Of a DNA stretch of 32,202 bases, positions 1 through 32,202 are shown piece by piece. The DNA comes from Chloroflexota bacterium (lineage in GTDB: Bacteria > Chloroflexota > Dehalococcoidia > Lucifugimonadales > UBA826): assembly GCA_002728195.1 (NCBI GenBank), contig PBWI01000084.1, positions 11,367 through 43,568 on the forward strand. Reading direction: 5' to 3'. Positions within the stretch are counted from its first letter, which is position 1. Each line of letters starts with the position of its first letter. Below the pieces are notes generated by a model, which made no database searches, had not been told where the DNA came from, and was given only the letters and a program-made list of their open reading frames with translations. Position numbers and translations under genes: made by a program.

Positions 1-698
1 CCTTCCTTAATCATGAGGTCGGCTATCTCACTAATTGACGTAGATATATCTGTAGCTATCATATCAACCCGGGGAACCATGATTTCTCGGACTACTGTCC
101 TGTCCAATTGAAAAACCCCTCTTATCATACGAACTTCATGTTCTTCGAGAGGCTCTCCTTCATCATTCATTTGCATTGCTATGTTGCGGTTTTCATCAAT
201 GTCAGAAGCTTCTTCTACAGTACCAATTTCTATGATTCGTTCCTGTGACCTAGTTATGGGTCTTAGGGTTGTACCAATGAAAATAGCTAATCTGTAAATC
301 TGAATTGCTGCTCTTGGGCCGCTATGTCTGCCGGCTACTTTAGCGAGGGTTTCTAAAACTCCTAGAACCAGAAGACTTAACAAACCAATAATGCCCATTT
401 GGACTAATGAATAGGTGGTGAATTCAGGTTCAGAAACATTGTAAAAGATGGAATAGGAAATTATGATTGCGAAGGTGAGCGCAGCGGTTTTTATTATTGA
501 AAAAGCAGAATTGGATTGGTCAGCTTTGCGAAATAGGTCTTCCAGTTTTTCTAATCCTGGTCTGTCTTCGCTGCGCCAGATAAAAATTGCTTCTCTAGTT
601 ACCGTGCCAATCACATGCTGAATAAAACCAATTAAGGTAAAAAATGCAATAGAAGCTATTAGCGCGAGGCTAGATAAATCGCTTATATCAGTGTCCAA
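1..698 (-). CDS. HlyC/CorC-type CBS-domain membrane protein (partial)
   Basis: The C-terminal part runs off the left edge; about 232 residues are visible. I read it by reverse-translating the edge. The N-terminal part has hydrophobic segments near residues 9-28, 58-78, 88-108 and 118-132, consistent with a DUF21-like membrane domain. It is followed by an acidic linker and then VREIMVPRVDMIATD, the signature that opens the CBS pair in the HlyC/CorC/TlyC family. Members are linked to cation (Mg/Co) transport or tolerance; the substrate here is unknown. The start is taken as TTG at 698, because the frame has no ATG or GTG between it and the upstream gene. It lies 13 bases after the glmU stop, so co-transcription with glmU is likely. 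No clear Shine-Dalgarno sequence is seen. Family assignment is fairly sure; function is not. Confidence 0.8.
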   Translation of the reverse strand, partial: MDTDISDLSSLALIASIAFFTLIGFIQHVIGTVTREAIFIWRSEDRPGLEKLEDLFRKADQSNSAFSIIKTAALTFAIIISYSIFYNVSEPEFTTYSLVQMGIIGLLSLLVLGVLETLAKVAGRHSGPRAAIQIYRLAIFIGTTLRPITRSQERIIEIGTVEEASDIDENRNIAMQMNDEGEPLEEHEVRMIRGVFQLDRTVVREIMVPRVDMIATDISTSISEIADLMIKE

Positions 699-711
699 TA
701 TGACTTTGGGT

Positions 712-2058
712 CTATAAAGACCTATCCCCCTTTAATATACGTGCGGGAGTTCCGATTCCTTTTGAGAAATCAGGAATATCCTTTGTTATTATTGACCCTG
801 CCCCAGTAATTGACTTTTCCCCAATGATTACAGGAGCAATGAGTTTCGTGTCTGATCCTATGAAAGCCTCATCTTTTATAATGGTTCTGTGTTTATCAGT
901 GCCATCATAGTTACAGGTTATGGTACCTGCTCCAATATTCACATTAGAACCAATGTCTGAATCCCCCAAATAGCAATGATGTCCTGATTTAGTACCGTTC
1001 CCTAGGGTACAGTTTTTTATTTCCACATAATTCCCTATTTCAACATTACTTTTCAATATGGATCCTTCTCTAATATGACTGTAAGGGCCGACTTTCACTT
1101 CGTCAAGAATTACCGCCGATTCTATAGTAGACGACTTAATTATACATTTCGAACCTATGGAGCTATTTGAAATCACACTGTTTGGGCCGATTTCACTATG
1201 AAAAGAAATATTGGTATTACCTGTTAAATGGGTGTTGGGGAAAATGGTTGTGTCTGCTCCAATTGTAACTTCGGAATCAATGTAGGTAGTGTCTGGGTCT
1301 ATAATGATTACTCCATCATTCATGAGCTTTTCACAAATAGCTGCCCTTGATAATTTTCCGGCTCTGGCCAAATCAGATTTGTTATTCACGCCTATAATTT
1401 CCTCTTCCTCAGTTATTAACGATTCTATATTAAGCTTTAAGATATGCGCGAAATTTATAAGGTCGGTTAAAAAAAATTCCCCAGACTTGGAAGGCTTCAG
1501 GGATTCTAACGCGTCCCATAACCATGATGTTTTGAAACAATACGCACCGGCATTAATTTCATCAATAAGCTTCTGTTCAATATCTGCTTCAGGTTCTTCA
1601 ACTATATTTGTGATTTTCCCTTCACTATTTCTGATTATTCGTCCGAAACCTTTCGGACGTTTTACTTTGGACGTTAGTACAGTTATGTCGGCTTCTGATG
1701 ATTGGTGATGGTTTATTAATGTGGTAAGAGTTTCAGATTTTATAAGGGGCATATCGCTATTTAATACTAGTATGTTTTTGGCCTTGTCTGCTTTTCGTTT
1801 GCTCTGTAGCAGAGCGTGACCACTACCCTTTGGTGGGTCTTGAACAGCTAGTTCAGATTTATGCTCTAAAATATTTTGGAATGCTTCATGGTTTGCTGGA
1901 ACAATAGTGATTATGTCCTTAATTCTTGACTGAATTATTGCATTCACAATCCAAATTATCATTGGGGTCCCTGATAATTTGTGCAGAGGCTTTGGCAGAC
2001 GAGACTTCATTCTAGTTCCAGAGCCGCCTGCTAGTATAATCGCTTTAAAATTATGCAT
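712..2058 (-). CDS. glmU: Bifunctional UDP-GlcNAc pyrophosphorylase / glucosamine-1-phosphate N-acetyltransferase
   Basis: GlmU makes UDP-N-acetylglucosamine in the cytoplasm for peptidoglycan and other surface glycans. The C-terminal domain acetylates glucosamine-1-phosphate and the N-terminal domain then adds UMP. At 448 residues it has the normal family length. The nucleotidyltransferase domain shows LAGGSGTRM (residues 9-17), LPKPL with K23, and SDMPL (101-105). From about residue 250 a left-handed beta-helix of hexapeptide repeats follows. It contains SGHHCYLGD (358-366), with H360 aligned to the catalytic histidine of E. coli GlmU, and NIGAGTITCNYDG (374-386). Both activities therefore look intact. 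The start is ATG at 2058; I see no good ribosome site. The CBS-domain protein gene follows 13 bases downstream, and an SDR gene lies 70 bases upstream on the same strand. Confidence 0.96.
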   Translation of the reverse strand: MHNFKAIILAGGSGTRMKSRLPKPLHKLSGTPMIIWIVNAIIQSRIKDIITIVPANHEAFQNILEHKSELAVQDPPKGSGHALLQSKRKADKAKNILVLNSDMPLIKSETLTTLINHHQSSEADITVLTSKVKRPKGFGRIIRNSEGKITNIVEEPEADIEQKLIDEINAGAYCFKTSWLWDALESLKPSKSGEFFLTDLINFAHILKLNIESLITEEEEIIGVNNKSDLARAGKLSRAAICEKLMNDGVIIIDPDTTYIDSEVTIGADTTIFPNTHLTGNTNISFHSEIGPNSVISNSSIGSKCIIKSSTIESAVILDEVKVGPYSHIREGSILKSNVEIGNYVEIKNCTLGNGTKSGHHCYLGDSDIGSNVNIGAGTITCNYDGTDKHRTIIKDEAFIGSDTKLIAPVIIGEKSITGAGSIITKDIPDFSKGIGTPARILKGDRSL

Positions 2059-2128
2059 TATGTTTTATGAAAATGTTCTAACTGATGCGTGTCCTAATAG
2101 CAGTGGGCACACATAATTGTGGCAAATC

Positions 2129-2881
2129 TTATTGAGCCGTAATTCCTCCGTCAATAACTAATTCTGAGCCTGTCATATACGAAGATTCATCCGAAGCCAA
2201 AAATAAAACTCCTAAAGCCACGTCTTCTATGGTTCCTATTCGGCCAAGAGGTATTCTGGATATTGAGTTTTGTCTCCCTTCAGGTGTGGAAAGATTGTCC
2301 GCGATCATATCAGTGTCAATTGGTCCTGGGTGAACAGAATTTGCTCTGATATTGTCAGAGGCGTGTTGTATAGCAGTAAATTTAGTAAACAATCTCACCC
2401 CTCCTTTCGACGCACCGTATGCCCCGCCCCCTTGATTACCAACAAGTCCAGCTGTAGATGAAATATTAATTATTGATCCGCCCCCTGAGTGCCGCATTTC
2501 TGGGATAGCATATTTTGTTCCCAAAAAAACCCCCTTAAGATTAACTGACATAATTAAATCAAATTCCTCGTCTGAGGCTTCTTCAATTGGTACTTTACTG
2601 TATATACCTGCATTGTTAACCAGTATGTCTAAACTTTGATATTTTTCCATAGTGAATTTTATGCAGTTAATCCAACTTTCTGAAGAAGTTACATCCAGAT
2701 GAACGGCTGAAGCTATTCCTTTGTTTTTTACAATATCTAGAGCGTTGGACTCACATGACTCAATATCTAGGTCTGCCAAAACGACTTTGGCACCTTCACT
2801 TGCAAATAGGGCAGCTTCAAATGCACCTTGTCCCTTTCCAGCGCCTGAAATTATCGCCACTTTGTTATCCAGTCTTCCCAT
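2129..2881 (-). CDS. SDR-family NAD-dependent oxidoreductase
   Basis: A classical short-chain dehydrogenase/reductase of 250 residues, the usual length. Visible motifs are the cofactor glycine motif SGAGKGQG (12-19), D37 at the end of strand beta-2 (ADLD), which favours NAD(H) over NADP(H), NNAG (89-92), the catalytic serines near 141-142, Y155 and K159 (YGASK), and HPGPIDTDM after the active site. The sequence resembles the hydroxysteroid dehydrogenase / 3-oxoacyl reductase branch. Substrate cannot be told from sequence, and this family is often misnamed as FabG. The start is ATG at 2881, with GAGGT about 10 bases upstream. It is divergent from the small gene at 3037, and the 155-base space between them holds the promoter for that gene. 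Confidence 0.9.
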   Translation of the reverse strand: MGRLDNKVAIISGAGKGQGAFEAALFASEGAKVVLADLDIESCESNALDIVKNKGIASAVHLDVTSSESWINCIKFTMEKYQSLDILVNNAGIYSKVPIEEASDEEFDLIMSVNLKGVFLGTKYAIPEMRHSGGGSIINISSTAGLVGNQGGGAYGASKGGVRLFTKFTAIQHASDNIRANSVHPGPIDTDMIADNLSTPEGRQNSISRIPLGRIGTIEDVALGVLFLASDESSYMTGSELVIDGGITAQ

Positions 2882-2977
2882 GATTCTATACCTCTATGGC
2901 AGATTGTTAAGGAGTATTCTATCTCAGAATCAGTTTTTTGTTCATATAGATTTTTGCTACACCTTAAGATGCAACAA

Positions 2978-3006
2978 TTGACAGAACACTTGTTCTGTTC
3001 TAAAAT
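2978..3006 (+). promoter_or_regulatory. Near-consensus sigma70-type promoter of the small gene at 3037
   Basis: TTGACA at 2978-2983 and TAAAAT at 3001-3006 are separated by exactly 17 bases. The predicted transcript start is near 3013, giving a leader of about 24 bases with AGGA at 3026-3029, seven bases before the ATG. This is the strongest promoter-like sequence noticed in the window. The spacer is occupied by an inverted repeat listed separately. Confidence 0.7.
2983..2996. promoter_or_regulatory. Candidate LexA (SOS) operator
   Basis: AGAACACTTGTTCT is an inverted repeat of the form GAAC-N4-GTTC, with flanking A and T that extend the symmetry. This is the Gram-positive SOS box, also reported for LexA of the Chloroflexota member Dehalococcoides. 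It starts on the last base of the -35 element and fills the 5' part of the -35/-10 spacer, a classic place for repression. The call rests on pattern and position only; lexA is not in the window. Confidence 0.5.
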
Positions 3007-3036
3007 GTTCTAAATCGAATTTTCCAGGATGTAAAT

Positions 3037-3279
3037 ATGAATGAAGCAACACAATTGACACTATCTATAAAGGATGACAAAAAAAATCATCCAACTTTTC
3101 AAAATGGCTTAAACATAAATAACGGCCAAAAGGTTAAGTATTTAGGGAATGTTAGTGGGGGCCCGCTCACTGGCAGCAAGGGAATAATCAAGAAACTTTA
3201 CGCAAATAAGGCAGTAGTTGATATGGGATTGGTGGGAACTTGGAATGTTCCATACTATTTTCTGTCAGAGACCGCATAA
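3037..3279 (+). CDS. Small SH3/KOW-like protein, unknown function
   Basis: An 80-residue soluble protein. The first 27 residues look polar and flexible. Residues 28-78 form a compact glycine-rich, beta-rich stretch: GQKVKYLG, GPLTGSKGIIKKLY, KAVVDMG, then WNVPYYFL. The pattern of a glycine turn, G-x-I-x-x-L, a valine strand and a W-x-V-P ending resembles KOW/SH3-like barrels that bind nucleic acid or ribosomes. That is a fold-level impression, not a family match. The start is ATG at 3037, supported by AGGA seven bases upstream and a strong promoter at 2978-3006. A candidate SOS box in that promoter suggests induction by DNA damage. It ends 5 bases before the convergent hydrolase gene. No cysteines, signal peptide or membrane segment are seen. 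Confidence 0.7.
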   Translation: MNEATQLTLSIKDDKKNHPTFQNGLNINNGQKVKYLGNVSGGPLTGSKGIIKKLYANKAVVDMGLVGTWNVPYYFLSETA

Positions 3280-3284
3280 GTCGT

Positions 3285-4172
3285 TCAATTAAAGAAACCG
3301 TAGTTAATGTAATGAGATATGGTTTGCGCCACTAGTATGGGCTTCTGAATAGGTACATCATGTATGCTTTTTTCTAGCCAAACTGTATCAAATCTAGATA
3401 TTTTTGATTTTGCCTGATTTATTAAATTTTGCCTAAGTTTTTGTCTCGGATTTTTTTCTTCATTTAACCTTGCTGGTAAATTCAGAACAGGGCAATCTAT
3501 TGATGAAAACAATGTTGACGGTAAATGGTTCCAAAAGGCCTCTACAACTTTCAAGTGGCTAGATCTTTTAAAACGAGGTGTTATGGTGCCATCTATATTT
3601 TCTTGAAAATTGGCCATTACAATATCGGCTAAATCATATTTAATTGATATTTCATCTCGTTCACCCCAATCCCTTTTTGAAATTCTATCTCTTAGAAGTT
3701 TTTCTGTTAATCCATCAAAAAGTGGGGGTGCCATATCTATAAGGGCTTTTCCGAGGGAATTTCCTGGTATGGAGGATATTTCTATCAAACCTCCGTCTAT
3801 AAGACATATTCCACTTACCTGAGCTGACTTCTCCGCTGCAAAATTTAATGCAACGCTTCCACCCCACGAATGGCCAACTAATAATGGGTTGGTGATATGC
3901 GCAGCCTTTAAAAATAAAGATAAGTCGTTAGTGATAGTTTTGAAGTCATATCCATGATTTGGTTTGGAAGATAATCCATGTCCTCGCTGGTCTATGGCTA
4001 CCACTTTATTAGATTTTGCTAGGAGTGGGGCAACCAGATCCCAGATTTGGCTGTTAGAGGCCAAACCATGTATTAAAACTATGTTTTTGCCTTGCCCGCC
4101 CCAGTCCCGGATGTTGACCGATATTGGACCTATATCTATTAAGGTTTCTTTGGGAGTTAATTGACTGTCTAT
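3285..4172 (-). CDS. Alpha/beta hydrolase with apparent ATA start
   Basis: An alpha/beta-hydrolase-fold protein of about 295 residues if read from the ATA at 4172. The N-terminal strand (ETLIDIGPISVNIRDWGG) leads to the oxyanion motif HGLASNS (H35-G36). The nucleophile elbow is GHSWGG with S102, and the catalytic histidine is H271 (SIHDVP). The acid residue is not obvious. Starting at the only canonical in-frame codon, TTG at 4064, would cut the protein inside the oxyanion motif. The frame is open back to a TAA at 4199-4197, with no ATG, GTG or TTG before that TTG. GGAG at 4183-4180 sits seven bases before the ATA at 4172, which overlaps the upstream gene's stop codon. It is last in an apparent operon after the PAC2 and DUF2087-like genes. 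Substrate is unknown; ester hydrolases, dehalogenases and C-C hydrolases share these motifs. Confidence 0.8.
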   Translation of the reverse strand: MDSQLTPKETLIDIGPISVNIRDWGGQGKNIVLIHGLASNSQIWDLVAPLLAKSNKVVAIDQRGHGLSSKPNHGYDFKTITNDLSLFLKAAHITNPLLVGHSWGGSVALNFAAEKSAQVSGICLIDGGLIEISSIPGNSLGKALIDMAPPLFDGLTEKLLRDRISKRDWGERDEISIKYDLADIVMANFQENIDGTITPRFKRSSHLKVVEAFWNHLPSTLFSSIDCPVLNLPARLNEEKNPRQKLRQNLINQAKSKISRFDTVWLEKSIHDVPIQKPILVAQTISHYINYGFFN

Positions 4173-4519
4173 TATGTTACTCCAGGTATTGAATTATCCC
4201 ATTGAGCTTGCTTCAAGAATTCTTTTGAAGTTTTATAAAATATTCCTGATTCTTTTTCGATTTTAGTAAGGAAACCATTGCGAACCATATTTATTCTAAT
4301 TTGCACATGGTCTATCGAGAAAAGATTTCTATCTTTTATTCCTTCATGGATATCGTCTTCTGAATATTCTTCCCCTTCGGCGAAGGCTAGCATTACAAAA
4401 TGTAACGCAACCATCTTCTCCTTTGAATCCGTTGGGAAATCAGGGAGCATTGTGATGTCGTTTGTCCAACGACTAAATAAATTTTTATAGTAATCAGGAG
4501 TTATAAGTAGCTGCGACAC
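4172..4519 (-). CDS. DUF2087-like small protein
   Basis: A 115-residue soluble protein. Residues about 24-95 (LPDFPTDSKEKMVALHFVM, then GEEYSEDDIHEGI, HVQIRINMVRNGFL and GIFYKTS) match the layout of DUF2087: an LP-F-P-x-x-x-x-K lead, a helical segment, a Y-S-E-x-[DE]-[IV] helix start, and a winged-helix-like arginine-rich helix followed by G-[FL]-L. DUF2087 domains often sit at the end of ArsR-type regulators. Here it stands alone without a separate DNA-binding domain, so a regulatory role is only a guess. The start is ATG at 4519. It lies 35 bases after the PAC2 gene and its stop overlaps the apparent hydrolase start, indicating one transcript. Confidence 0.65.
   Translation of the reverse strand: MSQLLITPDYYKNLFSRWTNDITMLPDFPTDSKEKMVALHFVMLAFAEGEEYSEDDIHEGIKDRNLFSIDHVQIRINMVRNGFLTKIEKESGIFYKTSKEFLKQAQWDNSIPGVT
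4180..4183 (-). promoter_or_regulatory. Ribosome binding site supporting a non-canonical hydrolase start
   Basis: GGAG (minus strand, 4183 to 4180) lies four bases before one in-frame ATA (4175) and seven before a second (4172). No ATG, GTG or TTG occurs in the hydrolase frame here. The site lies inside the last codons of the upstream gene, which suggests translational coupling. Confidence 0.45.
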
Positions 4520-4554
4520 TTACTCATCCCCCACCATTATGGGTTTATTTATTT

Positions 4555-5433
4555 CTATTCCTGTCCACTTGACTGGCTTTTTAGGAAGTTTTCTATTTCC
4601 TTAACCATATCAGTTCCAGTGGGCATATCGTTTTGAGACCCATTAGCCTCATCGTACTGACTTTCCAGTCGAGACACATAAGAACTCACTTCGGGCTGTT
4701 TGGATATAGCATTGGATATTTCTTCCTTGAAGGCTTGTCCAGCTAAATCCAATTCACTCATATCTAGATCTATATCTACCAGGCTCTTTAGACGTTCCAA
4801 TAAAGCGAAGCTGGTCACAGGATTGGGGGAGGTTTGGACGTAATGAGGGCAGTGACCCCAAATATTTGCATGTGGAATATGGCTCTTGTTACATGCTTCT
4901 GCAAAAGCAGAATGTATTCCTGTCGGTCCTTGGTAGCCGGAATTCCGTATGCCTAACCACCTCGCTTTTTTACTCAGTTCCTGACTGCTGGCCCGGCCGG
5001 TTATTTTCACATCTCTTGTATGTGGAACGGCGTCCAGGAGAGCTCCAAGTGACACAATTAGCTCCACTCCAGATAATTTAGCCACCTCCATAACGGTGTC
5101 TGAAAATGTTCTCCATTTAAGGTTTGGCTCCGTTCCCACATACATCAAGATAGCATTTTCTGGGTTATTTTCAGGAACATAGCTGTAGAATTCATTTGTT
5201 GGCCACTTGATGATTCGTTCTTTCCTTCGGTTGATCCTGGTTTGAGGTCTGTTTGCAGTGAAATCATAATAGTTTTCAGGATCTATCTCTGCAATTTTTT
5301 TACTGGGCAATTTACGGACCATGTATCGGATTGCTCGAGTAGCAGCTTCAGCAGCATCTGGCCATCCAGCAAAGGCAACTACCATTGTAGGAAGCTTAGT
5401 CTTTGGGGTCTCGTGAACGATCAAGCCGTCCAT
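4555..5433 (-). CDS. PAC2-family protein (proteasome-assembly-chaperone-like fold)
   Basis: A 292-residue soluble protein of the bacterial PAC2 family. The N-terminal VVAFAGWPDAAEAATRAI (19-36), the central strand VELIVSLGALLDAVPHTR, and the GPTGIHSAF and HANIWGHCPHYV segments are typical of this family, which is common in Actinobacteria and Chloroflexota. The fold is purine-nucleoside-phosphorylase-like. Relatives in archaea and eukaryotes help assemble proteasomes, but the bacterial role is not known, and no proteasome gene is in the window. The last 80 residues are polar and probably helical. The start is ATG at 5433, with CGGAG six bases upstream. It is first in an apparent operon with the DUF2087-like and hydrolase genes. 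Confidence 0.85.
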   Translation of the reverse strand: MDGLIVHETPKTKLPTMVVAFAGWPDAAEAATRAIRYMVRKLPSKKIAEIDPENYYDFTANRPQTRINRRKERIIKWPTNEFYSYVPENNPENAILMYVGTEPNLKWRTFSDTVMEVAKLSGVELIVSLGALLDAVPHTRDVKITGRASSQELSKKARWLGIRNSGYQGPTGIHSAFAEACNKSHIPHANIWGHCPHYVQTSPNPVTSFALLERLKSLVDIDLDMSELDLAGQAFKEEISNAISKQPEVSSYVSRLESQYDEANGSQNDMPTGTDMVKEIENFLKSQSSGQE

Positions 5434-5599
5434 ATGTCGCTCCGTTACTGCTGAATTTATTCGAGTTTACCACTTTACACAATATAATCCAACAATTTTT
5501 TATGAATATCAGGATATTGTGGTTATAGATCAACAATTGGTTAATTGTAGGTATACTAAAATATAAAAATTCGCCACCTTTGATAGAGGATTTCAACAT

Positions 5600-6730
5600 A
5601 TGGAACTGTTTATTCATTCTTGGAAATTTTTGAGATATGAAATAACGAGAAATACAAGCTGGCATTGTGTTTCTGTTAGGACAAAATCAGGTCAAGAAAC
5701 GGTAGCTGAGTTTACGAAAGGTGGACAATCAAGCGAGGTAGCTGGACTTATCAATGAAATTCTCGAGAATATTTCTTCAGGAAGTATCCCTGGTGAAGAT
5801 GAGTTAGAAAAATATGTAGGAATAAAAGAAACTGTAGAGAGCGGATCAAATACCGCAGCTGCATTAAGTGCTGTTCGCACCGTTATAAGCCAGTTAAATG
5901 CTCTTGTTCATAATCTCCCTTTATGTGTGTACCTTAGTGGCCAATTTCCATCATCCATTGATTTGTATGCAAATATAAACAGGGGTTTGTTTGCAAGTGA
6001 TCGCTCTCCTGAAGACTTTGCGGACGCTGCATATCAAGCCGTATCGAAAGGGTTTACAGTAATTAAGTGTGCCCCATTTGATGAAATATTGTTTCCGAAC
6101 CCAGAGGACATTATATCTGTTGCTAGACACGGCATAGATCGACTACTTGCCATAAGAGAAAAGGTCGGCCCAGAGGTAGAAATCCTAGTAGATTGTCATA
6201 GTAGATTCGATAAGGATGCTGCCAAAATAGTTGCGGAATTGATAACTCCGATTGGGATTGGTTGGTTCGAGGAACCACTGGACCCTGTTGAGTTTCCTAC
6301 AGGATTAGCTGAACTCTCTAGAGATATAGCTCTGCCTATATCCGGTGGAGAGTCCGGCTACGGTCAGACTTTTTTCGATTCTTTAATCAATCTGAATTCA
6401 GTGCAAACCATAATGCCTGATATAAAATACTGTGGTGGTGTGGAAGAGGCGGTGCGAATTGCCAACAGTGCTATTAGGAGCGGAGTTGGATTTTCTCCAC
6501 ATTGTCCTTCCGGTCCAATATCTCTTCTTGCTTCAGCTCATGTATGTGCCTCCATTAACCAGAGGGTAATTCTTGAGCATGCTGTAGAAGAATTTGAATA
6601 CAGGCATGAATTCATTGATCCTTTTGAAGTCATAAGAGAGGGACAATTACATATGCCTAGCGGTCCGGGATTGGGAGCTGATATAAGCGTCAATGCTTTG
6701 GAAAAATACGGTGAATATTTTTCTTTATAG
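5600..6730 (+). CDS. Enolase-superfamily dehydratase, galactonate-dehydratase-like
   Basis: A 376-residue mandelate-racemase-type enolase-superfamily enzyme. These enzymes abstract a proton next to a carboxylate and typically dehydrate sugar acids. The capping domain is about residues 1-110 and the barrel follows. Metal ligands are D198 (VDCH), E224 (WFEEP) and E251 (GGES). H200 and H301 (FSPHCPSGP) are the likely acid/base pair. The D-x-H motif and the spacings D198-E224 and E251-H301 match D-galactonate dehydratase as I recall it. The strand-2 region reads IKCAPFDE, so the usual K-x-K is reduced to a single lysine, K156. The substrate may not be galactonate. AGAGGA lies upstream of the ATG. 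A TATACT at 5552-5557 may be a -10 element, but no good -35 is seen. It converges with the M20 peptidase gene, leaving 4 bases. Confidence 0.88.
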   Translation: MELFIHSWKFLRYEITRNTSWHCVSVRTKSGQETVAEFTKGGQSSEVAGLINEILENISSGSIPGEDELEKYVGIKETVESGSNTAAALSAVRTVISQLNALVHNLPLCVYLSGQFPSSIDLYANINRGLFASDRSPEDFADAAYQAVSKGFTVIKCAPFDEILFPNPEDIISVARHGIDRLLAIREKVGPEVEILVDCHSRFDKDAAKIVAELITPIGIGWFEEPLDPVEFPTGLAELSRDIALPISGGESGYGQTFFDSLINLNSVQTIMPDIKYCGGVEEAVRIANSAIRSGVGFSPHCPSGPISLLASAHVCASINQRVILEHAVEEFEYRHEFIDPFEVIREGQLHMPSGPGLGADISVNALEKYGEYFSL

Positions 6731-6734
6731 GCAA

Positions 6735-8093
6735 CTATTTTTCAGCGAGCATGTCATAGGCAATATGCAGCATAACTTTAGCTCCGCTTACCAGACTTTT
6801 AATGCCGATGGACTCATCTGTACCATGAGCTTTGCTTAGCATTGGATCATCCTCTGGGTGTGAACCTGAAAAACCGTAGGTGGTGACCCCCAGTGGTCTT
6901 GTAAATCTCGAGTCAGTAAAACCGGTACTTATGGCCGGTACGAACTGCACGTCTTCTCTGTCAACGGCCTTTTTTGTGGCCTCATGCAGGCTGGTCATTA
7001 GCTCAGTTTCAAAGGGGGACGAATTTGGTACAGCCATGTAGTCTATTGAATATTCTACTCCGGGTATTCCTTCCAAAATTTTGTCCAGTTCTTCTCTTAA
7101 ATAATCATCTGTTTGATGAGGTAAAGTCCTTACGTCACATGTAAGTCTAATTTGCTCCGGTACGCTGTTTGATTTAATGCCGCCGTTTATCATAGTAGGA
7201 GTTATTGTCATTCTGGATAAGGCCCTGAGCATTGAAGCAAATCTAGGGTTGTCTTCCTCTTGTTCCTTGATGATTTCATCTACATTACCTGAAGATGGTT
7301 TATGCTCAATGGCAAATGTAGATAAATGTTCGAATAGACTGGTAGAGGTATCCCTTTCTGCCTCATATTCTTCTATCCTACTCAGTACTTTAGAAAGTCT
7401 GTAGAGGGCATTTGTTCCCTGCCAGGGGACTGATGCGTGAGAACTTATTCCCTTAACATCTATTTCTATTTGCAACCTACCTTTTTCACCAACTCCCAGC
7501 ACATAGGTTAATGATCCGGCTGCTTCTATGGGAGAGCCTCCACCTTCATTTACAGCAAAAGGAGCTCGTAATTTTTCCGGATAATTTTCTGCTAACCATC
7601 CAAATCCGTACCGTCCGCCGTGCTCTTCATCTGCACCTGAAATTAGTGACAACCCATCTTTCAGGGCAACACCATTTTCTTTTAGAACTTTCATAGCCAT
7701 TAACTGCGCAGATAGAAGCCCCTTACAATCTGATGCTCCGCGCCCGTATATTCTTCCTTCATGTATCTGTGCACTGAATGGTGGGAATGTCCATTTTTCT
7801 TCATCTTCTACTGGCACAACATCTGTATGAGACATAAATAGGAGTCCCATTTTTCCGGAGGAGCCGTTTATATTAGCAATGATATTTCCTCGATTCGGAG
7901 ATGCCTCCAGTATTTCAGATTCTATACCCACGGCAGATAACCAATCTGAAATGTAGTTGCATACAGGGGTTTCATCTCCCGTTGGCATAAAACCGGTATT
8001 AACTGAAGGAATTTTAATCAAAGCCTGTTCTAAGGCGATCAATTCATCTTCAAGGTCATCAATTTGTCTTAGCATTTGATCGAGGTTTGCCAT
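6735..8093 (-). CDS. M20-family metallopeptidase (ArgE/DapE/ACY1/CPG2 type)
   Basis: A 452-residue zinc-dependent peptidase or amidohydrolase. Metal-site and catalytic residues are visible: H89 and D91 in MSHTDVVP, D122 in GRGASDCKG, E156/E157 in GADEEHGG, and H423 in SKAHGTDES. A dimerisation domain (about 205-320) separates the two catalytic halves, as in dipeptidases, acetylornithine deacetylase and succinyl-diaminopimelate desuccinylase. The extended length and the FPPFSAQIHEGRIYGRG motif fit the general M20 carboxypeptidase or aminoacylase group better than ArgE or DapE proper. The exact substrate cannot be told. It has no signal peptide, so it is probably cytoplasmic. The start is ATG at 8093, with AGGTG close upstream. 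It is the last gene of the nadK-NUDIX-M20 series, 20 bases after the NUDIX stop. Confidence 0.9.
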   Translation of the reverse strand: MANLDQMLRQIDDLEDELIALEQALIKIPSVNTGFMPTGDETPVCNYISDWLSAVGIESEILEASPNRGNIIANINGSSGKMGLLFMSHTDVVPVEDEEKWTFPPFSAQIHEGRIYGRGASDCKGLLSAQLMAMKVLKENGVALKDGLSLISGADEEHGGRYGFGWLAENYPEKLRAPFAVNEGGGSPIEAAGSLTYVLGVGEKGRLQIEIDVKGISSHASVPWQGTNALYRLSKVLSRIEEYEAERDTSTSLFEHLSTFAIEHKPSSGNVDEIIKEQEEDNPRFASMLRALSRMTITPTMINGGIKSNSVPEQIRLTCDVRTLPHQTDDYLREELDKILEGIPGVEYSIDYMAVPNSSPFETELMTSLHEATKKAVDREDVQFVPAISTGFTDSRFTRPLGVTTYGFSGSHPEDDPMLSKAHGTDESIGIKSLVSGAKVMLHIAYDMLAEK

Positions 8094-8113
8094 ATCTACA
8101 CCTATTCTATTTT

Positions 8114-8650
8114 CTACATTGTTGAATTCAAGGTCATCAAAAGAGCAATACTTTTTGAATCTTGTATTTCACCTAGTCTTATAAGTTTTTGTAATCGTCC
8201 TATTGGTATTTTTTCCACTGATATATCTTCATCATGATCGTGAGGCAATTTTTTTGGCACCAGATCTCGCGCTATAAAGCCATAAATGTACTCATCTGTG
8301 AACCCTGGACTTGTCCAGAATCCGAAAATCAATCGCAAGTCACGGGAAGTGTATCCTACTTCTTCTTGCAACTCCCGAAGCGCAGCTACTTCAGGTTCCT
8401 CTCCAGACTCTATGATTCCGGCAGGTATCTCCAGCATATCCACTTTCGCTGGGTGTCGGTATTGCCTCACTAACAGAACATTGTCTTCTGCATCGACAGG
8501 AACTATAGCCACGGCAGGTTTGTGTTCGACAACCTCACGTTTAGCTTTAACTCCGGTCTTCAACAACACCTCATCAACCTTGACGTTTATGATAGTGCCC
8601 TCATAAATCTTTTTACTATTGATTGTGCGATCAAGCTCTAAATTTTCCAT
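8114..8650 (-). CDS. NUDIX hydrolase, ADP-ribose pyrophosphatase type
   Basis: A 178-residue protein with a perfect Nudix box at G78-Y100 (GIIESGE, then RELQEEVGY), matching G-x5-E-x7-R-E-U-x-E-E-x-G-U. The context VLLVRQYRHPAKVDMLEIPAG upstream of the box is characteristic of the ADP-ribose/ADP-sugar pyrophosphatases (NudF/YqkG group), which split ADP-ribose into AMP and ribose-5-phosphate. The beginning (KIYEGTIINVKVDEV) also fits this group. The start is ATG at 8650, three bases after the nadK stop, so the two are surely co-transcribed. Placement next to NAD kinase fits a role in clearing ADP-ribose from NAD turnover; that link is inference. Confidence 0.92.
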   Translation of the reverse strand: MENLELDRTINSKKIYEGTIINVKVDEVLLKTGVKAKREVVEHKPAVAIVPVDAEDNVLLVRQYRHPAKVDMLEIPAGIIESGEEPEVAALRELQEEVGYTSRDLRLIFGFWTSPGFTDEYIYGFIARDLVPKKLPHDHDEDISVEKIPIGRLQKLIRLGEIQDSKSIALLMTLNSTM

Positions 8651-8653
8651 TTT

Positions 8654-9547
8654 TTATTCCAAAGGTCCTTCCGGGGGACGTTGAGATCTGTACGCTAATC
8701 CGAGACGCATATTTAAGGCAGTATAGAAGAAATCAGGTTTCTCCGAGCGTAGGAATCTGGCATCATATGGGCTTCTAGTTACAATGACTTTTTCTCCAGG
8801 TTGTACTTCAGAATCCACGAACCCATCAGCACTTATGGATGCCAAATAGCTTTCAGAAGCCTCTAGCGACACCGTAGAGGTGGGATCAAGTACTAATGCG
8901 TCTCGGAGGCCAGTATGAGCTGCCACCGGTTGCAGAATCATCATTTGTGCTTCAGGAAATACGATAGGTCCACCAGCTGATAGAGCATAGCCCGTACTTC
9001 CCGTGGCCGTTGATACTATGACTGCGTCGGCTCGGTAGTTGGTTAAATGAACATGGTTTACTGAGGCCTCCAATTCCACCAATCTAGAAACTTTTCTGCT
9101 CCCCACCGTAATATCGTTCAAGGCATGAATTGATAATCTTGGAGTTCCTCCTTTTGTTGGTATTACGTCAGCTTGTATCATCATTCGTCTTTCTGTCCTA
9201 ATACCGTTATTGGGAGAGGATTCGTAGTTGATATATTTAGGAAGAGACGAAACGGCCTCCTCTGGGGACAGCTCAGCCATAAACCCAACTTTGCCCATTT
9301 TTATTCCGACTACTGGGAGTTCAAAGGGACTTATCACTCTCACGGATCTGAGTATGGTACCGTCTCCGCCAACCACAACCACCAAATAAGTAGAATTCAA
9401 TTTATCAGTGTTATCCGATAAATTTCCGGCCGAACTGAGCCATGAATTTTTTTCTAATCCCAGTGACCTTATGATCTCTTCAGACTTTAATTTAGTTTCA
9501 GGCACTTGGGAATTGTATATAAAGGCTATCAATTTATTTTCTGACAT
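8654..9547 (-). CDS. nadK: NAD kinase
   Basis: A 297-residue ATP-NAD kinase that phosphorylates NAD to NADP in the cytoplasm. The GGDG motif that binds phosphate and carries the catalytic aspartate is at 60-63 (VVVGGDGTILR). The N-D pair is at 144-145 (HALNDITVG; most relatives have NE or ND here). The conserved glycine-rich loop STATGSTGYALSAGGPI spans 179-195. Length is normal. The start is ATG at 9547; no clear ribosome site is seen, although the reading frame begins well with SENKLIAFIYN. It lies 72 bases downstream of nuoN on the same strand, so it could be transcribed with the complex I operon. Confidence 0.95.
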   Translation of the reverse strand: MSENKLIAFIYNSQVPETKLKSEEIIRSLGLEKNSWLSSAGNLSDNTDKLNSTYLVVVVGGDGTILRSVRVISPFELPVVGIKMGKVGFMAELSPEEAVSSLPKYINYESSPNNGIRTERRMMIQADVIPTKGGTPRLSIHALNDITVGSRKVSRLVELEASVNHVHLTNYRADAVIVSTATGSTGYALSAGGPIVFPEAQMMILQPVAAHTGLRDALVLDPTSTVSLEASESYLASISADGFVDSEVQPGEKVIVTRSPYDARFLRSEKPDFFYTALNMRLGLAYRSQRPPEGPLE

Positions 9548-9619
9548 AATTATCGAAAAACCTGTTGATTTTTATCGAGCTTATTAAGTATCTATATTAC
9601 CAATACTTAACTATTTTAG

Positions 9620-11092
9620 TTAACCAACGATGGTGGAGATAGCTTCGCGAGCTAATTCGATTATGGGTCTTGGATACAAACCAAAAGCAACTGTACCAAC
9701 AATGGAGATAACAGCAGCTGACAAAGGTCCTACGCTAGGTTTTATAGGAGACTGTTCTGATGCACTATTCAAGAACATTGTCTTCACTACACGAAGATAG
9801 TAATAAGCTGAAATAACGCTATTTATTACTCCCACGAACGCTAACCAAGTTAAGTTAGTTTCAACCGCAGCTCCAAAAATATATATCTTGGCCATGAATC
9901 CGATAGTAGGAGGGATGCCTATGAGAGAGATCATGGATATGGTCATTATCCCTGCTAGTATTGGAGATTTTTTTATTAATCCGGAGAAAGAATCTATTGA
10001 GTCATCGCCTGAACTTTCAGATACAGCTGTTATGACTGCGAAAGCAGCTAGATTTGTGAAGGTGTACCCGGCTAAGTATACAAGTATGCCAACAGGTCCT
10101 GAAGTGTTGAGCGTTGTGTCACTGGTCATAGCTGCCAGGCCCACCATTATATAACCGGCTTGGGCGATGGTGCTGTAAGCTAGCATTCGCTTGATATTAT
10201 TTTGCTTTATAGCAATCAGGTTACCAACAGACATGGAAATTGCGCTCAAAACCGCCATCATACTGGTCCAGTCAGAAGATAGAGCTTCATTTTCGAAGAC
10301 CATGTATAAAATTCTGAGGATAATGGCAAACCCGACAGCCTTACTTGCTACTGATAGGAAGGCTGTTATTGGGGTTGGAGCACCTTCATATACGTCTGGT
10401 GCCCACATCTGAAACGGGACAGCAGAGATTTTGAATCCAAACCCTGCCGTTATTAAGATCACACTGAATAAAAGTACTCCATGATCCGTTATACCAGCTG
10501 ATCCCGAAAGTTGAGTTGCTATCGCCGTTCCAATATCGGACAAATGGGTGCTACCTGTAAACCCATAGAGCAACACCATGCCATATAGAAGAACCGCAGA
10601 GCTAACTGCGCTCAATATTAAGAACTTCATTCCAGATTCAGCAGACTTCTTTTCCCTTATGAAGGCAGCCAATGCTGCAGTTGGTAAGGCGGTCAATTCT
10701 AGCGCAATATAGATTGTTATTAGTTCTGTAGCAGATGCCAGCAACATCATTCCAGTAGCAGATAACAAGATAAGTGAATAGTATTCACCCTGATGGTTGT
10801 CAAATCTTTTTGCGTATGTGGCTGAACTTAGGATAACCAGAGCGGTGGCAAGAATAATGATGTATTTGAAAAATATACTAAAATCGTCTACTTGCATTGT
10901 TCCCATGAATCCGGCCTCAGCACTTTCTTGCGCTGCGGCAATACAAAAGAACAGAGGTACTAGCAAGCCTATGAGGCATAAAGGAACCAGAAGTCTTTTG
11001 TTGGATGAAAAAAGGTCGAAAACGATTATTAGCCCAGCAAGCAAAGCCATGCTGATTTCGGGAATAATTAATTCTAAATCAATGTAATTCAT
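9620..11092 (-). CDS. nuoN: Complex I membrane subunit NuoN
   Basis: A 490-residue antiporter-like membrane subunit of respiratory complex I, with about 14 predicted membrane helices. Family features include YIALELTALPTAALAAF (helix 5, carrying the key glutamate), FGFKISAVPFQMWAPDVYEG (helix 7 lysine and the following loop), IKQNNIKRMLAYSTIAQAGY (helix 8), and the late GIPPTIGFMAKIYIF. It is one of three proton-pumping antiporter-like modules, the others being NuoL and NuoM upstream. Its ATG overlaps the nuoM stop by one base (TAATG), giving tight translational coupling. It is the last subunit gene of the operon. Confidence 0.96.
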   Translation of the reverse strand: MNYIDLELIIPEISMALLAGLIIVFDLFSSNKRLLVPLCLIGLLVPLFFCIAAAQESAEAGFMGTMQVDDFSIFFKYIIILATALVILSSATYAKRFDNHQGEYYSLILLSATGMMLLASATELITIYIALELTALPTAALAAFIREKKSAESGMKFLILSAVSSAVLLYGMVLLYGFTGSTHLSDIGTAIATQLSGSAGITDHGVLLFSVILITAGFGFKISAVPFQMWAPDVYEGAPTPITAFLSVASKAVGFAIILRILYMVFENEALSSDWTSMMAVLSAISMSVGNLIAIKQNNIKRMLAYSTIAQAGYIMVGLAAMTSDTTLNTSGPVGILVYLAGYTFTNLAAFAVITAVSESSGDDSIDSFSGLIKKSPILAGIMTISMISLIGIPPTIGFMAKIYIFGAAVETNLTWLAFVGVINSVISAYYYLRVVKTMFLNSASEQSPIKPSVGPLSAAVISIVGTVAFGLYPRPIIELAREAISTIVG

Positions 11093-12564
11093 TAATTAGC
11101 CCCTGTCATAATTAGCAACTGTGCTATGCCATCTGCGAAAACATCAGAGACGAATGCTGGATATATCCCTACAGCTATTATGGAGATAATTAGGATACCG
11201 ATGGGAATTACTTGCACCGATGTGGCATCACCGATTTGTTCAAATTGGGGTTTCTCAGGACCAAACATTGACCTTTGTATCATCCACAATATGTACCCAG
11301 CTGTTAGTACTACTCCAAACGCAGCTATTATTGTAGCTATTTTGAAGGCAGGAAAAGCTCCCACGAATATTGTAACCTCTGCGACGAACCCACTAGTTCC
11401 CGGTAGTCCCAAAGAGGCCAAACCTGCAACCATTAGTGATACCGTGAATATTGGCATCCGACGGGCTAAACCTCCCAAGTCCGGGATGTGGCGTGTGTGT
11501 GTTCTTTCATAGATAAATCCTATCGTTAAAAATAGAAGTCCAGTGATGGTTCCATGGGTGAACATTTGTAGGGCAGCTCCGGTCATTGCTAGAGATGTTA
11601 TTCCACCGCCTACAGCTGATAATCCTAATAATACGAAGCCCATATGGCTTACGCTGCTATATGCGATGAGCCTTTTGAGATCCGTCTGTCGTATTGTTAT
11701 GGCTGCTCCGTAAATAATGTTTATTACTCCAAACAAAGCTAATACCCAGGCATATTTTTCGAGTTGGTCTGGAAACATTCCAGCGGAAACTCTCAAAAGT
11801 CCGTATCCGCCCATTTTTAAAAGAACACCTGCCAGCATGACGCTGGCGGCAGTGGGGGCATCTGTGTGCGCGTCAGGTAACCAAGTATGAAAAGGAAAAA
11901 CGGGGAGTTTAACTGCAAAACCTATGCTCATAAATAAGAAAAGTATGCCTATGGGCATTATGAGGTTAGCATTCGGCATTAATTCTGAAATTTTCATCAT
12001 ATCGAAGGTGCCTGTTCCCGCAAATATGACCAATATCCCAATTAGCATGAAGGCGCTACCAAGGATCGTAAATATTAAAAACTTCATCGCAGAGTATTCT
12101 TTTCTTCCTGTACCCCAAATCGATATTAGGAAGAACATAGGAATCAATTCTAGTTCCCAAAAAAGGAAGAAAAGTAGGAAATCCATTGAGGTGAATACTC
12201 CTACTACCGCGCCCTGTAGAGCTAGCAACCACATGAAATGTTCTTTAGTTCTTTCTGATACATTCCACGAGGCGAAGATAGAAACGATACCTAATAATCC
12301 AGTTAATAAAATTAGCGGAGCGCTTATCCCATCAATCGCTAAAAAGTATTGAACTGGAAATGATTCTGGGAACCATGTTGTCAGTTTTTCTGACATGTCA
12401 TATTGTTTATGGGCTATAAATATATAACCTGTGATCATAAGTTCCACAATGGAAGCGCCCAAGGCGAAACCACGTGCCGTTTTCCCATTCAGAAAAACAG
12501 CCACAATCACCGCTGATATAAGCGGTAAAAATATGGCTATACTCAATATCCCAGGTATTTCCAC
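11092..12564 (-). CDS. nuoM: Complex I membrane subunit NuoM
   Basis: A 490-residue antiporter-like subunit of complex I in the cytoplasmic membrane. FLFWELELIPMFFLISIWG holds the conserved helix-5 glutamate. AVKLPVFPFHTWLPDAHTDA has the helix-7 lysine and the highly conserved PDAH loop that distinguishes NuoM from NuoL (PDAMEG) and NuoN (PDVYEG). RQTDLKRLIAYSSVSHMG is helix 8. Length is normal. The start is ATG at 12564, 12 bases after the nuoL stop. The gene overlaps nuoN by one base. Confidence 0.97.
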   Translation of the reverse strand: MEIPGILSIAIFLPLISAVIVAVFLNGKTARGFALGASIVELMITGYIFIAHKQYDMSEKLTTWFPESFPVQYFLAIDGISAPLILLTGLLGIVSIFASWNVSERTKEHFMWLLALQGAVVGVFTSMDFLLFFLFWELELIPMFFLISIWGTGRKEYSAMKFLIFTILGSAFMLIGILVIFAGTGTFDMMKISELMPNANLIMPIGILFLFMSIGFAVKLPVFPFHTWLPDAHTDAPTAASVMLAGVLLKMGGYGLLRVSAGMFPDQLEKYAWVLALFGVINIIYGAAITIRQTDLKRLIAYSSVSHMGFVLLGLSAVGGGITSLAMTGAALQMFTHGTITGLLFLTIGFIYERTHTRHIPDLGGLARRMPIFTVSLMVAGLASLGLPGTSGFVAEVTIFVGAFPAFKIATIIAAFGVVLTAGYILWMIQRSMFGPEKPQFEQIGDATSVQVIPIGILIISIIAVGIYPAFVSDVFADGIAQLLIMTGAN

Positions 12565-12576
12565 AAATACTCCTAA

Positions 12577-14622
12577 TTACATTCCAAATATATATATTGC
12601 GGCTATTATTATTATTCCGACTGACGTGACAGTCGCGTACATTTGAGTTTGACCAGTTTGAAGTTCTCTAATCAAACTACCGAAATTAGCTCCAAGCCAC
12701 CCGACAATATTTACGATTCGGTCGACTATGTTTCGGTCTAACCAGTCAGAGATCTGAGCTATTCCGCGGTAATAAATTTTGCCAGTTATGAATCGCTCGT
12801 ATGCTTCGTCAAAGTAATATTTATTTAGAAGTAATGTGTATATAGGACCGGAAACTCTACCTAGAGTAGACGGAGCCAAATAAGGATTTCGTTTGTACAT
12901 TGCCCAGGCAAGAAGTATCCCTAATAAAGCAATTGACAAGGAAACAATGGCTAAGAGTAAATCAAATTGATGGTGGGCTGTGTGTACGTGGTAATTGTAG
13001 TCCAATGCTTTACCTAGGAATTCGTATGTGAACCAATGTTTTGGAATTCCTATATTAACGATAGGATTTACCAAAAAACCTATAATTACAGCTGGTACTG
13101 CTAGTATTATCATTGGCAAAACCATGGGAAATGGTGATTCTGCAAGATGGACTGGACCATGTGCTTGGGCTTCGGGGTCCTTTTCCGACCCACCTCGAAA
13201 ATCGCCTTCAAATGTCATAAATAGGGCTCTAAACATATAAAAGGCTGTCATAAAGACCGCAATTATTGCTAAGAGGAATCCCATCATGCTTATGCTTATT
13301 ACGTCTCCATCCTTGAAAGCGTTCAAAAGGATTTCATCTTTACTCCAAAAACCCGCTAGGGGGAATATGCCTGCAAGGCTTAAACTTCCGATGAGGAAAG
13401 TGATATAAGTGATCGGCATTTTCTTTCGTAATCCACCCATATAGCGCATATCGAAGGTTCCTGTTGCGTGATTGACGCTGCCGGAACCCAAAAATAGAAG
13501 TGCTTTAAAAAAAGCATGGGTGAATAGATGGAATATAGCCGGGCCGTACGCTCCAACTCCTAGGGCTAACATCATATAGCCCAATTGACTTACCGTGGAA
13601 TAGGCTAGGACTCTTTTTATATCATTGGAAACAAGTCCCATAGTTGCTGCAAATATGGCGGTAACTCCTCCAATTATGGTGACTATCATCATAGTGTCTG
13701 CGGAATGTTCGAAAATCGGAAAAAATCTGGCTACTAAGAAAACCCCGGCCGTAACCATAGTTGCTGCATGTATTAGAGCACTTACAGGGGTAGGTCCTTC
13801 CATCGCATCAGGTAGCCAGGTATGGAGGGGAAACTGTCCTGACTTACCAATAGCACCAATGAACATACCTAAAGCGATTAAAGTTAAGGCCCCTCCAGTT
13901 ATTACTCCCGCTTCAACAAGTCCAGGTAAGTTCGCGTTGATTACGTGGATCTCAAGGTAATTTTCACTTTGTGTGAATGTTTTGAAAAACAGATACATTA
14001 ATGCTATGAGAAACCCAAAATCACCAACTCTGGTGACAATGAACGCTTTTTTAGCCGCTGCTGCTGCTGCTGGCCTGTGGAACCAAAATCCAATTAGGAG
14101 GTATGAACATAATCCAACCAGTTCCCAGAATACGAACATCTGAACGACATTGGCTGCCATTACAAGACCAAGCATGGATGCCGTGAATAAGGACATATAT
14201 GCAAAGTATCTGGCATATACAGGGTTGCCTAATTCTTCAGGACCGTGATGTTCATTATTTTCAGGTTCATGACTCGAGGGCTTCATGTACCCCATGGAAT
14301 AGATTTGGACCATTAGGCTGACCCCTGTTACTACCACAAGCATAATTGCGGTCAAAGGATCCAAAAGGATTCCAACAGTGAAATGAAAGTCTCCTATTTC
14401 TAACCAGGAATGAGTTCCCCAGTCTTGTCCATGATTTTTATTTGATGCGACTGTAACCAATGTCATAACAGAAAGAATGAAAGAAATACCGATTGAAATA
14501 ACAGCTATTGGGCCTGAAAAATGGGACTTTGAGTTAAAAAATGGGCGTACAACTAGGGCCAGGATACAAAATGAGGCTAATGGGATAAAAAATATTGCCC
14601 AGACTAATTGCTCGGTGATCAT
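12577..14622 (-). CDS. nuoL: Complex I membrane subunit NuoL
   Basis: A 681-residue distal antiporter-like subunit of complex I. It shows VFWELVGLCSYLLIGFWFHR (helix 5), KSGQFPLHTWLPDAMEGPTP, SNDIKRVLAYSTVSQLGYMM, and a long C-terminal extension with the amphipathic lateral helix region typical of NuoL. An alanine run (PAAAAAAKKAF) sits where most homologues have a shorter small-residue stretch; it is encoded by a GCTGCTGCT-like repeat. Two hydrophilic loops are rich in His, Glu and Pro (near residues 115-132 and 480-500). The start is ATG at 14622, three bases after the stop of the small gene that separates it from nuoK. Confidence 0.97.
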   Translation of the reverse strand: MITEQLVWAIFFIPLASFCILALVVRPFFNSKSHFSGPIAVISIGISFILSVMTLVTVASNKNHGQDWGTHSWLEIGDFHFTVGILLDPLTAIMLVVVTGVSLMVQIYSMGYMKPSSHEPENNEHHGPEELGNPVYARYFAYMSLFTASMLGLVMAANVVQMFVFWELVGLCSYLLIGFWFHRPAAAAAAKKAFIVTRVGDFGFLIALMYLFFKTFTQSENYLEIHVINANLPGLVEAGVITGGALTLIALGMFIGAIGKSGQFPLHTWLPDAMEGPTPVSALIHAATMVTAGVFLVARFFPIFEHSADTMMIVTIIGGVTAIFAATMGLVSNDIKRVLAYSTVSQLGYMMLALGVGAYGPAIFHLFTHAFFKALLFLGSGSVNHATGTFDMRYMGGLRKKMPITYITFLIGSLSLAGIFPLAGFWSKDEILLNAFKDGDVISISMMGFLLAIIAVFMTAFYMFRALFMTFEGDFRGGSEKDPEAQAHGPVHLAESPFPMVLPMIILAVPAVIIGFLVNPIVNIGIPKHWFTYEFLGKALDYNYHVHTAHHQFDLLLAIVSLSIALLGILLAWAMYKRNPYLAPSTLGRVSGPIYTLLLNKYYFDEAYERFITGKIYYRGIAQISDWLDRNIVDRIVNIVGWLGANFGSLIRELQTGQTQMYATVTSVGIIIIAAIYIFGM

Positions 14623-14625
14623 AAT

Positions 14626-14820
14626 TTAAAGTTTCCTAAGTATTTCATCGGCTACATGTTCCCGGCCTTTGGGCACATATATTTTGAATCCAACACTTTC
14701 TCCCCACGATGTTATATCGCCGTCTGGAAGTATTTTCGTGGGTAGACCTTCTGCTTCAAAGGTGTCTTTCCACATCTCTGCAGTCACCAAATTAGGAGCG
14801 TATTTGTATTCTATCCACAT
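14626..14820 (-). CDS. Small DUF2007-like protein inside the nuo operon
   Basis: A 64-residue soluble protein between nuoK and nuoL. It begins MWIEYKYAPNLVTAEMWKD, continues TFEAEGLPTKILPDGD and ends VGFKIYVPKGREHVADEILRKL. The order of a strand, a helix with [ML]-x-x-x-[LF]-E-A-E-G-[LI]-P, a glycine-rich turn, I-x-V-P, and a short final helix fits the DUF2007 (ferredoxin-like, putative signal-transducing) family. It has no cysteines and no membrane segment. The start is ATG at 14820, five bases after the nuoK stop; nuoL starts three bases after its end. This tight packing shows it is translated as part of the operon. An accessory or assembly role for complex I is inference. Confidence 0.75.
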   Translation of the reverse strand: MWIEYKYAPNLVTAEMWKDTFEAEGLPTKILPDGDITSWGESVGFKIYVPKGREHVADEILRKL

Positions 14821-14825
14821 AATAT

Positions 14826-15155
14826 TTATCTATTTAATTCCTTAGCATCAGTAACCAAAACTGACTGCCTGGTCCGATAAATTGCAATGATGATAGCCAA
14901 TCCCAAAGCCACTTCTGCTGCGGCCACAGTGATGATAAATACTGTGAAAACATGTCCGGTTAATAAGAATTTGGACGCTGTTTCAAAGGCCTGAGGGACG
15001 GTATAACGTGATAAAGCTACTGCTGTGAGGTTCACACCGTTAAACATTATTTCTAATGACATTAAAACGGCTATGGCATGTTTTTTGGAAAGTGCTCCGT
15101 ACAAACCAATCCCAAATAAAATCGCACCTAGTATTAAGAATCTTTCTAGTGTCAT
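14826..15155 (-). CDS. nuoK: Complex I membrane subunit NuoK
   Basis: A 109-residue subunit with three membrane helices. ERFLILGAILFGIGLYGAL forms the first. HAIAVLMSLEIMFNGVNLTAVA carries the conserved glutamate of helix 2, and the third helix contains FIITVAAAEVALGLAIIIAIYR with the second conserved glutamate. The start is ATG at 15155, directly after the nuoJ stop (TAAATG). All key acidic residues for proton transfer are present. Confidence 0.96.
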   Translation of the reverse strand: MTLERFLILGAILFGIGLYGALSKKHAIAVLMSLEIMFNGVNLTAVALSRYTVPQAFETASKFLLTGHVFTVFIITVAAAEVALGLAIIIAIYRTRQSVLVTDAKELNR

Positions 15156-15704
15156 TTATCGATTCCTTACCAAGGCTAGTGCGCCAACGGCAGCAGCAAG
15201 GAGTAAAACGGATACTAGTTCGAACGCTAATACAAAATCTGTCAACAGCAAGTTAGCTAGATTTGGAATTGAATCTGCGAAGAATATTTTTCCAGCTTCA
15301 GTCTGTTGCTCTTGATTTAAGGTTTCACTAATCAATCGAGAATCCCAATTGGTGCCCACAGTGATAGCGTAAATGGAAAAAAGCATAAAAAGTATTGCTA
15401 CTATCGCTACAGGTATTCTGAAACTGTGCGATGGATTACCTTCTTCTAGATCCCTTGTCATCAGTATCGCGAATATTATTAGGACAGATATGGCCCCCAC
15501 GTACACCATTAGTTGAACGCCGGCTAAAAATTCTGCTCCTAGTAAGACAAATAATCCTGCTATTCCAAGGAATGTAACAATCAAGAATAGGGCGGACCTA
15601 AATAAGTCTTGAATTTGGACGACGGCAATTGCTGATATAACTGTACAAAAAGAGAGTACCCAAAAGGCCAGTTGGATGGCAAAAGATTCTGTAGTTAAAC
15701 TCAT
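15156..15704 (-). CDS. nuoJ: Complex I membrane subunit NuoJ
   Basis: A 182-residue membrane subunit with about five helices. Helix 3 carries the conserved GVQLMVYVGAISVLIIFAIL stretch, including the tyrosine and glycines of the pi-bulge region. I chose the ATG at 15704, which overlaps the nuoI stop in the common ATGA arrangement, over the GTG at 15716 four codons upstream; either could be used. A loop of about 25 residues near 125-150 is polar and rich in Glu and Gln. Family assignment is secure from position and the helix-3 motif. Confidence 0.94.
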   Translation of the reverse strand: MSLTTESFAIQLAFWVLSFCTVISAIAVVQIQDLFRSALFLIVTFLGIAGLFVLLGAEFLAGVQLMVYVGAISVLIIFAILMTRDLEEGNPSHSFRIPVAIVAILFMLFSIYAITVGTNWDSRLISETLNQEQQTEAGKIFFADSIPNLANLLLTDFVLAFELVSVLLLAAAVGALALVRNR

Positions 15705-16372
15705 CTTTTTGCCCACCTCTCCCCTTGGTCTTCTAGGGACGGTTTTTCATGACGGCCTACTTGATCCCAGTCTGCCGTTGAACCTTTTATGGGATCATGT
15801 CCTCTGTCTGTTAGTTGCGGTCTGAACCATGTGCTTGGCTTTTTTTCCGCGGCCTTGAGCTGGTCTACGTTAATTACAAGATCACTTCTGCGGTATTTTC
15901 CTTCCTCAAAACCGCTGCCCATATGTAGCGCATCGTATGGACAGGCTTCAACGCAAAGCCCACAAAACATACAGCGTCCAATGTCGATATCGAACACATC
16001 AATGTCATAGCTTTGGCCTTCTTGCTGATTTACACCGCTAGTTCCTGTAACAATTTTTATTATTCCCAGTGGGCAGTATTTTGCGCAGCTTGCACATCCA
16101 GTACATCTTCGGTCATACCATGCAAACTCTTCCCCTCTGAAATTGGCGTGCTGCGGCATTCGATCCACTAATGTCTCAAGTCCTAGCAGGGATCTTAAGG
16201 TTTTAATCGGATGAGTTGCTATAAAGGAAATTGGGTTTTGGTCATCTACTTTAGCGAGATCAAATGGGCTGGCCCTTCTGTTTGGGTACTGAACTATATT
16301 AAATTGACGACTTGGGGACACCAAATTTTTCATGGTGATGCCAAGTCCCTTAAACAAACCTAATCCGTACAT
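15701..16372 (-). CDS. nuoI: Complex I ferredoxin-like subunit NuoI
   Basis: A 223-residue peripheral subunit with two 4Fe-4S clusters (N6a and N6b) that pass electrons to NuoB. The cysteine motifs are C90-x2-C93-x2-C96-x3-C100 (CTGCASCAKYCP) and C134-x2-C137-x2-C140-x3-C144 (CMFCGLCVEACP). The protein is longer than the E. coli subunit (about 180), with a polar C-terminal tail after residue 170. The N-terminal GLGITMKNL amphipathic stretch fits membrane-surface contact. The start is ATG at 16372, one base after the nuoH stop; the end overlaps nuoJ. Confidence 0.96.
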   Translation of the reverse strand: MYGLGLFKGLGITMKNLVSPSRQFNIVQYPNRRASPFDLAKVDDQNPISFIATHPIKTLRSLLGLETLVDRMPQHANFRGEEFAWYDRRCTGCASCAKYCPLGIIKIVTGTSGVNQQEGQSYDIDVFDIDIGRCMFCGLCVEACPYDALHMGSGFEEGKYRRSDLVINVDQLKAAEKKPSTWFRPQLTDRGHDPIKGSTADWDQVGRHEKPSLEDQGERWAKR

Positions 16373-16373
16373 A

Positions 16374-17624
16374 TTAATCCCCTCCTATCCCCATATTGGC
16401 TAATGGAGATGCTGTGGGTTCTGGTCTGTGGTATTTTTTCTTCCCGACAAAATTGGCAAGGATAACGAATGCAATTATAGTCACCATCCAGTTAACAGCT
16501 GCCATTATAAGCATGTACTCCGTAGTTAATGATCCATCATCTTTTGTGTGGCCTAATTCCACAGCTACCATAAACTCCACTGCGACCAAAAAGATATTAA
16601 ACAATCCCAATCCGAATAATACTTTCCAAGCAAAGCCCATTATTTGATCGATTCGTAATCTAGGCCAAGTGGACCTGACCCATAAAAGGAGAAATATTAA
16701 TACAAACATTTTAATAGCGAACCATATGCCACCAGGCAAGAAATCGAACCCTTGAGATCCACCCAAAAACAAGGTGGTGACTATCGCTGCCGTGACTATC
16801 GGGGCCATAAACTCTGCTAGAAATAACACTGCGAATTTGATACCACTGTATTCAGTATTGTATCCCGAGCCTAGTTCGGATTCTGCTTCTATTTGGTCGA
16901 AGGGGGTCCGGCTCATTTCTGCTGTGGATGCTGCCATAAAGACAAAAAATCCCATAGGCATTACCAAAATGAACCATATCGATTGACTTTGTACTATTTG
17001 AGTCATTGCCAAAGACCCTGATAATAGAAGAACGCTGGTGATACCAAGTGCCATGGGTATCTCATAACTTATTAACATTGCTGCGCCTCGCATGGAACCC
17101 AAGATCGCATATTTGTTTCTCGAGCCCCATCCAGCCATAAAAATGGCTATTGAATTGACGGAAGTGACCCCAACAATAAAAAGTATTCCTATGTTTAGAT
17201 TACTAAGTAAGGCATCGTCCCTCAGATAGGTTCCAAAAGGAATAACGATCATGATCATTAATGTCGGCGCTAATAGCGCTATGGGAGCTAAGGTAAACAC
17301 GGGTTTATCAGCCGCATCAGGTATTGTATCTTCCTTCATTATCAGTTTGAGTACATCAGCGAAAGGCTGAAATATGCCGAAAGGTCCGTTTCTGTTTGGA
17401 CCCCGCCTGACTTGGAATCTACCAATCATTCTCCGTTCAAACCAGGTGTAAAAGGCAGTCGCCATCACCATTACATTAATTATTAAAAATGAAATTGATA
17501 TTCCCGCTAAAAGAAATGCCACCCACCCAAAAGATTCTCCGAAACCCAACGATTGAATTAGATTGACAAATAAATCTTTTAAACTGTCGAAGCTGATGAA
17601 AAAAGCAGGTGTAGAGGCTATCAT
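16374..17624 (-). CDS. nuoH: Complex I membrane subunit NuoH
   Basis: A 416-residue membrane subunit that helps form the quinone chamber. Conserved pieces are FERRMIGRFQVRRGPNR and GIFQPFADVLKL in the first loop, SEIPMAL-like SYEIPMAL, AEMSRTPFDQIEAESELGSG with the key loop glutamates, and WVRSTWPRLRIDQIMGFAWK near the end. It is longer than E. coli NuoH (about 325). The added length is mainly an extra hydrophobic N-terminal segment and a C-terminal segment with two further helices (about 340-395). The ATG at 17624 overlaps the nuoD stop (ATGA). Confidence 0.96.
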   Translation of the reverse strand: MIASTPAFFISFDSLKDLFVNLIQSLGFGESFGWVAFLLAGISISFLIINVMVMATAFYTWFERRMIGRFQVRRGPNRNGPFGIFQPFADVLKLIMKEDTIPDAADKPVFTLAPIALLAPTLMIMIVIPFGTYLRDDALLSNLNIGILFIVGVTSVNSIAIFMAGWGSRNKYAILGSMRGAAMLISYEIPMALGITSVLLLSGSLAMTQIVQSQSIWFILVMPMGFFVFMAASTAEMSRTPFDQIEAESELGSGYNTEYSGIKFAVLFLAEFMAPIVTAAIVTTLFLGGSQGFDFLPGGIWFAIKMFVLIFLLLWVRSTWPRLRIDQIMGFAWKVLFGLGLFNIFLVAVEFMVAVELGHTKDDGSLTTEYMLIMAAVNWMVTIIAFVILANFVGKKKYHRPEPTASPLANMGIGGD

Positions 17625-18727
17625 CTGTCGACCTCTCCTAGCACTATGTCAATGGATCCGAGGATGATTATCAAATCTCCCATTTTCCAGCCCGTTAGCA
17701 TATCTTTTAGAGGGGTAAGGTTAATGAAAGAAGGAGCTCTTACCTTACACCGGTAAGGAGAAATTCCACCATCACTCACCATATAAAAACCAAGTTCCCC
17801 TTTTGGTCCTTCAACTGATGAATATGTTTCTCCAACTGGCGGCCTAATGAAATAAGGGGTTTCAGTTCTCACTGGGCCGGGCTCTATCTGCTCTATACAT
17901 TGAGATATTATTTTGATACTCTCCCGCATTTCTTGAAGGCGAACATAGTACCGATCGTAAGTATCTCCAGAATTTCCAATTGGTACATCGAATTTAACTC
18001 TGTCATATACTTCGTAAGGATTGGCTTTCCTTAGATCCCATTTCACGCTAGCGGCCCTTAGAACAGGTCCGGTAACTCCTGAGTCAACTGCCTGTGTATC
18101 AGATAGCAAACCTACACCTATGGTTCTAGCAAGGACGATTTCATTGGTTGTGATGAGGCTTTCCAATTCATCCAAGTAATTTGGGAAGTCCGATATCAAT
18201 GTATTCAGGGAATTCCAGAAGTCATCAGGAGCATCTTGGAATACGCCACCGGGTCTCATGTAACTCAATGTGATCCTTGCTCCGCAAAGCATTTCAAATA
18301 GGTCCAAGATTCGTTCTCTTTCGCGAAAACAATATACCAACGGGGTAGCTAGTGCCCCTAAGTCATTTAGGAGGAATCCTGTGGCCATGAGATGACTGGC
18401 AATTCTTTGCAATTCAACACTTATGACTCGAATGTACTGTGCTCTTTCTGGAACATCGATGCCAGCTAATTTCTCTACAGTTCTCACGTAGGCCAAATTA
18501 TTAGACATACTTGCAACATAATCCATCCGATCTGTGAGAGTTACTATTTGAACATAGTTTCTGGATTCTGCTAGTTTTTCAGTTCCTCTGTGTAAGTAAC
18601 CAAATACTGGTTCTACGTCTATGATCTCTTCCCCATCAAAAGTTACGCGAAGTCTAAACACTCCATGAGTACTAGGATGTTGGGGTCCTAAATTTATTGT
18701 TACCGGTTCAGTTCGTATGGTTGACAT
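17621..18727 (-). CDS. nuoD: Complex I 49-kDa-type subunit NuoD
   Basis: A 368-residue peripheral subunit that forms the quinone site together with NuoB and NuoH. It starts with the invariant NLGPQHPSTHGVFRL and carries GYLHRGTEKLAE, then VLCGAR-like MLCGARIT and SYMRPGGV. The C-terminal end holds the DLIIILGSIDIVLGEVDR pattern. The first HPSTHG histidines are those that face the quinone headgroup. NuoC and NuoD are separate here, unlike the E. coli fusion. The start is ATG at 18727, four bases after the nuoC stop. Confidence 0.97.
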   Translation of the reverse strand: MSTIRTEPVTINLGPQHPSTHGVFRLRVTFDGEEIIDVEPVFGYLHRGTEKLAESRNYVQIVTLTDRMDYVASMSNNLAYVRTVEKLAGIDVPERAQYIRVISVELQRIASHLMATGFLLNDLGALATPLVYCFRERERILDLFEMLCGARITLSYMRPGGVFQDAPDDFWNSLNTLISDFPNYLDELESLITTNEIVLARTIGVGLLSDTQAVDSGVTGPVLRAASVKWDLRKANPYEVYDRVKFDVPIGNSGDTYDRYYVRLQEMRESIKIISQCIEQIEPGPVRTETPYFIRPPVGETYSSVEGPKGELGFYMVSDGGISPYRCKVRAPSFINLTPLKDMLTGWKMGDLIIILGSIDIVLGEVDR

Positions 18728-18731
18728 AGAG

Positions 18732-19175
18732 TTAGCCTATAAAATCCTTCCGTAAAGGATGTCCGTCAAATCCTTCCCATAGCAGTATTCTTTTGAGGTT
18801 TGGATGGTTTTTGAATTCTATTCCCATCAAATCCCAAATTTCTCTTTCTTGAAGGTCTGCTGCTTGCCAAATATCTGATACCGAGTCAATAGATGGGTTT
18901 TCCCTTCCATTGCATTTAACCTTTATCACACATGATTGATTTTTTCTGAGGGAGGCTAGGTGATAGACGACTTCAAAATACTCAATGTAATCAACTGCAC
19001 TTATTGCCGTTAGAAAGGAATAATCTAATCCATCAGGGTCTTTAAGGATTTCGCATACTTCATGTATCTTTTCCAGAGGTACCCAAGCAGCGGTTTCGTC
19101 CGAGTAGAGAACCGCGTCCTTCGACGCGTCACCTATCGATTTTGAAATTTCGTCACCAGTGATAATTTTAGTCAA
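18732..19175 (-). CDS. nuoC: Complex I 30-kDa-type subunit NuoC
   Basis: A 147-residue peripheral subunit of the hydrophilic arm. It has LTAISAVDYIEYFEVVYHL, the ISDIW-like DSVSDIWQAADLQEREIWD stretch (normally S-V-x-x-x-W-x-x-A-x-W-x-E-R-E-x-x-D), the MGIEFKNHPNLKRIL motif and the terminal WEGFDGHPLRKDF. It is on the short side for the family (often 160-200) but ends normally. The start is ATG at 19175, two bases after the nuoB stop. It is a stand-alone gene next to nuoD. Confidence 0.95.
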   Translation of the reverse strand: MTKIITGDEISKSIGDASKDAVLYSDETAAWVPLEKIHEVCEILKDPDGLDYSFLTAISAVDYIEYFEVVYHLASLRKNQSCVIKVKCNGRENPSIDSVSDIWQAADLQEREIWDLMGIEFKNHPNLKRILLWEGFDGHPLRKDFIG

Positions 19176-19177
19176 AA

Positions 19178-19795
19178 TTACCCTCTATTTTTTACAGAGT
19201 AACGTTTGATTTTTTCGTGGAGCTGCATAATCCCATACAAAAGAGCATCAGGTCGTGGAGGGCACCCTGGAACATACACGTCAACAGGTATAATGTGATT
19301 TACGCCTGGGACCACGCTATAAGACCCATAATATGGTCCGCCGCTTGTAGCGCATACACCCATAGAAATCACCCATTTGGGGTCAGCCATTTGCTCGTAA
19401 ACCCTTTCAATAGCTGGGGCCATTTTCCATGTCACAGTGCCAGCTATGATCATAAGGTCTGCCTGTCGTGGGGAGGGCCTGAATACTTCCATTCCAAAGC
19501 GAGACAAGTCGAATCTTGACATGGCACTAGCCATCATTTCAAAAGCGCAACAGGCGAGGCCAAATGATAGAGGCCAGACTGCAGACTTGCGCCCCCAATT
19601 CACTAATGCATCTACAGAAGTTACCGCTATGTTTCTACTTATATCATCGGGGACCTCAATCAAAGGCTCAGACAATGGCTCAAGGTGGGTAGCTTTTAGC
19701 TCGTTAACGTAATTTCCTTCCTCTCTGTCCAGATCCCAGGTTTTATCATGCAAGGGAATTATCAAAGAACTTTCAGTGTTGTTTGTATTTACCAT
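19178..19795 (-). CDS. nuoB: Complex I 20-kDa-type subunit NuoB (N2 cluster)
   Basis: A 205-residue subunit that binds the terminal 4Fe-4S cluster N2. The ligands are C82-C83 (LACCAFEM), C148 ([10 protein letters not shown]) and C178 (VPGCPPRPD). The [18 protein letters not shown] motif is typical. The N-terminal 50 residues are polar and longer than in many homologues. I prefer ATG at 19795, eight bases beyond the nuoA stop, over a TTG at 19816 that would overlap nuoA by 14 bases. GGAG at the nuoA end could serve either start. Confidence 0.96.
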
Positions 19796-19802
19796 ATTTG
19801 AA

Positions 19803-20207
19803 CTAACTCCACTCAAGTGAGCCTTTTTTCCAAGCGTAAACCCATCCTAAGACCAATATACCGATAAATACGGACATTTCTGCTAAAACAAATAACCCAA
19901 AGGTGGTTGACATCGTGCCGAAAGACGCAGCCCATGGAAATAAGAAAACTACTTCAACATCAAATATTACGAAAAGCAAAGCTATACTATAGTAGCGAAA
20001 ATTAAACTGACTCCATCTTTCCGTTATCGTTTCAAATCCACATTCATAGATGCTGTTTTTTATGAAAGATGGTTTGTTCGGCCTGACTTTCAGGACGGAT
20101 AAAGCCCACCCTATCAATAACATACTGGTGGGAACCACAACAGCAAGGGCTGCAAATATGGCAATTACACCGTATTGTGTGAAATATTCACCTGCTGGAT
20201 CAGCCAT
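19803..20207 (-). CDS. nuoA: Complex I membrane subunit NuoA
   Basis: A 134-residue subunit with three membrane helices. The conserved loop reads [42 protein letters not shown] in order: a YECG motif, an F-R-x-Y-[YF] motif, and the FDVE motif, whose aspartate and glutamate lie at the start of helix 2. It opens the operon. The start is ATG at 20207 with a weak GGTG upstream. A candidate promoter lies at 20291-20320, giving a leader of about 75 bases. Confidence 0.96.
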
Positions 20208-20290
20208 GATTTACACCGTTACTTATGAGAACTGGTAATAGTTGCGATAGATTAAAGATCCCCCACTTGTTCGCTGCAATTCCATGCGAA

Positions 20291-20320
20291 AATATAGCAC
20301 AACGTTCTTTTTGCTAGCAA
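20291..20320 (-). promoter_or_regulatory. Candidate nuo operon promoter
   Basis: On the minus strand, TTGCTA (20320-20315) and TATATT (20296-20291) are 18 bases apart. The predicted start is near 20284. This is the best promoter-like pair I see in the 276-base divergent region 20208-20483. For the plus-strand gene, TATATA at 20419-20424 is a possible -10 element, but its -35 is poor. No riboswitch or other structure was recognised in this gap. Confidence 0.45.
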
Positions 20321-20483
20321 GTGAAAAAACGCACAAACAACCGCTCGTAATTGTTCATATGCAGACGACAAATTCTGTAAACTGCAACTGTCAAATATTT
20401 GATTGCGGCTAAAGAAACTATATAGAAAGACGTTTAGGCAAATGATTGAGGATTTGAATCAGGGTGTAATTTGAGAGTAGCTT

Positions 20484-21527
20484 TTGAGTGATGGTCTTGC
20501 ATCGAAACCAGAAATCCCTTCGGTTCTAATACGATACCAAGACATTTTAGAGCCGGCATTAAAGAATACAGTTTCAGATAATTCTTCCTTTATTTACGAC
20601 ATGTTGAGGTATTGCATGGGATGGTCAGATGTTAAGGGGGAACCGTGTGACATGGAGAAAGGGAAAGGTATACGACCTTCATTGTGCCTTTTTACATGCG
20701 ATGCTTTAGGCGGTGATGTTGAAAAAGCCGTCCCAGCAGCAGTGTCCCTGGAATTAATACATAACTTTTCACTAATACACGATGAAATACAAGATTTTGA
20801 TGAAATGCGACACCACAGACCTACATTATGGACTGTTTGGGGTGTACCCAAGGCATTGGTAGCGGGGAATGTTATGCGGGTTTTAGCTGAAAGGTCTATG
20901 TCATGTATGGAATTTACAGATGCTAAATTGATTTCTCAATCCTCCTTAATTCTCTCAGAGGCTTGTCTTCAGATGATTGAAGGACAATACATGGATATAT
21001 CATTTGAAGGGGGTGGCAGGATAAGCGTAGATCAATACATGGAAATGATTTCTCGTAAGACTGGAGCCCTTCTAAGGTCTTCAGTTCATTTGGGGGCTCT
21101 TCTTGCTTCTAGGAGTGATGAGGTATCAAATTTATTTAGGCGGGTTGGGGTCGCCCTTGGTTTCATGTTTCAAATTCGAGACGATATATTAGGAACCTGG
21201 GGAGAAAGTGAAGCCACAGGAAAACCAGTAGGGGCTGACATAAGGAGGAGGAAGAACACTTTGCCCATTATTCATGCAAGAGAGGCTAAGTCAGGATTGT
21301 ACGATAAAGAAATATCTAAACTATATTCATTAGCATCGTTAAGTGATGATGAGACGCTGCGGGTGTTGGAAATTTTGGATGAGACTGAAGCTATGGGATA
21401 CTGCCAAGGGCTTGTAGAACATTATGCATTACAGGTGAATAGATATATAGAGTCGGTAGGATTTAGTGAAAAGTCGAATAAGGACTTTAAAAAATTGATA
21501 GATTTTTTAGTGACTCGAAACTATTAA
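20484..21527 (+). CDS. Polyprenyl diphosphate synthase (trans-isoprenyl)
   Basis: A 347-residue enzyme that condenses isopentenyl diphosphate with an allylic diphosphate to make farnesyl, geranylgeranyl or longer chains for quinones or carotenoids. The substrate region KGKGIRPSLCLF (59-70) has G-[KR]-x-x-R-P. The first Asp-rich motif is D100-E-I-Q-D104, with DE in place of the usual DD. The second is D233-D234-I-L-G (RDDILGTWG), lacking the usual fifth Asp, as in many actinobacterial and Chloroflexota members. RKTGAL (191-196) carries the conserved K-T. Chain length cannot be told. The start is TTG at 20484, supported by GAGAG six bases upstream; no in-frame ATG is nearby. It is divergent from the nuo operon, which fits a quinone-chain role, though that is inference. 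Confidence 0.9.
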   Translation: MSDGLASKPEIPSVLIRYQDILEPALKNTVSDNSSFIYDMLRYCMGWSDVKGEPCDMEKGKGIRPSLCLFTCDALGGDVEKAVPAAVSLELIHNFSLIHDEIQDFDEMRHHRPTLWTVWGVPKALVAGNVMRVLAERSMSCMEFTDAKLISQSSLILSEACLQMIEGQYMDISFEGGGRISVDQYMEMISRKTGALLRSSVHLGALLASRSDEVSNLFRRVGVALGFMFQIRDDILGTWGESEATGKPVGADIRRRKNTLPIIHAREAKSGLYDKEISKLYSLASLSDDETLRVLEILDETEAMGYCQGLVEHYALQVNRYIESVGFSEKSNKDFKKLIDFLVTRNY

Positions 21528-21556
21528 GGAAGAGTTTTCTATGATCGATTATAATG

Positions 21557-21585
21557 TTGACTCTGACTAAAATACTGCGTATCAA
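21557..21585 (+). promoter_or_regulatory. Candidate promoter of the YjbQ-family gene
   Basis: TTGACT at 21557-21562 and TATCAA at 21580-21585 are 17 bases apart. The predicted start is near 21592, leaving a leader of about 19 bases that contains GAGGTGG, a good ribosome site for the ATG at 21611. Confidence 0.45.
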
Positions 21586-21610
21586 ATTGCGCTGCGAGGT
21601 GGATTGACAT

Positions 21611-22093
21611 ATGAGCGTTTCGCGCTCGGCGATGGAAGTATTTACAAACTATTTGAAAGTGCCTTCTAAATCGTCACCAGAATTTATTGACATCACAGAC
21701 GAAGTGTCTGGTTTTTTGAAAGAATCCGGTATCTCCGGGGGGATATTGGTGGTCTTTTCTAGACATACAACCTCCGCAATTGTAATACAAGAAAACGAAC
21801 CTCTTTTGCTGGAAGATTTCAAAGAAATGCTAGAAAATATTTCTTCACCGGATGCACAGTATAGACATAATGACTTCGATGTCAGGACAGTACACATGCA
21901 TGAGAATGAGTGTCCAAATGGACATTCCCATTGTCAACATTTGATGCTTGGTTCTAGTGAAACAGTACCTGTGGTAGAGGGGAAAATGGCACTGGGCGAA
22001 TGGCAAAGAATCTTTATGGTTGAACTTGATGGAATGAAAGGTGAAATGGTTGGGAGCAGGGAAGTTGTCGTTCAAATAATGGGTTTGTCGTAG
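21611..22093 (+). CDS. YjbQ/UPF0047-family protein
   Basis: A 160-residue soluble protein of the YjbQ (UPF0047) family, sometimes annotated as secondary thiamine-phosphate synthase from weak activity of the E. coli member. Family motifs are VFSRHTTSAIVIQENEP (H-T-[ST]-x-[AG]-x-x-x-N-E), an H-N-D/H-x-H-E-N-E-C-P-N-G-H-S-H-C-Q-H segment rich in likely metal-binding histidines, LGSSETVPVVEGKMALGEWQ, and VELDGMKGE. It is 20-25 residues longer than the E. coli protein. It has GAGGTGG before the ATG. The true cellular role is unclear. It lies between the prenyl synthase gene and the SUF operon, with its own promoter-like sequence. Confidence 0.88.
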   Translation: MSVSRSAMEVFTNYLKVPSKSSPEFIDITDEVSGFLKESGISGGILVVFSRHTTSAIVIQENEPLLLEDFKEMLENISSPDAQYRHNDFDVRTVHMHENECPNGHSHCQHLMLGSSETVPVVEGKMALGEWQRIFMVELDGMKGEMVGSREVVVQIMGLS

Positions 22094-22154
22094 AATATAT
22101 ATATAGCAGTGTGGTTTGGAAATTCCACTTAGTTTTAGCGCCTGTGTAATATCT

Positions 22155-22183
22155 TTGACCGCCTAATTCAGCAAATGTTATAT
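22155..22183 (+). promoter_or_regulatory. Candidate suf operon promoter
   Basis: TTGACC at 22155-22160 and TTATAT at 22178-22183 are 17 bases apart. The predicted start is near 22190, giving a leader of about 120 bases before sufB. An inverted repeat at 22193-22215 begins just after the predicted start. Confidence 0.5.
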
Positions 22184-22192
22184 TTAATTAAA

Positions 22193-22215
22193 TTGTTGAC
22201 TGATTAACTCAACAA
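22193..22215. promoter_or_regulatory. Inverted repeat, candidate operator of the suf operon
   Basis: TTGTTGA (22193-22199) and TCAACAA (22209-22215) are perfect inverted repeats with a 9-base spacer. The repeat lies next to the predicted transcript start of the suf operon, where a bound repressor would block initiation. The Rrf2 protein encoded in the same operon is the obvious candidate ligand, by inference. It does not match the E. coli IscR consensus. A weak RNA hairpin in the leader is an alternative reading. Confidence 0.35.
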
Positions 22216-22310
22216 AATGAACCATTTTCCTTAATAGAAGCTGGAGTGATTGCTGGTGAATTCATCATATATTTTGATTATTAAGGAAAATACTTAAGGA
22301 GAGGTCTTGG

Positions 22311-23774
22311 ATGGCTGACCAAAAGGTTATATCTAGACAAACTGGAGTTGAGGATTCTCAATATAAATGGGGTTTTGAGTTCGATATTGAGTCTGATGTT
22401 GCTCCAAAAGGGTTGAGTGAAGATATTGTTCGTTTTATATCTGCGAAAAAGAAGGAACCAGAGTGGTTGTTGGAATGGCGGCTAAAAGCATTTCAACATT
22501 GGACTAATCAGGGAGACGAAGCTGCTCCAAAGTGGGCCCAGGTTAAGTTTGAGGAAATCGATTTCCAAGACATCATATATTATGCTGCGCCGAAATCGAG
22601 TGATGATGCTCCAAAAAGCTTGGATGAAGTTGATCCTGAACTTCTCGAGGCGTTTGATAAATTGGGTATTCCGCTTGAAGAGCAAAAGAAATTATCCGGG
22701 GTCGCCGTAGATGCCGTACTGGACAGTGTTTCAGTTGCTACCACATATCAGGACATGTTGGAAAAGGCAGGTGTAATATTCTGTCCAATTAGTGAAGCAG
22801 TCCAAAAGTATCCAGAGCTTGTACAAAAATATTTAGGCTCGGTAGTACCTTACAGTGACAATTTCTACGCTACGCTCAACTCTGCCGTCTTTAGTGACGG
22901 GTCTTTTTGCTATGTACCACCAGGGGTCCGTTGTCCTATAGAACTAATGACGTATTTTAGGATTAATGAGGCTGACTCAGGTCAATTTGAAAGAACTTTG
23001 ATTGTTGCTGATGAAGGTAGTTATGTTAGTTATTTAGAAGGCTGTACAGCCCCAATGCGAAAAAGTCATCAGTTGCATGCTGCGGTCGTTGAATTGGTCG
23101 CATTGAAAGATGCAGAAATAAAATACTCGACCCTGCAAAACTGGTATCCAGGGGATAAAAATGGTGAAGGGGGAGTATTCAATTTTGTTACTAAACGAGG
23201 AGCAGCCAGAGGGGAAAATTCCAAAATATCATGGACTCAGGTTGAGACTGGGTCAGCCATAACATGGAAATACCCGAGCGTAATTCTTCAAGGAGATAAT
23301 TCTGTAGGTGAGTTTTACTCAGTCGCTTTGGTGAATAACTACCAACAAGCTGACACTGGTACTAAGATGATACATGTCGGTAAGAATACCAAAAGTACCA
23401 TTATCGCTAAGGGAATATCTGCAGGAAAGGCCGAAAATACATATAGAGGTCAAGTTTCTATATTGCCGGGTGCCGATAATGCTAGAAACTTCACCCAATG
23501 TGATTCTTTGTTGATTGGGGATGAATGCGGAGCACACACAGTTCCTTATATAGAGGTTCGTAATCCAACGGCGCAAATGGGGCATGAGGCAACCACATCT
23601 AAAGTAAATGATGATCAACTTTTCTATCTTCAACAAAGAGGAATAGATCTGGAAGAATCAAATTACATGATAATCAATGGGTTTTGCCGTGGAATTTTTA
23701 AGGAGCTTCCATTCGAATTCGCTATGGAAGCCTCACAATTGTTGAGAGTAAGTTTGGAGGGTACGGTAGGTTAA
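22311..23774 (+). CDS. sufB: Fe-S cluster assembly scaffold SufB
   Basis: A 487-residue core subunit of the SufBCD scaffold, which assembles Fe-S clusters in the cytoplasm. Typical pieces are [48 protein letters not shown], the [20 protein letters not shown] segment with the conserved cysteine region, and the C-terminal [20 protein letters not shown] and GFCRGIF. Length matches E. coli SufB (495). AAGGAGAGG lies six bases before the ATG, a strong ribosome site. It is first in the operon; sufC starts directly after its stop (TAAATG). Confidence 0.97.
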
Positions 23775-24557
23775 ATGTCAAAGATCGATAAATTAATTGA
23801 AGTCAAGGATCTTCGTGTATCTGTTGAAGATACAGAGATACTTAAAGGGATAAACTTAAATATTGGTGAAGGAGAAGTCCATGCCATTATGGGGCCAAAC
23901 GGCTCCGGTAAAAGTACTCTTGCAAATGTTATTGCAGGTAGGCCAGGCTACACAGTCACGGGTGGAGATATTGTTTACAAAGGAGAAAGCTTACTTGAGG
24001 TAGATCCTGAAATAAGGGCAAGGGCAGGAATATTTCTTGCTTTTCAATACCCAGTAGAGTTGCCTGGTGTCAGGACTTGGCAATTTTTAAAATCTGCAAT
24101 CGATGCTGTCCGTAAAGAAAATGGTAAAGATGAACTCAGTGTAAGGGAATTTGATCAGCTTCTTGAGGAAAAACGAAAGCTCGTTGAAATGGACCCTGAC
24201 CTTGTCAAAAGGTCAGTAAATGAAGGGTTTTCCGGAGGTGAAAAAAAGCGTAATGAAATTCTTCAATTGGCTCTTTTAGACCCTTCTTTAGCGCTTCTAG
24301 ATGAAACAGATTCTGGTCTGGATATAGATGCTCTTAGGATAGTCTCTCATGGAGTCAACATCTTCAAGGGGCCTGAGAAATCTGTTTTGATCGTAACTCA
24401 CTATCAGCGTATTTTAGATTACATCACGCCAGATTATGTGCATGTTTTGGTGGATGGTCGAATAGTGAGATCGGGTGATAGCAAATTGGCATTGGAACTG
24501 GAAGAAAAAGGCTATGAATGGGTGAGAGGATCTATTGGTGAGGAGGTCAATTCCTGA
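23775..24557 (+). CDS. sufC: Fe-S cluster assembly ATPase SufC
   Basis: A 260-residue ABC-type ATPase that powers the SufBCD scaffold. Walker A is GPNGSGKST, the Q-loop lies in LAFQYPVELPG, the signature is FSGGEKKRNEI, which is diagnostic for SufC, and Walker B is LALLDETDSGLDIDAL with the SufC-specific T-D-S-G-L-D-I. The switch histidine is in IVTHYQRILDYI. The start is ATG directly after sufB; the stop overlaps the sufD start by one base (TGATG). Confidence 0.98.
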   Translation: MSKIDKLIEVKDLRVSVEDTEILKGINLNIGEGEVHAIMGPNGSGKSTLANVIAGRPGYTVTGGDIVYKGESLLEVDPEIRARAGIFLAFQYPVELPGVRTWQFLKSAIDAVRKENGKDELSVREFDQLLEEKRKLVEMDPDLVKRSVNEGFSGGEKKRNEILQLALLDPSLALLDETDSGLDIDALRIVSHGVNIFKGPEKSVLIVTHYQRILDYITPDYVHVLVDGRIVRSGDSKLALELEEKGYEWVRGSIGEEVNS

Positions 24558-25864
24558 TGCAAGATACCAGTACTATCGGGGATAAATATGAAGAGGATTA
24601 CGAACTTCTTTCAGCTGATCTACCTGATTGGACGTCTGACTTCAGAAATGAAGCGATGCTTGCATTTAAACAGATTGGATTGCCGATACATAGGAAAGGC
24701 AATGAGAAATGGAAATATACCAATGCTAGACCAATTGCAGAACCTCAATATTCCCTAGCCAAATTTGAGGAAATTGGGTTAGATACTATAAAAAACGTTG
24801 CTCCTTGGAATGATTCTTGGGTTAACGTAGTTTTTGTTAATGGCCTATGCCAAGGGATTTTCACTTCCGACACAGCTTCCAATATACAAGTTTTCAATAT
24901 TGCATCGGATGAATTACCTCCCAATATTGCTAAATTAGTTGGAGGAATTGTTGATTATTCAGATGACGGTTTTGCTGCGTGGAACAGTGCATTTATGTCG
25001 GATGGTTCGGTAATCAATGTTCCAGACGGAGATAATTCCGGGACAGTGATCAACATGATTTTTTTCAACCAAGGTTTGGCAAGGACAGTAAACCATCCTC
25101 GCGTTTTAGTTAACTCAGGTAAAAAATCGAATATAAACGTGATAGAAAATTACGTGGGTGGTGGAGATAATCATACACTCACGAATTCTGTCTCTGAGAT
25201 ATATGTTGGCGAAAGCGCCACTGTAAACCACTATCGTTTAATGAGTGAGACAGATCATACGTACGATGTCGGGTATGGGAGAGTAAAGATAGATACCGAC
25301 GGTAAGTTCAACTCAAGAGCTTTTTTTCGAGGTTGCGGGATTGGACGCTATGATTTGAATGTTTTGGTGGATGGAGAAAATGCCTCCTGTGATTTGCAGG
25401 GATTGTATTTTACGAGTGGGAATCAGCATATGGACAATTTTATAAATATTGATCATTCCAAACCACATTGCCAGAGTAATCTGTTCTACAAAGGCATATT
25501 GGACGGTAATTCTAGGGCTGTGTTCGGAGGAACTGTTCTTGTGAGGAAAGAAGCGCAGAAAACTGATTCTATTCAATCGGACAAAAATTTGATTTTGTCG
25601 CCAAAGGCTGAGGTGGATAGTAAACCGGCACTTTTTATTTACGCCGATGACGTTAAATGTGCTCATGGTGCCACAGCGGGAAATATCGATGCTGATACGG
25701 TTTTTTACATGAGAAGTAGAGGAGTGGATCTAGAGACTGCAAGCCGGTTAATAATTTATGGTTTTGCAGGTGAAGTCATTGACAAGGTGGAAATTGAGGA
25801 ACTCAGGTCTTATTTGGAAAAGGCTTTTCTTACCTCGCTACCTAATCACAGATTCGAGTTTTAG
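24557..25864 (+). CDS. sufD: Fe-S cluster assembly protein SufD
   Basis: A 435-residue partner of SufB in the scaffold. The C-terminal core has LILSPKAEVDSKPALFIYAD, VKCAHGATAGNID with the conserved C-x-H, and FYMRSRGVDLETASRLII. The HMDNFINIDHSKPHCQSN stretch carries the beta-helix histidines typical of SufD. The N-terminal WTSDFRNEAMLAFKQIGLP and the NEKWKYTN motif are also normal. It overlaps sufC by one base, and sufU starts one base after its stop. Confidence 0.96.
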   Translation: MQDTSTIGDKYEEDYELLSADLPDWTSDFRNEAMLAFKQIGLPIHRKGNEKWKYTNARPIAEPQYSLAKFEEIGLDTIKNVAPWNDSWVNVVFVNGLCQGIFTSDTASNIQVFNIASDELPPNIAKLVGGIVDYSDDGFAAWNSAFMSDGSVINVPDGDNSGTVINMIFFNQGLARTVNHPRVLVNSGKKSNINVIENYVGGGDNHTLTNSVSEIYVGESATVNHYRLMSETDHTYDVGYGRVKIDTDGKFNSRAFFRGCGIGRYDLNVLVDGENASCDLQGLYFTSGNQHMDNFINIDHSKPHCQSNLFYKGILDGNSRAVFGGTVLVRKEAQKTDSIQSDKNLILSPKAEVDSKPALFIYADDVKCAHGATAGNIDADTVFYMRSRGVDLETASRLIIYGFAGEVIDKVEIEELRSYLEKAFLTSLPNHRFEF

Positions 25865-25865
25865 A

Positions 25866-26318
25866 ATGTACGACTTAGAAGATTTGTATCAGGAAATTGT
25901 GATGGATCACAATAGGAGACCACGTAACTTTGGGGAGTTAAGTGATCCTACAAACTCAGCAGACGGGTTCAATCCAATATGTGGTGATCAGATAGCGCTG
26001 CAATTGTTTATAGAGGACGGCATAGTTTCCGACGTAGCATTCAATGGAGTGGGATGTGCAATATCCAAATCTTCAGCATCTATGATGACGGAGGAATTGA
26101 AGGGAAAAACTCTTGAACATGCTGAACAATTGTTTGAAGCGTTTAGAAAGATGATTACGAGAACCCCGGGAGAGCCATACGATTCTAACCTACTGGGTGA
26201 CTTGGAAATATTGCAGGGGGTCTCTCAGTATCCAGCAAGAATAAAATGTGCAACTCTTGCTTGGCACACGCTTCATTCAGCGATACAAGATGGAAATGAG
26301 GTTGTATCTACAGAGTAG
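25866..26318 (+). CDS. sufU: SufU-type Fe-S assembly protein (first copy)
   Basis: A 150-residue IscU-like protein of the SufU type, a zinc-bound sulfur acceptor for SufS. Ligands C39 and D41 (NPICGDQ), C64 (GVGCAISKSS) and C128 (RIKCATLAW) match the C41/D43/C66/C128 set of B. subtilis SufU. I use the ATG at 25866, one base after the sufD stop; a start at 25758 would overlap sufD by over 100 bases and has no support. The 18-21-residue insert between the second and third cysteines that marks SufU against IscU is present. A second copy follows at 28039. Confidence 0.94.
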   Translation: MYDLEDLYQEIVMDHNRRPRNFGELSDPTNSADGFNPICGDQIALQLFIEDGIVSDVAFNGVGCAISKSSASMMTEELKGKTLEHAEQLFEAFRKMITRTPGEPYDSNLLGDLEILQGVSQYPARIKCATLAWHTLHSAIQDGNEVVSTE

Positions 26319-26343
26319 TTACTTTTATAAGGTGAGGTGACCT

Positions 26344-26772
26344 ATGTATGTGCCTATTAAGGTTGATTATGGAGTAAGGGCTCTGGTAGATCTGGCGATG
26401 TATGGTTCCGGTGGGAATACGTTGAGATCGTCAGAAATTTCAGAAAGGACAGCAATACCTAATGCCTATTTAGCTCAGGTGTTGCATTCATTGAAAAAAG
26501 CTGGATTGGTAAAAAGCACGAGGGGACCACGAGGTGGGCATGAGTTAGCGGTAGATCCGTCCACAATCCAGTTGAGCTCTGTTATGGACGTTTTGGATGC
26601 CAAGGATAATTTGATCAACTGTTTGGATGATGACGGTTTTTGTGTACATTCCCCTTATTGTGCGCAGAAGGAAATATGGGTGACAGTTGAAGACGCAATA
26701 CATGGCGTTTTGTCATCGATTACGATATCTGATCTAGCTCGAAGAACAGAACTTATTCAATTACAGATTTAG
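26344..26772 (+). CDS. Rrf2-family regulator with cysteine cluster (SufR/IscR-like)
   Basis: A 142-residue winged-helix regulator. KVDYGVRALVDLAMY at the N-terminus, the recognition-helix segment AIPNAYLAQVLHSLKKAGLV and the wing STRGPRGGHELA are Rrf2 hallmarks. C93, C100 and C106 form a C-x6-C-x5-C cluster, close to the C-x5-C-x5-C of IscR, so Fe-S cluster sensing is likely. It lies inside the SUF operon between sufU and sufS, the usual place for an autoregulator. AAGGTGAGG precedes the ATG. The candidate operator is the inverted repeat at 22193-22215. Whether it acts as a repressor is inference. Confidence 0.9.
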   Translation: MYVPIKVDYGVRALVDLAMYGSGGNTLRSSEISERTAIPNAYLAQVLHSLKKAGLVKSTRGPRGGHELAVDPSTIQLSSVMDVLDAKDNLINCLDDDGFCVHSPYCAQKEIWVTVEDAIHGVLSSITISDLARRTELIQLQI

Positions 26773-26810
26773 ATTGAGGTTGATATCATTTTTGCGGAGT
26801 GTGTTAATTA

Positions 26811-28052
26811 ATGCTTGATGTCGAAAAAATAAGACTGGATTTCCCTATACTAACCAAAGAGATTTTTGGCAATCCTTTGGTATACCTTGATAATGCTGCT
26901 ACTAGTCAAAAACCCCGTCAGGTTATTGATGCATTGATTGATTATTATGAAAACTTCAACGCTAATGTGCATAGAGGTGTGCATACATTGAGTGTGGAGG
27001 CTACTGATAGATTTGAGGATGCCAGAGAGAAAGTCTCTTCATTTATTAACTGTGAATCCTCAGATTCAGTTATATGGACGAGAAATGCCTCAGAAAGCTT
27101 AAATCTTGTAGCTTACTCATGGGGAGAACACAATATCGGTGAAGGTGACGAAATTTTGTTGACCCCAATGGAACACCACAGTAACTTGGTTCCATGGCAA
27201 GAATTGGCCCGAAGGAAAAATGCGGTTATAAAGTTCATACCTATGTTGGAAAATGGAACTTTAGATATGGATCAAGTGGATGACCTGATAACGGAAAAGA
27301 CTGCTCTGGTGTCAGCAGTTCACATGTCAAATGCGCTTGGGACAATTAACCCAGTTAGAGAATTAGCAGAGAAGGCTCACCGATCAGGAGCCAAGATTTT
27401 AGTGGATGGAGCTCAAAGTGTTCCCCATATGCCCACTAATGTTCAGGAATTAAACTGCGATTTTTTGGTGTTCTCTGGTCATAAAATGTTAGGTCCAACT
27501 GGCATAGGGGCTTTATATGTCGAAAAGGAAATCCTAGAATCGATGGAACCTTTTCTTACAGGGGGTGAGATGGTACTTGAAGTCTCTTATCAAAAGGCCT
27601 CTTGGGCTGATTTGCCAATGAGATTTGAAGCCGGTACACCTAACATAGCTGATTCAATAGGTCTTGGCAGTGCAGTGGATTATTTGAATGGTTTGGGTAT
27701 GGAAAATGTTAGAGAGCATGAGAAGGATTTAACCGCTTATGCTTTATATAGATTTAGGAAAGCTGATTTGGAAGGACTCGATTTGTTTGGGCCAGACGAC
27801 CCAAATATTAGGGGAGGGGTATTTTCTTTCAATACTCCGGATGTGCATCCCCATGATTTGGGTACGTTTCTTGATAGGATGGGTATTGCCGTGAGGACTG
27901 GTCATCATTGTGCAATGCCTTTGGTAAGAAGCCTAGGGGTAGCTGCGACCACAAGGGCAAGTTTTTACTTGTACAACACAGAAAAAGAGGTTGATATTTT
28001 GGTAGACGCAGTAACAGAGGCATTGAGGTATTTCAGGGATGGACCAAACTAA
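26811..28052 (+). CDS. sufS: Cysteine desulfurase SufS
   Basis: A 413-residue class-V-fold PLP enzyme that removes sulfur from cysteine for Fe-S assembly. The PLP lysine is K225 (FSGHKMLGPTG) and the catalytic cysteine is C367 (RTGHHCAMP), in the short loop typical of the SufS (group II) type. TPMEHHSNLVPWQ and HMSNALGTINP are also diagnostic. Length is normal. The start is ATG at 26811, 38 bases after the Rrf2 gene. Its last 14 bases overlap the second sufU copy. Confidence 0.97.
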   Translation: MLDVEKIRLDFPILTKEIFGNPLVYLDNAATSQKPRQVIDALIDYYENFNANVHRGVHTLSVEATDRFEDAREKVSSFINCESSDSVIWTRNASESLNLVAYSWGEHNIGEGDEILLTPMEHHSNLVPWQELARRKNAVIKFIPMLENGTLDMDQVDDLITEKTALVSAVHMSNALGTINPVRELAEKAHRSGAKILVDGAQSVPHMPTNVQELNCDFLVFSGHKMLGPTGIGALYVEKEILESMEPFLTGGEMVLEVSYQKASWADLPMRFEAGTPNIADSIGLGSAVDYLNGLGMENVREHEKDLTAYALYRFRKADLEGLDLFGPDDPNIRGGVFSFNTPDVHPHDLGTFLDRMGIAVRTGHHCAMPLVRSLGVAATTRASFYLYNTEKEVDILVDAVTEALRYFRDGPN

Positions 28053-28479
28053 TATCGACGATATCTATAGGGATAGAGTTATCCTTGATCATTGTAGAAA
28101 TCCTCGGAATACTTTACCTGTTGAACGGTGTGACTTGTCTGGAGATGCTGTAAATCCATTTTGCGGTGATGAGGTCCATTTTCAAATAAGTTTGTCAAGC
28201 AAGGATTTAATTGAAAACGTGAGCTTCGCTGGTGATGGATGTGCGATAAACATGGCTTCAGGGTCCTTATTGTCTGAAGCCGTGAAGGGTCTAACTATTG
28301 GGGAAGCATCTGAATTATCTATAAAATTTGTTGAGTCAATGAGAAAATCTGATGATCTATCCGTAGACCATGAATTCATCGGAGAACTTTCTGCGTTGAT
28401 AAGCGTGAAACATTTCCCTGTCAGAATAAAGTGTGCTTTATTAGCTTGGTCAGCACTTGAGGATGCCTTATCCACTTAA
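28039..28479 (+). CDS. SufU-type Fe-S assembly protein (second copy)
   Basis: A 146-residue SufU paralogue. Zinc/sulfur-transfer residues C42 and D44 (NPFCGDE), C68 (GDGCAINMASG) and C132 (RIKCALLAW) are all kept, so it appears functional. Outside the motifs it is clearly different from the copy at 25866. Its ATG lies inside the end of sufS (14-base overlap), the usual sufS-sufU coupling, so this copy may be the true SufS partner. The other copy would then serve a different step; that is inference. It ends the operon, with a weak terminator downstream. Confidence 0.93.
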   Translation: MDQTNIDDIYRDRVILDHCRNPRNTLPVERCDLSGDAVNPFCGDEVHFQISLSSKDLIENVSFAGDGCAINMASGSLLSEAVKGLTIGEASELSIKFVESMRKSDDLSVDHEFIGELSALISVKHFPVRIKCALLAWSALEDALST

Positions 28480-28574
28480 AGGTCAGGAAATTGCTGCTTA
28501 GCCGCCTTAATTCAGCGAGCATCCTGTAAAAAAGGTTTATGGATTATCTATAGTTGACCATTAATAAGTGAATA

Positions 28575-28607
28575 TGGAAGTAGGACAGAGTAATTCCATC
28601 TTTTATT
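28575..28607 (+). terminator. Possible terminator of the suf operon
   Basis: TGGAAGTA (28575-28582) and TAATTCCA (28591-28598) can pair with one mismatch around an 8-base loop and are followed by TCTTTTATT. The stem is weak and AT-rich. The position, about 100 bases after the last plus-strand gene and at the end of a convergent gene, fits. The rest of the gap 28480-28574 shows nothing recognisable. Confidence 0.35.
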
Positions 28608-30366
28608 AGCGATCCAACCATACTTTTTCCCAGTGTGTGTATTCAAATCCAGAAAAATTGGGATGAACATTTTTCAGAGATTGTGTCCAGGCCCATAGGT
28701 TTTTTTGGGTGGCAGGCATAAATCTGTAAGATTTTTCCAGCAAATGACTATTAATTTCACTGATTATTAGGGAACGTTTTTCAAGAATGTATTCCTGAGA
28801 TTGTTCTTCTATCATTTCGTCCAGATGCAAGTCTCGGTGGTTGGTGGCATTCCATTTTCCCTTACTGTGAAGTACAGGTATGACAAAAGCATTAGTGGAT
28901 GAATGAGGAAATGTTGGGCCCATTAAAACTTGGAAATCACCTTCTTTCCATTGTAGTTCAGTGTATTGTCTTCGATTGACATAATTGATTGTTGGATCAA
29001 AGCCGGCTGAGGTTAGATGCTGTGATGCGATTTCTACACTCCTTTTTAATCTTGGACCAAAATCACTGGTGGTAACCTCTATGGAAATTATCTCATTAAA
29101 AGGTTCGGTTTGTTTGTGAGGAGAGAAGTAAGGTTCCCATAAAGATCTTTCCGGAATCCACGAATGATGTAGTGCGGCAAAACCTAATGACAAAAAGGCT
29201 TGGTTATTCCAGGCTTTTTTAATAATTTCATCTGGGTTAATGCTGGTTCTCGCCGTTGATCTTATATCAAAGTCGTTGAAGGGATAAGTTGCAGTATTAA
29301 ACGCTATTTCAAAGCCTTGCCCTGGATTTGGGTCCTCAAAAGATATATCTATATCCGCAGAAGGGTGATCTATGTCGTACACATCAATCAATCCTACGCT
29401 ATATGCACTTAATCTTGTTTGTTGATCTGGGAGAATGTGAAATTCAAGGGCATCTAGATATGGAGGATTAGGGGTAGAAAATGCATTTTCAAGTATTGAA
29501 TATGCATTTTCCGAAAGTTTCGACAATTTCCAAGGACCTGATCCCACAAGAGAACTTGAATCATGATATTCAGCATTTTCTGAATTTGATTTTGAAACCA
29601 ATTTAGATCTTCCGTCTGCTAGAGAGATAAAAATATCAGCATCGGGAGCATGTAAATTAATCTTAAGCTGTGATTTTTCGATATCACTTTCTACACTACG
29701 GATCATATGAAATCGGTCGGCATTTTGGTTATCTATATTAATTTGGCGCTCTAAACTGAATTTTACGTCTTCCACTGACATGTTTCCCAAGTCATTTGAA
29801 TCAATAGATTTCCAAGTGGTATTAGGGTCAATATCAAAAATAAAAGTTTTACTATCAAGCATTTCCCAAGATTGGCAGGCATCACATTCTGTACCCTTCG
29901 ATGGTAAGAGAATATTTGGGCCGTTACTAAATTTCAAAAGGCGTTGGTATATTACCCCGATACCCCATGTGGAATATGCCGCAGAGTGATTTTTATGAGG
30001 GTCCAACGAACCAAAATAATCTTTCGACGCTAATTTAAGGCTACCGCCTTTTTTCCCTGGTCGAGATTTGATTGGTTTGTCTTTTGCTGGTGAAATTAAT
30101 TCGGAGATGGTGTTCACATTTGAGTTACTGCTTGAAGTTTCGGTATTTCGTTCTATATTTACCAAAGGCGTGATGGTTGGAAAAGGACTTGGAACTATTT
30201 TCGTTGCATTAATTTGGGAAGCATTAATTTTTTCTGCGGATGGTGGATTTAACTGGGACTCCGGAGTTGGCTGAGGTTGAGGTGGCTGTTCCGAGCATGC
30301 AAGGAACATAACTAACGGGATAAACAATGAGCCAAGGAAAATCTGTATGTGGTAAGTATTAGCCAA
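28606..30366 (-). CDS. Solute-binding lipoprotein, ABC transporter family 5
   Basis: A 586-residue extracytoplasmic binding protein (SBP_bac_5, the oligopeptide/dipeptide type). A signal peptide ends in the lipobox FLAC, with C24 as the lipidated cysteine. A linker rich in Pro, Gln, Ser and Asn runs to about residue 105. The binding domain starts at GGSLKLASKDYFGSLDPHKN and contains YQRLLKF, WEMLDSKTFIFDI and MSVEDVKFSLERQ, all family marks. The start is TTG at 30366, supported by AGGAGG five bases upstream. No permease or ATPase genes are nearby, so it is an orphan; its ligand is unknown. It converges with the suf operon and is divergent from the TatD gene. Confidence 0.88.
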   Translation of the reverse strand: MANTYHIQIFLGSLFIPLVMFLACSEQPPQPQPTPESQLNPPSAEKINASQINATKIVPSPFPTITPLVNIERNTETSSSNSNVNTISELISPAKDKPIKSRPGKKGGSLKLASKDYFGSLDPHKNHSAAYSTWGIGVIYQRLLKFSNGPNILLPSKGTECDACQSWEMLDSKTFIFDIDPNTTWKSIDSNDLGNMSVEDVKFSLERQINIDNQNADRFHMIRSVESDIEKSQLKINLHAPDADIFISLADGRSKLVSKSNSENAEYHDSSSLVGSGPWKLSKLSENAYSILENAFSTPNPPYLDALEFHILPDQQTRLSAYSVGLIDVYDIDHPSADIDISFEDPNPGQGFEIAFNTATYPFNDFDIRSTARTSINPDEIIKKAWNNQAFLSLGFAALHHSWIPERSLWEPYFSPHKQTEPFNEIISIEVTTSDFGPRLKRSVEIASQHLTSAGFDPTINYVNRRQYTELQWKEGDFQVLMGPTFPHSSTNAFVIPVLHSKGKWNATNHRDLHLDEMIEEQSQEYILEKRSLIISEINSHLLEKSYRFMPATQKNLWAWTQSLKNVHPNFSGFEYTHWEKVWLDR

Positions 30367-30403
30367 ATTTACCTCCTCATTGGTAGTGATTAGTCATTCA
30401 AGT

Positions 30404-30411
30404 AGTATAAT
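30404..30411. promoter_or_regulatory. Overlapping divergent -10 elements
   Basis: In the gap between the lipoprotein and TatD genes, AGTATAAT reads TATAAT on the plus strand (30406-30411) and TATACT on the minus strand (30409-30404). Minus-strand TTTCAT lies 17 bases upstream of its -10; no good -35 is seen on the plus strand. Two promoters may compete here. Confidence 0.35.
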
Positions 30412-30452
30412 CAACGCTGTTCCTGTATGAAATCCATTATTAATGTGTTCAT

Positions 30453-31250
30453 ATGCTAATCGATACTCACGTACATTTAGATTCTTTTCCCGATCATGAA
30501 ATTGCTGCGATCTTGGATCGAGGCCAAGAGGTAGGTGTTGGTTTAGTGATATGTGCTGGAACAACTGTTGCATCCTCAGTTCGCTCCGTAGATTTATCAC
30601 GAAAGTTTCCTTCGTTTTTTTCAGGAGTGGGGGTCCATCCCATGGATATAACTACACCACTGGTCTCCAAGGATTACCAAACATTGACTGGTTTGGCGGA
30701 AGGAGAAAAAAAAGTGATAGTTATGAGTGAAATTGGATTGGATTATATGGAAGGGATGCCTGATAGAGGTTGGCAATTTCCAGCATTCAGAGAGCAGATA
30801 AATATTGCGAGAAATATGAAATTGCCCATCGTTTTCCATAGTAGAGAAGCTCATAAAGATTGTTTTAGAGTTTTGAGAGAAGAAAAAGGGTACGAGGTAG
30901 GGGGTGTGATGCATTACTTCCAAGGTAGCCTAGAAGAAGCAAAAGAAGTGATAGATATGGGGTTTTACATATCTATAGCAAGGCCAATCTTTCGTTTACC
31001 TCACTTGCAAGAAGTAGTTTCCAAGATTCCAATGGAAAATATAGTTATAGAGACAGATTCAGCTCCGCAGCCTTTTAAGAAAAATAGAGATAATTGGACT
31101 GAACCCCGTTACCTCAGGCCTATTACTGAAAAAATTGCGGAATTGAAAGAAATGGATGTAATAAGTGTGGAAACTGCCTTGTTTCAAAATACTAAAAAAC
31201 TGCTATCTGAGCACTGGGATGTGGTTGAAAAATTTGTAACTGAAATTTAG
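30453..31250 (+). CDS. TatD-family metal-dependent hydrolase
   Basis: A 265-residue TIM-barrel metallohydrolase of the TatD DNase family. Metal ligands appear as H-x-H in DTHVHLD, E in MSEIGLDY, H in VFHSREAH, H in GVMHYFQGS, and D in IETDSAP. GVGVHPMD is also typical. Characterised members are 3'-5' exonucleases or D-aminoacyl-tRNA deacylases. The sequence is somewhat divergent (SIARPIFRLP in place of the common S-x-x-G/P-x-x-x), so a general call is safer than tatD. The start is ATG at 30453; no strong ribosome site is seen. Its stop overlaps the stop of the convergent membrane-protein gene by four bases. Confidence 0.9.
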   Translation: MLIDTHVHLDSFPDHEIAAILDRGQEVGVGLVICAGTTVASSVRSVDLSRKFPSFFSGVGVHPMDITTPLVSKDYQTLTGLAEGEKKVIVMSEIGLDYMEGMPDRGWQFPAFREQINIARNMKLPIVFHSREAHKDCFRVLREEKGYEVGGVMHYFQGSLEEAKEVIDMGFYISIARPIFRLPHLQEVVSKIPMENIVIETDSAPQPFKKNRDNWTEPRYLRPITEKIAELKEMDVISVETALFQNTKKLLSEHWDVVEKFVTEI

Positions 31251-31792
31251 TCAATCATAGGATTAGTGAAATAAGGTCCTATAATCATTAACCATGGAAG
31301 TAATATCCATGACATAAACCATCCAATAACGGAAGGTATCGCAGCTTTTGCGATGCTGATGTTATGAGTGGCTTTTACACCGTTGGTGACGGTCGCTAGT
31401 AGCCATATTAAAGATGCTAGGAGTATGTAATCTCCGACTAAAGGGATTGTGGCGAAGATCAGTCCAACTCCAGGGCCGTATGCTATACCGGTGCTACGAA
31501 TTGTATCCCTGAACTCTGCTTCGCCTCCGAGAAGGCCACATAAAGTATTGTTTATGAATGACCACATCATCATTCCCACAAAAATCGTTGAGAATGCGAC
31601 CGCCATCATCTGAAGCCGGGCAAAATCGCTTTCAGGATTAATCACCGTGCCTTTGTAATGCAGGTATATTGCACTTGAAAATGCTGTGATAGCTACCGTG
31701 CCGAGAGATTGAATTACAAGTTCTGGTCGATTGCGAAATTCAGGATAAATATCCTTATTTAAAATAGCAGCCTTAATTATGTTTTCTATCAT
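31247..31792 (-). CDS. Yip1-like polytopic membrane protein
   Basis: A 181-residue protein with about five hydrophobic segments, near residues 26-45, 64-83, 104-122, 124-136 and 150-172. Features are the N-terminal EFRNRPELVIQS, LCGLLGGEAEFRDTIRSTGIAYGP with a G-G-x-[GA]-x-[FY] turn, PLVGDYILLASLIWLLAT, and the final pair of helices. This arrangement fits the Yip1 domain family, whose bacterial members have no settled function. The R-S-T-x-[IY]-A-Y pattern before the third helix is a Yip1 mark. The start is ATG at 31792. The end overlaps the TatD stop on the other strand. Confidence 0.75.
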   Translation of the reverse strand: MIENIIKAAILNKDIYPEFRNRPELVIQSLGTVAITAFSSAIYLHYKGTVINPESDFARLQMMAVAFSTIFVGMMMWSFINNTLCGLLGGEAEFRDTIRSTGIAYGPGVGLIFATIPLVGDYILLASLIWLLATVTNGVKATHNISIAKAAIPSVIGWFMSWILLPWLMIIGPYFTNPMID

Positions 31793-31831
31793 GGCTTTTT
31801 ATGGCAACTAACCTGTGTATTTTTTTAAATT

Positions 31832-31860
31832 CCGACAAATAAGTAATAATGGTGTAGAAT
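31832..31860 (+). promoter_or_regulatory. Possible promoter of the small OadG-like gene
   Basis: CCGACA (31832-31837) and TAGAAT (31855-31860) are 17 bases apart. The match to the -35 consensus is four of six bases and to the -10 five of six. The predicted start is near 31867. Confidence 0.3.
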
Positions 31861-31950
31861 CTTTAAGTTCTAAAATCCTAGCATATATATGGTGTAACTC
31901 TCATCGACTCTTCGATCCTAACCCAAGGCGCTTTTCTTACAATTATTGGG

Positions 31951-32154
31951 ATGAGCACTGCAATTTTATTGTTATTAGTACTGATAGGATCAATACTAAT
32001 AACGAAATACGTTGCAAATAAAATAGATCCTCCATTTATAGCTCCGACTTCTGAACAGAAAGAAGAGATTGCTAGAATGGCAAAGGCCGCTGCAGTAGCG
32101 GTCGCATACCGCACCATTAAGCGGCGTGCCCAAGAAACAAATTCTGAAACATAA
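31951..32154 (+). CDS. Small membrane protein, OadG-like
   Basis: From the ATG at 31951 this is 67 residues: one N-terminal membrane helix (AILLLLVLIGSILITKYV), a short linker, and a helix EEIARMAKAAAVAVAYRTIKRR. The reading frame is open upstream to a TAG at 31879 and would add GAFLTIIG directly before the Met. That gives an L-T-x-x-G-M helix start like the gamma subunit (OadG) of sodium-pumping decarboxylases, whose C-terminal E-x-[IV]-A-x-[IM]-A-x-A-x-A helix also fits. No ATG, GTG or TTG lies upstream in frame, so the start is uncertain (ATC at 31903 or 31915 are options). OadG partners may lie beyond the right edge. The family call is tentative; no good ribosome site precedes 31951. Confidence 0.5.
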   Translation: MSTAILLLLVLIGSILITKYVANKIDPPFIAPTSEQKEEIARMAKAAAVAVAYRTIKRRAQETNSET

Positions 32155-32202
32155 ATATTTTTCCAGGTCAGATTATGGTGTGCTGATTTGATAGAACAGC
32201 TT

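Follow-up and report, generated by a model that had tools for sequence, protein, structure and literature searches.

A LexA-type promoter upstream of a small, predicted KOW-like protein in a Dehalococcoidia genome and its relatives

An uncharacterised 80-residue protein is encoded behind a promoter containing a palindromic SOS-type box, raising the questions of whether this box is a genuine LexA site and what the protein controlled by it might do. The window, which is the whole stretch of 32,202 nucleotides that was analysed, is part of a 1.7-Mb, 110-contig SAR202-cluster (Dehalococcoidia) MAG whose named relatives are MAGs of the SAR202 cluster and of other Dehalococcoidia/Chloroflexi. The original prediction placed the box AGAACACTTGTTCT at 2983–2996 inside a TTGACA-17-TAAAAT promoter with a gene for an 80-residue protein downstream, and re-reading of the sequence confirmed the box, the promoter and the ORF (3037–3279, + strand; Table 1). 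Its further claim that this is the strongest promoter of the window was borne out, with 11 of 12 consensus positions matched here and no other site above 10/12 in two overlapping scans of the whole window. The first A of the box is also the last A of the -35 element. Beyond the original prediction, the half-site of the palindrome recurs twice more, as GTTCTA and TGTTCTA; these repeats, spaced by 10 or 11 bases, flank the -10 element and form a composite element together with the palindrome. In the family to which the window belongs the small gene stands alone, with a divergent short-chain dehydrogenase/reductase (SDR) gene upstream and a convergent alpha/beta-hydrolase gene downstream. A comparison of 39 loci, several of them short, placed the SDR family next to the small gene in 27, among them loci of families with a downstream FtsZ gene.

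Table 1. Positions of the promoter elements and genes in the window
Feature	Position	Strand	Basis
Sigma-70-type promoter: TTGACA 2978-2983, 17-base spacer, TAAAAT 3001-3006	2978..3006	+	Scan; conserved in 14 family genomes
LexA-type (SOS) box AGAACACTTGTTCT, palindromic, within the -35/-10 spacer	2983..2996	.	Motif search; same box type at lexA and ImuB-like gene
Second half-site copy (GTTCTA), running into the -10	2997..3002	+	Conserved, almost private to the small-protein promoter
Third repeat TGTTCTA, one helical turn on, at the expected transcription start	3006..3012	+	Conserved, almost private to the small-protein promoter
80-aa protein: flexible N-terminal tail with QLTLSI (residues 6-11), linker, predicted KOW/SH3-like barrel (~25-80)	3037..3279	+	ORF, alignment, model
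Short-chain dehydrogenase/reductase (SDR), divergent, frequent neighbour of the small gene	2129..2881	-	Domain search and neighbourhood comparison

Conservation of the composite promoter

The bare motif GAACN4GTTC, which is the LexA consensus of Gram-positive bacteria, has a single copy in the window; shuffling gives an expectation of 0.32, with at least one copy in 29 of 100 shuffled windows. The original estimate of roughly one chance match per two windows was thus slightly high. Nor is the motif enriched genome-wide, with 15 sites compared to 21 for a reversed control pattern. Of these 15 sites, 13 overlap ORFs of 90 aa or more, the other two lying in the promoters of the small gene and of an ImuB-like gene. 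Conservation gives a different picture. Across 14 family genomes the 35-base block TTGACAGAACAnnTGTTCTGTTCTAAAATGTTCTA shows a mean column identity of 97%, compared to 50% in the upstream and 57% in the downstream flank, and all 39 orthologue promoters examined carry the composite exactly or nearly. With 27 bases specified, 38 of these promoters score between 20 and 27, 25 of them reaching the full 27, and the highest score among 234 shuffles was 18/27. In the remaining promoter (L061, G030) the composite is located directly before the start codon, and the transcript may be leaderless.

A search of 250 genomes of the order with the exact composite, GTTCTGTTCTA-N3/4-TGTTCTA, identified 37 occurrences in 36 genomes, and by coordinates every one of the 37 lies immediately beside a member of the small-protein family; the reversed control gave no match in the same 250 genomes. 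One genome (G009) contains two copies of the small gene (L015 and L202), each with an exact composite promoter. The box therefore stands above chance because it is conserved at all 39 orthologue promoters and not because the bare motif is rare. The reading that the box resembles an SOS site by accident and regulates nothing, as might be suggested by an expectation of about 0.3 bare motifs per window and by the lack of genomic enrichment, is rejected as extremely improbable given this promoter conservation, the divergence of the flanks around the retained block and the exclusive association of the exact composite with orthologues.

A few other promoters contain the looser pair GTTCTA-N3/4-TGTTCTA. 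An Rv2578c-family radical SAM gene cut by a contig end (L197, G041:C46, 1480-1896) has the composite promoter TTGACAAGAACGGTTGTGCTGTTCTATTATGTTCTA, and no orthologue of the small protein was found in the G041 genome. Glyoxalase/VOC genes in two genomes of one family (L194 in G045 and L195 in G089) have promoters of the form TTGAC..GAAC..GTTC-[-10]-TGTTCTA and are possibly further members of the regulon of the small gene. Genes for a 68-aa membrane-like protein and a DUF433 protein (L192 and L193) lie behind GTTCTA-pair promoters in G055, a genome in which the small-protein family was undetected. Further looser-pair sites (G043, G026, G076, G009:C3, G015:C1 and G051:C15) look like chance, with no clear -35 or box context.

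LexA-type boxes at lexA and the ImuB-like gene, and the recA promoters

A lexA gene is present in 87 of 98 genomes, comprising the relatives and the genome of the window itself, which has one. In all 12 family lexA promoters examined a box with one mismatch to GAACN4GTTC lies inside the -35/-10 spacer (AGCACACTTGTTCT in the window's genome), followed in 11 of the 12 by a second box of the form GAACATWAGTRC. Since several per cent of 100-base stretches are estimated to contain a one-mismatch site by chance, the assessment relied on position and conservation. Outside the family, 7 of 8 lexA regions have some site with at most one mismatch within 320 bases, looser spacings being allowed, a count that is weak alone; G025 has none. 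For the Y-family gene termed ImuB-like, a label for divergent PF00817 matches, an exact AGAACN4GTTCT was present in the spacer at all nine family loci examined (two further family matches were left out), with two N in the copy from the window's genome. The recA promoters were different, with an exact box in none of 13 usable family promoter regions and a conserved AGAACAnnTGT next to the -35 in all 13. In L131 and others this asymmetric element adjoins a TTTACT-like -35 and resembles a half-degenerate LexA-like site. Outside the family one of eight recA regions has an exact box, the recA counts being based on 21 usable of 22 loci (L135, with a short upstream region, was left out, and G012 was counted twice as two contigs). 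The comparison proposed originally, of the box with those at lexA and recA, is borne out at lexA, where the motif type is the same, and gives a weaker picture at recA. Of the grounds for refutation named originally, loss of the box at orthologues and a different motif at lexA were both looked for and not found.

Because the same type of box is found at lexA and the ImuB-like gene, and because the box is kept at orthologues, LexA control of the window gene is likely on the basis of these sequences. In common with other GAACN4GTTC-type SOS promoters the palindrome occupies the -35/-10 spacer; the window promoter differs in its two extra GTTCTA repeats flanking the -10, which are nearly private to the small gene. 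Several distant relatives show a decayed right half of the palindrome (GTaCT, GTcCT, GTgCT) with the GTTCTA repeats retained; these repeats may therefore be more important than the LexA box. This pattern, the restriction of the exact composite to the small gene (37/37) and the GTTCTA pairs with a poor box at the VOC genes of G045 and G089 and at the two G055 genes would all be consistent with control mainly by a dedicated regulator that reads TGTTCT direct repeats, in which case the LexA-like palindrome would be a by-product of the half-site and the gene would not belong to the SOS response. However, every one of the 16 family sites has an exact palindrome with only CT, AG, AT or N at its two central positions, a pattern compatible with a symmetric dimer site, and the same type of box is present at lexA and the ImuB-like gene, making control mainly by a dedicated regulator unlikely. 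LexA control is the reading retained below.

The small protein and the linked FtsZ paralogue

The small gene was found in 46 of the 98 genomes. A family profile matched 9 of 393 genomes of the class, all within the same order, and 58 of 250 genomes of the order, one of these matches (G539, E 9.3e-4) being marginal and with an internal stop. A phage or mobile origin was considered and rejected, as phage records yielded no match, viral contigs contained no relative and PHROGs gave only matches of E >0.1. No curated name for the family was present in Pfam, NCBIfam or PHROGs, and the window protein gave no match to the SOS division inhibitor families (SulA, YneA, SosA, SidA) in Pfam/NCBIfam, an absence that is weak evidence. 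No description of the gene was found in the literature searched on LexA/SOS in Dehalococcoides, Chloroflexi and SAR202, most subscription papers lying outside the search.

An alignment of 36 members consists of a variable tail followed by a conserved core with invariant residues G30, V33, Y35, G37, G42, P43, G49, W69, P72 and L76. AlphaFold2 predicted a five-strand barrel (mean pLDDT 83.5) preceded by a less confident segment at residues 1-20 (mean pLDDT 61-68). The nearest folds were KOW, NusG, Tudor and other SH3-like barrels, with a best Foldseek E of 0.013 and Z of approximately 8-9 (best 9.1) against KOW, NusG and Tudor chains, values that are ordinary for small barrels; the predicted fold thus supports the original suggestion of a possibly SH3/KOW-like protein. 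The resemblance to KOW/NusG/Spt5 domains lies in this predicted small five-stranded barrel. The differences are that the protein is free-standing with a motif-bearing tail and that the window protein reaches no Pfam curated cut-off, the only match being PF21230 (E 0.026, 14.8 bits versus 27). Weak matches to KOW5_SPT5 (E 0.00066) and KOW (PF00467, E 0.041) were obtained for one other member each.

A further feature beyond the original prediction is a tail resembling beta-clamp-binding peptides. The motif Q[LMIVF]x[LMF] is present in the tails of 34 of 36 orthologues and absent from the other two; 1000 shuffles gave 3.0 members on average and 10 at most. These counts rest on 36 chosen sequences that are a subset of all family matches. 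Tail forms include QLTLSI, QLKLPV, QMEFPI and QLxMPGMP. Published beta-clamp-binding motifs are QLxLF/QLxLxL (PMC4564189), QLPLWG in mycobacterial ImuB (PMC10421592) and QLSLPL in Hda (PMC3836487). The window tail QLTLSI fits the QLxLF/QLxLxL type in a flexible segment, with I instead of L at the last position. As in Hda and ImuB, a QLxLP-type hexapeptide lies in a flexible region, here of a small protein that differs in having only a small barrel and no AAA+ or polymerase domain; binding to the clamp is predicted from the motif.

An alternative is that LexA control is real and the QLx[LM]P tail is another type of short linear motif, for example one for RNA polymerase or a division protein, with the small protein taking part in transcription elongation like a KOW/NusG factor. 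The presence of KOW, Spt5 and NusG barrels among the nearest folds and the weak KOW5_SPT5 match of one member would be consistent with this, as would the continuation of the tail as PGMP or similar in most order-level members, which is unlike the cited clamp motifs. On the other hand, the tail fits the published hexapeptide form and resembles the C-termini of DinB proteins from the same family (QLRFEGL, QMRFEGL or QLRFAGL), and it is retained in family members without a linked FtsZ. A role in elongation is accordingly regarded as possible, if somewhat unlikely, and docking on the clamp as the preferred reading of the tail.

Linkage to an FtsZ paralogue is the third feature that the original prediction did not include. 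Within the 98-genome set, 31 genomes that carry an orthologue lie outside the window's family, and in 18 of these the small gene is immediately followed by an FtsZ gene in the same orientation; where the intervening distance was measured (11 cases), it ranged from 7 to 294 bases. These proteins resemble FtsZ in scoring above the TIGR00065 cut-off (345-370 bits versus 295.2; 5/5 scanned) and in keeping GGGTGTG and NxDFAD (NVDFAD) in 14/14. They differ in lacking the C-terminal PPF[LM]R peptide (PPFLR), which is present in none of 13 complete linked FtsZ sequences compared to 18 of 20 others, and in forming a separate clade, the 14 sampled sequences making up one side of a 100/100 branch. The FtsZ counts derive from 34 chosen sequences, with L059, ended by the locus edge, left out of the tail count. 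The genome of the window has a single FtsZ with the C-terminal tail peptide and no FtsZ linked to the small gene, so FtsZ cannot be needed for the role of the small protein. Control of this single ftsZ by LexA was rejected, as no LexA-like site was present in the 330 bases upstream.

A possible damage-responsive operon

It appears moderately probable that the locus is an SOS promoter under LexA repression serving a single small protein, which acts at forks via the clamp and has an FtsZ partner in many relatives. This reading builds on promoter conservation, gene association, fold prediction, the tail motif and FtsZ linkage, and would entail LexA binding, clamp binding, co-transcription and division control. 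LexA bound to the palindrome between the -35 and -10 elements would block RNA polymerase, and DNA damage would free the promoter through RecA-stimulated cleavage of LexA, as the sites and the general SOS scheme suggest. The extra GTTCTA repeats may serve as a second operator, either for more LexA contacts or for an unknown partner. Once produced, the small protein would dock on the beta sliding clamp by its N-terminal QLxLx/QLxMPG peptide, and its KOW-like barrel, judging from motif and predicted fold, may act at replication forks. The FtsZ paralogue is probably encoded on the same transcript in many relatives; it could polymerise but, having no tether peptide, would disturb ring assembly, so that the operon would brake division during DNA repair; in the window's family this partner is absent and the small protein would act alone. 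The comparative evidence for occlusion by LexA is strong, clamp docking is suggested by motif and fold, and the FtsZ step by linkage and the missing tail only.

SOS regulation and FtsZ inhibition are already known kinds of control. SOS cell-division checkpoint proteins include SulA, YneA and SidA, and also SosA; such checkpoints are known mostly from walled bacteria, with inhibitors acting on FtsZ or on septal wall synthesis. The present system is similar in that a small product lies behind a damage-type box and, in many relatives, beside a division gene, and differs in that the product is a predicted KOW-like barrel and the linked gene is itself an FtsZ paralogue. SAR202 bacteria are reported to be without ftsW, ftsI and peptidoglycan (PMC11994032). 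In such cells there would be nothing for inhibitors of septal wall enzymes to act on, which makes a brake directed at FtsZ plausible. A wider proposal is an SOS checkpoint without peptidoglycan, in which a LexA operon would supply a clamp-binding KOW-like protein at stalled forks together with a tetherless FtsZ that enters the assemblies of normal FtsZ and holds up division; only the clamp-binding half would have been kept in the window's family. This proposal is tentative and considered rather unlikely.

The literature searched on LexA/SOS, SAR202 FtsZ, second FtsZ proteins and small division inhibitors, most subscription papers lying outside that search, contained no private composite operator, no KOW-like protein with a clamp motif and no FtsZ paralogue linked to SOS control. 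A precise promoter and a precise peptide are now available as test objects. If the reading is true, a LexA-type operon that joins a clamp-motif protein to an FtsZ paralogue would show how SAR202 bacteria, reportedly without peptidoglycan, might couple DNA damage, replication and division.
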